A stretch of 64,000 bases of DNA from Planctomycetota bacterium. GTDB taxonomy: Bacteria; Planctomycetota; UBA1135; UBA2386. Shown piece after piece: positions 1 to 64,000 of the stretch (the first letter of the stretch is position 1; each line of letters starts with the position of its first letter). Under the pieces are notes generated by a model. The model was given only the letters and a program-made list of their open reading frames with translations. It was not told the origin of the DNA and searched no databases. The stretch covers positions 62,001 through 126,000 of the forward strand of contig JAJFFD010000092.1 of the NCBI GenBank assembly GCA_021776805.1. Reading direction: 5' to 3'. The position numbers and the translations under genes were made by a program.

Positions 1-111
1 ATGGAGTTGATTGCGCGACTCGCATATTGGACTGGCTGGGATGTGGCCAACGCTACTGAGCACCCGCAGGTCATTGGGAAGCACCGTGGGTGGCTCGGCG
101 CGAAGAGGTAA
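1..111 (+). CDS. possible 3' end of an upstream CDS truncated by the window edge (MELIARLAYWTGWDVANATEHPQVIGKHRGWLGAKR*)
   Basis: Frame 1 is open from base 1 to TAA at 109-111; short, no recognised family. Confidence 0.25.
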   Translation: MELIARLAYWTGWDVANATEHPQVIGKHRGWLGAKR

Positions 112-135
112 GAAAGAAATCCAAAGTGCTTCATT

Positions 136-161
136 CTTATATCAGAATGTGATGATATAAG
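136..161. promoter_or_regulatory. perfect 9-bp inverted repeat CTTATATCA-N8-TGATATAAG, candidate operator
   Basis: Read directly; lies 6 bp before the GTG start of the ArsR-family regulator and overlaps its likely ribosome-binding region. Confidence 0.65.
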
Positions 162-167
162 GATCTA

Positions 168-1130
168 GTGACTTCTCTCGCCGATCTCCAGACCACACTG
201 AAGCTCCTTTCCGAGCCGGTGCGGCTCCGCCTTCTCTCCCTCTTGTCGATGGAAGAGCTTGCTGTGCAGGAGCTTACGGCAGTGACTGGTCTGGCTCAAA
301 GCCGTGTGAGCAATCATCTTTCCCTGCTCAAGCGCGCTGGGCTCGTGTTGGACCGCCGCGAAGGCACCTGGAGTTTCCATCGTCTAGCAGGGCCTGATCA
401 CGGTGGTGGCCTATCTCGCGAGCTCTTCGAGGCTGTCCTCAAGCCCTACCTAGCCGGAGAGGAGGGCTTGGCTGATCGCCGGGCCGTGGAGGCCCTGAAA
501 GAGCAGCGTCGGGAGCGGAGCCGTCGAACCCACGATGCGCTTGCGGGTAGTTGGAGTACCGTCGGTGAGGCCTTCGCCCTTGGATCCCTTCGCAGCGAAG
601 CATTCAGCTCCCTCGTGCCGGGTCAGCTGGTCATCGCTGATCTTGGTTGTGGGGCTGGCTTTCTGACCTCGTTTTTGCTCGAGCGAGGGGCGCAGGTCAT
701 CGCCGTAGATCACTCCGAGCAAATGCTGGCAGAGGCTGGGAAGAGTCTGGAGTCAAAGCAGGTGGAGTTCCGCGCTGGAGAGATGGATCAGCTGCCTCTG
801 GCGGATGGTGAAGTCGACGCGGCTTTCGCCAATCTTGTGTGGCACCACCTGGCAGACATGGACTTGGCTGCTCAGGAGCTATCGAGAATCCTCAAGCCCG
901 GAGGTCGCGCAGTGATATCCGATCTCCTTCCGCACGAAGAAGACTGGATGCGTGAACGGATGGGTGATCTTCACCTGGGACTCGACCCGAATCGTGTCCG
1001 TAGCGCTCTTGGGCGCGCTGGCTTCGTGGAAGTGAAGCAGCAGGACTTGCTCGACAGCTATGTCGTGCAGGGGAAGACCGACAAGACCGTGCATTTACCA
1101 ATGTTTCTGGTCGCGGGTACGCGACCTTGA
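168..1130 (+). CDS. ArsR/SmtB-family winged helix fused to SAM-dependent methyltransferase
   Basis: N-terminal HTH (LLSEPVRLRLLSLLSMEELAVQELTAVTGLAQSRVSNHLSLLKRAGLV) followed by methyltransferase motif I (VIADLGCGAGFLTSFLLERG). Confidence 0.9.
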   Translation: MTSLADLQTTLKLLSEPVRLRLLSLLSMEELAVQELTAVTGLAQSRVSNHLSLLKRAGLVLDRREGTWSFHRLAGPDHGGGLSRELFEAVLKPYLAGEEGLADRRAVEALKEQRRERSRRTHDALAGSWSTVGEAFALGSLRSEAFSSLVPGQLVIADLGCGAGFLTSFLLERGAQVIAVDHSEQMLAEAGKSLESKQVEFRAGEMDQLPLADGEVDAAFANLVWHHLADMDLAAQELSRILKPGGRAVISDLLPHEEDWMRERMGDLHLGLDPNRVRSALGRAGFVEVKQQDLLDSYVVQGKTDKTVHLPMFLVAGTRP

Positions 1131-1136
1131 GACTGA

Positions 1137-2642
<1,506 letters not shown>

Positions 2643-2705
2643 TAGGCTGCTGAGCTGCGGGGCAAGTCCCCCGCTTGTCCTGGCCCGGGGCCTGTGGGTT
2701 CCGGG

Positions 2706-3803
2706 TCAGTGACCTCGGATCTTGTGCAGCGCTGCTGCTGCTCGATCTGCCAACTCTTTGTCAGGTCGCCGGGTCGCATCTTCGAGGGCGGGGAGCGCCG
2801 AGCTGGCCTTCGGTCCAAGTAGACCTAGGAGATCGATTGCTTCTCTTATGCCCGTTGCGGCCTTGTCCTCGAGCACAGCGACCAGATTTGGCACATAGGC
2901 ACTGAGATCCAGTACTTGAGTGCTCAAGGATCGCAAAGCGAAGGCGCGCTCGTCCGCGCGTCCTCTGTGCAGGAGCATGATGAGAGCGGTGTATTCAACG
3001 GTCGGTTGATCGCTGATTTCTACCAAGGCTCGTGCGGCTGCGGTTCGAACCTCAACGTCGTAACTAGCTTTGCCCCAGACGACGGTGGGTTTCCCCTGGT
3101 CTCCATCGAGAGTTACCTTCTCAGCGATGCGAATCCTTGGATGGCTTGACTCGATTGCATCACGAAGCGGCTGGATGCCGCTGCTGCTCATCTCATCGTA
3201 GTAAGCAAGCAAGTCTGCCGCCGCCTCGCGTTGATAGCTATTATCGCTGGTTAGCCGTTCAATGAGGCTGAGGGGACGGAGTTTGAAGTTGATGGCGAGG
3301 CGGGCAGCACAACGATCAGTAGCCTGAATGGCCTCCGCCCAACGTCGCGGTGGAAGCTTCTTCAGCTGTTCTTGGAGCGCTGGTGACAATCGCCAAAGAA
3401 CCGTGGCGGCTTTGTCTTGGTAGTAGGGCGCAAGGTTTCCAACTGTCTCCATGAGTTGGATGAACTCCTCCGGAGCGACTTGGTTAGCCAAGTCTCCCAG
3501 GAGAGGAATGGTTTCCCTAGCCTGCGGTCCCAGCCTAGAGATCGTCTCGAGGAGGGTTCTGACCATCGCGCGTTCGCCCGCCTTGACGCTAGCCTCCAAG
3601 CTTTCTGCGACCACTGCGACGCCCCACTTGCCGATGCGCAGGATTTCTTTCTGCGCCTTGGCGCGCGTGTTTGGGTCCCGTAGCTTGCTGACCCATTCCC
3701 GGGTCTCCGCATGGACGCGAATGGTGTCAGCAGATTGAGCTTGGCTCTGACTCCCGAAGAAGAGAGCGGTGGTTAGAAGTGCTGTAAGCTTTGTCATTCG
3801 CAA
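2706..3803 (-). CDS. exported HEAT-repeat protein
   Basis: Signal-peptide-like N-terminus (MRMTKLTALLTTALFFGSQSQAQS) and repeated helical pairs (AARALVEIS..., GLLGPKASSALPALEDA). Confidence 0.75.
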   Translation of the reverse strand: MRMTKLTALLTTALFFGSQSQAQSADTIRVHAETREWVSKLRDPNTRAKAQKEILRIGKWGVAVVAESLEASVKAGERAMVRTLLETISRLGPQARETIPLLGDLANQVAPEEFIQLMETVGNLAPYYQDKAATVLWRLSPALQEQLKKLPPRRWAEAIQATDRCAARLAINFKLRPLSLIERLTSDNSYQREAAADLLAYYDEMSSSGIQPLRDAIESSHPRIRIAEKVTLDGDQGKPTVVWGKASYDVEVRTAAARALVEISDQPTVEYTALIMLLHRGRADERAFALRSLSTQVLDLSAYVPNLVAVLEDKAATGIREAIDLLGLLGPKASSALPALEDATRRPDKELADRAAAALHKIRGH

Positions 3804-3814
3804 TTTCTCAGTAG

Positions 3815-3900
3815 TGCGGAGGGGGGGACTCGAACCCCCATGGCCTGTAAAGGCCGGCAGATTTTAAGTCTGCTGCGTCTGCCGATTCCGCCACCTCCGC
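3815..3900 (-). tRNA. tRNA-Leu (anticodon TAA), long variable arm, CCA not encoded
   Basis: Reverse complement GCGGAGGTGGCGGAATCGGCAGACGCAGCAGACTTAAAATCTGC...GGGGGTTCGAGTCCCCCCCTCCGCA folds as a class II tRNA. Confidence 0.95.
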
Positions 3901-4036
3901 AGAATATCACGTGTGGGCTTAATGGGATCAGTCCGAGGCTGTGAACGCCAGTCGATTCGTGATCGGTTGTTGAGCATTGCGCCTGGACTGCTTCAATGTC
4001 CACGCACTCCATCCAAGACTCTCCGAGGTCCATCTC

Positions 4037-5434
4037 ATGGCGAATTCCCGTATTGAAAGAGACACAATGGGCGAGGTTCAGGTCCCAGAAGGCGCCTACT
4101 ACGGTGCCCAGACTGAGCGCGCCAGACGAAATTTTCCCATCAGTGGGGTTGGGATTCCTGCGGTCGTGATTCGTTCCCTGGGCCTGATCAAGGGTGCTGC
4201 AGCCGCCGTCAACGCGGATATCGGTGGTCTGGATGCAAAGATCGCCGAGGCGATTGCCACTGCCGCCGGTGAGACAGCTGCTAACAAGCTCGATGAGCAT
4301 TTCGTGGTCGACGTATTTCAGACTGGGAGCGGAACTTCGTCCAATATGAATGCGAACGAGGTGATCGCGAACCGTGCGAGCCAGATCATGGGGCACGAGC
4401 TTGGAAGCAAGGCGGTCCACCCGAACGACCATGTGAACATGGGGCAATCGAGCAATGACGTGTTTCCGTCGGCTGTCCAGCTCGGCCTGAGCCTACTGGT
4501 CAAGGGACAGATGCTGCCCGCAATGGAGAGACTTGCCGGTAGTCTGCACGATCTGGCCGATCGAAACTTCGAGTCGGTGAAGACTGGGCGTACGCATCTC
4601 ATGGATGCGATGCCAATTCGCTATGGGCAGGAGTTCCGTGGCTATGCGCAGCAGGTTGAGCTTGGCGCCAGAAGAATCGAGACAGCCCTCACTGATCTCG
4701 CGGAATTGCCCCTGGGGGGAACTGCTGTCGGAACTGGGGTCAATGCTCAGGCAGGCTTTGCCGACGCCGTATGCAAACTGTTAGACAAGGAGCTAGAGCT
4801 TGGTTTGCGCGAGACGGCTCGTCATTTCCAAGCGCAAAGTAGTTTGGACGCCGTCGTTGCCATGAGTGGCGCTTGCCGCGGATTCGCTACAGCGCTCTAC
4901 AAGATTGCCAATGATATCCGCTGGATGTCCTCAGGACCCCTGACGGGTTTGGGAGAACTTGCCATCCCAGCTGTGCAACCGGGCAGCTCAATCATGCCGG
5001 CCAAGGTAAATCCGGTGATTTGCGAGTCGGTGCTCATGCTCTGTGGCCAAGTGTTCGCCAACGATTCAGCAGTGGCTTTTGGCAACAGCCAAGGGCAGTT
5101 CGAACTCAATACAATGATGCCTTTCATGGCACGGAATTCCGTCGAGTCTGTGAACCTGCTGGCGAATGGCTGCAACATGTTCAGAGAGAACTGCCTCGAG
5201 GGAATGGAGGTGACCGTCGAGGGTGCCAAGCAAGTGCACCGCAACCCGATCTTGGCGACTGCACTGAACAGAGCAGTGGGTTACGAAGTCGCGGCCAAGA
5301 TTGCCAAGGAGTCGGCGGCAAGCGGTCGAAGCGTCAAGGAGGTGGCTCTCGAACTCACCGATCTAGGTGCCAGCGAACTAGATGGACTACTCGACCCCGG
5401 GGGGCTCTGTGGTCAGATGGGTCGGCGACGATAG
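4037..5434 (+). CDS. fumC: class II fumarate hydratase
   Basis: Signature GSSIMPAKVNPV, plus GSGTSSNMNANEV and VHPNDHVNMGQSSND; ORF opens at 3977, likely start ATG 4037. Confidence 0.97.
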   Translation: MANSRIERDTMGEVQVPEGAYYGAQTERARRNFPISGVGIPAVVIRSLGLIKGAAAAVNADIGGLDAKIAEAIATAAGETAANKLDEHFVVDVFQTGSGTSSNMNANEVIANRASQIMGHELGSKAVHPNDHVNMGQSSNDVFPSAVQLGLSLLVKGQMLPAMERLAGSLHDLADRNFESVKTGRTHLMDAMPIRYGQEFRGYAQQVELGARRIETALTDLAELPLGGTAVGTGVNAQAGFADAVCKLLDKELELGLRETARHFQAQSSLDAVVAMSGACRGFATALYKIANDIRWMSSGPLTGLGELAIPAVQPGSSIMPAKVNPVICESVLMLCGQVFANDSAVAFGNSQGQFELNTMMPFMARNSVESVNLLANGCNMFRENCLEGMEVTVEGAKQVHRNPILATALNRAVGYEVAAKIAKESAASGRSVKEVALELTDLGASELDGLLDPGGLCGQMGRRR

Positions 5435-5449
5435 CGATCGAGGATTGGC

Positions 5450-5650
5450 CTAACCTTCCCCCGAGGGTGCCAGGGACTCGCTGTCTGGCTTGGGGTTGAG
5501 CTTGCCACTCACAGCCATGAAGATTGCCTTGGCCACAACGTAGGGCAGGTACAGAACCGTAACGACCAGGATGGATCCAATGATGATCACGGTCATCAGA
5601 ATCGCGAACACCAGGTAACTGAGAATGCGAGGAATCATGAGCTGGGCCAC
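5450..5650 (-). CDS. small membrane protein
   Basis: 66 aa with strong hydrophobic segment ILSYLVFAILMTVIIIGSILVVTVLYLPYVV; compact gap to neighbours. Confidence 0.5.
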   Translation of the reverse strand: MAQLMIPRILSYLVFAILMTVIIIGSILVVTVLYLPYVVAKAIFMAVSGKLNPKPDSESLAPSGEG

Positions 5651-5695
5651 TAGGAGTATATTCCAGCATCGTCTTGACTGCTCGAAGACAGGGAT

Positions 5696-6259
5696 ATGAC
5701 CATGACGAGGGAAAGTAGGCGTGTCTTGGTCCTCCTGGCGCAGGGTGCCGAGGAGATGGAGGTGGTCATCGTAGTCGACCTACTAAGGCGGGCGGGTATC
5801 GAGGTCGTCCTTGCCGGCCTCGATGGGGATGGAGTGGTCGAGTGCAGCCGGCAGCTACGCCTCCTACCTGATGTCTCATTGGACGCTGCCCAGGGTGTAT
5901 TCGATCTCCTGGTGCTTCCTGGTGGTATGGGAGGAAGTGAGCGGCTCGCATCCGATCCGCGGGTGGGGGATCTCCTCCGGGCCCAATTCGCTGCGGGACG
6001 TGATGTGGCGGCCATCTGTGCCGCCCCGAAAGTCTTGGTTGCACATGGACTGGGTGAAGGTCGCGCGATGACGAGCCATCCGGCAGTTCGGACGGAAGTT
6101 GCGGGGCATGCGGAGTACAGCGAAAGCGCAGTGGTTGAGGACGGGCTCTTTGTGACCAGTCGTGGTCCGGGGACTGCATTCGAGTTCGCGCTTACGATGA
6201 TCCGGAGACTCCTGGGCGATGCGAAATCCAAGGCAGTTCAGGACCAGCTGATTCTCTGA
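5696..6259 (+). CDS. DJ-1/PfpI family protein
   Basis: VLLAQGAEEMEVVIVVDLLRRAGIEV, nucleophile elbow VAAICAAPKVL, TSHPAV. Confidence 0.88.
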   Translation: MTMTRESRRVLVLLAQGAEEMEVVIVVDLLRRAGIEVVLAGLDGDGVVECSRQLRLLPDVSLDAAQGVFDLLVLPGGMGGSERLASDPRVGDLLRAQFAAGRDVAAICAAPKVLVAHGLGEGRAMTSHPAVRTEVAGHAEYSESAVVEDGLFVTSRGPGTAFEFALTMIRRLLGDAKSKAVQDQLIL

Positions 6260-6322
6260 GCTCACGCTCTGTCTGGCGCAAGTCCAGCCGCATAGTTCTC
6301 CATACTGGTCTCCGCGCTGACC

Positions 6323-6727
6323 TTATCGCTCGGCTAAGTCGAAGCGGACAACGGCGATTCCGGTTTGGCCGCCGGGTGCCAGCTTCTCCGGGCTGCGTGG
6401 GCCATCGCTCGTAACGATGACGAAGTCACCTTCCTTGGCGAGAGGAATCTTGATGCGTGCGTGGTCGAGAATGCCATCCTCATCGAGGTCGGTGAGAGCA
6501 AAGGGGATGGGATCCCGTCCCTCGACATAGAACGTCAGCCGGTCAATTGCGAAGTCGTCGAAGCCTGCGGCCAGATCTTCGAGAGGGAGGTCGATCACGG
6601 CCAGTGGGGAGTCCTGATCGCCGCGGTTCTCGATCGGGATCCGGAGGTAGCCATAGCTGGCCGGGATGCAGGCCTGCAGGCTGAGCATCACCGCCAAGAT
6701 CGAATTCTGCTTTAGCGATGAGATCAC
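6323..6727 (-). CDS. putative lipoprotein
   Basis: With GTG start at 6727 the protein begins MISSLKQNSILAVMLSLQAC (lipobox-like LQAC); the longer ORF start at 6769 would run into the tRNA-Cys gene. Confidence 0.5.
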   Translation of the reverse strand: MISSLKQNSILAVMLSLQACIPASYGYLRIPIENRGDQDSPLAVIDLPLEDLAAGFDDFAIDRLTFYVEGRDPIPFALTDLDEDGILDHARIKIPLAKEGDFVIVTSDGPRSPEKLAPGGQTGIAVVRFDLAER

Positions 6728-6735
6728 GCTGTAAA

Positions 6736-6809
6736 TGGAGGTGGCGGCCGGATTCGAACCGGCGTTCACGGATTTGCAATCCGTTGCCTAACCACTTGGC
6801 TACGCCACC
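6736..6809 (-). tRNA. tRNA-Cys (anticodon GCA), CCA encoded
   Basis: Reverse complement GGTGGCGTAGCCAAGTGGTTAGGCAACGGATTGCAAATCCGT...CGGTTCGAATCCGGCCGCCACCTCCA. Confidence 0.95.
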
Positions 6810-6982
6810 AGGAGCCTCCTGAGGGCGGAGAACCCTAGCGAGGCGATGTCCCCGGATCAAGACTGGGGGTGCAATCCGTTCCTCATGAGAGGTTTAGGAA
6901 TGACCTTTCCCCGGGGACGGGAAGCCCTAGCCTGTAGGGTTCCCGGCAACTTCGCCGGAGTCCCCCCTGAGTACAGAGCTTA

Positions 6983-7234
6983 GTGAAGAAGAATATCTAC
7001 TTCGAATTCGCCCAGGAGCTGGTGGAGCAACCCTTGCTTTACCAGCTGAACCGCAAGTTTGACGTGATCATCAATATCCGCGGAGCCTCGGTCTCCGAGG
7101 GTGGCGGGTTTCTGGCCCTCGAGCTGGAGGGTGAAGATGCGGAGATCTCCGAGGTCCTCAAGTTTTTGGATAACCGTGGTGTCACCGTGGCCGACGGTTT
7201 GGGCGAAGAGGGCTCGACGGAGCCAGCCTCGTAG
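6983..7234 (+). CDS. stand-alone NIL-domain protein
   Basis: 83 aa KKNIYFEFAQELVEQPLLYQLNRKFDVIINIRGASVSEGGGFLALELEGEDAEISEVLKFLDNRGVTV matches the NIL domain pattern. Confidence 0.75.
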   Translation: MKKNIYFEFAQELVEQPLLYQLNRKFDVIINIRGASVSEGGGFLALELEGEDAEISEVLKFLDNRGVTVADGLGEEGSTEPAS

Positions 7235-7266
7235 CTGACCTGGAACTGGGGAGAAGGACTGGGGAG

Positions 7267-7290
7267 AAGGCGTTGGGCGCCCAACCCCTT
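7267..7290. terminator. palindromic hairpin between convergent genes, possible bidirectional terminator
   Basis: AAGG-C-GTTGGGC|GCCCAAC-C-CCTT; perfect 14-bp core at 7272-7285. Confidence 0.4.
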
Positions 7291-8515
7291 ACTTGCCCCG
7301 CTTCTCCATCAGGCCGTCCCATTTCTCGGCGTCGCTGTAGTGCGATACGAAGGTGACCCAGACCTTGACGATGCGAGCATTCCAGTCAGCAGTCTCGAGA
7401 GGAACCTCTTCGCCAATGTTGACCGGCCTGAAAGGGACGTTCGCACCCTTGGTGGTCGTCTCCATGAACTTGTTGAGCTCCCAGGCATCCATGGAGTCGA
7501 AGCTATCCATGTAGTCCTTCTCACGTAGGGCGTTGAAGATCGCTGCCAGGGGCTTGTACCCAAGGGCCTCGAGTTTCTTCTTGGCATCAATCCCGGCGCG
7601 ACCGCCATCGGCCAGGTCGCTGATCAGGTCCTCAATTACGGCCTTTTCTTCGTCGCTGACGTCTGCCGGCCAGGGCATGGGTTCGAGTTCCGTCTTTGGG
7701 TTGAAGACCTGCGAGGGGTCAGTGATCGGCTCGCCCTTCTTGCGGGCAGGCTTGCTGTCCTTGGCAGGCTCCTTGGATTCGTTGGCAGCTGCCTCGGCTG
7801 CGGCAGGATCAGCACCCTTCTCATCGCCAGCGGCTTCGACGGGTTGCCCTGCTGCGGGAGTCTCGCCGGCGGGGGTTTCCGTTCCGGTCGTTTGCTTGCC
7901 TTCCTCGATCTGGGTGGCCTGTTCTGCGTTTGCCTGCCCTTCACCGGCAGTTGCGATTTTTTCTTCCGCAGGTGCATCGTCGCCACCCATGAAGAAGATC
8001 ACGCCGACAACGGCCGCGGCTAGCACAAGGACGCCGCCGCCAATGAGCATTCCCTTGTTGCCCTTCTTGTCTTCAGCCACGGCGCGACCGCGGCGGCTGC
8101 TGCCTCCGCGACTACTACTGCGTTTGCTGGCACCGCCTGAGCTGGCACTGCCTGAGCTGGCGCGCCGAGGGCGAGATACTGGCTTGGAGTCCGCCTCTTC
8201 GGGCTCTTCAGAGGCTTCCGCCCTGCGGCTGCTGCGAGTCGGCCGTGTTGGCGAATCGGAGCTCTTGGTGGTTCTGGACCTGCGGGGCGACGCTGGTCGG
8301 GCTGCGGCAGGCTTAGCAGTCGCCGGCTTGGCCGCGGCAGGCTTGGCAGCTGCGGGCTTTTCTTCGCCGGCATCTGCTGTGGCCTCGGTCGCTCGCTGTG
8401 CGGCGACGTCGATCACAGTGCCACATGCTTTGCACTTGGCGCGGTTACCTTTGAAGGTTTCAGGGATGCGATACTTCGCACCGCAATTGGTGCATACGAT
8501 CTGCGTGGCGGCCAT
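7289..8515 (-). CDS. Zn-ribbon, low-complexity linker, single-TM protein with HEAT-like C-terminus
   Basis: CTNCGAKYRIPETFKGNRAKCKACG, Ala/Pro/Ser/Arg-rich linker, TM GMLIGGGVLVLAAAVVGVIFFMGG. Confidence 0.75.
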   Translation of the reverse strand: MAATQIVCTNCGAKYRIPETFKGNRAKCKACGTVIDVAAQRATEATADAGEEKPAAAKPAAAKPATAKPAAARPASPRRSRTTKSSDSPTRPTRSSRRAEASEEPEEADSKPVSRPRRASSGSASSGGASKRSSSRGGSSRRGRAVAEDKKGNKGMLIGGGVLVLAAAVVGVIFFMGGDDAPAEEKIATAGEGQANAEQATQIEEGKQTTGTETPAGETPAAGQPVEAAGDEKGADPAAAEAAANESKEPAKDSKPARKKGEPITDPSQVFNPKTELEPMPWPADVSDEEKAVIEDLISDLADGGRAGIDAKKKLEALGYKPLAAIFNALREKDYMDSFDSMDAWELNKFMETTTKGANVPFRPVNIGEEVPLETADWNARIVKVWVTFVSHYSDAEKWDGLMEKRGK

Positions 8516-8559
8516 GGGACTTTCCGTGGGGGTACTGGCTTGAGGGACGGCGGAGAATT

Positions 8560-9798
8560 CTACCGCTTCCTGGATCTCCCGCCTCTCCTTTGTTTACCCA
8601 CATCTACGACTCCTTCCTCGGCCTCTCGGGCGGCCTTCAGGGCGCTGTCGATGGGCTTGTCGTAGTTGTTGGTCCACCAACCAAACCACTGCTCGAGAGC
8701 AAGCTGTCGGGACTCGTTGGTGGCACCGCTGAAGGCATCATTGTGGACCGCAGAGGGATTAAAGCCGAAACGACGGCCGGTCATGGCCTCGAGTGTCGCC
8801 GTGATTCTCCGGAGGCGGATGAGGTTCTCCTGCGACGACATGTCGATCTCGTAAAGTGCGTTCAACAGCCGTGGCACTGCGGGCTTACCGATCTCGAGGA
8901 TTTCGGTTTTTGCGTCACGAAACGACCGGGCAGGAGCCTCTACCTCGATCAAGCTCAGGATAAGTCCGTCGATTCGTATCCTCAGCTCGGGATCCGTTTC
9001 TTCCAGGTGGCCAAGGGGCTTTGGTGCAGCGATGACGGCTTTGCTCGCCTCGCCGCCAAACTCAACGTCGATCGTCTTGGCTGCACCCAACTCAGCGAGG
9101 GGTGAGTGGATCTTCTTTTGTCGTATCTTGGCTGGCATTCGCAGAATCGACCAGCGCGTTACTTTGGGTACCTCGCTGAGTACCTGAAAACTCACGGCGA
9201 TCTCCATTCTGTCCGTGAATCGATCTTCATACTCAGGCTTGGGAACCATGTAGAGCATGACGGTACCCCGATCCGAGCTCGCCATCGCTTGATTGCGATC
9301 CTGGATTTCAGCTGAAGTGATTTCGAATTGGCGAAACCAGCTCGTCTCGTCATGCTCGATTATGAGTTTCAGGATCTCCCCTGATCCTGTGCTCAAGTAG
9401 TCCGTGCCGGGATTCAAGTAATTATTGAGAGTGGCCAGGTCGCTGTGCCGCTCCAACTTGTTGAGATCACCGCTGGCAATGGATTCAGCCCAGGTGACTA
9501 CAGCGCTCACCCTGATATTGTCCATGCCCGTCGGCAGTCGGACTGGCGCCTGGCTCGGGGTGGCGCCGACTTCCTCACCTTGACGAAGCAAGATGAGCAG
9601 GAGGACGGCGAGGCTGGCCAGAATGGTGGTCCCTGCGATGGCACCAGCGTGACTTTGTTTGCGGGGAAGTGTTCTCTTCTGGACTCGGGATCCAGGCCTC
9701 GGTCTGCGAGCACTCCGGCGTCTTGTAGGCATTTCAGCGGGCTGCTCGCCCTGGTCGGATTGGGCATAGAACGCAGCATCCCGACTATCCAGTATCAC
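8560..9798 (-). CDS. single-TM protein with HEAT-like C-terminal module
   Basis: Basic N-terminus, TM AGTTILASLAVLLLILL, C-terminal LEAMTGRRFGFN...ALEQWFGWWTNNYDK. Confidence 0.7.
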   Translation of the reverse strand: MILDSRDAAFYAQSDQGEQPAEMPTRRRSARRPRPGSRVQKRTLPRKQSHAGAIAGTTILASLAVLLLILLRQGEEVGATPSQAPVRLPTGMDNIRVSAVVTWAESIASGDLNKLERHSDLATLNNYLNPGTDYLSTGSGEILKLIIEHDETSWFRQFEITSAEIQDRNQAMASSDRGTVMLYMVPKPEYEDRFTDRMEIAVSFQVLSEVPKVTRWSILRMPAKIRQKKIHSPLAELGAAKTIDVEFGGEASKAVIAAPKPLGHLEETDPELRIRIDGLILSLIEVEAPARSFRDAKTEILEIGKPAVPRLLNALYEIDMSSQENLIRLRRITATLEAMTGRRFGFNPSAVHNDAFSGATNESRQLALEQWFGWWTNNYDKPIDSALKAAREAEEGVVDVGKQRRGGRSRKR

Positions 9799-9828
9799 TC
9801 GGCCTTGTCAACCATGGCAGCTGGCCGG

Positions 9829-9844
9829 ACCATGGATCCATGGT
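9829..9844. promoter_or_regulatory. 16-bp perfect palindrome ACCATGGATCCATGGT overlapping the uvrB start codon
   Basis: Read directly in the 41-bp divergent gap. Confidence 0.4.
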
Positions 9845-11870
9845 GTTCAAGATGGTCAGCGACCTCCGGCCAGCTGGAGATCAGCCCGCCGCATTGGAGA
9901 AGCTCGAAGGCTGGCTGCGGTCAGGAGTTGAGCAATGCACCCTTCTCGGTGTGACTGGGTCGGGGAAGACCTACGCCATGGCGAAGTTGGTCGAATCGAT
10001 CGATCGACCTGTTTTGGTCTTGGCTCCCAACAAGACGCTTGCGGCGCAGCTCTACGGTGAGTTCAAGGCATTCTTCCCTGACAACGCTGTCGAGTACTTC
10101 GTCAGCTACTACGACTACTTTCAGCCAGAGGCATACGTTCCAAGCACCGATACGTACATCGAGAAGGATGCGACGATCAATCAGGCGATCGATCGCATGC
10201 GAAACTCCGCGACCAGATCGCTCATGGAGCGTCGCGACGTCCTTATCGTTGCGTCGATCTCATGCATCTACGGGCTGGGATCTCCTGAGCACTACCGGGA
10301 ATTGTCCGTGTGCATAAAGGCGGGACAGACGATTGAGCGTGACGCACTTCTACGCTCACTCGCAACCATCCAATACAGGCGGGATAACTACGACTTTGTT
10401 CCGGGGCGATTCCGAGTGCGTGGCGATGTGGTGGAGATCTACCCTGTCTATGAGGAGGATCGGGCCATTCGTGTGGAGTTCTTCGATGACGAAATCGAAG
10501 CGGTTCTGGCGGTTGACCCCTTGCGTGGCGAGATCTTGGAGGAACTGGAACAGGTCACCATCTACCCGACGAGCCATTATGTTGCCCCTGCGCATCGGTT
10601 GCGAAAGGCCTGCGAAACTATCGAGGCTGAGTTGGATGAGTGGTTGCCGCAATTGCGCGCGAAGGGCAAGCTTCTCGAGTGTCAACGGCTGGAGCAGCGC
10701 GCTCGCCATGATCTCGAGATGCTTCGGGCGACGGGGATATGCAACGGAATCGAGAACTACTCACGGCACCTTGATGGTCGTTTGGCAGGGGACCCGCCGG
10801 CTACCTTGGTACACTACTTTCCTGACGATTTCGTCTTGATGATCGACGAGAGTCACGTTGCCGTTCCGCAGTCGGGCGCGATGTATCGTGGCGACCGAAG
10901 TCGGAAGCAAAACCTGGTGGACTTTGGGTTCAGATTGCCATCGGCTCTGGATAATCGCCCCCTCAAGTTCGAGGAGTTCTGCACCTTGCAGAACCAGGTT
11001 GTGTACGTGTCGGCGACGCCCTCGAAGTACGAACTGGATAAGAGCGGGGATAGAGTTGCCGAGTTAGTGGTCCGGCCCACGGGTCTGGTCGATCCGGAGG
11101 TGGAAGTTCGGCCGGCGCGAAATCAAGTCGACGATGTCTTGCACGAGGCCAACATAAGAGCTGAGCGCGGGGAGAGAGTCCTGGTAACTACTTTGACCAA
11201 ACGGATGGCCGAGGAGCTTGCCGACCACTTTCGAGATCTGGGTGTCAGAGTCCGCTACTTGCATTCAGACATCGATAGCCTCGAGCGGACGGCTCTGATT
11301 CGTGATCTGCGCTTGGGGGTCTACGATGTGCTCGTTGGGATCAATCTGCTGCGTGAGGGGCTCGATATCCCCGAAGTCACCTTGGTGGCCGTTTTGGATG
11401 CGGACAAGGAAGGATTCCTTCGCAACCGCACTTCGCTGATCCAGACCTGTGGTCGAGCAGCACGGAACGTGAACGGTCGCGTGATCATGTACGCCGATCG
11501 GACTACCGATTCGATGCGCGGGGCTATTGAGGAAATGGGCCGTCGGCGAGAGCGGCAACAGCGCTACAACGAAGAGCATGGCATTGTGCCCAAGACGATT
11601 GTAAAGGAAGTCAGGGATCTCTTGCACTTCGAGGAGGAGGCGGAGGAGGAGCAGCCGAAGTCCGGGCGGGGCGCTGACAAGCGGGGGCGAAGTCGAGAAT
11701 CTGCGACGCCAAAGAGCCCGAGGTTCACTGGTCAGAGAGCTCTTAACCAACACGTACAGAAACTTCGTGAAGAGATGTTGGCTGCTGCCAAGAATCTCGA
11801 TTTCGAGCTGGCTGCCAGTATTCGTGACGAGGTGTTTCGTTTGGAACGGGCGGGTTTGGAGCTGGGATGA
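9840..11870 (+). CDS. uvrB: excinuclease ABC subunit B
   Basis: GVTGSGKTYAMA Walker A, YFVSYYDYFQPEAYVP, C-terminal UVR domain. Confidence 0.98.
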   Translation: MVFKMVSDLRPAGDQPAALEKLEGWLRSGVEQCTLLGVTGSGKTYAMAKLVESIDRPVLVLAPNKTLAAQLYGEFKAFFPDNAVEYFVSYYDYFQPEAYVPSTDTYIEKDATINQAIDRMRNSATRSLMERRDVLIVASISCIYGLGSPEHYRELSVCIKAGQTIERDALLRSLATIQYRRDNYDFVPGRFRVRGDVVEIYPVYEEDRAIRVEFFDDEIEAVLAVDPLRGEILEELEQVTIYPTSHYVAPAHRLRKACETIEAELDEWLPQLRAKGKLLECQRLEQRARHDLEMLRATGICNGIENYSRHLDGRLAGDPPATLVHYFPDDFVLMIDESHVAVPQSGAMYRGDRSRKQNLVDFGFRLPSALDNRPLKFEEFCTLQNQVVYVSATPSKYELDKSGDRVAELVVRPTGLVDPEVEVRPARNQVDDVLHEANIRAERGERVLVTTLTKRMAEELADHFRDLGVRVRYLHSDIDSLERTALIRDLRLGVYDVLVGINLLREGLDIPEVTLVAVLDADKEGFLRNRTSLIQTCGRAARNVNGRVIMYADRTTDSMRGAIEEMGRRRERQQRYNEEHGIVPKTIVKEVRDLLHFEEEAEEEQPKSGRGADKRGRSRESATPKSPRFTGQRALNQHVQKLREEMLAAAKNLDFELAASIRDEVFRLERAGLELG

Positions 11871-13699
11871 GGGCTGAAATCGCTGATCGAGTAGCGCGCT
11901 TTCCAGATGAGTCAGGGGTCTACATCTTTACGGATTCGAAAGGCAAGGCCCTGTACGTGGGCAAGGCAGCCAAGCTCCGAAGTCGAGTGCGGTCCTATCT
12001 CAAACCAGGGGGGGACGGTCGCTTCCAGCTGCGTTTCTTGGAGAAGGAAGCCCACGACGTGGAGTTCCTGGTCACCCAGACCGAGCAAGAAGCTCTCTTG
12101 CTCGAGAACACGATCATCAAGAAGCTGCGGCCGATCTACAACTTCAAGCTTCGCGACGACAAGTCCTTCTTGATGTTGCGACTTGATCGGCAAGAGGAGT
12201 GGCCTTGGTTCCGTCTGGTTCGTCGCCGCAAGGATGATGGTGCAGACTATTTCGGTCCATATGCCTCGGCGAAGTCGGTGCGACGGACGCTGCGCTTGCT
12301 TCACAAGGTCGTTCCACTGCGGGATTGCTCGAAGTCGGTATTCGACAACCGCAGCCGTCCATGTCTGAAGCATCAGATTGGCCGTTGTCCCGCGCCATGC
12401 GTGGGTTTGATCGATCGCCCTGAGTACACGGCTTTGGTAGAGGAGGCAGTGAGTGTGCTGCGGGGTGGGGCGAGAGGAGTTTTGCGCCGGCTAGAAGAGG
12501 AGATGCGGACGGCGGCAGGAGATCTGGAATTCGAAAAGGCTCAGGCCAAGAAGCTGCAAATCGAGGCTCTTGAGTCAGTAGCTGAGCGTCAGTCTGTGGT
12601 TGAGTCCTCCGAAGGTGATAGGGATGTGGTGGGCTTGCATCGATCAGCCGCGGAGGCCGTTGCCGTCATCCTGCACTTCCGATCCGGCCGCCTGGAGAGT
12701 AGTAGTCGTTTCAAAGTTCCTTCGGCATTGCCTTCACCACTCCTTCTCGAGGACCTGTTGGCGCGTTACTACCAGGGGGATCGTTATGTCCCCGGCGAGA
12801 TACTCGTGCCGCAGGAGGTTCCGGAGGCTGAATCCCTCTTGGAATGGTTGGAGTCAAAGCGGGGGCGGAGTGTGAAGATCGCGGTGCCCAAGCGAGGCTC
12901 GCGGCGACGCTTCCTGGCGATGGCTGAGGAGAATGCACGACTCCAGGAGATGGTTGAGGCAAGCGCCGAGCAGAGGCAGCGTCAGGCTCTACTCAATCTT
13001 GCAGCGATCTGTGGGCTCGGGGGTGTGCCTAGTCGGATCCACTGTATGGATGTCTCTACGATCCAGGGTCGTGACACGGTCGCATCCCGAGTTTGTTTCG
13101 TGGACGGTGTTCCTGACAAGAGCGCCTACCGTCGTTTTAAGATCAGCGAGTCCGCTGCTGGGGATGATTTCTCTGCGATGTCGGAAGCAGTGCGTAGGAG
13201 TCTCACGCAGTGTGAGACAAGAGAGGAAGATGACCTACCGGACCTCTTGGTCGTTGACGGTGGAAAGGGTCAGCTTTCGTCAGCGAGAGAATCCGCGCGA
13301 GAACTCGGGCTCTTGGACGATCTTTGCCTGGCTGGGTTGGCCAAGAGTCGTTTGAAAGGCGTCGGAGATGAGCGCCGGCAGAGTGGAGAGCGCCTGTTTC
13401 TTGTTGGCAGAGAGTTGCCGGTTGTGCTCGCTGATGCGGCACCCGAAACACTACTTCTGGCTGCGGTTCGTGATGAATCGCACCGATTTGCCATCAGCTA
13501 TCACCGGCGGCTGCGGAGTAAGTTGAAGAGCCCCTTGGATGCGATCCCAGGGATTGGTCCAACTCGGCGTCGGCAGTTGATTCGTCATTTCGGATCTGCT
13601 CGTGCAGTCGCCGAGGCGGATTTGGAGAGTCTCTGTCGGGTTCCTGGTCTTTCTCGGAAGCTTGCAGAGGTCGTGCACGCGGGACTGCGACGCGACTAA
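11867..13699 (+). CDS. uvrC: excinuclease ABC subunit C
   Basis: GIY-YIG N-terminus (GVYIFTDSKGKALYVGKAAKL), UvrC homology region (MDVSTIQGRDTVAS), HhH C-terminus; ATGA overlap with uvrB. Confidence 0.97.
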   Translation: MRAEIADRVARFPDESGVYIFTDSKGKALYVGKAAKLRSRVRSYLKPGGDGRFQLRFLEKEAHDVEFLVTQTEQEALLLENTIIKKLRPIYNFKLRDDKSFLMLRLDRQEEWPWFRLVRRRKDDGADYFGPYASAKSVRRTLRLLHKVVPLRDCSKSVFDNRSRPCLKHQIGRCPAPCVGLIDRPEYTALVEEAVSVLRGGARGVLRRLEEEMRTAAGDLEFEKAQAKKLQIEALESVAERQSVVESSEGDRDVVGLHRSAAEAVAVILHFRSGRLESSSRFKVPSALPSPLLLEDLLARYYQGDRYVPGEILVPQEVPEAESLLEWLESKRGRSVKIAVPKRGSRRRFLAMAEENARLQEMVEASAEQRQRQALLNLAAICGLGGVPSRIHCMDVSTIQGRDTVASRVCFVDGVPDKSAYRRFKISESAAGDDFSAMSEAVRRSLTQCETREEDDLPDLLVVDGGKGQLSSARESARELGLLDDLCLAGLAKSRLKGVGDERRQSGERLFLVGRELPVVLADAAPETLLLAAVRDESHRFAISYHRRLRSKLKSPLDAIPGIGPTRRRQLIRHFGSARAVAEADLESLCRVPGLSRKLAEVVHAGLRRD

Positions 13700-14577
13700 C
13701 CTCGGGGATGAAGCCGGCGATGAGTGTCCTTGAGACGGCTGCTGTCTACTTCTGTGTAGACCTGGGTGGTCGCAAGCGAAGCGTGACCGAGGAGCTCTTG
13801 CACCACTCGTAGATCGGCACCGCCGGTGACCAGGTGAGTTGCGAAGGAATGACGAAGGCTGTGGGGGCTACACGCAACTCGCAGGCCACATCGTTTGGCT
13901 GCTTCCTTGATGATCTGGTAGACACGAATCCGGTCGAGGGGTCGGCCTCGCCGGGAAAGGAACATCTCCTCGTGGTCTTCCGCGCTCCTCGATGCCAGTC
14001 TGACTCTTGGTCCCGCCAGGTACTCGCGTAGAAGAGCGGTGGCTGGGGCTGAAATGGGGACCAGGCGTTCCTTATTGCCTTTCCCACGTACGCGGAGAAA
14101 GGCCTCTCCGGGCAGTATCCCTGCAACGGAGAGGCTAGTGACCTCGCTCACTCGGCAGCCGGTTGCATAGAGAACATGTAGGATGCACCGATTGCGGAGT
14201 TCTAGTTCTGTATCTCCCGGGAAGGCCTGCAGTAGTGCTTCGACACTCCGCCGTCCAAGCACTCGGGGTAGGCGCTTCTCTATACGTGTGCCCAGGAGTC
14301 CGGTCGCGGCATCCTCGTCCGTGTACCCTTCAGCATGCAGGAAGCGATAGAAGCCGCGAATAGCGGCCATGGCTCTGACCACTGAGCTCGGGGACAGTCG
14401 TTTTCGTTCCTTCGCCAGATGGGCGATGATCTGTTGGCGATTCGGCAAAGATGACTGGCCATGGATCAAGTTGGCAAGGTCGCGCCGGTAGGCGCTCACC
14501 GTGTGAGGGGAGAGCTGGAGCTCGGCGCCCACATAGACCAGGAAATCTGCCAGAAGACTGCTAGGGTCCGATCGCAC
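13696..14577 (-). CDS. tyrosine recombinase of XerC/XerD type
   Basis: Catalytic TGCRVSEV, HSLRHSFATHL, LLGHASLATTQVYTEV. Confidence 0.92.
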   Translation of the reverse strand: MRSDPSSLLADFLVYVGAELQLSPHTVSAYRRDLANLIHGQSSLPNRQQIIAHLAKERKRLSPSSVVRAMAAIRGFYRFLHAEGYTDEDAATGLLGTRIEKRLPRVLGRRSVEALLQAFPGDTELELRNRCILHVLYATGCRVSEVTSLSVAGILPGEAFLRVRGKGNKERLVPISAPATALLREYLAGPRVRLASRSAEDHEEMFLSRRGRPLDRIRVYQIIKEAAKRCGLRVACSPHSLRHSFATHLVTGGADLRVVQELLGHASLATTQVYTEVDSSRLKDTHRRLHPRG

Positions 14578-14764
14578 AGCAAGAACCTAGTCGCCCGAGA
14601 TCATCATGGCGACCGTCTTGACCGCCGATGGGGCCGATCGTATGGTCCTCGGCCCTTCAGCTCAGGCACTAGGGGCTTTCCAGGGTGGGCACTGCCCTCA
14701 GCCCGCTCCCAGGCCTGGGGGGATATCCTTTAAAAAACACTCCAACTGCTTTGGAGAATGAGAG

Positions 14765-15202
14765 ATGCCGAAGCCAACCAAGGCTGAACAGAATAAGTAT
14801 GAGGCCCTCTTGGAGCGCCATTTGGCGCTGCTTAGTGGGGATGTGGGTTCGATGCGGGATGAAGCCCTGCGCGCCTCTGAACAGGACTCATCCGTGGACA
14901 ACCTCGCTGATCAGGGGACAGATACCTACGATCAGGGCTTCCTGCTCGGGTTGATTGAGAACGAAGAGGAGACCATCCAGCTGATCGACGGAGCGCTAGC
15001 GCGCCTCCGTGGCGAGTCTGAGCAGGCCTTCGGGCTCTGCACCCGCTGCAAGGAGATCGCTGATAGCCAGAAGGCCAAGAAGACCAAGTCCAAGGCCAAG
15101 ATCGACCCTTGGATCGCGAAGGAACGCTTGGAATATCTCCCCTGGGCCCAATACTGCGTTGAGCATCAGTCTGAGCTCGAGCAAGAACGCGAAATTGCCT
15201 GA
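14765..15202 (+). CDS. DksA/TraR-like protein with modified zinc finger
   Basis: Coiled-coil N-terminus and FGLCTRCKEIA...YCVEHQ. Confidence 0.7.
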   Translation: MPKPTKAEQNKYEALLERHLALLSGDVGSMRDEALRASEQDSSVDNLADQGTDTYDQGFLLGLIENEEETIQLIDGALARLRGESEQAFGLCTRCKEIADSQKAKKTKSKAKIDPWIAKERLEYLPWAQYCVEHQSELEQEREIA

Positions 15203-15267
15203 GGTCTTGGCCTCCGGCTCTTGGGGCAGCCCTGCTGGGACGACCAGGCGCCCGCTGAATCTAAGCT

Positions 15268-15885
15268 ATGGTGACAGAGATCCCAAGTACGGGCGCGGAG
15301 TCAGAAGAGTCCAGGAATCAGGTCGCTGAGGACGGTCCCAGCCTGTTTGTCGGCAAGGCTTGGTTCTGGAGCCTGGCGCCGGTCTTGATTCTGGCCGACC
15401 TCTGGTCCAAGGCTGCAGTTTTTGCCCACTTGGCAAGCACCTACCCAGGGATGGTCGAGGCTCGACGCAGCCTCTCCGTTTGGGAGGGCCCGCTCAGTTT
15501 CAGCCTCATATGCTGGCGCAATACGGGCACGATCTGGGGAATCGGGCAGGAGTACAACCTCCTGCTGACCATCTTGCGTTGCTTCGCAGTCCTGCTCCTA
15601 GGGCTCTTTATGTGGCGCACTCCCCGTCGCAAGCGTATGCAGCAGATAGTCTTGGCGATGATTGTCGCTGGTGCGGTGGGCAACCTGTACGACAATTTCA
15701 CCGAGCCGGAGGGGGGGGTCAGGGACTTCCTCCTCTTCTACATCGACTTGGAAAAGGGCCCTCTGCAGTGGCCGGCCTTTAACGTGGCGGATGCCCTGAT
15801 CTGCGTGGGGGCGATTCTGCTGGTGGTCTTGGTCTGGCAGAGTGACCGGCAGACGGCTCGGGAATCTCAACAGAAATCGTCCTAG
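15268..15885 (+). CDS. lspA: signal peptidase II (prolipoprotein)
   Basis: LILADLWSKAAVF, GAVGNLYDNF, FNVADALICVG with four TM segments. Confidence 0.9.
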   Translation: MVTEIPSTGAESEESRNQVAEDGPSLFVGKAWFWSLAPVLILADLWSKAAVFAHLASTYPGMVEARRSLSVWEGPLSFSLICWRNTGTIWGIGQEYNLLLTILRCFAVLLLGLFMWRTPRRKRMQQIVLAMIVAGAVGNLYDNFTEPEGGVRDFLLFYIDLEKGPLQWPAFNVADALICVGAILLVVLVWQSDRQTARESQQKSS

Positions 15886-16037
15886 AGCCCTGTCGACAGG
15901 GGGATTCTGGCAGGTATTCTCCCCGGCGGCAGACCAGGGCACCGTGAAGGCTTTGTGGAAAACTCTTCAGGGTATTGTGGAAAGTGTCATGAGGTCCATT
16001 CCAGGTGGCTTGGATCCTCGAGAAGCGCGAGACCAGC

Positions 16038-16874
16038 ATGAGGCTCCAAGAGCTCACCCTCGAGATGGTGGCAGAGGCGGTAAGCCTATATCTCGATCTT
16101 GCCTATGGCAGCGCATCCAGTGGACGGATGCCTGAGCTCAACTTGCCCGCGGACGCTACGCCAGAGCAGGTTCTAGGCCTGTTTAGCAAGGATGAGCAGG
16201 GAGGCGCTAGCCCCTCATCCTGTCTTCGCTACACCATGCGCCTTGGCAACCGAAACTACCCATTCATGAAGCTCCTCTTGCAGGAGCATATCGTCGCTGG
16301 CGAATACTACTTCGGTGTAGATACGCACGACGATATGGAGATTAAACCGGACTATCCGGACTACGAAGCTTGGATGGCGGTGCGGCGATTCAACAGCGAT
16401 TTGAAGCGCAAGATTGAGGACAGCTTTTGTTCTTCGGGCTTGCCCAGCGCCTTCAATCTGCGTGAACTCTGCAGCCAGCGAACCAGGGATGGGGCGGTTG
16501 AGGAGATTGGCACCATCCTCGTGGTCGATGATGAAGAGGATCTCGCGGATGCCGTCGAGTCGCTCTTGAGCCTGCGAGGCTACACGATGCACAAGGTCTT
16601 CGATGGACCCAGTGCAATCGAGGCAGCCCAAAAGATCCAGCCGGACATGATATTGCTCGACTACGAGCTGCCTGAGCTGGACGGCCTCGCGGTGATCGCT
16701 GCCTTGCGGGAGGATGAGTCCACACGTAACATTCCGGTTCTCCTTTGCACGGCCAGCAAGATCAGCCTAGGGGATATCGACAAGGCCGATGGCTTCCTCA
16801 CAAAGCCATACCCAGAAGAGCTTCTCTACAAGATGGTTAACCGCGTGATCAGCAGCAAAGAGTCAGAAGGATGA
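16038..16874 (+). CDS. response regulator receiver domain protein with novel-looking N-terminal domain
   Basis: C-terminal REC: ILVVDDEEDLADAVESLL...DMILLDYELPELDGLAVI...FLTKPYPEELL; ORF opens at 16005. Confidence 0.88.
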   Translation: MRLQELTLEMVAEAVSLYLDLAYGSASSGRMPELNLPADATPEQVLGLFSKDEQGGASPSSCLRYTMRLGNRNYPFMKLLLQEHIVAGEYYFGVDTHDDMEIKPDYPDYEAWMAVRRFNSDLKRKIEDSFCSSGLPSAFNLRELCSQRTRDGAVEEIGTILVVDDEEDLADAVESLLSLRGYTMHKVFDGPSAIEAAQKIQPDMILLDYELPELDGLAVIAALREDESTRNIPVLLCTASKISLGDIDKADGFLTKPYPEELLYKMVNRVISSKESEG

Positions 16875-17182
16875 TCAAGGGAGCTTCGATCATCTGGGCC
16901 GATCGTGAGCCAGCAAGTGCTCCGGCGGTCACCCTGCTCTTTCTGTTCCTGCTGGTCGGGTCGGGTGTGCTCACACGGCCGCCAGGTGAGGGCATCGGAA
17001 CTGCGCTCTGCGCGGCAGCCCGGGTTGAGAAAGCAGAGTCTCGGCGGCTGAGTACAGGAGATCGCTCCTGTCCTGACGAGCAGGGCAGCGAGTTGAGGCA
17101 GTCGCTCCCTGGTTGCCAACCGGCATTTCGCTCCTTGAAGCGGCGCGGCATTCCAGCCCCGCGAGCGCCGGATCTCGCTTGA
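16871..17182 (+). CDS. hypothetical protein, uncertain
   Basis: ATGA overlap with preceding gene and N-terminal hydrophobic segment VTLLFLFLLVGSGVL; an antisense ORF also covers the region. Confidence 0.3.
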   Translation: MIKGASIIWADREPASAPAVTLLFLFLLVGSGVLTRPPGEGIGTALCAAARVEKAESRRLSTGDRSCPDEQGSELRQSLPGCQPAFRSLKRRGIPAPRAPDLA

Positions 17183-17363
17183 TCTGATAAGGCGACGCGC
17201 AGCATTGGGCTGCAGGGCTGAATTTCTGAGATCTGCTCTATTGCCGCCCATGCACTTGCCCTGAGTTTCAGGGATGAGATCGGTAGTGATCTACCGCGAT
17301 TGAGAAAGCTGAAGATCAAGGACAGGAGCTTCTTGGAAGAGCTCAAAGAACGAGGATGAGAGT

Positions 17364-20210
17364 ATGAAATTCGATTTTGGTGGGATACCTAAGCTCTTCG
17401 GGAAGAGGCTGCAGCGGGTTTTTGGGTCGTCGAACCAGAGATTGTTAAACCGCTATCGCCCGCTGGTGAGCAAGATCAACGAACTCGAGGATTGGGCTAA
17501 GGGGCTGACGCAAGAGCAGATGAAGGCGCAAGCCGCCGAGTGGAGGCAGCAAATCGTCGCTGGTGAAAAGGACTTGGACGATATCCTGCCAGAGGCTTTT
17601 GCGATGACCCGTGAAGCCAGTACCCGGAGTATTGGCCTTCGCCACTTCGATATGCAATTGGTCGGTGGACTCGTTCTGCACACTGGCAACATCGCAGAGA
17701 TGGTGACCGGTGAAGGCAAGACTCTGGTGGCAACGCTTGCTGCGGCACTCAACGCCTTGTCTGGCAAGGGTGTGTATGTGGTCACGGTCAACGACTATCT
17801 AGCCAAGCGTGACCGTGATTGGATGGCGCCGATCTTCGAGTATATGGGGCTCACAGTTGGCGCGATCCAGGCTGCCATGGGCCCCTCGGAGCGACAGCCG
17901 CAATACGCCTGCGACATCATTTACGGCACCAACAACGAGTTCGGATTCGACTATCTGCGCGACAACATGAAGTGGCGCACGGAAGAGCAAGTCCAAAAGC
18001 AGCTCAACTTTGCCATTGTTGACGAGGTGGATTCGATTCTTGTCGATGAAGCCAGGACTCCGCTGATCATCTCAGGGCCACCTGAAGGTAAGACAGATCG
18101 GTATGTGACATGTGATCGCATTTCCCGTGCTCTCAAGGAGGGCGAGGACTTCGAAGTCAAGCTCAAGGAGCAGCAATGCCTTCTTACTGAAGTCGGCATG
18201 GCGAAGGCTGAGAAGATGGCCGGGGTGGACAGCTTCTACTCAGATCCAGCGAACATGGATTGGCCGCATCACATCGAGCAGTCGCTCCGTGCGCACTACA
18301 TCTACAAGCGTGACAAAGAGTATGTCGTTGCTGAGAACCAGAAGTCTGGCCGAGTAGAGGTCATCATTGTCGACGAGTTTACCGGTCGCCTGATGGCTGG
18401 TAGACGCTGGAGCGACGGTTTGCACCAAGCCGTTGAAGCCAAAGAAGGCATGACACCGCAGGAGGAGTCGCAAGTTCTCGCCACGATTACCTTGCAGAAC
18501 TACTTCAGGATGTTCAACAAGTTGGCGGGAATGACCGGCACCGCCATGACCGAGGCTTCGGAGTTCGCCAAGATCTACGACTTGGATGTTGTTGCTATTC
18601 CGACCAACAGGCCATTGGTGCGCGATGATCTGAATGACTTGATCTACCTGGATGAGAACGACAAGCACGAGGCGATTGTCGAGGATGTGCGCGAAGCCTC
18701 AGGCAAGGGTCGGCCAGTTTTGGTGGGGACGACTTCTATCGAGAAGTCAGAGAGCCTGTCCGCTTACTTGAAGAAGGCAGGCATCAAGCATGAGGTGTTG
18801 AACGCCAAGCATCACGAGCGGGAGGCAGACATCATCGCTCAGGCCGGGTCCAAGAGTGCGGTCACAGTCGCTACTAATATGGCCGGTCGTGGCACGGATA
18901 TCGTGCTTGGTGGGAACCCTGAGATGATGCTCGCCAAAGAGGTCAAGGAAGGGAAAGTCGAGGCGGAATCAGAAGAGGCAAAGAGCCGGCTCGCTGAGTT
19001 GAAACTGATTTGTGGAGATGCGCAGAAGGAGATTCTTGCCGAGGGCGGGTTGCTCGTGATCGGGACAGAGCGTCACGAGTCGCGTCGGATTGACAATCAG
19101 CTCAGAGGTCGTTGCGGTCGTCAGGGTGACCCCGGCGCTACACGATTCTTCCTCTGCTTCGACGATGATCTCATGCGGATTTTTGCCCGCGATTGGGTGA
19201 AGACGATGATGGAGCGGCTTGGGCTCAAGCATGGCGAAGTGATCGAGAGTCCGATGGTCACACGTGGTATCGAGCGGGCGCAGAAGAAGGTCGAAGCGAG
19301 AAACTTCGACATCCGTAAGAATCTGCTCGAATACGACGAGGTGATGGACAAGCAACGCAAGTTCATCTACGGCCAACGCAAGGAAGTGCTTCATAAGGAA
19401 GGCATCAAGGACAAGATCCTTGGCATGTTCGAGGAAGTGCTCGATATCCAGATCGATCTGCATGCCGGGGACAAGGATGCGCCGGTCGAGTACGACGAGA
19501 TTCGAAAGTGGTTCGTGCGCAAGGCTGGCGACCAGATTGATCTTGAAGGCCTTGAGGCTGTTGGCAGAGAGCAGTTGTTCGCTTGGTGCATCGAGCGCAT
19601 CGACAAGCACTTCGAGACCCGCGGCGCCCATTTTGGTGAGGAAGACTGGGCCAAGATTCAGCAGTTCTTGCTCCTCGACACCATGGATCAGAAGTGGAAG
19701 GATCACCTCCACGCCATGGAAGTTCTCAAGGCGGGCATCGGCCTGCGTGGTTACGCGCAGGTCGATCCAAAGAATGAGTACAAGAAGGAGGGGTTCGAGA
19801 AGTTCAAGCTCCTGAAGGAGGCCATTGCGGACCAAGTCACGAACTTGATCTTCAAGGTCGATCTTGGTGGTGAGCAGATGCGCCAGGCAAGGCCAGCTCC
19901 GCCGCCAATGCCCCGGCCGCAGGATCCGGTAACCGCCAAGGCTATGGTAGAAGCCCTGATTGCTGCCGGTCAGGCGCCGCCCGAGATGCTCAAGGCCATG
20001 GCCGAGGGTGGAGAGGTCAGGGTGACGCGGAAGCCACAGCAGTCGCAGAGGGCGACATCGTCCCCTGCCACAGCCAAAGCGCCGCAGACAACGAAGGAAG
20101 CTCCAGGAGGAGTTGCCAAGGTTGAAGGCAAGCGCGTGGGCCGCAACGATCCTTGTCCCTGCGGATCTGGAGTGAAGTACAAGAAGTGTTGCCATCCGGC
20201 CTTTGACTAG
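17364..20210 (+). CDS. secA: preprotein translocase ATPase SecA
   Basis: MVTGEGKTLVATLAAALNAL, GRGTDIVLGGNPE, C-terminal SEC-C zinc motif NDPCPCGSGVKYKKCCH. Confidence 0.99.
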   Translation: MKFDFGGIPKLFGKRLQRVFGSSNQRLLNRYRPLVSKINELEDWAKGLTQEQMKAQAAEWRQQIVAGEKDLDDILPEAFAMTREASTRSIGLRHFDMQLVGGLVLHTGNIAEMVTGEGKTLVATLAAALNALSGKGVYVVTVNDYLAKRDRDWMAPIFEYMGLTVGAIQAAMGPSERQPQYACDIIYGTNNEFGFDYLRDNMKWRTEEQVQKQLNFAIVDEVDSILVDEARTPLIISGPPEGKTDRYVTCDRISRALKEGEDFEVKLKEQQCLLTEVGMAKAEKMAGVDSFYSDPANMDWPHHIEQSLRAHYIYKRDKEYVVAENQKSGRVEVIIVDEFTGRLMAGRRWSDGLHQAVEAKEGMTPQEESQVLATITLQNYFRMFNKLAGMTGTAMTEASEFAKIYDLDVVAIPTNRPLVRDDLNDLIYLDENDKHEAIVEDVREASGKGRPVLVGTTSIEKSESLSAYLKKAGIKHEVLNAKHHEREADIIAQAGSKSAVTVATNMAGRGTDIVLGGNPEMMLAKEVKEGKVEAESEEAKSRLAELKLICGDAQKEILAEGGLLVIGTERHESRRIDNQLRGRCGRQGDPGATRFFLCFDDDLMRIFARDWVKTMMERLGLKHGEVIESPMVTRGIERAQKKVEARNFDIRKNLLEYDEVMDKQRKFIYGQRKEVLHKEGIKDKILGMFEEVLDIQIDLHAGDKDAPVEYDEIRKWFVRKAGDQIDLEGLEAVGREQLFAWCIERIDKHFETRGAHFGEEDWAKIQQFLLLDTMDQKWKDHLHAMEVLKAGIGLRGYAQVDPKNEYKKEGFEKFKLLKEAIADQVTNLIFKVDLGGEQMRQARPAPPPMPRPQDPVTAKAMVEALIAAGQAPPEMLKAMAEGGEVRVTRKPQQSQRATSSPATAKAPQTTKEAPGGVAKVEGKRVGRNDPCPCGSGVKYKKCCHPAFD

Positions 20211-21597
20211 AAGCTCGCCAAACAGCCTGGGTCATTTGTCTTTAGATCGTCAAACCAGCGCTTGCTCGCCCCCGCTCTGGCGGGGCACAGCCGCGCTGGT
20301 CGTCTACCACCTTCTCTTCTTGCTGACGATTCCCGTTCTCGGGCCGATTCACATTTGGCGAATGTGCACGCGCCCGCGTTACCGAGCGAGCTTGCTCGCG
20401 AGGATGGGCAATCTTGCGCGATCCGAAGAGGGCACGCGCCCTATTTGGATTCACGGGGTTTCTGTCGGAGAAGTCAAAGCTGCGGCGACTCTCATTGAAT
20501 CCCTGCATGCGAGCATGCCAGATGTTGAACTGGTCATTTCAACCACAACCTCAACAGGCTTTGAGATCGCCAAGTTGATGTATGAGGGTGATCGAGTGAT
20601 CTACTACCCAGTCGACTTCGGTCCATTCCCCGGGCGTGCTCTTGACCGGATCAATCCCAGTTGCATCCTGCTGGTAGAGTTGGAGATTTGGCCGAATTTC
20701 CTTCAGGCCGCGGCCCGTCGATCGGTGCCCGTGGCTGTCATCAATGGGAGGATCTCGGACAAGAGCTACCGTGGCTACAAGACTGTGTTGTTCTTCCTGC
20801 CACAACTCTTTTGGGTTGAAGCCTACTTCGTTCAGGACATGGTCTATCGGGATCGTCTCCTTGGACTCGGGATTGATCCAGACAAGATCGCCCTCACGGG
20901 CAACATGAAGTACGACAGTGTGCACCTTGCCCATCCAGGACATGAGCCGTCTGAGCTGCGTCACTGGTTGGCGCCAGCCGGCGAACTCATCTTGGTGGCT
21001 GGTTCAACGCATGGTGAGGAAGACAGGAAGCTCGCCGAGCTGCTGCCCGGCCTGGCCAAGGGTTCTGATCGGGGAATTCGCCTGGTCGTGACTCCTAGGC
21101 ATCCAGAGCGATCACAGGCGGTTATTGGTGAATTGAGGGCTCTGGGCGTTGGCGCTCGCCGTTGGAGTGAGGGCATGCAGGCTTCCAATCCCATGGCAGG
21201 TGATGAGGTGCTGGTTGTAGATACCATCGGGCATCTCGAGACCTTCTATGCAGCCTGCGATATTGCCTTTGTCGGTGGCAGCATGGTGCCCCATGGCGGC
21301 CAGAACATGATCGAACCGGCTGCGATTGGCAAACCGGTAGTCTTTGGCCCGCACACATCGAACTTTCGGAAGGACGTGGAGTTGTTGCTTGCCGTCGACG
21401 CGGTACTCCAAGTCCGGGATTGGGAGGAGCTCGCCGCGACTCTGGCAAGGCTCCTTTCTGACGCTGAGGCTCGCAAGACGCTTGGCGAACGAGCGGTGGA
21501 ATTGATTCGAAAGAACCAAGGAGCCACTGAGCGCACGCGCCTTCTCCTAGAGCCGATCTTTCAGAAGGCGGGACTTCTGAAGGCCTCGGTAGTTTAG
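20203..21597 (+). CDS. waaA: 3-deoxy-D-manno-octulosonic acid transferase
   Basis: IWIHGVSVGEVKAA, LVELEIWPNFL, FVGGSMVPHGGQNMIEPAAIGKPVVFGPHTSNF. Confidence 0.95.
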   Translation: MTRSSPNSLGHLSLDRQTSACSPPLWRGTAALVVYHLLFLLTIPVLGPIHIWRMCTRPRYRASLLARMGNLARSEEGTRPIWIHGVSVGEVKAAATLIESLHASMPDVELVISTTTSTGFEIAKLMYEGDRVIYYPVDFGPFPGRALDRINPSCILLVELEIWPNFLQAAARRSVPVAVINGRISDKSYRGYKTVLFFLPQLFWVEAYFVQDMVYRDRLLGLGIDPDKIALTGNMKYDSVHLAHPGHEPSELRHWLAPAGELILVAGSTHGEEDRKLAELLPGLAKGSDRGIRLVVTPRHPERSQAVIGELRALGVGARRWSEGMQASNPMAGDEVLVVDTIGHLETFYAACDIAFVGGSMVPHGGQNMIEPAAIGKPVVFGPHTSNFRKDVELLLAVDAVLQVRDWEELAATLARLLSDAEARKTLGERAVELIRKNQGATERTRLLLEPIFQKAGLLKASVV

Positions 21598-21698
21598 ATC
21601 ATGGCGACGGCGGCTAGGAGGCCGATCATCAGCAAGCCGAGAAGGGTGAGCACTACCGGCGTACGCTGGACAACTATGTTGGAGCTTCGAGCGATCAT
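21594..21698 (-). CDS. possible 34-aa single-TM small protein
   Basis: MIARSSNIVVQRTPVVLTLLGLLMIGLLAAVAMI; no clear Shine-Dalgarno, so tentative. Confidence 0.3.
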   Translation of the reverse strand: MIARSSNIVVQRTPVVLTLLGLLMIGLLAAVAMI

Positions 21699-21937
21699 TG
21701 CGGTGGAAGGAATCGGAAGCACGTTGGCTGGCAGCGCTGCCAGACTTCAGCAGCTTCCTGTCGGTCTAGTGCCGGATACTGATTAAGTTGCCGGACCGTG
21801 GCATGGCTTTTTGCCTGTTCTGGGTCGCATGGACTGCACGCATGCTGGCCACTGCTAATGACTGCAGGTAGACTCCTCCGCCCAACCGGTCAGCTTACTT
21901 CTACTCCAGCGAAATACACGCTCAGCCAAGATCCGCA

Positions 21938-23107
21938 ATGACCCAGGAACTCCGTCTCTTTACCAGTGAATCCGTCAGCGAGGGCCACCCTGACAAGGTC
22001 TGTGATCAGATCTCAGACGCGGTCCTAGACGCCCATCTCGATCAGGATCCCAGTTCGCGGGTTGCCTGTGAAACTTTGACCTCCCGCGGCCTGGTCGTGG
22101 TCGCTGGCGAAATCACCAGCTCCGCAACTGTGGACTACCAGGCGGTCATTCGGGGTGTCGTTGCAGACATCGGCTATAACGATCCTGAGATCGGCTTCGA
22201 CGCAGAATCCTGCGCCGTGTTGACTGCAATCGGAAAGCAGTCTGTGGATATCGCTCTTGGCGTCGATGCTGAGACTTCGCAAAGCCACGAGCAGGGTGCT
22301 GGCGATCAGGGGATGATGTTCGGCTTCGCCTGTCGTGAGACGGAGGAGTTCATGCCCCTGCCAATCCACTACAGCCATCGACTCCTCGAGGCCTTGGCTG
22401 AGGTGCGAAAGAGTGGCCGCTACTCCTTTCTGCGTCCGGACTCCAAGAGCCAGCTGACCGTCGAATATGACGCTGATCACAAGCCGAGACGCATTCACAC
22501 GGTGGTGATCTCGCATCAGCACAAGCCGGATGTCTCCGATGCAGAGTTGCATGAGGCGCTCCACACGGTTGCAAAGGAAGTCCTTCCAGGCGATCTCCTC
22601 GATGATTCAACCCGTTGGTTCTTGAACCCTACAGGTAGATTTGCCGAAGGTGGACCCAAGGCTGATGCGGGCTTGACCGGTCGAAAGATCATCGTCGACA
22701 CCTATGGCGGCATGGGGCGGCATGGTGGTGGCGCCTTCTCTGGCAAGGATCCGAGCAAGGTCGACCGGTCTGCAGCTTATGCCTCGCGTTGGGTGGCCAA
22801 GCATGTGGTTGCGAAGGGCTGGGCGGATCGCTGCGAGGTGCAAGTGGCCTACGCGATAGGCGTCGCTGAGCCGGTCAGCATCCGTTGCGACACCTTTGGA
22901 ACCTTGAACCAGGATTGCTTCAAGGATGAGAGCGCCCTGACCGCAAGGGTTAGAGAGCACTTTGGGAGCTACCTGCGTCCGGCTGGAATCGCTGAGCATT
23001 TCCAACTCAGGCGGCCCATTTACCAGCCCACCGCGGCCTATGGACATTTCGGGCGCCCCGAATTCCCTTGGGAAAAACTGGATCAACTGGAAGCGCTCGG
23101 CGACTAG
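21938..23107 (+). CDS. metK: S-adenosylmethionine synthetase
   Basis: [52 protein letters not shown]. Confidence 0.99.
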
Positions 23108-23269
23108 AGCAAGACAACCCAAAGCGCCGAATTCCCCCTGGGAAGGGCTAGAAGGCTCTCTCCGAGGTAGACTGTGGTGGGCGTCCGTGCGTCTACGAAA
23201 ATCGGTTTCTGTGAGGGGTCGCGTGACTATCGACACCGCCCCCAAGCATGGTCGTGAGGTTGGTCAGTC

Positions 23270-24301
23270 GTGAATGATGAGCTCGAAGTATTCTTCTGTG
23301 ATCTCTGCGGCGCCTCCGTGCCCGCTACGGACTTGGATCGCGCCAGGGCCGAGCGCATGCATGGCAAGATTATCGGGCTGTGCTGCCTGACTGAGCTTCG
23401 ACCTAGCCAGAGCTCTGGATCCTCGCGCGCGGTCATTATGGCGAGCGCGCTCATTCTGCTGGTGTCGGTGGCCAGTTTGGGAATCTTCGTCGATTGGCGC
23501 CTGGGTGCCGATGCCCAGACCAGGCGTGGAGAGATTGCTCGAGTCATGGACTTGCTCCGTGGTCAGGACAACCGAATGGGCTCTGTCGAGATGCAACTAC
23601 GTGAGGCGCCAGCCGCAAGTGACCTCGAGGACATCAAGCGTGGATCGGATAACCTTCGGGATGGGTTGATCAACCTCGACCAGAGTCTGGCCAAGTCACT
23701 TGACGCTTCGGATGCAAAGCTTCAGGTGCTCATGGAGGCGATGGGCGAGTTGCGAAGGGCTGTTGATTTGCAAAGCGCGAAGATCTCGGATTTGCAGGAG
23801 CAGTCTGCCGAGGCCCTCCGGGATCTAGCCAGTATCCTGGCTCAGCCGGGAGCTCTCAGTTCGGCAGCAGGGCCGGAAGATTCGAGCTTCCCGATACCTG
23901 TTGGGGCCGGGAATTCACTGCCTGAGGAGCTTGCCATACACCTCCCTGGTCTGCTAGATGGCGATGCCGGGACGAGATTCGAGGCAGTAGATGAACTCTT
24001 GCAGAGTGGGGACGAGCGTGTCTTCGATTCCATTCTCCCCCTGGCCCAAGACCCAGACCCTTTTGTCCGCCGCTTGGTGTTAGAGGGTTTGGCAGGTGAT
24101 CGTGAGATCGATGCAGTTGAGACACTCATTCAAGCACTCGGGGACGATGAGAGCTTGGTGAGGTACACAGCCATTGCTTCTCTCAAGAAACTCACTGGAC
24201 AGAGCTTCCCTTTTGATGCTGAGGGATCGATAGACCAGAGAGCATCCATGCAAAAGCGGTGGGGCCAGTGGTGGAGCAAGAACAAGGCAGACTTCTTCTG
24301 A
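23270..24301 (+). CDS. single-TM protein with coiled-coil and C-terminal HEAT repeats
   Basis: TM ASALILLVSVASLGIFVDW; HEAT PFVRRLVLEGLAGDREIDAVETLIQALGDDESLVRYTAIASLKKLTG. Confidence 0.8.
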   Translation: MNDELEVFFCDLCGASVPATDLDRARAERMHGKIIGLCCLTELRPSQSSGSSRAVIMASALILLVSVASLGIFVDWRLGADAQTRRGEIARVMDLLRGQDNRMGSVEMQLREAPAASDLEDIKRGSDNLRDGLINLDQSLAKSLDASDAKLQVLMEAMGELRRAVDLQSAKISDLQEQSAEALRDLASILAQPGALSSAAGPEDSSFPIPVGAGNSLPEELAIHLPGLLDGDAGTRFEAVDELLQSGDERVFDSILPLAQDPDPFVRRLVLEGLAGDREIDAVETLIQALGDDESLVRYTAIASLKKLTGQSFPFDAEGSIDQRASMQKRWGQWWSKNKADFF

Positions 24302-24388
24302 GCGGTCTTGTGGGCTTGCCAGTGTGAGGGCGGGGAACGAGGTCTTTGCTTGCCTGAGCAGCCGCAAAGGGGCACCCTGCGGTGAGAG

Positions 24389-25849
24389 ATGGCAAAGCAG
24401 AATCGAACCAAGATCGTTGCGACCCTGGGGCCTGCGTCTCGGTCAGAGGATTTGATCAATCGACTCATTCGGGCTGGAGTCGACGTGTTTCGGCTAAACT
24501 CGGCTCATTCTGACCACGAAACACTGGTTGCTGATATTCGTAGGATTCGGAAGACTGCGAAGGCCCTCGATGCTGGAATCGGTGTTCTTGTGGATTTGCA
24601 GGGGCCCAAGATCCGGGTTGGGAGCTTCAAGACCGTTGAGCCAATCTGGCTTCGCCGCGGCGAAGAGCTGGTGATTTCCTGCATTCCGGGAGTCCTTGGT
24701 GAGGTTGGAGCAGGGAAACGGAAGACTCTCATAGGTTGCCGATATGAGGGCCTATACAAAGACTTGAAGGCTGGGGAGCGGATCCTTCTGGATGATGGCT
24801 ACATGGAGCTCCGTGTCTTGGGGATCAAGGGACGGGAGATCAGAGCGAAGGTCATATACGGGGGCCTCTTGAAGGAGCACAAGGGCATCAACCTGCCTGG
24901 GTCCCGGGTATCGATGGACAGTCTTACCCCGAAGGATCTGAAGGACTTGGAGTGCGCTCTCTCAGCTGAGGCAGACTTTGTGGCTCTTTCCTTTGTCAGG
25001 AAGGCGCAGGATGTGAAGCGTCTCAAGCAGCATGTCTCGCGCTTGAATTCAGATTGCAAAGTGATTGCCAAGATCGAGCGGCCTGAAGCGATCGATAATC
25101 TGGACGCGATCATTGCGGAATCCGATGGTGTGATGATTGCACGTGGCGATATGGGGGTGGAGCTCGGGCCTGAAGTAGTCCCCGCAATTCAGAAGAAGAT
25201 CATTCGCAAGGCAGTTGAGCAGCGGAAACCAGTGATCACCGCGACCCAGATGCTCGAATCGATGATTACGAATCCTAGGCCAACGAGGGCTGAGGCTTCT
25301 GATGTCGCCAATGCGATCTACGACGGATCCTCGGCGGTGATGCTGTCCGCGGAAACCGCCTCGGGAAAGCATCCTCTCCGGTCGGTGCGGATCATGGATC
25401 GCATCATCAGGCAGAGCGAGCAGGACATGTTTGGCGATTGGGAATACACCCGTCGTCGGCGGGCGAGGGGAAAGGGAAGCAGTGTGACGCAGGCCACGGT
25501 TAGAGCAGCTGCTTATGCAGCCTTGGAGGCGGACGCTCGGCTGATCGCGGCATTCACTGAGTCCGGCCAAACAGCCCTCTTGATCTCAGCTGAGCGAACG
25601 CCCACGAGGATCATCGCCTTCACGCCCTCGCAGCAGACCGTGCAGCGTCTGTCCCTGGCATGGGGCGTGACTGCCTACAAGGTTGGGAGAGTGAGGACAA
25701 GCCACGAGATGACCCTGGAAGGTGAGCGAATTCTATTGGAGCGGCGACTCGCCAAGACGGGGGACCGAATCATTGTCCTGGTGGGGAGCAGCCGCAGACC
25801 CGGGCTCACTAACATCATGAATATCAGGACCCTTGAGACCGGGAATTAG
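24389..25849 (+). CDS. pyk: pyruvate kinase
   Basis: TKIVATLGPASRS, signature IAKIERPEAIDNLDAI, MIARGDMGVELG. Confidence 0.98.
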   Translation: MAKQNRTKIVATLGPASRSEDLINRLIRAGVDVFRLNSAHSDHETLVADIRRIRKTAKALDAGIGVLVDLQGPKIRVGSFKTVEPIWLRRGEELVISCIPGVLGEVGAGKRKTLIGCRYEGLYKDLKAGERILLDDGYMELRVLGIKGREIRAKVIYGGLLKEHKGINLPGSRVSMDSLTPKDLKDLECALSAEADFVALSFVRKAQDVKRLKQHVSRLNSDCKVIAKIERPEAIDNLDAIIAESDGVMIARGDMGVELGPEVVPAIQKKIIRKAVEQRKPVITATQMLESMITNPRPTRAEASDVANAIYDGSSAVMLSAETASGKHPLRSVRIMDRIIRQSEQDMFGDWEYTRRRRARGKGSSVTQATVRAAAYAALEADARLIAAFTESGQTALLISAERTPTRIIAFTPSQQTVQRLSLAWGVTAYKVGRVRTSHEMTLEGERILLERRLAKTGDRIIVLVGSSRRPGLTNIMNIRTLETGN

Positions 25850-25962
25850 GCACGGCGTATTCCTGGTTGACAATCTCTCGGACGCCGATACCATCCCCCG
25901 CCTTTCCCTACCTGTTCCGGGCTTCCCCCGGGCCTGAGGGCCGATAGTGGCTCTCGATAAGG

Positions 25963-26409
25963 ATGACCAAGACGACCTTTGCAAGTGAAGCAGATCATCA
26001 GGCTGCGATGGCCAAATGGTTCATCGTGGACGCCTCGAAGCACGTTCTCGGGAGGATGGCGGTGCAAGTCGCCGAAGTTCTGATGGGCAAGCACACCCCC
26101 CTCTACACTCCGCACTTGAGTGTGGGCAACGGGGTCATCGTGATCAATGCTGACAAAGTCGGGGTCACCGGCAACAAGAAGGAGACCAAGGTCTACCGTC
26201 GATACTCCGGGTATCCTGGAGGATTGAAGGAGGCAAAGCTTGGTGAGTGTCTCGAAAACTCGTCAGAAGAACTCGTGAAACTTGCTGTAAGGCGGATGCT
26301 GCCCAAGAACAAGTTGGCATACAGCATGCTTAAGCGCCTGAAGGTCTATGCAGGTCCTGAGCATTCGCACACAGCGCAAAACCCGGAAGAGCTGAAGCTC
26401 GAAGGCTGA
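25963..26409 (+). CDS. rplM: 50S ribosomal protein L13
   Basis: FIVDASKHVLGRMAVQVAEVLMGKHTPLYTPHLSVGNGVIVINADKV. Confidence 0.98.
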   Translation: MTKTTFASEADHQAAMAKWFIVDASKHVLGRMAVQVAEVLMGKHTPLYTPHLSVGNGVIVINADKVGVTGNKKETKVYRRYSGYPGGLKEAKLGECLENSSEELVKLAVRRMLPKNKLAYSMLKRLKVYAGPEHSHTAQNPEELKLEG

Positions 26410-26425
26410 GAATTAGGAGCAGGAT

Positions 26426-26827
26426 TTGGTACTCGCTAGCGATCCATACGTTTGGGGAACGGGACGGAGAAAAACCGCCGTTGCAAGAGTCAGAATCCGG
26501 GCCGGAACTGGACAGTTCCAGGTCAACGGCAAGCCGGTCGAGGATTTCTTCAAGACTGAAGACACCCTGAAGGCCGCGAGACAGGCATTTGTCGCGACGG
26601 AGTCTGGGGCGCAGTACGACATCAAGGTGCGAGTTAGCGGTGGTGGAATCACCGGGCAAGCCGGCGCGGTATCCCTTGGAGTTGCGCGAGCCCTGAAGAT
26701 CGACAATCCGAACTTCGAGCACACGCTGCGTGAGAACGGCCTCTTGACTCGCGATCCTCGGATGATCGAGCGTAAGAAGTACGGTCTCCGTAAGGCTAGA
26801 AGGGCTACTCAATTCTCCAAGCGCTAA
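26426..26827 (+). CDS. rpsI: 30S ribosomal protein S9
   Basis: GTGRRKTAVARVRI...KKYGLRKARRATQFSKR. Confidence 0.98.
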   Translation: MVLASDPYVWGTGRRKTAVARVRIRAGTGQFQVNGKPVEDFFKTEDTLKAARQAFVATESGAQYDIKVRVSGGGITGQAGAVSLGVARALKIDNPNFEHTLRENGLLTRDPRMIERKKYGLRKARRATQFSKR

Positions 26828-27003
26828 TCGTTCTCTCCAGCCGAAGCTGGCCCACAAGGCCCCCTGCGCACTTGGCTGATCGGATGGGATTGCTGGAAAG
26901 AATGCCGCTCCATATGAATGGGAGTCGGCAGGGTTCTTGGGTGCTTTGCCTCCGGCCTTGAAGTTGGCGCGGGTCTATCTGGACGATAAGCTGGCGGGTC
27001 TCA

Positions 27004-27765
27004 ATGGCAGGTCACTCACATTCCAAGAACGTTCAATTCCGCAAGGATCGGGTTAATGCGCTGAAAGCGAAGACCTTCTCCAAAGTCGGGAGAATGATTA
27101 CGGTCGCTGCCAAGCAGGGTGGGCCGGACCCGGATGGAAACCCTCACCTGCGTTTGGCCCTGGACAAGGCACGTCTGGCGTCCATGCCCAAGGACACAAT
27201 CGAGCGAGCCATCAAGAAAGGTGCTGGAGGGGCAGATCTTGGTGACTACGAAGATCTCCTCTATGAGGGTTACGGGACCGCGGGTGTGGCCTTCATGGTT
27301 GAGATTCTCACGGACAATCGGAATCGGACAGCGCCTGAAGTCCGGAAGATCTTCGAGAAGAGTGGGGGTAATCTGGGTACCAGTGGCGCTGTGGCGTGGA
27401 TGTTCGACCGCCTAGCGGTCATCCGAGTATCTGGGGAATCAGAATTCGAAGAGGACACCCTATTGGAAAAGGTTCTTGAGGCAGGAGCCGAAGACCTTGT
27501 CGAGGAGGGCGGAATCTCCGAGGTCCGCTGCGCGGCCAGCGAAATGCACACGGTGATGGCTGACTTGGAGAAGAATGGGGTGAAGCTTTCTGGTGGAGAA
27601 GTGTGCTACCTGCCGAAGACGAGAGCTGAGATCACGAGCATTGATGATGCCCGTAAGGTCATCAAGCTACTCGAGGCATTGGAAGATCATGACGATGTGC
27701 AATCGGTCTTTGCCAATCACAGCTTTTCTGATGCAGTAAGGTCTGAACTGGAAGCCGATTCTTGA
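27004..27765 (+). CDS. YebC/PmpR family protein
   Basis: AGHSHSKNVQFRKDRVNALKAKTFSKVGRMI, GNLGTSGAVAWMFDR. Confidence 0.96.
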   Translation: MAGHSHSKNVQFRKDRVNALKAKTFSKVGRMITVAAKQGGPDPDGNPHLRLALDKARLASMPKDTIERAIKKGAGGADLGDYEDLLYEGYGTAGVAFMVEILTDNRNRTAPEVRKIFEKSGGNLGTSGAVAWMFDRLAVIRVSGESEFEEDTLLEKVLEAGAEDLVEEGGISEVRCAASEMHTVMADLEKNGVKLSGGEVCYLPKTRAEITSIDDARKVIKLLEALEDHDDVQSVFANHSFSDAVRSELEADS

Positions 27766-27786
27766 AGAAGGCTGGAGGGGTTAGCA

Positions 27787-28755
27787 GTGGAAGATACCAA
27801 GAGTAGTGTGCGCCTAGTGTGCTTGGTTGGTGGAGATGAGAAGCTGCGTGGACAGCTTTCTCTCGCATGCGGATCTGAAGTCAGGGACGGCAAGCCACAA
27901 TCCTTGCGTGACGGAGATCTTGTGGTTCTCGACGCGCGGAACTCGGAGATCGTGAGCGGTGGAAACCCCTTCACTGTCTGCCGGGAGATCAAGGAGAACC
28001 CACGAGTGGGTGTATTTCTCCTCATTTCGCCCGGTGATCGATACTCCCGTGAGATTGCCCGATTCTGTATGGCCAACGGTTGCCTTGTTTGCGACGAGCA
28101 GGGTGACATTCAAGAGCTGGAGTCTCTGTTTGATTCGCGGAGTCCGAGGACAAAGGTTTCCCTTGATTCACTCCTAGCGAGACTAGAAAGGGACTTGGAA
28201 GGGAACAGTGATCGGCGAGAAGCAGCGGTCGAGCGGATGCGCGAAGATGATCTTCAGGACGGGTTCTTGTCCCTCCTGACTGATGCTGAGACGGGTCTCT
28301 TTGATGGGCCATTCGCCACCTTCAAGTTGGATGAAGAGTACAAGCGGGCAACTCGCTTTCACCAGCCACTGTCTTTGATTCTTCTCGATTGTGGGATCGC
28401 GAGTTGGCCGGAGGATGCATCAGACAGGAGCTTGGTCCTGGCTGAAGTTGCCTCGATTTTCCTTAGCGAGTGTCGTGATATCGACACGCTGGCACGATTC
28501 ACCGAGAGTGAGTTCCTTTTCCTGCTGCCAGGTACTGGTGTTGACGGCGCCACTGCAGTCGCCCGACGTATGCTAGTGCAACTGCGTGAACATCAGTACA
28601 GCGTCGAATTCGAGCTTGATCCCGTTGTAGGACTGGCAACTATCCCAGCGAGCGGAATCAGCGATAAGCGCGAGTTCCTGGAGCGAGCCGAGGCCTGCCT
28701 TGCCGCCGCGCGTTCAGGAGCTGGTGAGGACGGCCTATCCGCTTCCTGCGAATAG
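27787..28755 (+). CDS. protein with receiver-like N-terminus and degenerate GGDEF domain
   Basis: GGDEF-fold pattern ...TRFHQPLSLILLDC...DTLARFTESEFLFLLPGTGVDGATAVARRML; signature motif reads TESEF. Confidence 0.7.
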   Translation: MEDTKSSVRLVCLVGGDEKLRGQLSLACGSEVRDGKPQSLRDGDLVVLDARNSEIVSGGNPFTVCREIKENPRVGVFLLISPGDRYSREIARFCMANGCLVCDEQGDIQELESLFDSRSPRTKVSLDSLLARLERDLEGNSDRREAAVERMREDDLQDGFLSLLTDAETGLFDGPFATFKLDEEYKRATRFHQPLSLILLDCGIASWPEDASDRSLVLAEVASIFLSECRDIDTLARFTESEFLFLLPGTGVDGATAVARRMLVQLREHQYSVEFELDPVVGLATIPASGISDKREFLERAEACLAAARSGAGEDGLSASCE

Positions 28756-28830
28756 TCTGATTGCACGCGCGGAACGGCCGCCTCGGGGCTGGATTCAGCC
28801 TCGTGACGCTACTTTTAGGAAGCTGGGCCA

Positions 28831-31572
28831 ATGGCCTGGCTATACAGGTCAGCCCGCATGTTTGAACGCTTCGTCCGGCTTGCGCAGGCGCGAAAGGCGC
28901 TAAAGACAGGCCAATTTGATCAGGCCATCCAGCACCTGGGAGATCCTCTCGTCCGTCGGCACCGCCGAGCAGAGGAGATTCGTGCTCAGGCACTGGCAGG
29001 CCTTCTCATGAGGGCCAAGAAGCGCGCGGGTGCAGGTGGCCTGTCAGCAGCCATTAGCGACATCGATGCGGTCTTGGCGACTCAGCCTGAATTCGACGGA
29101 GCTCAGAGTCTCAGGGCTGAACTCCTTGGGCAAATTGAGAGCGATGAGGAGAGGGTGAAGGAAGCTCGTAAGCTCTTGAAGGAAGCCCGGCTAATGGCTG
29201 AGGGTGGTGACCTGGAAGCAGCACTAACGATTTGCGGGGCCGCGGATCGAGCTCGTGCATTGCCAGTAGAGGAGGATGGACTTCGTAAGCTGATCGAAGG
29301 AAGGCGAGTCTCTGCACAGGACTTCTTCTCTCAGGCGGAGCAGGCAGCATCCGAAGGGGACATTGAGGTTGCGCAGAACCATCTCTGTCGTGCGCGCGCT
29401 ATTGACCGTGGGCTCAAGGGCTTGGACAAGCTTGCCAAGACGCTTGCGTCTCAGTTGGGAGAGGCCCTGGTCAAGGAAATGCGAAGGGTGAGTCGTTCTC
29501 AGGGTGGCGCCTCAGCGCTGGTGCTCGAGGCAAAGCGTCGTGCCGGTCTTCCCGAGCTTGCCCATGTCAGTAAATTGCAGTCCTATGTGGCGGAGCTTGC
29601 CTTGATTGAGGCAAAGCGAATTGTAGAGCACCTGAAGAATGGGGAGCTTGAGGCAGGGATCGCTGCATATCGAGCCCTCGATCCCGCAATTCAGCGTAGC
29701 GCTTCACTCGCTCAGTTGGGCGAGGCTGTGACAACACTTCAGGCAGCGCTTGACCTTGAAGCCAGCGGCAATTTCAGGCTGGCGGAGCAGAATTTCCAGG
29801 AGGTCGCCGACTCGCTGAGCGTGGGAAATCTGCGCAAGCAGGTGAGTAGGATGGCAAGTCAAGCCGAGGTCACAGAACGGCTTCTGGAGAAGGCGCGGAA
29901 GCTGGCTGCCGAGGGACAGTTGGTGGGGGCCAAAGAAGCACTTCTGGAGCTTCTCCAGAAATGGCCAGGTCATGAGTCTGCCCGACGTGAAATGGATCTT
30001 CTGGACCAGGGCGCAGTTGATAAGGAGCAGAGGCTCTCACAGGCGCGAGACCTAGCCAAGACCGGCCATTTGCGTCAAGCCTCCGCGATTTGTCTGACGC
30101 TGGCAGTGCCGGGGCCCTACGGGGATGAGTCACGGCTCTTGCTTAAGGATCTGCAGGCCCGGATGGACTTGGTGCGATCAGGTATGCAGCAGGTCTTGGG
30201 AGCGATTCACAATCGTGGGGCCTGCACCTTGGATGGGCTCAGCCACTGTTTGGGTCGATTGGGGGAGCTGCGCCGCATCCAGGTTGATGATGAAGAGTTG
30301 GAGTCTCTCGCAGATGCCATTGAGGCTGAAATCAAGGGTCTGGAGATTCTCACTGAGGCTCTGGACTCCCTTGAGAGCGATAAGGCAGCGGTGGTCGCGG
30401 AGCTTGCTGCACAGGTCGTGGCTCTTCAGCCCAAACTTGTGTCCGCTGATCGTCTCACCTCGCGGTCGCAAGACCTGGTTGGGCGCAGTCTGCTGAGAGC
30501 TGGGCAAGATCTCGCATCCGGGCGTTTGCGTTCGGTCCGCTCCTGGTTGTCTGCCGCGGGTCTTCTGGCTGGTGATACTCGAAGCATCGTTGACCAAATT
30601 GAGGTGCTCAATTGCCAACTCTCACTGCGCCAGGAGCGCGCTGAGGAACTGGCCGCCGCGGGCAGGAGTGCTATGAACAAGCGTGAGCTCGAGAATGCGG
30701 AGGGTCTGCTAGGGCGAGCCCGTGCGGAGTGGCTGGATGGGCCTGAGGTCCTTCGACTAGAAGGGGAACTGCGAAAGCTCCGGGGGCAAGTAGAAGAGGT
30801 ATCGGATGTAGAGGCGCTCGCCAGTGGGGCGGACTATGACGCTGCCCGTCGCAAATTGGGCAAAATGGGGCCGACCGAGAACCTGCTTCGCACTCGAATC
30901 TATGATTTGAAGAAGAACTTGGCAAAGGCTCAGGGGCTTGAAACTGCCTTCCTATTGCGAGTGGATGAGGGCGGTGAGTTCGTAGTGATGAGGGGCGAGT
31001 CCCTCACCGTTGGCAACGTTCGCGACGATACTTGCGATCTCCCGATCCTCGCGAATCTCGCTGGTCGACACGCGCGTGTAACCCGAAGCATGTCATTCCA
31101 TGGCGGAATGCAGGATCGAATCCTGAGCGAACGCGGTCCAATCGCTGTGCGAGGACGGGAAGTTTCCGAGCACCGTTTAAAGAGCGGGGACCGAGTTGCC
31201 TTAGGGACAGCCCTCGAGCTCGAGTACCGAATTCCTAGCAAGCGCTCTCTGACCGCGTCTCTCTCAATCCGAGGAGGCTTTCAGGTTTGCGGCACCGATA
31301 GGATCCTGCTCATGAAGGATCGAGGTCGCGATGGGCGAATTCTGATCGGGTCAGCGAAGGATTCTCATGCTCGAGTTCCGAATGCTGAAGGTGAGGTTGA
31401 GATCTTCGCGAGCAAGGATGGGCAGGTTCGCGTGCGCTACGAGGGGCAGGGAGAGATGGATGGTCGACCGTTCTCGGGAGAGCATCCCATCACGGCGGGG
31501 GCCACCGTGGTCTGCGGCAACATCACTTTCGTGCTGCAGCCCTGGTCAAGGGCTGATGCACAGGGATCCTGA
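28831..31572 (+). CDS. 913-aa helical/TPR-like protein with C-terminal FHA-like domains
   Basis: Long Ala/Leu/Glu-rich helical repeats; C-terminus LTVGNVRDDTCDLPILANLAGRHARVTR resembles an FHA domain. Confidence 0.65.
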   Translation: MAWLYRSARMFERFVRLAQARKALKTGQFDQAIQHLGDPLVRRHRRAEEIRAQALAGLLMRAKKRAGAGGLSAAISDIDAVLATQPEFDGAQSLRAELLGQIESDEERVKEARKLLKEARLMAEGGDLEAALTICGAADRARALPVEEDGLRKLIEGRRVSAQDFFSQAEQAASEGDIEVAQNHLCRARAIDRGLKGLDKLAKTLASQLGEALVKEMRRVSRSQGGASALVLEAKRRAGLPELAHVSKLQSYVAELALIEAKRIVEHLKNGELEAGIAAYRALDPAIQRSASLAQLGEAVTTLQAALDLEASGNFRLAEQNFQEVADSLSVGNLRKQVSRMASQAEVTERLLEKARKLAAEGQLVGAKEALLELLQKWPGHESARREMDLLDQGAVDKEQRLSQARDLAKTGHLRQASAICLTLAVPGPYGDESRLLLKDLQARMDLVRSGMQQVLGAIHNRGACTLDGLSHCLGRLGELRRIQVDDEELESLADAIEAEIKGLEILTEALDSLESDKAAVVAELAAQVVALQPKLVSADRLTSRSQDLVGRSLLRAGQDLASGRLRSVRSWLSAAGLLAGDTRSIVDQIEVLNCQLSLRQERAEELAAAGRSAMNKRELENAEGLLGRARAEWLDGPEVLRLEGELRKLRGQVEEVSDVEALASGADYDAARRKLGKMGPTENLLRTRIYDLKKNLAKAQGLETAFLLRVDEGGEFVVMRGESLTVGNVRDDTCDLPILANLAGRHARVTRSMSFHGGMQDRILSERGPIAVRGREVSEHRLKSGDRVALGTALELEYRIPSKRSLTASLSIRGGFQVCGTDRILLMKDRGRDGRILIGSAKDSHARVPNAEGEVEIFASKDGQVRVRYEGQGEMDGRPFSGEHPITAGATVVCGNITFVLQPWSRADAQGS

Positions 31573-31640
31573 GTGGTGGCAATCCCGAATAATCGGTCGA
31601 ATCGCCGGAACTGGAAGCAGACAGTCAGGGAGGACGTCCC

Positions 31641-32246
31641 ATGATCATTGCCGCCACCATACTCGCAGCCAGTTTGTTTCAGGACCCAATCGACTCACCG
31701 GCTTGGGCCCTGAATGCCACGGCAGCGGCTCCTGGCAGCATGGTTGTTTCCGGTATGCCGGAACTAACTCGCGCCGAAGCATCAGAATCGGCCTATGAGC
31801 AGGCTAAGCAGGAGTTGCGGCAGCACCTCGAAGAGAAAGGTGCCGCAGTGGTCTCAAGTGCCACATCGGTCTGGCTGCCAGCTTTTGTGGAGAGGAAAGT
31901 CCTTCGCAGTTGGTTGAATCGTGAACTCTCGCGGGCCATTGAGGTCCTTGACGAGGATCACATTGAGAGAGACCACGGCTACAGCAAGAGCTATCAATCT
32001 CGCCTTGTGATAAGGCGGGACGCGAATCGACTAGAGAAGAGCTTCGATCGACTTCGGCATCAAACAGCCAGACAGAGCGAGCAGTTTCTCTTCAAATGTG
32101 GAGGGACGGTGGTGTTTTGGGCCGTCTTGGCTTTGGTTTGTAGCTGGCTAGATCGTTTGACTCGTGGCTACATGACCACCAGACTCAGGTTCTTGTTTTC
32201 TGGTCTTGGGTTCAGCCTTCCCGCCCTCGCCTTTGCCCTCGTCTAA
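31641..32246 (+). CDS. exported/membrane protein of unknown function
   Basis: N-terminal hydrophobic segment, C-terminal TM segments, collinear with flanking genes. Confidence 0.6.
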   Translation: MIIAATILAASLFQDPIDSPAWALNATAAAPGSMVVSGMPELTRAEASESAYEQAKQELRQHLEEKGAAVVSSATSVWLPAFVERKVLRSWLNRELSRAIEVLDEDHIERDHGYSKSYQSRLVIRRDANRLEKSFDRLRHQTARQSEQFLFKCGGTVVFWAVLALVCSWLDRLTRGYMTTRLRFLFSGLGFSLPALAFALV

Positions 32247-32267
32247 AGGTCCTTCAATACCACCATC

Positions 32268-33548
32268 ATGGAAGCTGAGAGATTTGAGCCCAGCGAGGAA
32301 GCGGCGAGCCAGCCGATAGAGTGGGAAGCCTTCTACAAGAACTACCGAAAGCCAGGCTACATCCCTGGTTTTGAGATTGTCAACAAGCTGGGGGGTGGGG
32401 TCTTCGGGATCGTCTACAAGGCGCGGAAAGAATCGATCGGGAAGGACTACGCCATCAAGTTCCTTAAGGTCGACGATGAGGTCGTTCGGGATGCCGTAGT
32501 CCGGGAGCTCAATTCAGTCCGTTTCTTCGCCCAGGTAGATCACCCGAACCTGGTGTCGATAGAAGACAAGGGAGACGTCGACGGCATTCCCTTTATTGTG
32601 ATGAGCTATGCGGGGCAGACCACTCTTCGTAAGAAGCTGGATCTAGGCCCTCTCGACCGCGAAGAAGCATTGCGCTTGTTCATACAAGCAGCTCGGGGAG
32701 TGCAAGCTTTGCATGAGCACAGCTTGGTGCACTTCGACCTAAAGCCCGCCAACATCTTCTTGAAGGGAGAGATCGCCAGAGTCGGAGACTACGGTCTTTC
32801 GAAGCTCGTTTCCGAGTCCCGGAACTCTCTCTCTTTTGGGCGCGGCACTCCATACTACATGGCGCCTGAGATGCTAGAGCGCCGGGGTGATCAGCGAAGC
32901 GACATCTATTCGCTGGGCATCATTCTCTATGAATGCCTCCTCGGTGAGGTGCCATTCAAGGGGGACTCAGAGTGGGAAGTCCTCCGCAAGCACGAAGTCG
33001 AGTCGCCTGACTTCCCTGAGTCGATGGGCGGGGTAGAGCGCCGCGTGATTTCCAAGTGCCTCGCGAAAAAAGCTGAAGATCGGTACCAGTCCGTGAAGGA
33101 GCTGTTGCGGGACCTTCAAGCTCCGGCATCATTGGGGGAGAGCTTGGTGATCCCTCCCCGAGTAGGTGCCCGGGCAGCGGAGCCAGAGGCGCGGCTATTC
33201 TCCGGACCAGGCATGGAGTCCACAGAGCAGGCCTCATCGGGTGTGCCGTGGCAGGACTATCCAGAGGATGACGGTGTGCGTGGCATCGTCGGTGGCATGG
33301 TCCACATGGTCTTTAGGTTGTTCGAGCTAGTGATCTTCCTGGTCCTCATTCCCGTCCGCCTGTTGAGCACCTCCGCAGGCCAGATCTTGAAGTTTGTTCT
33401 GCAACTTCCCTTCCGGATCCTGGGTGTAACGGTCAAACTTGCTGGGTATCTAATGGTCGCGTTGGTGCTGCTGCTTTGCTTGGCAGGGGTTGTTGCCCTG
33501 TTTTCTGCAGCTGTGCCTGACGCAGGCATTGCTCTCATACCCAGGTGA
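32268..33548 (+). CDS. membrane-anchored Ser/Thr protein kinase (Hanks type)
   Basis: LGGGVFGIVYKAR, YAIKFLK, HFDLKPANIFL, GDYGLS, GTPYYMAPE; C-terminal TM. Confidence 0.95.
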   Translation: MEAERFEPSEEAASQPIEWEAFYKNYRKPGYIPGFEIVNKLGGGVFGIVYKARKESIGKDYAIKFLKVDDEVVRDAVVRELNSVRFFAQVDHPNLVSIEDKGDVDGIPFIVMSYAGQTTLRKKLDLGPLDREEALRLFIQAARGVQALHEHSLVHFDLKPANIFLKGEIARVGDYGLSKLVSESRNSLSFGRGTPYYMAPEMLERRGDQRSDIYSLGIILYECLLGEVPFKGDSEWEVLRKHEVESPDFPESMGGVERRVISKCLAKKAEDRYQSVKELLRDLQAPASLGESLVIPPRVGARAAEPEARLFSGPGMESTEQASSGVPWQDYPEDDGVRGIVGGMVHMVFRLFELVIFLVLIPVRLLSTSAGQILKFVLQLPFRILGVTVKLAGYLMVALVLLLCLAGVVALFSAAVPDAGIALIPR

Positions 33549-33549
33549 A

Positions 33550-34203
33550 ATGAGCCAAGAGCTCTCCGAGATTCAAGCCTTGCAGAACATGGAGCAGTCC
33601 GCCTGGGCTGATCTTCAGGACTCCTATTTCCGCAGGATCTACTTCTTCATCAAGCGGTACGTAAACAACCACCAAACCGCGGAAGACCTAACTCAAGACG
33701 TCTTCTTGGGTGCAGTGAAGGGAATTGGCCGATTTGATCCAGAGTACACTCTCGATCAGTTCTTGTTCGGAATCGCGAAGAACAGAATCATCGACCATTT
33801 CCGGAAGCACAAGATGCCCCTCATTCCACCGAAGAGCGAGAGTGATGCTGAGCGCAGCACGATCTGGCTCGAGAACATGGAGGAGAGCAAGGCGATCGAG
33901 CCGGGGGCGGGTGTTGTAGAGCAAGAGAACCTTGGTCGTCGCAAGAATGTGCTCGGGCGCATCTTGAAGAAGTTCGTTGGTGACCTTTGGGAGGCTGAAG
34001 AGTTCGAGAAGCTGATGATCCTCGAGTACCTCTTTGTCATCGGTGGCCGCAACAAGGATGCAGCCGTTAGGTTTGGAATTGAGGACGAGAAGGCGGTTGC
34101 GGGCATCAAGTTTCGTGCGATCGAGAAGCTTCGCGGGCTTGCGAGGCAAAGTGATCCGAACCACTCCCTGTTCGGCGGTCTTTGGAGACCAGGATCGAGG
34201 TGA
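33550..34203 (+). CDS. ECF-like RNA polymerase sigma-70 factor
   Basis: YFRRIYFFIKRYVNNHQTAEDLTQDVFLGAVKGIGRFDPEYTLDQFLFGIAKNRIIDHFRKHK; ATG two bases after kinase stop. Confidence 0.9.
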   Translation: MSQELSEIQALQNMEQSAWADLQDSYFRRIYFFIKRYVNNHQTAEDLTQDVFLGAVKGIGRFDPEYTLDQFLFGIAKNRIIDHFRKHKMPLIPPKSESDAERSTIWLENMEESKAIEPGAGVVEQENLGRRKNVLGRILKKFVGDLWEAEEFEKLMILEYLFVIGGRNKDAAVRFGIEDEKAVAGIKFRAIEKLRGLARQSDPNHSLFGGLWRPGSR

Positions 34204-34207
34204 GCTG

Positions 34208-34501
34208 ATGGACAAGGAAGAAGACTTGGCATTCACCGTTGCGACGGTTTGGCGGGACGAGAGAGTCTCTTGCCCTCACCCGGATATTCTTCGAGCCTTC
34301 CTCTCCGCGGCCCTGGGTGAGCAAGCCAGTGCCTTCGTGGAGTTTCACCTCAGCGAGAGTCAGTGCCCTTACTGCGCTGCCGTGCTTCAGGATCTAAAGG
34401 CTGCTGAAGAGGATGCGGGAAGGGAGCAGCTAGAGGATCTTCGGGATCGCCTGATGCGGTCAACCGTGGCGGAACTGAAGAAGGCTTCTGGCAATCAGTA
34501 G
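34208..34501 (+). CDS. small Cys/His protein, possible anti-sigma factor
   Basis: 97 aa SCPHPDILRAFLSAALGEQASAFVEFHLSESQCPYCAAVL (H-x5-C-x2-C); immediately after sigma gene. Confidence 0.65.
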   Translation: MDKEEDLAFTVATVWRDERVSCPHPDILRAFLSAALGEQASAFVEFHLSESQCPYCAAVLQDLKAAEEDAGREQLEDLRDRLMRSTVAELKKASGNQ

Positions 34502-34642
34502 GCCATCTGCCGCTCTCACGGGGCGCTGTGCGGAAGTGCACGGTCACCTTGGCCCTGGAAAATCTTTTGCGCCTGTTCCCGCAAAGTGAGCTGTGTGGGG
34601 CCGCTGGGAGGTCCCCGACAACGACCTCAACGGAGAATACAG

Positions 34643-35479
34643 ATGTTCAAACTCATCAAGTGGATCGGAATTGGCACGGTCGGCGCAGCTACCGCCGGCT
34701 ACTTCCTCTTTGGCAGCAACACCCTTAGCTATGTGGATACGGCATTCAGCTCGATTCGAGATGAGATCAATGGCAGCATCCCCATCGAGTTCGAGTTGAA
34801 GCGGGCGTCTAAGCTCGTCAAGGACATCGATCCACAAGTTCGCAAGGGGCATAGGCAGTTGATTCAAGCGGAAGTCGAGCTCGAGAAATTGCAGAAGGAC
34901 GTTGCCTACCTTCGCGAGAGCGTGCAGAAGAGCGAGAAGCGACTCAAGGCCGCTTCTGCTGCGATTGATAGAGGTGAGGCCTCATATCAACTCGCGGACT
35001 GGCGTGAGCACCAGCGGCTTGAGTATCACCTCGAGCGCACCTTCGAGAAGCACCAGAACAACGAAGAGATGCTCAAGAGCAAGACTGCGTTGATCGAGCG
35101 GCAGAGCAAGGTCGTTACAGCTGCTCGGCAACACCTCGGTGCAATCAAGAAGCAAAAGAGCTATCTCGTAGACATGATTGCTGACCTGAGAACCCAAAAG
35201 GCTCAGTTGGACACGCTGCAGGCAAGTTCAAGGACCATCAGCTTTGATGATCCGGACACCGCCCTGGGTCAAGCCAAGGAATCCTTGGCGAAGCTGAAGG
35301 AACGTCTGGATGTTGCGCAGCGGTGTCTGGAAGAGGAGATGTTCTTTGACGGCGCAAGCGAGTTCAAGCCTTCCGGCAGGGACATCGCGGCCGAGATTCA
35401 GGACTATTTCTCTGAACAGGGCGCAGGCAATAGAGCGGTGACCATCGAAATGGGTGACAAGCTCAGTCAGGTCCGCTGA
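34643..35479 (+). CDS. single-TM coiled-coil protein
   Basis: TM WIGIGTVGAATAGYFLF followed by long heptad-rich coiled coil; ORF opens at 34586. Confidence 0.7.
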   Translation: MFKLIKWIGIGTVGAATAGYFLFGSNTLSYVDTAFSSIRDEINGSIPIEFELKRASKLVKDIDPQVRKGHRQLIQAEVELEKLQKDVAYLRESVQKSEKRLKAASAAIDRGEASYQLADWREHQRLEYHLERTFEKHQNNEEMLKSKTALIERQSKVVTAARQHLGAIKKQKSYLVDMIADLRTQKAQLDTLQASSRTISFDDPDTALGQAKESLAKLKERLDVAQRCLEEEMFFDGASEFKPSGRDIAAEIQDYFSEQGAGNRAVTIEMGDKLSQVR

Positions 35480-35500
35480 GGTCCACACTCCAGCGGCTCA

Positions 35501-35536
35501 AAGAGGTGACCGGTCTTATGGCTGGTCACCTCTTTA
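35501..35536. terminator. strong hairpin between convergent genes
   Basis: AAGAGGTGACCGG-tcttatgg-CTGGTCACCTCTT, 13-bp stem with one wobble. Confidence 0.7.
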
Positions 35537-35547
35537 CGTTTCTAGTC

Positions 35548-36186
35548 TCAGGACTCAATCTCGAGTTGCTGGATAGCATCGATTCTCCAGAAACGGCCGA
35601 CTTCAACCCGTAGAAGGTCTCGTGGGCTCAGTTCCTCGATCTCCATCCCGTCCAGTTTCACATCGATTGCTGTCCCGGTATCGGTTGGCGGTGAAATCTG
35701 AACGAAGTCTTCGATTGAGCGAACGTAGCGACCAGCTTCTAGGGGCTCACCAAAGCCGGGAACTTGGTAGGTAGCCTTGATGTAGTCCTGGCGGTGGAGT
35801 GAGATTCGGTAGACTTGTCCAGCGATCACCAGATCAAAGGAGTGGAACCTCACTCCACGTGCGGTTGAGTTTGTAATCTCAGCGCTGCTCAGTAGATGCA
35901 GGTAGCCATAGGCTTCGGTGAGCTTGCGCCATGCGAGTTCGAACTCGAGGGCTCCCAGCAGTCCCTCCCTCTCCTTGAACTCTTCGGAGAGAGATAGGTA
36001 CATTTGGCGGCTATCATCTCTTCTCAGAGCCTCCAGGAAGGTGGCAAGAGCATCTTCCGGTGAGGCGTATGACTTGGCAATCCAAGGGCTCTTGTCGGGC
36101 CCACAGAAGAACTGGGCAAGGGAGCAGCAACCGGGAGTGACTGAGAGGATTGCTGAGGCTAGGAAACAGCGTTGCCAACGGGACAT
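35548..36186 (-). CDS. putative lipoprotein of unknown function
   Basis: Signal peptide with TPGC lipobox-like motif (MSRWQRCFLASAILSVTPGC). Confidence 0.6.
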   Translation of the reverse strand: MSRWQRCFLASAILSVTPGCCSLAQFFCGPDKSPWIAKSYASPEDALATFLEALRRDDSRQMYLSLSEEFKEREGLLGALEFELAWRKLTEAYGYLHLLSSAEITNSTARGVRFHSFDLVIAGQVYRISLHRQDYIKATYQVPGFGEPLEAGRYVRSIEDFVQISPPTDTGTAIDVKLDGMEIEELSPRDLLRVEVGRFWRIDAIQQLEIES

Positions 36187-36326
36187 GAGTAGGTCCAGAG
36201 AGGGTTGCTCGAATCCGGGAGGCTATACTCCATAGTTCCGTTGCACAAACCTCATCGCGTGATGTGCCTCGAATCGAACAATCCCTGCTAGCCCCCTCAG
36301 CTAACTGACCTTCAATTGAGAGTCCT

Positions 36327-37445
36327 ATGAAGCCAAGAAACCCTGCAAGTCTGGTAATGATCGCCTTGGCGCTGGCCCTGGCTCCTGACACCCCTGCGCA
36401 AGATGCCAGGCCTACGAATGAGGATACTAGTTGGTTTGAAAAGAGCTATGTGGATGCAGGGTCGTACATGGAAGGCGAGACTGCCAAGAGTGAGTTTCAC
36501 TTCAAGAATCCCCGGGACGTTCAGCACTTCATTCAGCAGATGGTGCCAAACTGCCAGTGCTCGAAGGCCGTGGTCAGGGTTGGAGGCCGTCAGTACACCG
36601 TAGAAGATGAGCCTGTTAAGGGCGCGATGTATGAACTCTTGGAGTCAGACGGTCAGGAGCTCAAGAAGCGGATAGACCAGATTCCGATTGGAGCTGGAGA
36701 AGAGGGTGTCGTGCAGGTCTATATGGATCTGCGAGGTGTGAAGGGAGTCAAGGAAGCTGCAGTTATGGTTCGCACCAGTGACAACGTTGCTCCAGTCTCG
36801 AACCTTCGAACTAGGGCTCGGTCCATGCAGTTCTTCAACGTCCTTCCGCAGGAAGTCAATCTCAACAAGATGAATTGGCAGGACAAGCGTGAGTTCACTT
36901 GCAAGCTCTCGTCGTCGGTAAAGGAAGACTTCGAGATTACCGGGCATGAGCCGCTGCCAGAGAGCATGGAGATCGAATACAAGAAGGAGATGCAAGGTGG
37001 CAAGGCTCTCTGGACGCTGAAGGGCACCTACGGGCCTGGGGCTAACCACCGCAATGGTGGAGGTGAAATCACCTTGAATACCAACATCGAAGGGAAGCAG
37101 ATCAAGGTTCGGGTGATCGCCTTTGTCGAGGGTCCGTTGAAGATAACGCCCGGCTCCTTCATTCCCTTTGGCATGATTCGTAAGGGCAAGGGAGCGAGCA
37201 AGGAGATTGTCATCGAGTCCACGAATGACTTTGAGCTGGCCTTTGAGGACGTTCGAATCACTGGTCTCACTGTGCCCGACGAGTTTGTGACTGTGCGTCA
37301 AGAGAAGTTTGGGAAGGCTCTGAGGCTAATCCTGGATATCTCACCAGATGCGCCTCGGAAGTTGATTCGAGGTGACTTGGTGGTGAAGTTGAATCACCCC
37401 GCTGCAAGAACGCAGGAGTTCCAATTCAACGGATTTGTGCGTTGA
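36327..37445 (+). CDS. exported DUF1573-type protein
   Basis: Signal peptide, TAKSEFHFKNPRD...VPNCQCSKA, repeated Ig-like strands. Confidence 0.65.
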   Translation: MKPRNPASLVMIALALALAPDTPAQDARPTNEDTSWFEKSYVDAGSYMEGETAKSEFHFKNPRDVQHFIQQMVPNCQCSKAVVRVGGRQYTVEDEPVKGAMYELLESDGQELKKRIDQIPIGAGEEGVVQVYMDLRGVKGVKEAAVMVRTSDNVAPVSNLRTRARSMQFFNVLPQEVNLNKMNWQDKREFTCKLSSSVKEDFEITGHEPLPESMEIEYKKEMQGGKALWTLKGTYGPGANHRNGGGEITLNTNIEGKQIKVRVIAFVEGPLKITPGSFIPFGMIRKGKGASKEIVIESTNDFELAFEDVRITGLTVPDEFVTVRQEKFGKALRLILDISPDAPRKLIRGDLVVKLNHPAARTQEFQFNGFVR

Positions 37446-39100
37446 CCAAACGTCCGAGTCTCGAAGAGCTCGTTATCAGTGAAGGATTGCTCTCCGAGGA
37501 GGAACTCGGCAAGGCGCGAGCCTATGGGCAGGGTCGGGGGCTTCAGCTGGAAAAGGCGATTTCCGCACTTCAACTCGCCTCCGAAAAGGATGTCTATAAG
37601 CTCCTCGCACAAGCGGCAGGGATGCGCTTCGTGGATCTTGAGAAGTCAAAGCCGCCCGCGTCCATGCTGGAGCGAATCCCGCTGGAACAGATTGAACAGA
37701 ACGGGGCCCTGCCAGTGGCTGAGAAGGCAGGCGCACTGTGGGTTGCTATAGATGATCCACTGAAGACCTACGTCGCGGACAACTTGGGCTTCGTGGCCGG
37801 ATGTGAGGTGCGCTGTGTGCTAGCTGGACCGAAGGCTCTGAAGCGACAACTCAGGAGAGTTCTCGGCGACAGTTCTACGGACACGAAGAAGAGTCGAGGA
37901 GCGGTACCCGCTGGAGCTGCAAGTGATGATCCCGATGCGCCGATCATTCGTTTGGTTGAGCGAACCATCGCTGAAGCCGTTCTCAGTAGAGCAAGCGATA
38001 TACACATCGAGCCCTTCGAGGGGCGAATTCGAGTCAGGAATCGAATCGATGGTGTTCTCCGAGAAAAGGCCGTGCTGGACGATGCCCTGCACGGAGCTCT
38101 GATCTCGCGCCTGAAGATCATGGCCTCTCTGGATATCGCAGAAAAGCGGAAGCCTCAAGATGGTCGCATCGAGATGAGGGTGGATGATCGCGCAATCGAT
38201 ATTCGGACATCCTTGCTACCCAGCAACCATGGCGAGTCAGTCGTCATGCGCCTTCTCGACAAGGAGAAGAACCTACTTTCCCTGGAGGCCCTCGGATTTG
38301 CTGGTGAAGACAGGGCGCGCTTTGACAATCTCATCAAGCGTCCCAATGGCATCGTGCTGGTTACTGGCCCGACCGGGTCTGGCAAGACGACCACCCTGTA
38401 TGCGGCGCTAAGCCAGTTGAATCGACCGGATACCAAGATCATTACTGCTGAGGATCCTGTTGAGTTCAACATCCCGGGAATCAACCAGTGTCAGGTCAAG
38501 TCTCGAATTGGCTTGAGCTTCGCCAAGATCCTCCGCGCCATGCTCCGGCAGGCTCCAAACATCATCTTGGTCGGGGAGATTCGTGACAAGGAAGCGGCTG
38601 AAATTGCCATTCAGGCAGCGCTGACCGGGCACCTGGTCTTTTCAACTCTCCACACAAACGATGCTCCTTCTGCGATCACTCGACTTTCCGATATGGGCAT
38701 CAAACCGTTTCTCGTATCCGCGGCGATTCAAGCGGTTATGGCACAGAGACTGGTCCGCGTGCTCTGCCAGGAGTGCAAGCAGGAATACCAACCTGGACAG
38801 ACAGAGGCCAGGGCTCTTGGCCTTGAGATGAGTCGCTTGGACGGAGTGAGTCTATATCAAGCGCGGGGCTGTGATGCCTGTGAACAGAGCGGCTATCGAG
38901 GCCGCCTGGGTGTATTCGAGCTCATGGTTATGGATGCCCAATTACGTGAAATGACTTTCAAGGGCGAGCCGTTGCGGGTGATGCGTGAGTATGCCCGCAA
39001 TTCCGCTGGGATGCGTACCTTGGCTGAAGACGGAGTTCGCAAGGTGCTTGATGGATTGATATCAGTGGATGAGTTGTTGCGCGTGACTGCTGCCGTCTGA
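37442..39100 (+). CDS. type II secretion/type IV pilus assembly ATPase (GspE/PilB family)
   Basis: N-terminal MshEN-like domain, GPTGSGKTTTLYA, Zn motif CQECKQEY...CDACEQSGY. Confidence 0.93.
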   Translation: MTKRPSLEELVISEGLLSEEELGKARAYGQGRGLQLEKAISALQLASEKDVYKLLAQAAGMRFVDLEKSKPPASMLERIPLEQIEQNGALPVAEKAGALWVAIDDPLKTYVADNLGFVAGCEVRCVLAGPKALKRQLRRVLGDSSTDTKKSRGAVPAGAASDDPDAPIIRLVERTIAEAVLSRASDIHIEPFEGRIRVRNRIDGVLREKAVLDDALHGALISRLKIMASLDIAEKRKPQDGRIEMRVDDRAIDIRTSLLPSNHGESVVMRLLDKEKNLLSLEALGFAGEDRARFDNLIKRPNGIVLVTGPTGSGKTTTLYAALSQLNRPDTKIITAEDPVEFNIPGINQCQVKSRIGLSFAKILRAMLRQAPNIILVGEIRDKEAAEIAIQAALTGHLVFSTLHTNDAPSAITRLSDMGIKPFLVSAAIQAVMAQRLVRVLCQECKQEYQPGQTEARALGLEMSRLDGVSLYQARGCDACEQSGYRGRLGVFELMVMDAQLREMTFKGEPLRVMREYARNSAGMRTLAEDGVRKVLDGLISVDELLRVTAAV

Positions 39101-39107
39101 AAGGCTA

Positions 39108-40190
39108 TTGGTAAGAAGCAAAATGCCAGACATCAAGTCTCTCATGGATGCCTGCTTGGAGCAGAACGCCTCCGACCTACATCTTGCTGTGGGGCGGCGC
39201 CCGGTTCTGCGACTTTCGGGTCACCTGCGAGAAATGGCGAATGCTGATGTTCTCAGCGGTGCAGAGATCGAGCAGATGGTTGAGGTCATCGCTCCTGATA
39301 GGAACTTGAGGGAGCTGAATGAGTCGGGTACGACCGACTTTGGCTATGCCCACGGCGACAAGTGCAGGTTTAGGGTGAGCATTCTTACCCAGAAGGGTCA
39401 GCGTGGGATCGTCATGCGGCTGATCCCCCAGAAGCTGCTGTCCTTCGAGCAAATCGGCCTTCCCGATACTGTCAGCTCCCTGCTTGATCTTCACCGTGGA
39501 CTTGTCCTAGTTACTGGACCTACGGGCTCTGGAAAGACGACGACGCTTGCGACCATGTTGGATTGGATCAACCAGAATCGAGATGTTCATATCATCACGA
39601 TCGAGGATCCGATTGAGTACTACCATAGTCATCAAGTTGGGCAGGTGACACAACGAGAGGTCGGCACGGACGTGCCCACATTCTCTGAGGCAATGCGGAG
39701 GGCTCTGCGGCAGGATCCAGACGTAATCCTACTGGGCGAGATGCGTGACCTGGAAACTACATCTGCTGCAATCAGCGCCGCAGAAACAGGCCATCTGGTG
39801 TTTGGGACTTTGCATACGACGGGTGCCGCAAGAACTGTCGATCGAATAATCGACCAGTACCCGACAGAACAGCAAGAGCAGGTTCGGTCTCAGCTGTCCG
39901 TAGCTCTTGTTGCTGTCATCTCCCAGATCCTAGTTCCAACTGCAGATGGTTCGGGTCGCGTGGCCGCCTTCGAGGTCATGATTGCCAATCCCGCGATCGA
40001 AAACCACATCCGGAAGTGCGAGACCTACAAGATCCAATCGGTGATTCAGACGAGTAGGCGCGCCGGGATGACTCTTATGGATGACTCTCTCTTCGATTTG
40101 TATCGAAGTGGGCGGATCTCCAAGGAGACCATGCTCGAGCGGTCCTTTGACCGGAAGAGCCTTGAAGCGCGCATTGGCGCTGGAGCTTGA
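39108..40190 (+). CDS. pilT: type IV pilus retraction ATPase-like protein (PilT family)
   Basis: ASDLHLAVGRRPVLRLSG, GPTGSGKTTTLATMLDWIN, LGEMRDLETTSAAISAAETGHLVFGTLHT. Confidence 0.9.
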   Translation: MVRSKMPDIKSLMDACLEQNASDLHLAVGRRPVLRLSGHLREMANADVLSGAEIEQMVEVIAPDRNLRELNESGTTDFGYAHGDKCRFRVSILTQKGQRGIVMRLIPQKLLSFEQIGLPDTVSSLLDLHRGLVLVTGPTGSGKTTTLATMLDWINQNRDVHIITIEDPIEYYHSHQVGQVTQREVGTDVPTFSEAMRRALRQDPDVILLGEMRDLETTSAAISAAETGHLVFGTLHTTGAARTVDRIIDQYPTEQQEQVRSQLSVALVAVISQILVPTADGSGRVAAFEVMIANPAIENHIRKCETYKIQSVIQTSRRAGMTLMDDSLFDLYRSGRISKETMLERSFDRKSLEARIGAGA

Positions 40191-40196
40191 GCCGCC

Positions 40197-41891
40197 TTGG
40201 CTGGACGAAGACTACTCGGACAGATCCTCAAGGATCAGGGTGTGATCCATGAGGGCATGGTCCAGGAAGCGCTGATGCTTCAGCGTGAGAAGGGCCATCG
40301 CATCGGCGAGATCCTCATAGAACTGGGGCACATACAATTGGTAGATCTCGCCAGAGCACTGGCAGAGCAGGCTGGGATGCCCTTCGTGGATCTTGATTCA
40401 CAGCAGCCGAGTCAAGAGGCTTTGGCCAAGATCGACGGCAGCACTGCGCGTGCATTCTCCGTGCTGCCTATAGCCATTGGCGATGATGGTTTGACAGTTG
40501 CGTTGGCGGATCCTTTGAACGCCTCTGTGCTGAATGAGCTCGCTTTCGGTGCAGGCCTGGTGGTCAAGGGAGTCGTGGCGGATGCTGAGAAGATTGCATC
40601 TGCACTTGATCGCTACTACCAGGAAGAGGCGCCGCTCGCGAAAGGGAAGCTGCGAGATGTGGTAGCGGAACTTGCACGGGAAGGAGAGAAGTTCGACCTC
40701 GAAGACAAGGCCGCCATGGCCGCTGCAGCCCCTGTGGTCAAGCTGCTTAACTACCTGCTGTTTCAAGCAATTCGAGACAAAGCATCCGACATTCACCTTG
40801 AGCCATTTGAGGGTGAATTCAAAATTCGCTACCGAGTCGATGGCGTCCTCTACGAGCTCGAAGCCCCGCCCCCTCACCTTGCCGTGGCGCTCATTTCGCG
40901 CGTCAAGGTGATGGCTGACCTGGATATTGCTGAGACCAGGATGCCGCAGGATGGCCGAATTGAGCTGACAGTAGGCGGCAAACCGGTCGATCTCCGAATC
41001 TCAACTCTGCCGACCATGTTTGGTGAGTCCTGTGTGATGCGGGTTCTGGACAGGTCCGTAGTTGCCTTGGATCTCGACAACTTGGGCTTCTTTCAAGGAG
41101 AGGTTGGGCGCATTCGCGAAACCTTAACCCTCCCTCATGGGATCGTGTTGGTAACAGGGCCGACAGGTTCCGGCAAGACGACGACCCTGTACGCAATGTT
41201 GAGCGAGGTGAATCGCGAATCAACAAAGGTCATCACAGTCGAGGATCCTGTTGAGTACGACTTGGATGGAATCGTCCAGATACCGGTGAACGAAGAGATC
41301 GATGTCACGTACGCGAAGGTGTTGCGCACGATTCTGCGCCAGGATCCGGATGTGATTCTTGTGGGAGAAATTCGTGACCGCGAAACAGCACAGACGGCGA
41401 TTGAAGCCAGTCTGACAGGACATCTTGTCTTCTCGACACTCCATACAAATGATGCTCCAAGCGCAGTGACCCGCCTTACGGACATTGGAGTGGAGCCGTT
41501 CCTCATCGCGGCGACTCTGCAGAGCGTGCTTGCGCAGCGTTTGGTGAGGAAGATCTGTTCAGGCTGCAAGATCGAGTATCAGCCGACCGTGCAGGTGCTA
41601 GCTGAGCTTGGTTTGAAAGGCGACGAGGTCGGCGGGAAGAGCTTCGCCAGGGGCAAGGGCTGCGAGGCCTGCAATTTCACCGGCTACCGCGGTCGCCTGG
41701 CCCTGGCTGAGATCATGGAGGTCGATGAGCGGCTGCGAGCCGCAATTTTGGCCCGATCTAGTGCCGCAGAATTGGCCGATATCGCCCGCGAATCCGGAAT
41801 GGCAGGCCTGAGAGCATCTGGATTGCGCGCTGTCTATGATGGTCTGAGCACGGTAGAGGAGATCCTCCGGGAGACGTTCCAGCAGGATTAG
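40197..41891 (+). CDS. second GspE/PilB family ATPase
   Basis: N-terminal MshEN-like repeats, GPTGSGKTTTLYAMLSEVN, Zn motif CSGCKIEY...CEACNFTGY. Confidence 0.93.
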   Translation: MAGRRLLGQILKDQGVIHEGMVQEALMLQREKGHRIGEILIELGHIQLVDLARALAEQAGMPFVDLDSQQPSQEALAKIDGSTARAFSVLPIAIGDDGLTVALADPLNASVLNELAFGAGLVVKGVVADAEKIASALDRYYQEEAPLAKGKLRDVVAELAREGEKFDLEDKAAMAAAAPVVKLLNYLLFQAIRDKASDIHLEPFEGEFKIRYRVDGVLYELEAPPPHLAVALISRVKVMADLDIAETRMPQDGRIELTVGGKPVDLRISTLPTMFGESCVMRVLDRSVVALDLDNLGFFQGEVGRIRETLTLPHGIVLVTGPTGSGKTTTLYAMLSEVNRESTKVITVEDPVEYDLDGIVQIPVNEEIDVTYAKVLRTILRQDPDVILVGEIRDRETAQTAIEASLTGHLVFSTLHTNDAPSAVTRLTDIGVEPFLIAATLQSVLAQRLVRKICSGCKIEYQPTVQVLAELGLKGDEVGGKSFARGKGCEACNFTGYRGRLALAEIMEVDERLRAAILARSSAAELADIARESGMAGLRASGLRAVYDGLSTVEEILRETFQQD

Positions 41892-41963
41892 GGAGCGAAA
41901 TAGCTGCTTGACGGGGCCTCCTCCCATGGCTAAGTTCCCCGCCCTGCCACTAGGCCCAAGACC

Positions 41964-42101
41964 ATGAAACTCAAGATTCGACGCTCGAACCGTAAGCGTG
42001 CCAAGAAAGTTGGCTTTCGCACGCGGTCCAAGACTGTGGGTGGCAGGAAGATCATCAAGCGCAAGCGGAAGCGCAGTGGCGGCCGCTTTCGGGTTGGCTA
42101 G
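41964..42101 (+). CDS. rpmH: 50S ribosomal protein L34 (bL34), absent from the ORF track
   Basis: 45 aa MKLKIRRSNRKRAKKVGFRTRSKTVGGRKIIKRKRKRSGGRFRVG; core SNRKR..K..GFR.R..T..GRK matches bL34. Confidence 0.9.
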   Translation: MKLKIRRSNRKRAKKVGFRTRSKTVGGRKIIKRKRKRSGGRFRVG

Positions 42102-42346
42102 CCAGATCAGCTAGCCGTGATGGCTTGCCGGCAGTCCGATGTGTTGGGCATAAACCCGCACTGGCGCTGACTTGACCACTCTAGTGCCGTGCAACTGTGC
42201 GGCGAACTGTGATCGCCGGGGCAGATCACGCTCGTTTAGCTCGGTTGGCCTGGCCTGTGGGCAGGGTCGATTCATAGGCCCGGTGCCTGGAAACAGAGAC
42301 ATGCTTGGCCCTCGCGCCAATGGCCTGCCGCGACAGGGGCCAGCAA

Positions 42347-42367
42347 GAGGCTCACAGTGCGAGCCTC
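42347..42367 (-). terminator. hairpin downstream of the STAS-PilZ gene
   Basis: GAGGCTC-N7-GAGCCTC perfect 7-bp stem. Confidence 0.4.
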
Positions 42368-42386
42368 CTGCCGAACACGGGAGATG

Positions 42387-43157
42387 TCAGGCTTCTTTTT
42401 CGCCCTTGGGAAGCTGTCGCTTAAGGAAGGCCATGTCGTCAGCAAATTGGGTCAGGGCAGTCTGGTCGCCTTCCGTAATCGAGGCATAGCTGCAGCTCAC
42501 CTTGATGCTGTCGTCATCAACTGATTCCACAGCCTCAACCTTGCCTAGGACCTCGAAGTAGCCCTTCTTGAACATCTTGACCTGGAATTTCAGGTAGGCC
42601 TCACTGCCATTGAAGAACAGCTGCTTGGCCTGGTCCTGGGTCATGCTCAACTTGCCTGCGTCCCATTGAAACTGAAGACGGTTGCCGTCGACGTTACACA
42701 TGGTGCCAACCAGAGTGCGTTTCCCGCCAATCTGCTGGTTGCGAGTCTCATCAGGGAAGGCAATGAGGATCTTCTCCTGATTGACCGGCGCGTCCTTCGA
42801 GAATTCTTTGCTATTGAGGTCCTTGATAAGGTGTTTTACCGCTTCTTCCTCTTCACCGAAGACGGGCACGAGCTGGTCGATGCCGACCTTGCCGATGACA
42901 TCTCTCACGAAGGAGGATGGTTTGGCGACTACCAAGGCGCCGCCCTCGGCCTTGCAGAGCTTGTGGATCTTGATGATCCCGCCAAGGGCCGTTGAGTTGA
43001 CGAACTTGACCAGCCGCATGTTGAGGACCAGGTGGGTGATCCCACGATCCAAGAGCCCATCCACCTCTTCCTGCAGGCTGGGGACGTAAAAAGTATCGAA
43101 CTCACCCTTGAGGGTCAGGATGGCGTACTCGTCGTGGAGGGATTTATCTATTTTCAT
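42387..43157 (-). CDS. STAS (anti-anti-sigma) domain fused to PilZ-like domain
   Basis: STAS: AILTLKGEFDTFYVPSLQEEVDGLL...LVLNMRLVKFVNSTALGGIIKIHK; C-terminal half PilZ-like. Confidence 0.75.
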   Translation of the reverse strand: MKIDKSLHDEYAILTLKGEFDTFYVPSLQEEVDGLLDRGITHLVLNMRLVKFVNSTALGGIIKIHKLCKAEGGALVVAKPSSFVRDVIGKVGIDQLVPVFGEEEEAVKHLIKDLNSKEFSKDAPVNQEKILIAFPDETRNQQIGGKRTLVGTMCNVDGNRLQFQWDAGKLSMTQDQAKQLFFNGSEAYLKFQVKMFKKGYFEVLGKVEAVESVDDDSIKVSCSYASITEGDQTALTQFADDMAFLKRQLPKGEKEA

Positions 43158-43247
43158 GGGGCTGAGAGGGCTCTAGGCCTAGCTTGCCAGGGCCCGGATT
43201 TTGGCGGACAGAATCGAGTAGCGCAATGCGCTAACTTTGGGTCCAGG

Positions 43248-44588
43248 ATGATGAAGCGATTATTCTTTTGGAAACAGCCTGCTGAGGAAGGGCGCAAGGC
43301 CGCGGATCCAGGGGAGTCCTCGGCGCTGCTAACTGGTGATGCCCTCCAGGATGCCCAGTCACTGGAGATTTTGCTGGATACCATCGCAGAGGTCAGCGCA
43401 AACATCGACTTGGACAAAGTCCTCGAAGATATAGTGGATAAGTCCCTCGAGGTCTCTGACGCCGAGAGGTCGCTGCTGCTGCTGGGTGGATCTGCTGACG
43501 AACTCGAGGTCAAGATAGCCAGGAGCAAGGACGGTAGCAGTCTCGATCGCGACATCATCTATAGCAAGACCCTGGTTCGAAAGTGTCTGGATGTCGGTCA
43601 TGCGGAACGCTCCGTAGTGCAGTCGGACCAGGAAGCCCTCGAGCTGGGACAGTCTGTGTACAACCTCAAGCTCCGTGCGGTGCTTTGCGCACCACTACAA
43701 GTGAAGGGTCGGACTCACGGCGTGATCTACGTCGATTCCAAGGCCGTCCGCCGAGAGTTCTCGTCCCGCGACCAAGCTCTCTTCAGTGCCCTCTCCCATC
43801 AGCTGGCTGTGGCCATTGAGAACGCTCGCCTTTACTCGGATTCGTTGCAGAAGGTTCGTCTGGAGAAGGACTTTGAAATTGCCAAGAGGATTCAGCAGCA
43901 CCTGCTCTCACCGGTGCCGGCGAATCTCCCAATGCTGGATCTTGCCCTCAGATTCTCAGCCCGAGACGAAGCTAGTGGCGACACCTATGACTTTATTCCA
44001 CTGAGCGAAGGTCGCCTGATCGTGATGATTGGTGACGTTACCGGCCACGGAGTTGGAGCAGCCTTGCTCACTCACGCAGCTCAGGCTGCAATGCGGAGCT
44101 ACTTCGAGTTGGTAGACGACTTGACGGACGTGGCGCAGCGCCTAAACAACCGGTTGGTTGATAGCGTGGAGACGGGTAATTTCATGTCCGTTCTTCTTTT
44201 GGCGATCGATACGAAGAAGCGGACTCTGCACTACGTCAATGGCGGACATCCCAGTCTGATCCTTGTGCGAAATGGTGAGATACAAGAGTTTGAGAAGACC
44301 GGCATGGTCATGGGCGTTGTTGGTGAGCAGGAGTACCCCTCAGAGGGGCCGATCGAACTGCAAGTCGGGGACACTCTTTTCGTCCGCACCGATGGAGTGG
44401 ACGAGACCATGAATCCTGAGCGAGATCTTTTTGGGTCGGAACGTCTCAACGATCTACTCACGACAGTGAGCGGAGAATCTGCCGATGAGGTTCTGAGTAT
44501 GGTTGAGAAGGCCACGGCCAAGCATGCGCGTGGCGTGGAACAGGATGATGATCTCACCATGATCGCCATCAAGATTCTGGAGCAATGA
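43248..44588 (+). CDS. GAF domain plus PP2C-type (SpoIIE/RsbU) Ser phosphatase
   Basis: GAF (SLLLLGGSADELEVKIARSKDG...), PP2C IMIGDVTGHGVGAALLTHAAQAAMR, VNGGHPSLIL, FVRTDGVDETMN; ORF opens at 43032. Confidence 0.92.
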   Translation: MMKRLFFWKQPAEEGRKAADPGESSALLTGDALQDAQSLEILLDTIAEVSANIDLDKVLEDIVDKSLEVSDAERSLLLLGGSADELEVKIARSKDGSSLDRDIIYSKTLVRKCLDVGHAERSVVQSDQEALELGQSVYNLKLRAVLCAPLQVKGRTHGVIYVDSKAVRREFSSRDQALFSALSHQLAVAIENARLYSDSLQKVRLEKDFEIAKRIQQHLLSPVPANLPMLDLALRFSARDEASGDTYDFIPLSEGRLIVMIGDVTGHGVGAALLTHAAQAAMRSYFELVDDLTDVAQRLNNRLVDSVETGNFMSVLLLAIDTKKRTLHYVNGGHPSLILVRNGEIQEFEKTGMVMGVVGEQEYPSEGPIELQVGDTLFVRTDGVDETMNPERDLFGSERLNDLLTTVSGESADEVLSMVEKATAKHARGVEQDDDLTMIAIKILEQ

Positions 44589-45643
44589 GCAAAGGCGAAT
44601 CAGGGAAGGCGCTGGTATTGGCCATCAGTTTGGTAGTGGCCTTTACGGCCTTCGCCTTTGTTTGGTTCTGGTATCAGGGTTCCGCGGAGGCTTCTGAGAT
44701 CCGCAGCAAGGCGATACGATCAGCGAAGATCGAGCTCGATGCGGAGGTCTTGGACAGAGAAACCGCGGGATTGGCCCTGAGAGGGTTGCGGGATGCCCTT
44801 GCAAGCGATCCAGAGCTAGACAGCGGCGTCCCACCGGCAGATGAGTTGGTTCGCAAGACAGCTGAGCTACAGCTGGCTCTCGGGCAGTTCGCCCAAGCCC
44901 GGGATAGTATCGCCGCGTACGCCAGCGGAGCATCGGCTGCCAGCGAAGATTTGCTCATTGGGGCGAGAGCCTGCACCGCGATCTACGCGGCAAGGGGAAC
45001 CCCGGCGGATGGCTTGCAAGCACTGGGTCTCATCAAGCAGCATCATGACAGCACAGGCGAAGAAGCCTCGCTCTTTTTGGCATGCCTGCTTGCATACCGA
45101 CTCACGGAGATTCCCAGTTACTTTGAGCTGCGAGACGCACTCATCAGCAGCGGCAGTAGCTCGCGTGAAGCGCGGACAGTGACCGCCCTCAGCTACAGTT
45201 TCGCAGTCCATCTTTCCGAACGCATAGGCTTCGCGGGGGGTGATGACCTCAAGGCATTGGCCGATGGAGATGCGACCGACGATCGCAGCCTTCTGGCCAG
45301 GATCCGCGTAGCCGAAACCACAGGCGCTGCCTCTGGTGCCCTCGAAACTCTCCAGGGCTTGGAGGGCGAATTCGAGACCCCCCTGCCTGAGCTCGAGGTA
45401 GCGATCGTTGAGGCCATGGTCTCTCGTCCTGGAGCGAGCGAAGAAGATTTACGCGACGGATTGGGCAGACTCGAGGCCGCCTTGCAGATCTATCCGAGCT
45501 ATCTCGAAGCCCGCAATATCTCTGCGGTCCTCCACTATGCCCTCGGTGAGAAGGCGCTTTGCGATGGCCAGCTGCGGTGGTTGCTCAAGAATGCGACCCC
45601 AGAAGACCTGCGCAGACAGAATTGGCATCGCATGCAGGGCTAG
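44585..45643 (+). CDS. single-TM TPR-like protein
   Basis: TM LVLAISLVVAFTAFAFVWFWY and helical repeats; ATGA overlap with phosphatase gene. Confidence 0.65.
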   Translation: MSKGESGKALVLAISLVVAFTAFAFVWFWYQGSAEASEIRSKAIRSAKIELDAEVLDRETAGLALRGLRDALASDPELDSGVPPADELVRKTAELQLALGQFAQARDSIAAYASGASAASEDLLIGARACTAIYAARGTPADGLQALGLIKQHHDSTGEEASLFLACLLAYRLTEIPSYFELRDALISSGSSSREARTVTALSYSFAVHLSERIGFAGGDDLKALADGDATDDRSLLARIRVAETTGAASGALETLQGLEGEFETPLPELEVAIVEAMVSRPGASEEDLRDGLGRLEAALQIYPSYLEARNISAVLHYALGEKALCDGQLRWLLKNATPEDLRRQNWHRMQG

Positions 45644-45702
45644 GGAGCCCCGCGAAAGGATCAAGAGCACTGGCCAATCCTGCCGAACTTAGGCTGGGGA
45701 TT

Positions 45703-46551
45703 ATGCGCGCACTCTTTGGGGTTCTGTTGATCTTGTTGCTCACTGCGAGTCTGCCCTCGCAGCAGCGCAGAGTGCGCGTGGAAATGAAGTCCGGAAAGGT
45801 CTTCGAAGCTCTTCTCAAGGACGTATCCGAGGAGCGGGTCCTCCTGGAGCTCGAAGAGGGGGAGCTCAAGGTTGATACCGCCAAGATTGCCAAGATCGAG
45901 GAGCTTCGACCGGTCAAGCCTACGCAGCCGGCTGCCGGAGGGGCCACTCCCAAGGGTGGAGATCCTGAAGTTGGTCAACCTGGGTGGTTGCTCGAGGAAA
46001 TCGGCAGAGCCAACAGGGCATCAGCTACGGACAAGGGTCCAGATCCAGGATCCCTGCCTGAGGCAGCAGCACCGGCGGCTCCGGGAGTGGAGACCCGGCC
46101 GGCGCCGCCCTTTCGTGCTGCAAGCGAGCCGGCGGGTGCGGATGCGCGTGTCGCGAAACTCGTTGACCGCTTCCTTTGGATCGTGCCGCAAACCAGCGGG
46201 AATCGGATCAGCCTGGGGGCTTCGATCTTCATTCTCCTGGTGTTCCTGATTCAACTGTGCACCCGGATGGCCAATCTCGAAGGTCGAAACCTAAGCCGCA
46301 GCGGCACTCTGGCGGCCATTCTCTTTGTCATCCTGGCGATTGAATTGAGTTTCACGCCTCCCGAGCTGCCCTTCCTCCTCGGTGTCGTGGCCTTGGACCT
46401 GGTGCTCTGGTATCTCCTGGTCCACCTGCTCTACCGTGCCGGAGCCTATGGGGCGACCGTGATGCTGATGAGTTTTGTTCTCGCCAGCCTGCTTGGCGTC
46501 CTGAGTATCGAAGTCGTCGGCTTCGTCTTGCAGGAGAGTGCGACGCACTAG
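45703..46551 (+). CDS. exported/membrane protein of unknown function
   Basis: Signal peptide MRALFGVLLILLLTASLPSQQ then beta-rich domain and C-terminal TM segments. Confidence 0.65.
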   Translation: MRALFGVLLILLLTASLPSQQRRVRVEMKSGKVFEALLKDVSEERVLLELEEGELKVDTAKIAKIEELRPVKPTQPAAGGATPKGGDPEVGQPGWLLEEIGRANRASATDKGPDPGSLPEAAAPAAPGVETRPAPPFRAASEPAGADARVAKLVDRFLWIVPQTSGNRISLGASIFILLVFLIQLCTRMANLEGRNLSRSGTLAAILFVILAIELSFTPPELPFLLGVVALDLVLWYLLVHLLYRAGAYGATVMLMSFVLASLLGVLSIEVVGFVLQESATH

Positions 46552-46565
46552 TTGCGAGGAATACC

Positions 46566-46694
46566 GGCCGGGTCCGAGCCATCCGGTTGCCTCTCACGCA
46601 CAATTCCATCCCTGGAATGCTAGAAGGCTCGGACCGCGGCCGCCCCTCCATAGAAAGTTCCGTGCCAAAGGCCGGGATTGCCTTTTCCGGGCAC
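46566..46694. ncRNA. candidate structured RNA/leader with two hairpins
   Basis: GGCCGGGTCCGAGCC (46566-46580) pairs with GGCTCGGACCGCGGCC (46626-46641), internal ATTCCA-TCCC-TGGAAT; second hairpin GTGCCAAAGG...CCTTT-tccg-GGCAC (46662-46694). Confidence 0.35.
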
Positions 46695-46791
46695 TTGACG
46701 GTCGATTCGTTTCGGAAAGGGAACGCTAGGCCTCCAGGATCCTGAACCCTCATGGTTGACTCCGGACGACCAGTGAAGACATGCTTGCACC

Positions 46792-47559
46792 ATGCCCTCC
46801 GAATTTGTCTTTGACGTAACCACAGCAGATTTCGAAGCCGCCGTGGTCAGCAAGTCTCTCGAGACTCCGGTCTTGCTCGATTTCTGGGCCGAATGGTGTG
46901 GTCCCTGTAAGACCCTCTCGCCAATTCTGGAGAAAGTTGCAGACGAGTACGGCGGCAGCTTTGTCGTCGGCAAGATTGATTCGGAAGCCGAGGTTCAGCT
47001 GGCTCAGGCCTTTCAAGTACGTTCCCTCCCCTTCGGTGTTCTCATCGCGCAAGGCCAACCAGTAGATGCATTTACTGGGGCAGTCGGTGAGAAGGAGCTC
47101 AAGGACTTCCTGGCGAAAGCTGGGATCCAGCCTGCCGAAATCCAGGCCCCAGCGCCTGATCCTGAGAGTCCCGAGGCGCAGTATGCGGCTGCTCTGGCAG
47201 CCTTGTCCAAGGGGGACCCGAAAGCCGCTGCTGAACATCTGTCCAAGATCGACGCTGATGCAGAGCAGTCGGGGGACGCTGATCGGCTACGTGCAGGCCT
47301 GCCGGTCTTTCAGCTTGAAGCCAGCGAATCTGCCACCCCTGCCGCCAAGTCTCTCGTGGAGGGGGCTCAGCACCTCCGTCAGGGTCGAGCAGGGGATGCT
47401 GTGGAGTCCTTCTTGGACTCACTCTCCCAGGACAAGGCGCATGCGGAGGAGCTAGCCCGTAAGGCGATTCTCCTCAGCTTCGCTCTCTTGGATCAGATGG
47501 AGGGTGGTGAGGAACTCGTCTCGAGCTTCCGAAGGCGTTTGGCGACGCTGCTCTATTGA
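46792..47559 (+). CDS. thioredoxin-domain protein with TPR-like C-terminus (CnoX/YbbN-like)
   Basis: LLDFWAEWCGPCKTLSPILEKVADEY, cis-Pro SLPFGVL, C-terminal helical repeats. Confidence 0.88.
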   Translation: MPSEFVFDVTTADFEAAVVSKSLETPVLLDFWAEWCGPCKTLSPILEKVADEYGGSFVVGKIDSEAEVQLAQAFQVRSLPFGVLIAQGQPVDAFTGAVGEKELKDFLAKAGIQPAEIQAPAPDPESPEAQYAAALAALSKGDPKAAAEHLSKIDADAEQSGDADRLRAGLPVFQLEASESATPAAKSLVEGAQHLRQGRAGDAVESFLDSLSQDKAHAEELARKAILLSFALLDQMEGGEELVSSFRRRLATLLY

Positions 47560-47568
47560 GCGACACCA

Positions 47569-49188
47569 TCACTTCTTGCTCGGCAGGGGTGGATCCTCGG
47601 AGCTGAGGACGATCTCGATGTGATCCTCGGTCTCGAGATTGCTCTCTCTGCCGGACCACGTGATCCCCTCGATCTGAGCTTGGGCGAACAGCGTGTATCT
47701 GACCTCCTCAGGAAGTCCCTCAAAGCTGAAGGAGCCATCTTCGCTCGATTGTACGCTTCGCTCCAAGGGCCTCTCGAGCCCCTCTTCTGCCCGCAGCTGG
47801 ACTCGTACCGCAGGCAAGCCTTGACCTTGCCGGTTGACGACCCGGCCGGACAGTCCCGCACCCCTGGCTAGTTGAACGCTGCGGTAGGGGTGGTCACTCC
47901 CGGGACTGGGGATGAGTTCATCGAGTGGCACTTGAAACTGCATCGGTTGGAATCGTTGATGATCGATCCGTACCTGGCAGCCCCTTGCGCTCAGGCCCTG
48001 GAACGCGACCTCTCCGCGCCCATTGCTGTAGGTGCTGCGTTTGAGTATGGCAGTGGGTTTGCTTAACACTTCGACTCTAGCCCCAGCCAGAGGCTTGCCG
48101 CTCGGATCCAGAATCCGCATGCGGAGTTTCCGTGGCTCACCCAGCGTGAGTCGATATTCGGATACCCCGTCGTCAATGGGCTGGACCGTTGCTGCGTGGC
48201 CCTCGATCAGGCCCACTAGGTGAGTCGATTGCGGTGATAGCCGGCGAACGGTCTCAAGCTGCCCAGCCTCGTCGGTGTAGCCAAGAGAATGCACTGTGAT
48301 CCCCGCATTGCTGACTGCGATGCCACAGACCGTGACTCCAGCGAGGCTCTGGCCCTGCCTGCTCTCTGCCTGAACATGGATACTCCGAGTCCATGGCAGT
48401 GACATCGGCAGGGTCGATTGCGGCCTGTACCAGTGCTCTGAGAGCAGGCGGTTCCTCGGCTCCCTGTCATTCAGGATGATCGAGATTCGTAGTCTCCCGA
48501 TGCCCCAGGCTACTGGCAGGGTTCCTGCGTTTGTGCCAGGGCGGATGGGATGGGGCCAGCCAATGAGGAATACATCTCTCTTCGATGGATCCCAGTTCAG
48601 GAGTCGGCTCGTGCGCGCATCCGGGACCGGGATTTGCCGGCGTTCTCCGGAGCGTAGTTTGATAGGAATCTCGAAGCTCTGTTCTGCGAGGTGAAGGAGC
48701 AGAATGAAGTCTCCTGCCGGCATCCGCAGCTCTCTGCCCTCTCTGCGGCCGAGATAGACGCTCGTCCCGTCAACTTTGATGCCGCGGATTTCGACCCTGA
48801 AGGTTGCTTTGGAAACCAGGCTGATCTCAGCCATCGGTGCAGTCTTGAGAACGCCTGGAACTCCGGGGTCGATGCCGTATGAGATCCCGCCCAAGCCGTT
48901 CTCATGCTCGATCCAGAGGCTGCCTCTCCCACTAGGGCTCTCGATTCTGAAGCGGCCACTGGCCTCGCTGTGGCTGCTCCTCGGCAAAGGTGGGGGGAGA
49001 AGCTCTGCTAGCCAGGAGAGCTCAGAGGCGGTCTCAGGATAGAGGGTGATCCGGGCAGCGGGGAGTGCCTTGCCTTCCGGGCCCCGTACGAGCCCAGAGA
49101 CCGCTGCCGAGCTCTGCGCATGAGCTGCGAGCAGGAAGAGGAGGCCAAGCAAGATTCCGATGGAGACCCTTCGCATTGCGGTCTCCAT
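47569..49188 (-). CDS. exported protein with carboxypeptidase-regulatory-like (beta-sandwich) repeats
   Basis: Signal peptide; repeated motifs VSGLVRGPEGKALPAARITLYPE, RILDPSGKPLAGARVEVL, LSGRVVNRQGQGLPAVRVQL. Confidence 0.75.
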   Translation of the reverse strand: METAMRRVSIGILLGLLFLLAAHAQSSAAVSGLVRGPEGKALPAARITLYPETASELSWLAELLPPPLPRSSHSEASGRFRIESPSGRGSLWIEHENGLGGISYGIDPGVPGVLKTAPMAEISLVSKATFRVEIRGIKVDGTSVYLGRREGRELRMPAGDFILLLHLAEQSFEIPIKLRSGERRQIPVPDARTSRLLNWDPSKRDVFLIGWPHPIRPGTNAGTLPVAWGIGRLRISIILNDREPRNRLLSEHWYRPQSTLPMSLPWTRSIHVQAESRQGQSLAGVTVCGIAVSNAGITVHSLGYTDEAGQLETVRRLSPQSTHLVGLIEGHAATVQPIDDGVSEYRLTLGEPRKLRMRILDPSGKPLAGARVEVLSKPTAILKRSTYSNGRGEVAFQGLSARGCQVRIDHQRFQPMQFQVPLDELIPSPGSDHPYRSVQLARGAGLSGRVVNRQGQGLPAVRVQLRAEEGLERPLERSVQSSEDGSFSFEGLPEEVRYTLFAQAQIEGITWSGRESNLETEDHIEIVLSSEDPPLPSKK

Positions 49189-49229
49189 GATAACGGTCGT
49201 AAGCCCTAGAGGTTCGCTCGGAGCGCGGG

Positions 49230-49847
49230 CTAGCGCAGCTCGCGATGCTCCGTGACGATTTTGTCGATGAGATTGTAGTCGAGGGCTTCTTGGCTGTTCA
49301 GCCAGAAGTCACGCCTGGAGTCTTCGAGCACCTTTTCCATGGCCTGGCCCGTGGCGTCGCTGATGATCCGGTTGTACCGCTCTCGCAGCTTGATCACTTC
49401 CCGCGCCGTGATGTCCAGATCGGACGCGGTTCCTTGACCTGCTGTTGAGGGCTGATGGATCATGAAACGGCTCTCAGGAAGGGCGAAGCGCTGTCCTTTG
49501 TCCGCAGCGAGGTGAATGAGTATGCCAGCCGAAGCACAGAGGCCGTTGACAATCGTGCGCACCGGAGGGCTCACAAATCGCAGCATGTCATAGATCGCGA
49601 AGCCTGAATCGGCGCTACCTCCTGGTGAATTGATGAGGACGTCGATGGGCCGCTCAGGGTCCATGCTCTCCATCACCATCAATCTGCTCGTGCAGTCTTT
49701 TGCGAGTCGATCCGTAATTGGGCCCGCGATCATCAGCGTGCGACTCTCAATCAGCCTCTTCTCGAGGAATGCTGCGTCCATGCCGCGTGAATCATCGGCG
49801 TCGTCGTCAGAGAGGCGGGGGAGATTGTGGAGCTTTGAATCGTCCAT
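49230..49847 (-). CDS. clpP: ATP-dependent Clp protease proteolytic subunit
   Basis: INSPGGSADSGFAIYDML, nucleophile GLCASAGIL, MIHQPS, C-terminal EDSRRDFWLNSQEALDYNLIDKIV; ORF opens at 49901. Confidence 0.92.
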   Translation of the reverse strand: MDDSKLHNLPRLSDDDADDSRGMDAAFLEKRLIESRTLMIAGPITDRLAKDCTSRLMVMESMDPERPIDVLINSPGGSADSGFAIYDMLRFVSPPVRTIVNGLCASAGILIHLAADKGQRFALPESRFMIHQPSTAGQGTASDLDITAREVIKLRERYNRIISDATGQAMEKVLEDSRRDFWLNSQEALDYNLIDKIVTEHRELR

Positions 49848-50368
49848 ATTTACAGTTAGTGATCTTGGGAGCCTGGTGGAGCCATTCAATCTTCGGGTCA
49901 ATAGGTGCCCTCGATTGAGTCGAGCTGCCCTTCGGGAAGCTTGCTGACCAACGAATTAGCGTGGACCATGAGAAGAAACAAGCGAAGGAGGCTGCGGAAC
50001 CATGGTCAGCCCGGTGTTTTCCCCGAAAAGAGCGCTGTTTGGATTTCGGTCAAAAAGACGTTCCCTGACTTGCCGATGGACGATTCCTAGGCTAGCCTCC
50101 CAGCAGTCGTTAGTAGCTGGACAGTCGCTGCTAACCTTGATCTCGACGAGCCTTTGGCTCGATCCCTGAGTGGGGTTGATCGTCCCAAGAAGTCGCAGGC
50201 CTCTCGCAAGACCGGGCCCAGCAGTCATGCTTCTTGGACACTCTCCTCTTCGGGGCGGCAATACCTGGGGTCATGCCCTCGCGTCGTCACGATCGACCGA
50301 CGTGTCCCCGTATCGGCTGGGGAGCCTGATCTCAGGCCACCCGAAGTTCCACTTCGAATTCCAATTTT

Positions 50369-50388
50369 GGCGCCAACTCCTTGGCGCC
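50369..50388. promoter_or_regulatory. stable hairpin in the long gap upstream of rho
   Basis: GGCGCCAA-CTCC-TTGGCGCC perfect 8-bp stem with 4-nt loop. Confidence 0.45.
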
Positions 50389-50573
50389 CCTGGGTCTCCG
50401 AATTCCACGGTCGCTTGACGGGCTGTGGGGGAGGCCAGCGATGAACCTGACAGGACCGCGAAAGAAAATGCGAGGGCGCTCGATCGCTCTCGGCTGCACT
50501 GGCGGTCCCGGCGTGGCCGAGGAGGCCACCGAGCAACAGTGATGCACGATTACCTGCACGCAAAGCGACTGGG

Positions 50574-51905
50574 ATGCATATGGGCAACAACGAGAGAGCA
50601 TCAGGCGACTCTTCGGGCCGAACTGCTGTGAGTAACAGCGGAGGTCAGAACGGCGGTGGCCAGAAGCGTTGGCGCAAGAGACGTCGGCGTCGCGGTGGCG
50701 GCGGTGGCGGTGGCGGCGGCGGTGGTGGCGGTGGCCGCAATTCGGACGCCATCCCTGAGATCGAAGGGGATACCGAAACAGTTACGGGGGTTCTCGAGGT
50801 TCACAAAGATGGCAGTGGTTGGCTGCGCAGTGCACGGCACATGTACCTTCCGGACGAGAACGGCCATGACGATATCTTTGTGCCTGGCGCATTGATTCGG
50901 CAGAACAAGTTGCTCGAGGGCAGCGAAGTTGCCGGCGAGGCCGGGATCCCTGTAAAGGGCGCAAAGCGGTTGACACTCTGTGAAGTCGAGGAAATCGATG
51001 GCTTGGATCCTGAGGATTCCAAGGAACGGCGGCTCTTCAAGGAGCTGACCGTCGTGGACCCGGAACCGATGCTAGTTCTCGAACCTGGAGACGGCGACGT
51101 CAGTCTGCGCGTGGTCGACCTGCTTTGTCCGATTGGCAAGGGTCAGCGTGGTTTGATCGTGGCTCCGCCGCGCTCAGGCAAGACAGTGCTGATGCAGAAG
51201 ATCTGCAATGCCATTGCGAGTCGCTACCCCGACCTGCACATGATCGTGTTGCTTATCGACGAGCGCCCGGAAGAAGCCACCGGATGGCGTCGAAGTGTTG
51301 AAGGAAGCAACCGTGAGGTGCTCGTTTCAACCCTGGACGAGGGTCCGAAGCACCACATCAGAGTCGCCGAAATGGCCCTCAAACGAGCTCAGCGTCTCGT
51401 TGAAGTGGGCACGGATGTCGTGATTCTCTTGGACTCCATCACCCGACTAGTGCGTGCCTACAACTCTGATATGGGGCGTGGCGGTGGAGCCACCATGTCG
51501 GGCGGTATCGGCTCGAAGGTCATTGAACCGCCGAAGAAGTTCTTCGGAGCTGCACGTAACTGCGAGGAGGGTGGCTCGCTGACCATTCTCGCCACGACAC
51601 TCGTTGACACGGGTTCGCGTATGGACCAGGTCATCTTTGAAGAGTTCAAAGGCACCGGCAACATGGAGCTGGTTCTGAACAGGCAGCTCGCCGAACGTAG
51701 GATTTTCCCTGCCATCGACATCGAGCTTTCTGGGACTCGCAAAGAAGAGTTGCTTCTTACCGAGGCCATCGTGTCGCACGTCTACACCTTGCGAAGGGTG
51801 CTAGCGCGAATGGCGGCGATCGATGCAATGCCCCTGTTGATTGATCGCCTCGAGAAAACCGACAGCAATGTAGAGTTCTTGAACTCGTTCCGGGTTGAGG
51901 ACTGA
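50574..51905 (+). CDS. rho: transcription termination factor Rho with basic/poly-Gly N-terminal extension
   Basis: KGQRGLIVAPPRSGKTVLMQKI, VLLIDERPEEATGWRR, LDSITRLVRAYN; N-terminus KRWRKRRRRRGGGGGGGGGGGGGGR. Confidence 0.98.
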   Translation: MHMGNNERASGDSSGRTAVSNSGGQNGGGQKRWRKRRRRRGGGGGGGGGGGGGGRNSDAIPEIEGDTETVTGVLEVHKDGSGWLRSARHMYLPDENGHDDIFVPGALIRQNKLLEGSEVAGEAGIPVKGAKRLTLCEVEEIDGLDPEDSKERRLFKELTVVDPEPMLVLEPGDGDVSLRVVDLLCPIGKGQRGLIVAPPRSGKTVLMQKICNAIASRYPDLHMIVLLIDERPEEATGWRRSVEGSNREVLVSTLDEGPKHHIRVAEMALKRAQRLVEVGTDVVILLDSITRLVRAYNSDMGRGGGATMSGGIGSKVIEPPKKFFGAARNCEEGGSLTILATTLVDTGSRMDQVIFEEFKGTGNMELVLNRQLAERRIFPAIDIELSGTRKEELLLTEAIVSHVYTLRRVLARMAAIDAMPLLIDRLEKTDSNVEFLNSFRVED

Positions 51906-51960
51906 GTCCCTAGCAATCGAGTGACCCCAATATCGGGTTGCTCCTATTTTCCCTGCCGCG

Positions 51961-52923
51961 ATGATCAAGGTTGAGAACCTCTCCAAGTCATACGGCCAGA
52001 CGCAAGCCTTGAAGGGAATCTCCTTCGAAGTGGCGGATGGCGAAGTCATCGGCTTTCTCGGACCAAATGGTGCCGGCAAGTCAACGACCATGAAGATCCT
52101 TGCCGGGTATCTGCTGCCAACGGGCGGCGGAGCCTCGGTGGACGGGATGGATGTGGTCAAGGACTCCCTCGAGGTGCGTCGACGCATCGGCTACCTGCCG
52201 GAGTCCACACCTCTCTACACGGAGATGCGCGTCGACGAGTATCTGCGCTTTGTGGCCAGAATCAGAGGCGTTGAAAAGTCTCGCCTTAAGACCGCGCTTT
52301 CCAGGGTTGTCGAGCTCTGTGGCCTGCAGCGAGTGGTCGGCAAGACCGTCATCGAGCTGTCCAAGGGCTACAAGCAGCGCGTTGGGTTGGCCCAGGCCAT
52401 GATCCATGAGCCTGAACTCCTGGTCTTCGACGAGCCTACTTCGGGCCTCGACCCCAACCAGATCATCGAGGTTCGCGAGCTGATTCGACGTCTCAGCGAA
52501 GAGCATACGGTGATTCTGTCTACCCACTATCTCCAAGAGGTAGAAGCCGTCAGCACGCGTGTGATCATTGTCAATCTCGGCCAGATTGTCGCTGACGATA
52601 GTCAAGAGAATCTGGTCAGCACGGTGGAAACGCGGGGCTTGAAGGCGCGGATCAAGGGGCCTGCCGACAAGGTGACCGCGCAGCTTTCCGAATTGCTTCC
52701 TGGGCATCCAATCAAGGTTTTGAGCAAGGATGGTGAAACGACCCTCTTTGGATTTGGACTGGGGAGCAAGAAGAAGGACGACAGCTTCATTGGCGATGCC
52801 ATCGCCCAGTTGGTTGTGAAAAACGGCTGGGAACTCCATGAGTTGATCAAGGAGCAGGCCTCCCTCGAGGATGTGTTTTGTAAGTTGACCGAGTCAGACC
52901 GCCTGGAGGCCCGTCATGCATGA
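51961..52923 (+). CDS. ABC transporter ATP-binding protein
   Basis: GFLGPNGAGKSTTMKILAGYL, LSKGYKQRVGLAQAMIHEPELLVFDEPTSGLDPNQ. Confidence 0.96.
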   Translation: MIKVENLSKSYGQTQALKGISFEVADGEVIGFLGPNGAGKSTTMKILAGYLLPTGGGASVDGMDVVKDSLEVRRRIGYLPESTPLYTEMRVDEYLRFVARIRGVEKSRLKTALSRVVELCGLQRVVGKTVIELSKGYKQRVGLAQAMIHEPELLVFDEPTSGLDPNQIIEVRELIRRLSEEHTVILSTHYLQEVEAVSTRVIIVNLGQIVADDSQENLVSTVETRGLKARIKGPADKVTAQLSELLPGHPIKVLSKDGETTLFGFGLGSKKKDDSFIGDAIAQLVVKNGWELHELIKEQASLEDVFCKLTESDRLEARHA

Positions 52924-53653
52924 GACCATGGTGATCATGCGGCGTGAGCTGCATAGCTATTTCATCTCACCGATTGCGTACGTCTTCGGCGTGCTCTTTC
53001 TGGGTGGCCAAATGTGGATGGCCTCAGTGGGCATCGAGCAGGGAGGAATCGCCGCGCCCTACCTGTTTTTTGCCATGCTCCCCCAGGTCTTTCTCTTCGT
53101 CCTACCAGCATTGACCATGCGTCTGTGGGCTGAGGAGCGCAAACTAGGCACTCTCGAGTTGCTGATGACCTTCCCCGTGCGAATCGAGCAGCTGGTCATG
53201 GGCAAGTTCTTGGCTGCCCTGAGCTTCCTGACTCTGCTCATGTCCCTCACGGTAATCCTGCCGATCACCATGTCCGTCTATGGTGACGTGGACTGGGGAC
53301 CGGTGCTAGCTGCCTACGTTGGCAGCTTGCTGATGGCCAGCGCTTACCTTTCGGTTGGCATGTTCTGGTCGAGCATGACCAGAGATCAGATCATCGCGAT
53401 GCTGTTGTCGCTGACGAGTTTGATCGCCCTCTATGCCCTGGGCATGCCAGCCTTCCTCATGGTCTTGTCCCAATCGGACAAGATACCCGAGTTTGTGGTC
53501 AGTATTCTCGGTGCCATCAGTCCCTATAAGTACTTCCTCAGCATCGCCCGCGGGGTCTTCGATAGCCGGGATCTCATCTACTACATGAGTTTCTGTGGCT
53601 TCTTCCTCTACGCCAATTCTCTCGTTCTCAAGGCTCGTCGGGTCAAGGGTTGA
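52916..53653 (+). CDS. ABC transporter permease (ABC-2 / gliding-motility GldF-like)
   Basis: Six hydrophobic segments; ALTMRLWAEERKLGTLELLMTFPV. Confidence 0.9.
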   Translation: MHETMVIMRRELHSYFISPIAYVFGVLFLGGQMWMASVGIEQGGIAAPYLFFAMLPQVFLFVLPALTMRLWAEERKLGTLELLMTFPVRIEQLVMGKFLAALSFLTLLMSLTVILPITMSVYGDVDWGPVLAAYVGSLLMASAYLSVGMFWSSMTRDQIIAMLLSLTSLIALYALGMPAFLMVLSQSDKIPEFVVSILGAISPYKYFLSIARGVFDSRDLIYYMSFCGFFLYANSLVLKARRVKG

Positions 53654-53657
53654 GACC

Positions 53658-55778
53658 ATGGATCTAGCAAGCAAGAACACGTCTTCTCGTCCATACCTGT
53701 CTGGTTCAGCCCTTTCGATGGCTCTTCAGGTCTGCCTCGTGCTCATCATCCTCGGTGAGGTAGTCTACTTGTCGGGCAAGTACCGAGTGCGCGCCGACTT
53801 GACGGAGGACGGTCTCTACTCTCTGACTGAGTCGACTCAGCGGGTGCTCGAGGGCCTCGAGGAGAGGCTCCTGATCGAGGCCTACTTCAGCCCGGATGCT
53901 GAGCTGCCGACGAGCTTCCGCGAGCCTCGGGAGATGCTGCGCAACTTGCTGGACGAATACGTGCAGAGTTCGGGCGGCAAGATCATCCTGCAGTACTTCG
54001 ATCCCAAGACTGACGCTGCCCTTCGCGAACGCGCAACTCGTATCGGTATCGAGCCGGACCAGACTCGCAATGACGAGATGGGCGGAGTCTCGCTACAGGA
54101 GCTCTGGCAGGGTTTCCGTCTGCGCTATGGAGGGAACCGCCAGAAGGTCATTCCCAGAATCGATTTTCGCGCCGCCAGCAGTACCAGTGGCTATGAACGC
54201 CTGCTCACACCGGTCATCAAGTCTTTGACTGTGACCGTGAAGCCGCGGATCGGGGTGATCGCCTATCCGAGCCCGCCGGCAGATCAGGTGGGAATGTTGA
54301 ACCAGGCGGATCTGGAAGTGGAGCGCGGCTACGAGGTGCTCCAGGAATGGCCGCAGGTGAGCGATCACTATGAGTTCGTCAAGGTCTCCATCAACGTTGG
54401 GGAGCACATTCCAGACAACCTTGCCGCCCTGCTACTGATCCGCCCAAAGCTGCTGAGCGATCGTCAGAAGTATGTGATCGACCAGTACCTAATGCGTGGT
54501 GGCAAGTTAGTCGTCTTTGCCGATACTGACGATTACTCCCTGGGACAGCAGAAGCTGATGTACCAGCGGAAGATGAAGTTTGACGATGACGCGTCAAGAG
54601 ACAAGTTCGTCGATCAACTCCTCAGCTACGGAGTCAAAGTCGGTACGAATATCGTGATGGATGCGGCACCTGATGCGAAGGTCCCGATGATCATCACCAT
54701 CCCGGTTGGTCAGCGCTTACAAGGCCTTCCGCTGGAGTCCTATCCATTCTGGTTTCACCCTGTAGATGCAGATTGGGCCCAGCAGGCGCAGCTCGCGGCA
54801 CGCCAACCGGATGGCAGGGTCGATCCTCAGCTTGCGGATCGCTACAGCCGGCTCTTCGAGCCTGGTGTCGACCCGGAAGTCTCAAAGTCCTTGGGTGCTC
54901 CCGAGTTCTTTTGGCCATGCAGAGTCGAATTGGCGGACCCCATGCCGAAGGGTGTCGAAGGCAAAGTGCTCTTACGCACTTCGCCCTGGGCCATGGAGTG
55001 GGAGCCGCCCTTCAAGATGCATCCAGCAACGAATCAAACCGATGTCCGTTTCATCCAAGGAGCCATCAACTCCTTTGCGACCAAGTGGAAGAACATGCTC
55101 GGCAGTGAGCCGCGCCAGCAAATCGGCTTGATGGCCGAGGTGCAGGGCGGCCTCCGCTCATTCTTTGCTGGTAAGCCGATGCCGCTTCCCGAGGGCGAGT
55201 ACCGCGGTGAGGAAGAGGAATCCCGGCTGATCCGTGAAGACAAGTCACAACAGGATACTACTGTCCCCGTCGATCCAAAGGCTGCTGGGGCGGAGGTGGC
55301 CGAGGGCCAGCAGGGTCCGCCGGCGCCTGTCCAAGCAGCCCAGGGTGACGATGCCTACGCGGACGAGCCGGATATGATTCTCGAGTCCCCAGCGGGAACC
55401 CAAGTGGTTGTCATCGGTGATACGGACTTCATTCGCGACGATCTGGTCGGACGGCTCTACATGAACATCGGTGGTCCAACCTCGGTGCGCACCGCGCCGA
55501 TCTTCTTCGCCAACCTTCTCGATTGGCTTGCGGGAGATCAGGACCTGTTCCAGCTCCGCAGTAAGGTAGGCAAGATTCGCACGCTCGAGCTTCTCGAGTA
55601 CGACCCCATGCAGGGCGGCACCATTCAGGAACACAGTGAACAAGTGCGTGACAAGGGTTTCCTGTTGCGCAGCATGGTGCAGGTATTTGCCCCGACCGTC
55701 TTGCTGATCTGGGGCATGGTTGTCTTCATGCGACGGCGAACCGCCAAGCGTGAGTTTCTTACTGGAGTGGGGGCCTAG
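53658..55778 (+). CDS. GldG-family ABC-associated protein
   Basis: N-terminal TM, RADLTEDGLYSLTESTQRVLEGLEERLLIEAYFS, C-terminal TM; position after ABC ATPase/permease. Confidence 0.88.
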   Translation: MDLASKNTSSRPYLSGSALSMALQVCLVLIILGEVVYLSGKYRVRADLTEDGLYSLTESTQRVLEGLEERLLIEAYFSPDAELPTSFREPREMLRNLLDEYVQSSGGKIILQYFDPKTDAALRERATRIGIEPDQTRNDEMGGVSLQELWQGFRLRYGGNRQKVIPRIDFRAASSTSGYERLLTPVIKSLTVTVKPRIGVIAYPSPPADQVGMLNQADLEVERGYEVLQEWPQVSDHYEFVKVSINVGEHIPDNLAALLLIRPKLLSDRQKYVIDQYLMRGGKLVVFADTDDYSLGQQKLMYQRKMKFDDDASRDKFVDQLLSYGVKVGTNIVMDAAPDAKVPMIITIPVGQRLQGLPLESYPFWFHPVDADWAQQAQLAARQPDGRVDPQLADRYSRLFEPGVDPEVSKSLGAPEFFWPCRVELADPMPKGVEGKVLLRTSPWAMEWEPPFKMHPATNQTDVRFIQGAINSFATKWKNMLGSEPRQQIGLMAEVQGGLRSFFAGKPMPLPEGEYRGEEEESRLIREDKSQQDTTVPVDPKAAGAEVAEGQQGPPAPVQAAQGDDAYADEPDMILESPAGTQVVVIGDTDFIRDDLVGRLYMNIGGPTSVRTAPIFFANLLDWLAGDQDLFQLRSKVGKIRTLELLEYDPMQGGTIQEHSEQVRDKGFLLRSMVQVFAPTVLLIWGMVVFMRRRTAKREFLTGVGA

Positions 55779-55781
55779 GTC

Positions 55782-57170
55782 ATGCGCGCGAACCTCTTTC
55801 TACTCATCCTGGCAGTGGTCTTGGCCGTGCCTACGACTCTCACCATCATCGACAACCAGATCATCTTCGAAGACTATCAGGAGGTGCCGCGGCTATTTGA
55901 TGGCTTCGACCCGGATAATGTCGTCACCATTCAGGTCCAGCAGCCACGTCTGGACGAAAAGGGAATGGTCATCAGGGAAGATGATGGCGGTCTGGCTACC
56001 AACGCTCTGGTAATGACCCGCCCGTCCGGGCAGGAGCACTGGGTCTTCGGCGGGAATGACCCGGAGATGCGTGGCGTCCGTGTCCGTCAGGACCGCGTCC
56101 GGGACTATGTCCTGCAGCACATCGAGGCCATCCGCATGGATGAAAACAGCCTCGTTGCTGAGGATGTTCGCCAGGAGGATCTCAAGAAGTACGGGCTCGA
56201 AGACGGCAATCCGAAGCTCACGGCAATCGTTTGCCTGGACAAAGTGGGCAAGCCCTTGGCCCAGATCTTCCTGGGCAGAGATACCAAATTGGATCGCAGG
56301 GAGCAGAAGGGTCTGGTGCGGGGATATTTCGTCCGCCGGCCAGATCGCTCCGATGTCATCCTCTATGAAGCTGAGTTCTGGCAGGTGTCCACAGACAAGC
56401 AACAGTGGGTCGACCGCAACATCTTCTATCGCTTTCCGACTGATCAGGCGGTCGAACTCGCACTCAAGAACAACAAGGGCGCGGTTAAATTCGCCAAGGC
56501 GCGCGCGGACGAAATCGATTGGGGCATGGTTGAGGGCCCGGAGAACCAGGGTGCTGTCCGTCAAGCGGAAGTCAATGCGTTGCTCCAGAGCCTGCAGTTG
56601 CTCGACGCTCCGCAGTTCATTCGGCCGCTCGGTCAGAGCGTTGCCGTGGAAGAGGACATGAAGGCCCTCGGCTTCGATGAGCCGCTCATCGATCTCAGCG
56701 TGAAGCTGGCAAACGGCGAGCTGAAGCGCATGCGTGTGGGCAAGAAGCTCCCCAATCAAAACTTCTTCTACATGCTCACCAGCACCATTCCGACCTATGT
56801 GCTCGGGGTTGGTGATTACCAGATGCACGGCTTCGAGGCGGCGCCGACGAAGTTCTTCGATCCGCCGGCGGAGTCTGCTGTGAAGCAGGGGAAGACCCCG
56901 GAGGAAGTCGAGCAGAAGGAGAATCCAGAGGCGGCCAAGGAGGGGGATGCTGCCAAGCCCCCTGCCGCCGAGTCAGCAGCGGGTGAGGGCATTCCTGCCA
57001 AGCCGGCCAATGTCGAAGAGGGCAAGACAGATCTGCCCAAGGCAGAGTTGCCGAAGAGTGGGGAAGGCAAGTCCGATCCCGCGAAGACGGACCCGGCGAA
57101 GGCTAGTCCAGTGAAGAAGACTGGCGCCGAGAAGCCAGGCACCAAGAAGAAGTCCGGGAACGGCAACTAG
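55782..57170 (+). CDS. DUF4340 domain-containing protein with Lys/Pro/Ala/Glu-rich tail
   Basis: N-terminal TM, KKYGLEDGNPKLTAIVCLDKVGKPLAQIFLGRDT; operon position. Confidence 0.82.
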   Translation: MRANLFLLILAVVLAVPTTLTIIDNQIIFEDYQEVPRLFDGFDPDNVVTIQVQQPRLDEKGMVIREDDGGLATNALVMTRPSGQEHWVFGGNDPEMRGVRVRQDRVRDYVLQHIEAIRMDENSLVAEDVRQEDLKKYGLEDGNPKLTAIVCLDKVGKPLAQIFLGRDTKLDRREQKGLVRGYFVRRPDRSDVILYEAEFWQVSTDKQQWVDRNIFYRFPTDQAVELALKNNKGAVKFAKARADEIDWGMVEGPENQGAVRQAEVNALLQSLQLLDAPQFIRPLGQSVAVEEDMKALGFDEPLIDLSVKLANGELKRMRVGKKLPNQNFFYMLTSTIPTYVLGVGDYQMHGFEAAPTKFFDPPAESAVKQGKTPEEVEQKENPEAAKEGDAAKPPAAESAAGEGIPAKPANVEEGKTDLPKAELPKSGEGKSDPAKTDPAKASPVKKTGAEKPGTKKKSGNGN

Positions 57171-57329
57171 AGTCCTAGCTGAGGCAGGGCATCGTTCGCC
57201 TCGCAGGAATTCTCAAAAGGGTCCGGCCCATGGCATGGCCGCGACCCGCAGACTGCAGTGAATTCCGCCATTCACGGGATCAAGAGCCCGGATGAAGGGG
57301 TCGAAGAGTTCTACAATCTCCTCCTTCTG

Positions 57330-57372
57330 AAGGGCTGGAAGTCCGCATCTTTGGGCTTTCAGCCCTTTTTTT
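57330..57372 (+). terminator. Rho-independent terminator
   Basis: AAGGGCTGGAAG-N14-CTTTCAGCCCTT followed by a T tract (57366-57372). Confidence 0.85.
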
Positions 57373-57423
57373 GTACACCCGTAGTCATGCGCTACAGGCG
57401 GACGCAGCTGCTAGGATGAGTGA

Positions 57424-58386
57424 GTGGCAACAGCTCTTGGGATCGATCGCTTCCTCAGGCGACTCGCTCGTCAGCAGCGAATCGGCAGGGCTTTGGGAAT
57501 CCTGCGTAACCATGGCTTGGTGCTGCTCGCAGGTCTACTTCTTGTCGAGCTCCTCTGGCCTGCGGCACTCCTCCCAGCAATCTGCCTTGCGCTGCTGTGG
57601 TTGCTGGCTTGCATAGTGAGCTGCCTCACCCGGCAGGTACAGATTCCCGCCGCTGATCTTCAGTTTGGCCTGAAGGACGAACTGGTGACTTGGCGCGGTG
57701 CCAGGGAGAATCAGCGCGAGTCGATAATGTTCACCTGGCTATCCAGGCAACTCGAGGATCGCCTCGTCGCCCTCCCCCGAGACTTGACCAAGAAGATCAG
57801 TCGCGCACCTCTGGGCCGCTTGCGCTATCTCATGCCCCTGCTGATCCTCCTCTTCCTACTGCGACTTTTCGCGCCGGTTCTGCCGCCACTTCCCGAGGGC
57901 AGGCTGGCTCTCAACAACCAGAGTGGTGGAGGCAGCTCTGCTGGGGATGGCGAAGCGGAGACTGGAGCTGGCAGTGAAGGTGAGGGTGAAAACGAGCCGC
58001 AGGAAGGCCCAGAGACGCCTTCTGAGCAGCCACCAGAACCGGCAGAAGATCCCATCGAGGATCAAGGGGACGCGGATCCCCCAAGTCTCCCTCCCAAGTC
58101 ACTGGCTGAAGATGGCAGCAAAGACGAGTCCTTTCTGTTGCCCAGTTTTGTTGGTGAAGGGGAATCTCGATTGAGCAAGGCGCCGGTGGCCAGCATCGAT
58201 GAGGGTGGTACTGGGGCAACTGCTCGGAAGGAGCGCAACAAATCCCGAGGCGGTCCCATGGACGAAGTGGACGAGAAGGATTTCGAGCGGGCATTGGAGC
58301 GCGCTTTGCGGAGTCGACATGTCCCTGAGTCGGAGCGCCCCTTCGTTCGTCGCTACTTCGAGGCTCTGATGAGAGGTGGGCGGTGA
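57424..58386 (+). CDS. membrane protein with acidic low-complexity region
   Basis: Hydrophobic LVLLAGLLLVELLWPAALLPAICLALLWLLACIV; Glu/Gly/Pro-rich middle; overlaps next start by 4 nt. Confidence 0.7.
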   Translation: MATALGIDRFLRRLARQQRIGRALGILRNHGLVLLAGLLLVELLWPAALLPAICLALLWLLACIVSCLTRQVQIPAADLQFGLKDELVTWRGARENQRESIMFTWLSRQLEDRLVALPRDLTKKISRAPLGRLRYLMPLLILLFLLRLFAPVLPPLPEGRLALNNQSGGGSSAGDGEAETGAGSEGEGENEPQEGPETPSEQPPEPAEDPIEDQGDADPPSLPPKSLAEDGSKDESFLLPSFVGEGESRLSKAPVASIDEGGTGATARKERNKSRGGPMDEVDEKDFERALERALRSRHVPESERPFVRRYFEALMRGGR

Positions 58387-59249
58387 GCGAGCTCTTCCCG
58401 CAGGGCTTCATGGACATGCTCGCCATCATGATGCGTCAGATGCGACGCTTCCGGGGCCGTCGTGCGGAGGAGGGGCGGGCGCGTCTACGGGTGCAGGCTT
58501 CCTCGGGTTCCTTCATTGGACATCGTGCCTACAGCGCCGGCGAGGACTTGCGCCTCGTCGACTGGAATGCCTATGCCCGCAGCGGCGAAGTTCACATCAA
58601 AGTGCTGGAGGAGGATCAGCGACAGACGATGACCATCCTCGCGGACACCAGCGCCAGTATGCTGGCCGGCACGCCCTCCCGGGCCATCGGTGGCCGGCAG
58701 TTCGCCGCGGTGCTCGGTGCCCTGGCTCTCGCGCGCCTCGACGGGCTCCGCCTCGTCTGCAGTCCCGAGGAAGTGTATTGGTATCAGGGTGCGGGCGAAC
58801 TCACGCGCATGCTGCGTGATCTCGAGAATCTGAGCGTGCACAGCTGTGAGCCCATGGAAATGGTTCGTCCGCTTCTCGCCCGGGGTTGGCAGGGCAGTCT
58901 CTGCTGGCTCTCCGACTTCGCTGTGCCTGAGGATTATCAGCGCGCTCTGCGTTTGCTCCGCTCCCACGATCGTCGCTGTACGGCGATTCTGCCCAGCACC
59001 CCTGATGATCAACTGCCTCCCCTCAGCGGATTCCTTCGCATCGAGGATCCGGAAAGCGGTGACATTGAAACCGTACTCGTTGATCAGGCCCTGCGCTCCG
59101 CCATGGAGGCAGAGCTGCGGATTCTTACGCAGCAGCAACAGAGCATGTGCCGTGAGCTGGGCGTTCCCCTGCGTCGCTTTACCATCCCCGAGGCAGGGGA
59201 TCATCGCCTCAGCTCCTGGTTTCCCGGCCCATGGATTTACCGGATCTAG
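58383..59249 (+). CDS. DUF58 domain protein
   Basis: GHRAYSAGEDLRLVDWNAYARSGEVHIKVLEEDQRQTMTILADTSASM. Confidence 0.88.
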   Translation: MSELFPQGFMDMLAIMMRQMRRFRGRRAEEGRARLRVQASSGSFIGHRAYSAGEDLRLVDWNAYARSGEVHIKVLEEDQRQTMTILADTSASMLAGTPSRAIGGRQFAAVLGALALARLDGLRLVCSPEEVYWYQGAGELTRMLRDLENLSVHSCEPMEMVRPLLARGWQGSLCWLSDFAVPEDYQRALRLLRSHDRRCTAILPSTPDDQLPPLSGFLRIEDPESGDIETVLVDQALRSAMEAELRILTQQQQSMCRELGVPLRRFTIPEAGDHRLSSWFPGPWIYRI

Positions 59250-60802
59250 CGAGACCAGAGCTTCTCTGGCTGCTTCTCGCATTGCCTATTCTCTACCTCC
59301 TCTCCCTTCCGCCCAGGGCTCGGAGCACGGTCCTCACGGCGCACATGCGGCAGTGGCGGCGGGCCCTGGATCGCCTCGGCAGGCGTTCGCTGCGTTTTCG
59401 GCGCCTGCGATTCTGGTTGCTGGTTCTCGCCGCGAGTGCAGTCATCTTGGCTGCAGCCGAGCCCAGTCTCCCCGGGGATCCGGGCCCACGCCGTCTCCTA
59501 GTCCTCCTGGATAGCTCTGCGAGCATGTCAGCGGTTCAGGGCCCGGATGGCAGCAGTGCCTATGAGAAGGCCCTGGCAGCCCTCGAGGAGGGGCTCAGTA
59601 GCCTCCCCGCAGGGGTGGATATTCAATTGGCCAGCAGCAGCGGCGACGCCCCTCTCCGTGGGACTGCGGCGGAGATCCTGGCGGGCCTTTCAGGTCGAGT
59701 CCTGGGTACGCCATCCATAGCTCTGGCCACCCTTGCCCAGTCTCTGAATGGGCTCGAGCAGGGAGTCTGGACCCTCACCGACGGGCGCGATCCGGAGATG
59801 ATCCCCTCGGTGGGCGCTCTCAGCCTCTTTGGCAGTTCGCTTCCGAACTGTGGATTTGTCGCCTGCGAGCTGATCGACACCTGGCCTCTGCCGGAGCTGA
59901 AGCTTCGCCTCGAGCTAGCCAGGTTTGCGGATTCGCGCCAGACCCTACAGGTTGCATATAGCGCTCCAACTGGTCAGGGACGGCTTCCAATCGCTCTGGA
60001 AGATGGGATTGTCGAGGCGGAGTTCGAATTCAAACGCGGGCCCGGTGGCCTGCTCGAGATCCGTATCGAGGGCCAGGATGCTATGCCGGCGGACGATCTT
60101 CTGCGCATCACGATCCCCGCTCCGCCAGCGCCGGATGTCGCCCTTCTCAGCGAGGGGGAAGACAGCCCCTGGCTCCGCATGGCGGCGGAAACCCTAGCTG
60201 AAGAGGCTGGCGGGCGTGTTCTGGATGGGGAAGCAAAGTCAGCTGGTTTCCTCCTGGTGGAGGGCGGGTGGTTGCCAGAGCTTTGGGGGCGAGGCATCAG
60301 CTTTGGCACCGGCTTCGGCGAACGCCCGCAGCCGAGTCCTGCCTGGCGAGAGCAAGTTCAACTTCTCGATTGGCGCCGGGACCATGCGATCACCATGGGG
60401 CTAGACTTCTCGGACATACAGATAGAAAGGGCTCTGCCAGCTGCCCACCTACCTCCGGGCCTTCCCCTGCTCTGGGCGGAGGATGCGCCTCTGGTGGTGC
60501 TCGCAGGAGACGGTGAGGAGCGCTCCCTGCACTTCGCCTTCCAGCTAGCCGAGTCGAATCTCGCCCTCTTGCCGGCCTTCCCGCAGCTCCTCCGCAGAGC
60601 CTTCGCTAGTTCCTATGGTCGATTGGCGCAGCCACAGATGCATAAGGAGAATCTGCTCTCCCGTACAGAATCCAATCTAGCTATGCAGGAGCCGAAGGCT
60701 GAGGGTCGGCCCTTGCCGCCCTTTGGCAGCGAGCCGCGTTCCCTGGCGGTGCCACTGCTCTTGCTGGCGCTTCTGGCGATGGTGGCACGCCTCTATGCGT
60801 GA
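59231..60802 (+). CDS. BatA-like/VWA domain membrane protein
   Basis: N-terminal TM LLWLLLALPILYLLSLPP, MIDAS LLVLLDSSASMSA, C-terminal TM LAVPLLLLALLAMVARLY. Confidence 0.82.
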   Translation: MDLPDLARPELLWLLLALPILYLLSLPPRARSTVLTAHMRQWRRALDRLGRRSLRFRRLRFWLLVLAASAVILAAAEPSLPGDPGPRRLLVLLDSSASMSAVQGPDGSSAYEKALAALEEGLSSLPAGVDIQLASSSGDAPLRGTAAEILAGLSGRVLGTPSIALATLAQSLNGLEQGVWTLTDGRDPEMIPSVGALSLFGSSLPNCGFVACELIDTWPLPELKLRLELARFADSRQTLQVAYSAPTGQGRLPIALEDGIVEAEFEFKRGPGGLLEIRIEGQDAMPADDLLRITIPAPPAPDVALLSEGEDSPWLRMAAETLAEEAGGRVLDGEAKSAGFLLVEGGWLPELWGRGISFGTGFGERPQPSPAWREQVQLLDWRRDHAITMGLDFSDIQIERALPAAHLPPGLPLLWAEDAPLVVLAGDGEERSLHFAFQLAESNLALLPAFPQLLRRAFASSYGRLAQPQMHKENLLSRTESNLAMQEPKAEGRPLPPFGSEPRSLAVPLLLLALLAMVARLYA

Positions 60803-60886
60803 GGGCGAATCCTCTTGCACTTTCTCCTGGCAGGGCCTACAAATCTGCGCCCTTTGCAGCCACCAAGCCCGCCGAGAAAGGCCCTC

Positions 60887-61606
60887 ATGACCATTGGAAT
60901 CCTTGGAAAGAAGCTGGGAATGACCCAGCTGTTCCAGCCAGACGGCACCTGGGTGCCCGTGACGGTGCTGCAGGCCGGCCCATGTAAGGTCTTGCAGGTC
61001 AAGGCAGAGCAGACCTCCGAGTTGCCCGAGGAAGAGCGCGTTGCCAAGCGCAACTTTGGCAAGAAGCGTGGTTCCACCGATCGCCCCCGGCGGAGTGATG
61101 GTTATTACGCGGTGCAACTCGGCTTCGAAGACCAGCGCGAGAATTCGGCCAACAAGCCCGAATCCGGGCATGCGAAGCTCTCCGGCTCCAAGCCCAAGGC
61201 ATTCGTGCGTGAGCTGCGCTATACGAGCATGCCCGAATTGAAGCGCGGTGATGAGATCGGTGTCGCCGTTCTCAAGGACATCAAGCGAGTCGATATTACT
61301 GGCACCAGCAAGGGGCATGGCTTCACCGGCACGATCAAGCGCTACGGCTTCGCCCGCCAGGCTACCAGCCACGGCAACAGCAAGAGCCATCGCCGCCTCG
61401 GTGGCATCGGTCGTCAATACTCGACAGCGAAGGGTGTTCCAAAGGGCAAGAAGATGCCTGGTCACCAAGGTGTAGATCGAGTGACGGTTCAGAATCTCGA
61501 AGTCGTCAAGGTCGATGAGGAGCGCAATCTCCTCTACGTCCGTGGCGCGGTTCCCGGGCACCGCCAGGCTTTTCTGGTGGTCAAGCAATCCATCAAGAAC
61601 CTTTGA
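60887..61606 (+). CDS. rplC: 50S ribosomal protein L3
   Basis: MTIGILGKKLGMTQLFQPDGTWVPVTVLQAGPCKV, KGHGFTGTIKRYGFARQATSHGNSKSHRRLG, GKKMPGHQGVDRVTVQNLEVV. Confidence 0.97.
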   Translation: MTIGILGKKLGMTQLFQPDGTWVPVTVLQAGPCKVLQVKAEQTSELPEEERVAKRNFGKKRGSTDRPRRSDGYYAVQLGFEDQRENSANKPESGHAKLSGSKPKAFVRELRYTSMPELKRGDEIGVAVLKDIKRVDITGTSKGHGFTGTIKRYGFARQATSHGNSKSHRRLGGIGRQYSTAKGVPKGKKMPGHQGVDRVTVQNLEVVKVDEERNLLYVRGAVPGHRQAFLVVKQSIKNL

Positions 61607-61638
61607 GGCCCTAGGGCAGAGTCAGGAAGACAAGACCT

Positions 61639-61803
61639 ATGTCAAAGTCGCGAAGGAAGGCAGCTGGATGCACCCGAGGGCGCTACAAGCGCAAGAAGAT
61701 GGGCAAGGGATGGTTGCTGGCGAGGCGTGTGCCCCAGCCTGTGAAGCCCATCGATCGGAAGGCTGAGGAAGAGAAGGCAGCTGGCGGCGAGTCGGCTGAC
61801 TAG
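61639..61803 (+). CDS. 54-aa basic small protein of unknown function
   Basis: MSKSRRKAAGCTRGRYKRKKMGKGWLLARRVPQPVKPIDRKAEEEKAAGGESAD; 32 bp after rplC, below ORF-track cutoff in this start. Confidence 0.5.
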   Translation: MSKSRRKAAGCTRGRYKRKKMGKGWLLARRVPQPVKPIDRKAEEEKAAGGESAD

Positions 61804-62762
61804 TCCTGCATCTGCAGGAGGATCTTGAGACTTCCGGGTCGTGCTGCATGGGCGAATGCGCGCTCCGCCTCTGCCAGGGGATAGCGAGCTTCGATCATCC
61901 CCTCAACCTGAATCCTTCCTTCTGCAAGAGCAGCTAGGGCCACTTCGAAGGGCCCACAGCGGGAACCCTCGAGACTGATCTCATTGATCACCAATGGCGC
62001 GAGATCGATCTCGTGGCTGCGTTCCATGGTGGTCTTCATGACGATACGGCTACGGGGCAGCATGCCGGGGATGAGCCGCGCGAGAACTTCGGGTCGGCCG
62101 CTGGCTTCGACCGCGAGTTCGAACTGCGGCTGCAGAACGGGAGAATCGGCCTCCAGAAGGCCAAAGCTGTGGCGGATTGCGGCCGGTAGCAGACGAGCGC
62201 GCTCAGGGTGGCGACCGGCGACGGTGATCTCGAGACCGGCCTCGTTCAGGACCTGGGCACAGAGGAGTCCGAGCTTGCCGTCCCCTGCCACCAGGGCCCG
62301 GCTGCCGGGTCTGAAGTGGATCAGCTTGGGGATCTCATAGGCAGCCGCCAAGGGCTCGGTGAAGACAGCCGCGTCGTCGCTAACCGAGTCCGGAACCGGG
62401 TGCAGGTTCTCATTCGGGAGGAGCAGATAGTCGGCGAAGGCGCCGGGCTGACCGGCGATTCCCAACACGCGACGATTCGGGCAATGCTCGGGCAGGGACT
62501 GAGCGCAAGTACTGCAGCTGCCGCAGGCGAGGTTGATCTCGCCCACGACCCGCTTGCCGGCGAAGGGCCCGGATTCTGCGTAACCGATGAATTCATGACC
62601 AGGCACTCCTGCGAAGGCCATGTAGCCGCGGGCGAGGGCGAGGTCCGTGGCGCAAACTCCAGCCTGCGTGACGCGGATCAGGCTCTCACCGGAACCAGGC
62701 TGTGGTCGAGCCTGATGCTGTCGAAGCTCGAGCTTGCCCTTTTCCAAGTTGACCGAGCGCAT
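61800..62762 (-). CDS. zinc-binding alcohol dehydrogenase-like (MDR) protein
   Basis: GVCATDLALARGYMAFAGVPGHEFIG, structural Zn CGSCSTCAQSLPEHC. Confidence 0.9.
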   Translation of the reverse strand: MRSVNLEKGKLELRQHQARPQPGSGESLIRVTQAGVCATDLALARGYMAFAGVPGHEFIGYAESGPFAGKRVVGEINLACGSCSTCAQSLPEHCPNRRVLGIAGQPGAFADYLLLPNENLHPVPDSVSDDAAVFTEPLAAAYEIPKLIHFRPGSRALVAGDGKLGLLCAQVLNEAGLEITVAGRHPERARLLPAAIRHSFGLLEADSPVLQPQFELAVEASGRPEVLARLIPGMLPRSRIVMKTTMERSHEIDLAPLVINEISLEGSRCGPFEVALAALAEGRIQVEGMIEARYPLAEAERAFAHAARPGSLKILLQMQD

Positions 62763-62773
62763 GCTCTTCGATC

Positions 62774-63577
62774 CTAGTAGCTCTCGTCCTGACTCGGAAA
62801 TTCCCCCGATCGGACATCTCGGCAGTAATCGGCGACCGACTTGCCAATCTCGGTGGCCAGCTCCAGGTAGCGACGCACAAAGCGTGGCTTGAAACGCGAG
62901 AACAGTCCGAGCATGTCGTAAGTGACCAGAACCTGGCCGTCACATTCCGAGCCCGCACCGATGCCGATGGTTGGCACCTGAACCTCGCGGGTGACCGTCG
63001 CAGCCAAGGGAGCGGGGATCTTCTCCAGCACCATGGCAAAGACGCCGGCAGCTTCCAGGGCGACCGCATCCTCGAGGATCTGCTGGGCATCCTCATCCTT
63101 GCGCCCACGGACCTTGTAGGTGCCAAACTGGTGGATGCTCTGGGGGGTGAGCCCGAGGTGGCCCATGACCGGGATACCCGCATCGGTCAATCGGCGCACG
63201 ATGTCAAGGACCGGCTTGCCACCCTCCAATTTGATGGCCTCGACCCGGGACTCCTTCATCAGTCGCCCGGCGTTGTGCAAGGCTTCCTGGGCACTCCCCT
63301 GGAATGAGAGGAAGGGCATGTCGGCAACTACAAAGGCGCGCTTGGCGGCTCGGCTGACCATCTCCGCGTGGTAGACCATCTGTTCCATGGTTACCGGGAC
63401 CGTCGTATCGAGTCCTTGCACGACCGTGGCCACTGAATCGCCTACCAGAAGGATGTCTACTCCCGCCGAGTCCAGGACCTGGGCCAGCAAGTGATCGTAG
63501 GCAGTGAGAGCCACGATCTTGCGACCCGAGCGCTTCATCTCACGCAGGGCCTCGGTGGTTACCTTGCGGTCAGCCAT
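62774..63577 (-). CDS. panB: 3-methyl-2-oxobutanoate hydroxymethyltransferase
   Basis: KIVALTAYDHLLAQVLDSAGVDILLVGDSVATVVQGLDTTVPVTMEQMVYHAEMV, GHLGLTPQS. Confidence 0.97.
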   Translation of the reverse strand: MADRKVTTEALREMKRSGRKIVALTAYDHLLAQVLDSAGVDILLVGDSVATVVQGLDTTVPVTMEQMVYHAEMVSRAAKRAFVVADMPFLSFQGSAQEALHNAGRLMKESRVEAIKLEGGKPVLDIVRRLTDAGIPVMGHLGLTPQSIHQFGTYKVRGRKDEDAQQILEDAVALEAAGVFAMVLEKIPAPLAATVTREVQVPTIGIGAGSECDGQVLVTYDMLGLFSRFKPRFVRRYLELATEIGKSVADYCRDVRSGEFPSQDESY

Positions 63578-64000
63578 CTACCAGTCGCCGAAGGTATCGT
63601 TGCCCGCCGGTGGTGGTGGTGGCGGCGAGGAGTCGCCATCGCTCCCGGGCGGGGGCGGGGGTTTGTACGAATCAGATTCTGGGCTCGGCACGTTGCGAGC
63701 CTTCTTCTTCTTGCTGTGGCCTTCCACGATCGAACCGAAGGTCGGCACGCGCTTGGGATCTAGTTCCACATCGAAGGCGGAGAGATCGACAGCTTCCGGT
63801 TCGATCGTTTCGATCTTCTCTTTGGCGCGACTGCTGGTCTGGCGCGTCTTCTTGGCGGTAGTTCTGCGGCTGCTGGTCTTCTTGCCAGAGTCCTTCCTCG
63901 GCGCGGGTTTGCGGCTGGGTTCCTTTCTGCCCGCTGCCTTCCTGCTGCTGCTTTTGCGTCCAGGTTGTCGACTGGAGCCCCCTTCCTCTCTGGCAGAGGA
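63578..64000 (-). CDS. C-terminal part of a low-complexity protein, truncated by the window edge
   Basis: Frame open from 64000 to stop at 63578: Lys/Arg/Ser/Ala-rich (SSARE EGGSSRQPGRKSSSRKAAGRKEPSRKPAPRKDSGKKTSSRRTTAKKTRQTSSRAKEK) then Pro-rich tail. Confidence 0.6.
   Translation of the reverse strand, partial: SSAREEGGSSRQPGRKSSSRKAAGRKEPSRKPAPRKDSGKKTSSRRTTAKKTRQTSSRAKEKIETIEPEAVDLSAFDVELDPKRVPTFGSIVEGHSKKKKARNVPSPESDSYKPPPPPGSDGDSSPPPPPPAGNDTFGDW

Follow-up and report, generated by a model that had tools for sequence, protein, structure and literature searches.

A conserved gene cluster of Planctomycetota combining an ECF sigma factor, a membrane Hanks-type kinase and a putative zinc-finger anti-sigma factor

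The succession, on a planctomycetal contig, of genes for a Hanks-type kinase, a sigma factor and a small Cys/His protein raises the question of whether these neighbours form a signalling system and, if so, on which protein the kinase would act. The stretch of DNA analysed here (64,000 nucleotides, hereafter the window) is part of a 5.2 Mb draft genome. The sequence-only reading, made from the letters and ORFs of this stretch, had proposed seven co-directional genes spanning positions 27787-35479 and ending at a hairpin, and all the ORFs were found on the + strand at the following coordinates:

27787..28755, + strand: degenerate GGDEF gene, REC-like and GGDEF domains (Pfam GGDEF, 5e-9), member of the cluster at the order level
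28831..31572, + strand: FHA gene, TPR-like N-terminal region and tandem FHA C-terminal region, putative scaffold
31641..32246, + strand: TM gene, predicted exported or membrane protein (hydropathy)
32268..33548, + strand: kinase gene, Hanks-type Ser/Thr kinase (Pfam Pkinase, 1.3e-42)
33550..34203, + strand: sigma gene, ECF sigma factor with regions 2 and 4 (Sigma70_r2, TIGR02937)
34208..34501, + strand: CYS gene, small zinc-finger anti-sigma candidate with Cys/His ligands
34643..35479, + strand: coiled-coil gene, hydrophobic N-terminus, orthologs across the phylum
35500..35535, + strand: terminator-like hairpin closing the cluster (-31.1 kcal/mol, z -5.4)

The genes are separated by 1 to about 75 nt, except for 141 nt ahead of the coiled-coil gene, and none of 200 shuffled sequences was as stable as the hairpin 3' of the latter. 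The kinase and sigma assignments were confirmed by profile searches (Pkinase, 1e-42; Sigma70_r2, 1e-18; TIGR02937 above cut-off), as was the GGDEF-like one (Pfam E-value 5e-9), the signature itself reading TESEF. The FHA-like assignment also stood: the Pfam search of the window protein itself gave no FHA detection, but the orthologs L136, L140 and L146 score above the cut-off for FHA (PF00498) and the fold model described below is confident. Past the terminator, a small lipoprotein-like gene (35548-36186, - strand) occupies the same place in several genomes.

Conservation and organisation of the cluster

Profile-search synteny revealed the order rplM-rpsI-yebC-GGDEF-FHA-TM-kinase-sigma-CYS-coiled coil throughout the family of the window. 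The sigma factor is found once per genome in nearly all genomes of this family (55-73% identity), shares 33-56% identity with its counterparts in other families of the order, and its profile matches 105 of 154 genomes of the class and 81 of the 392 genomes sampled across the phylum. Orthologs of the coiled-coil protein were retrieved from 88 of these 392 genomes (E<=1e-12), and the best relatives in named genomes, 79 distinct loci in all, belong to records labelled Planctomycetota (or members of it) or bacterial MAGs. The neighbourhood, whose conservation had been suggested as a check, thus spans the phylum sample, which strongly contradicts a synteny limited to close strains. Since it is conserved across genera and families, the cluster is not a product of chance; it is real and ancient. 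At the level of sequence, these comparisons show a conserved, mostly single-copy module made of an ECF sigma factor, CYS, a membrane Hanks kinase and the FHA, TM and coiled-coil proteins.

The carriers of the module include the complete genome of Poly30, which we take to be Saltatorellus ferox (a genus present in the NCBI taxonomy). Its family, f8, has the order rplM-rpsI-yebC-GGDEF-FHA-kinase-sigma; CYS forms part of the sigma protein there, and the coiled-coil gene is absent. In more distant Planctomycetota families the core sits away from rplM-rpsI-yebC and is reordered as coiled coil-FHA-kinase-TM-sigma, with CYS next to it, fused or elsewhere; the protein encoded between kinase and sigma in these families resembles the TM protein of the window, with which it shares a GYY-type motif and the two TM segments at the C-terminus. 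By the same profile-search synteny, the GGDEF gene is absent from the clusters of these distant families. Of the partners that had been added to the kinase-sigma pair in the sequence-only reading, the FHA, TM and coiled-coil proteins therefore recur in distant clusters, whereas the GGDEF protein is an addition at the level of the order and looks enzymatically dead.

The association between sigma and CYS is particularly tight. Among the 392 genomes searched, 80 of the 85 that have either gene have both, one having sigma only and four CYS only (the Fisher p-value of 2e-77 being inflated through shared ancestry). Both genes were retained at distances of 0.5-3.7 Mb from each other in eleven genomes examined, most of which belong to one distant family; therefore, linkage alone does not explain their co-occurrence. 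CYS is a separate gene directly 3' of sigma in the family of the window and in others, while the two form a single polypeptide in 33 of the 34 loci of the Saltatorellus-like family f8, the 34th stopping at a contig edge, as well as in further families (L137, L142, L203, L207-209).

Other features of the neighbourhood vary between families. Family f6 often has two tandem kinase genes ahead of sigma (L129-L131, L133, L068, L078, L093, L094). None of the sigma, CYS and coiled-coil profiles matched the sampled genomes of families f5 and f7, from the same order, which suggests that the module was lost in both. Downstream of the cluster (36327-41900 in the window) are a conserved exported-looking protein and GspE/PilB-like matches, also found near the cluster in several genomes of f1, f2 and f8; from these neighbours, a pilus or secretion connection to the sigma system is possible.

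The kinase, FHA, membrane and GGDEF proteins

Hydropathy places a cytoplasmic domain at the front of the kinase and two TM segments at its C-terminus, and the catalytic Lys, Asp and Asn residues are retained, as expected of a Hanks-type enzyme. HFD in place of HRD and DYG in place of DFG had been pointed out as peculiarities of its sequence; both are present, and they are characteristic of the family rather than local oddities. Among 88 orthologs, AIK, AVK or ALK is found in 84 (the remainder being gaps), GDYG in 81, and HFDLKPxN or HRDLKPxN in the large majority, with HFD in most.

The FHA protein was modeled using AlphaFold2 as tandem beta domains (mean pLDDT 93.5), and Foldseek matched this model to OdhI, GarA, Rad53 and the tandem FHA domains of EssC. 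The residues known for phosphothreonine binding (R, S-x-x-H, N-G) are replaced by GN...AGRH...VRG in the window, while the ortholog L136 retains SRVH and VNG. Judging from these residues, it is doubtful that the FHA protein reads phosphorylation in the family of the window, and because they are partly lost there, a role as scaffold rather than phospho-reader is possible.

The TM protein has hydrophobic segments at residues 149-167 and 183-201, both C-terminal, and a [T]xGY(M/Y) motif; its 35 orthologs belong to two families. From its sequence, it is likely to be an envelope sensor. The coiled-coil protein could not be placed in a known family, as searches against Pfam, NCBIfam and PDB sequences gave generic coiled-coil matches only; by sequence searching, no curated family was found for the CYS, TM and coiled-coil proteins of the window.

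An active diguanylate cyclase was rejected for the GGDEF protein, given that the GG(D/E)EF active site is found in none of its 59 orthologs. The I-site RxxD is present in all 59 as RDTD or RDID (RDID in the window). PopA and PelD are degenerate GGDEF proteins that act as c-di-GMP receptors, and the protein described here resembles them in having lost the GGDEF signature and kept the RxxD I-site. It differs from them in adjoining a sigma-factor module, and its c-di-GMP binding is putative; a function as c-di-GMP receptor is thus possible on these residues. The RsiG-WhiG-c-di-GMP complex (7lq4) is a separate precedent, in which c-di-GMP acts on a sigma/anti-sigma pair.

A promoter-like element of the cluster

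Alignment of the gaps upstream of the coiled-coil genes revealed a two-part element of ECF type, approximately GAATAGTC-N12/13-CGNA, at the same place and with fixed spacing in most genomes of the family; it also precedes the FHA and TM genes. A GAAT-like box followed at about 15 nt by CGNA is the form taken by ECF promoters of the SigW type. Three such sites are predicted in the window:

28749..28776, + strand: predicted ECF-type promoter of the FHA gene, CGAATAGTC-N12-CGGA (PWM score 17.5)
31586..31613, + strand: predicted ECF-type promoter of the TM gene, CGAATAATC...CGGA, spacer 1 nt shorter (PWM score 11.7)
34559..34586, + strand: predicted ECF-type promoter of the coiled-coil gene, AAATCTTT-N12-CGCA (from the alignment)

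A position weight matrix built solely from the coiled-coil promoters (99% background level, 9.4) gave scores above background in 10 of 29 FHA gaps and 16 of 31 TM gaps, and in 0, 1, 0 and 0 of the GGDEF, kinase, sigma and CYS gaps, respectively. With a strict regular expression, the element was recovered before the coiled-coil (17/30), TM (6/26) and FHA genes (4/25), before none of the other cluster genes and in none of 6000 background sequences. Its FHA and TM copies are weak in a number of the genomes, and family f8 has a variant before the FHA gene (12/25, for a background of 0.4%). A search of the region for sigma-70-type promoters gave one, for 2.4 expected by chance. Between the element and the start codon, many coiled-coil 5' leaders (e.g. 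L116, L121, L118) have a short inverted repeat, for example GGAGCC...GGCTCC.

With ECF-type elements ahead of the FHA, TM and coiled-coil genes, the cluster is better understood as a number of transcription units that share one regulator; of the seven-gene operon initially proposed, the set of neighbouring co-directional genes was retained and the single unit was not. Beyond the cluster, a search of 34 genomes returned 19 matches, 12 of them the coiled-coil promoter, and none with the reversed pattern. The regular expression located the element before orthologous exported TPR genes in 8 of 22 genomes (in seven of the eight at -33 or -36 relative to the aligned start), before exported CarboxypepD-reg proteins in two genomes and, likewise in two genomes, before a second kinase belonging to the kinase family of the cluster (L240 in G006 and L245 in G026). 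These second kinases are encoded on contigs other than that of the cluster, with the element 25-78 nt 5' of the start. In the genome of the window itself, a search with the RAATCTT variant yielded mostly sites without clear target.

Because the element precedes genes of the cluster and a few exported-protein genes elsewhere, autoregulation is implied: the sequences indicate that the cluster is controlled by its own sigma factor, a tie that rests on position and co-conservation. A different reading is that the genes are vertically kept neighbours only loosely tied in function and that the promoter-like element serves another regulator. The persistence of the rplM-rpsI-yebC synteny would agree with it, ribosomal neighbourhoods being often kept without functional linkage, and so would the further ECF sigma factors present in the same genomes. 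We consider it very improbable: the core regroups in another order, off rplM-rpsI-yebC, in distant families, sigma and CYS co-occur when unlinked and exist as a gene fusion, and the element is centred on the sigma cluster.

The sigma factor, CYS and a possible switch

The sigma factor was assigned to the ECF type (group 4) with Sigma70_r2 at 67 bits (cut-off 24) and TIGR02937 at 65.7 bits (cut-off 42.9, residues 19-196), and the alignment shows a conserved C-terminal tail, LFxGLWxPGxR. In region 2.2, where the window reads TAED, the acidic residues are kept in the orthologs (E45 in 19/20, D46 in 20/20, [DE]50 in 19/20), residue 43 being Thr in 9 of 20 and Ala in 10; no conservation of Ser/Thr was seen in the linker.

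CYS is a protein of 97 residues, in which W15, C22, H47, C53 and C56 are invariant in 36 of 36 distinct sequences. Its ligand pattern, C22-x24-H47-x5-C53-x2-C56, departs in its H-x5-C spacing from the usual ZAS motif, H-x3-C-x2-C with a His/Cys about 25 residues upstream. A Ser/Thr is conserved at position 21 in 36/36 sequences and, in the Ser85-Ser/Thr86 pair near the C-terminus, at position 86 in 35/36. The zf-HC2 domain was detected in 8 of 39 members, the CYS of the window not being among them, and the latter gave no significant match against PDB sequences. The orthologs L136, L139 and L141 have an extra N-terminal finger of zf-HC2 type and are thus double-finger proteins. In the AlphaFold2 model of the Poly30 fusion, the sigma-2, sigma-4 and CYS domains are confident (mean pLDDT 88), their relative placement being unreliable (pTM 0.59); the CYS domain is helical with the ligands at helix ends, and the best PDB matches of the model are ECF sigma factors with anti-sigma factors or within RNA polymerase. 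From these features, we infer that CYS is a ZAS-like zinc-finger anti-sigma factor that binds and holds sigma.

The sequence-only reading had suggested a sigma activity controlled by phosphorylation. The conserved association of kinase, sigma and an anti-sigma-like protein agrees with this idea, whereas direct activation of sigma is disfavoured by the region 2.2 acids. ECF43 factors (Vibrio parahaemolyticus EcfP/PknT, Xanthomonas citri EcfK/PknS) likewise have a membrane Hanks kinase beside an ECF sigma, and EcfP-type sigma factors lack the acidic residues of region 2.2, according to the review PMC8103513. In ECF43 most or all of the DAED acids are missing and the sigma factors are themselves phosphorylated; the sigma factor of the window keeps its acids, has a zinc-finger partner and does not show the uncharged replacement of DAED with a phosphorylatable Thr. 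As the acids are kept, phosphorylation of sigma would not be needed for core polymerase binding. The kinase could nevertheless phosphorylate sigma directly, as in EcfP/PknT or EcfK/PknS, leaving CYS as a minor or structural partner: the kinase gene adjoins sigma (stop 33548, start 33550), Thr43 lies in the region 2.2 motif in 9/20 orthologs, and EcfK keeps one acid yet is phospho-activated, linker included. We hold this to be unlikely, since with E45, D46 and [DE]50 in place there is no missing charge to supply, Thr43 is Ala in 10/20 orthologs, the linker Ser/Thr are variable, and CYS is conserved wherever sigma occurs.

A better target would be CYS. In Mycobacterium tuberculosis, PknB phosphorylates the anti-sigma factor RshA, releasing SigH (PMC13147305, PMC8999054). 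This system likewise associates an ECF sigma, a soluble zinc-binding anti-sigma factor and a Hanks kinase, the mechanism in the window being a proposal. PknB is a PASTA-type general kinase and is not known to be specific to the SigH/RshA locus; in the window, the kinase has dedicated neighbours in the FHA scaffold, the TM protein and the coiled-coil protein. CYS differs further from RshA in the spacing of its zinc motif and in the existence of sigma-CYS fusions. Action of the kinase on CYS is favoured because the sigma acids are kept, the Ser/Thr residues of CYS are conserved and SigH/RshA/PknB offers a precedent; by sequence and analogy, CYS therefore appears a better kinase target than sigma.

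The best explanation, to which we give a probability of roughly 55%, is a self-activating envelope-signalling sigma switch composed of the kinase, the FHA scaffold and the CYS brake. As a ZAS-like anti-sigma factor, CYS would bind sigma and hold it. An envelope condition would be sensed by the TM protein, the membrane part of the kinase or both, whereupon the kinase, with the TPR/FHA scaffold organising it, would phosphorylate CYS, for which Ser21 or Ser85-Thr86 are candidate sites, and sigma would be freed. Free sigma would then drive its own cluster (FHA; TM-kinase-sigma-CYS; coiled coil) and also a few exported-protein genes. In the order of the window, the catalytically dead GGDEF protein with its intact I-site may add a c-di-GMP input.

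Against this explanation stand the unusual ligand spacing of CYS, the lack of a zf-HC2 or PDB sequence match for the window protein, the partial loss of the phosphothreonine-binding residues of the FHA protein and the weakness of the FHA and TM promoter elements in a number of genomes. In addition, the C-terminally fused CYS could be an activating domain as in CorE. CYS would then be a positive metal- or redox-sensing sigma domain, of the kind of the CorE C-terminal extension, and the kinase would act upstream or elsewhere. Such a role would fit the fusion of CYS to the sigma C-terminus in several lineages, the invariant Cys/His ligands, and the cysteine-rich C-terminal extensions of CorE-like ECFs, which activate on metal. 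We judge it quite unlikely, given that a separate CYS gene right after sigma occupies the usual anti-sigma position, L136 and L139 carry the additional zf-HC2-type finger (HxxxCxxC), and the AlphaFold2 layout is helical and ZAS-like.

Taken singly, the components of the proposed switch are of known kinds: kinase-linked ECF sigmas, zinc-finger anti-sigma factors, fused anti-sigma domains and FHA proteins. Planctomycetes are among the phyla used for ECF classification, and their STPK-linked groups (ECF59, former ECF60; Jogler et al. 2012) resemble the present system in their kinase-linked ECFs; the account of ECF59/ECF60 in the consulted part of PMC8103513 makes no mention of the FHA/TM/CYS/coiled-coil set or of the promoter element. 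No description of the combination, of the CYS, TM and coiled-coil families, of the promoter element or of the dead GGDEF protein was encountered in the literature examined; the sigma group itself may already be described in the main ECF classification papers. We thus propose only tentatively, and at somewhat less than even odds, that this is an undescribed, Planctomycetota-specific sigma system with its dedicated kinase, FHA scaffold, TM sensor, a new family of zinc-finger anti-sigma factors that became fused to sigma several times during evolution, a coiled-coil effector outside the known families, autoregulation by way of its own promoter class and, in one order, a c-di-GMP link provided by the dead GGDEF receptor.

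According to one review (PMC8103513), the mechanistic study of STPK-regulated ECF sigma factors is only beginning. The cluster offers a well-delimited system open to experiment, in that the module is mostly single-copy, comes with a probable anti-sigma factor, a probable promoter and a few target genes, and has a member in the completely sequenced Poly30. The nature of these targets and of the coiled-coil protein directs attention to the cell envelope, and the unusual biology of the planctomycete envelope is a long-standing question.
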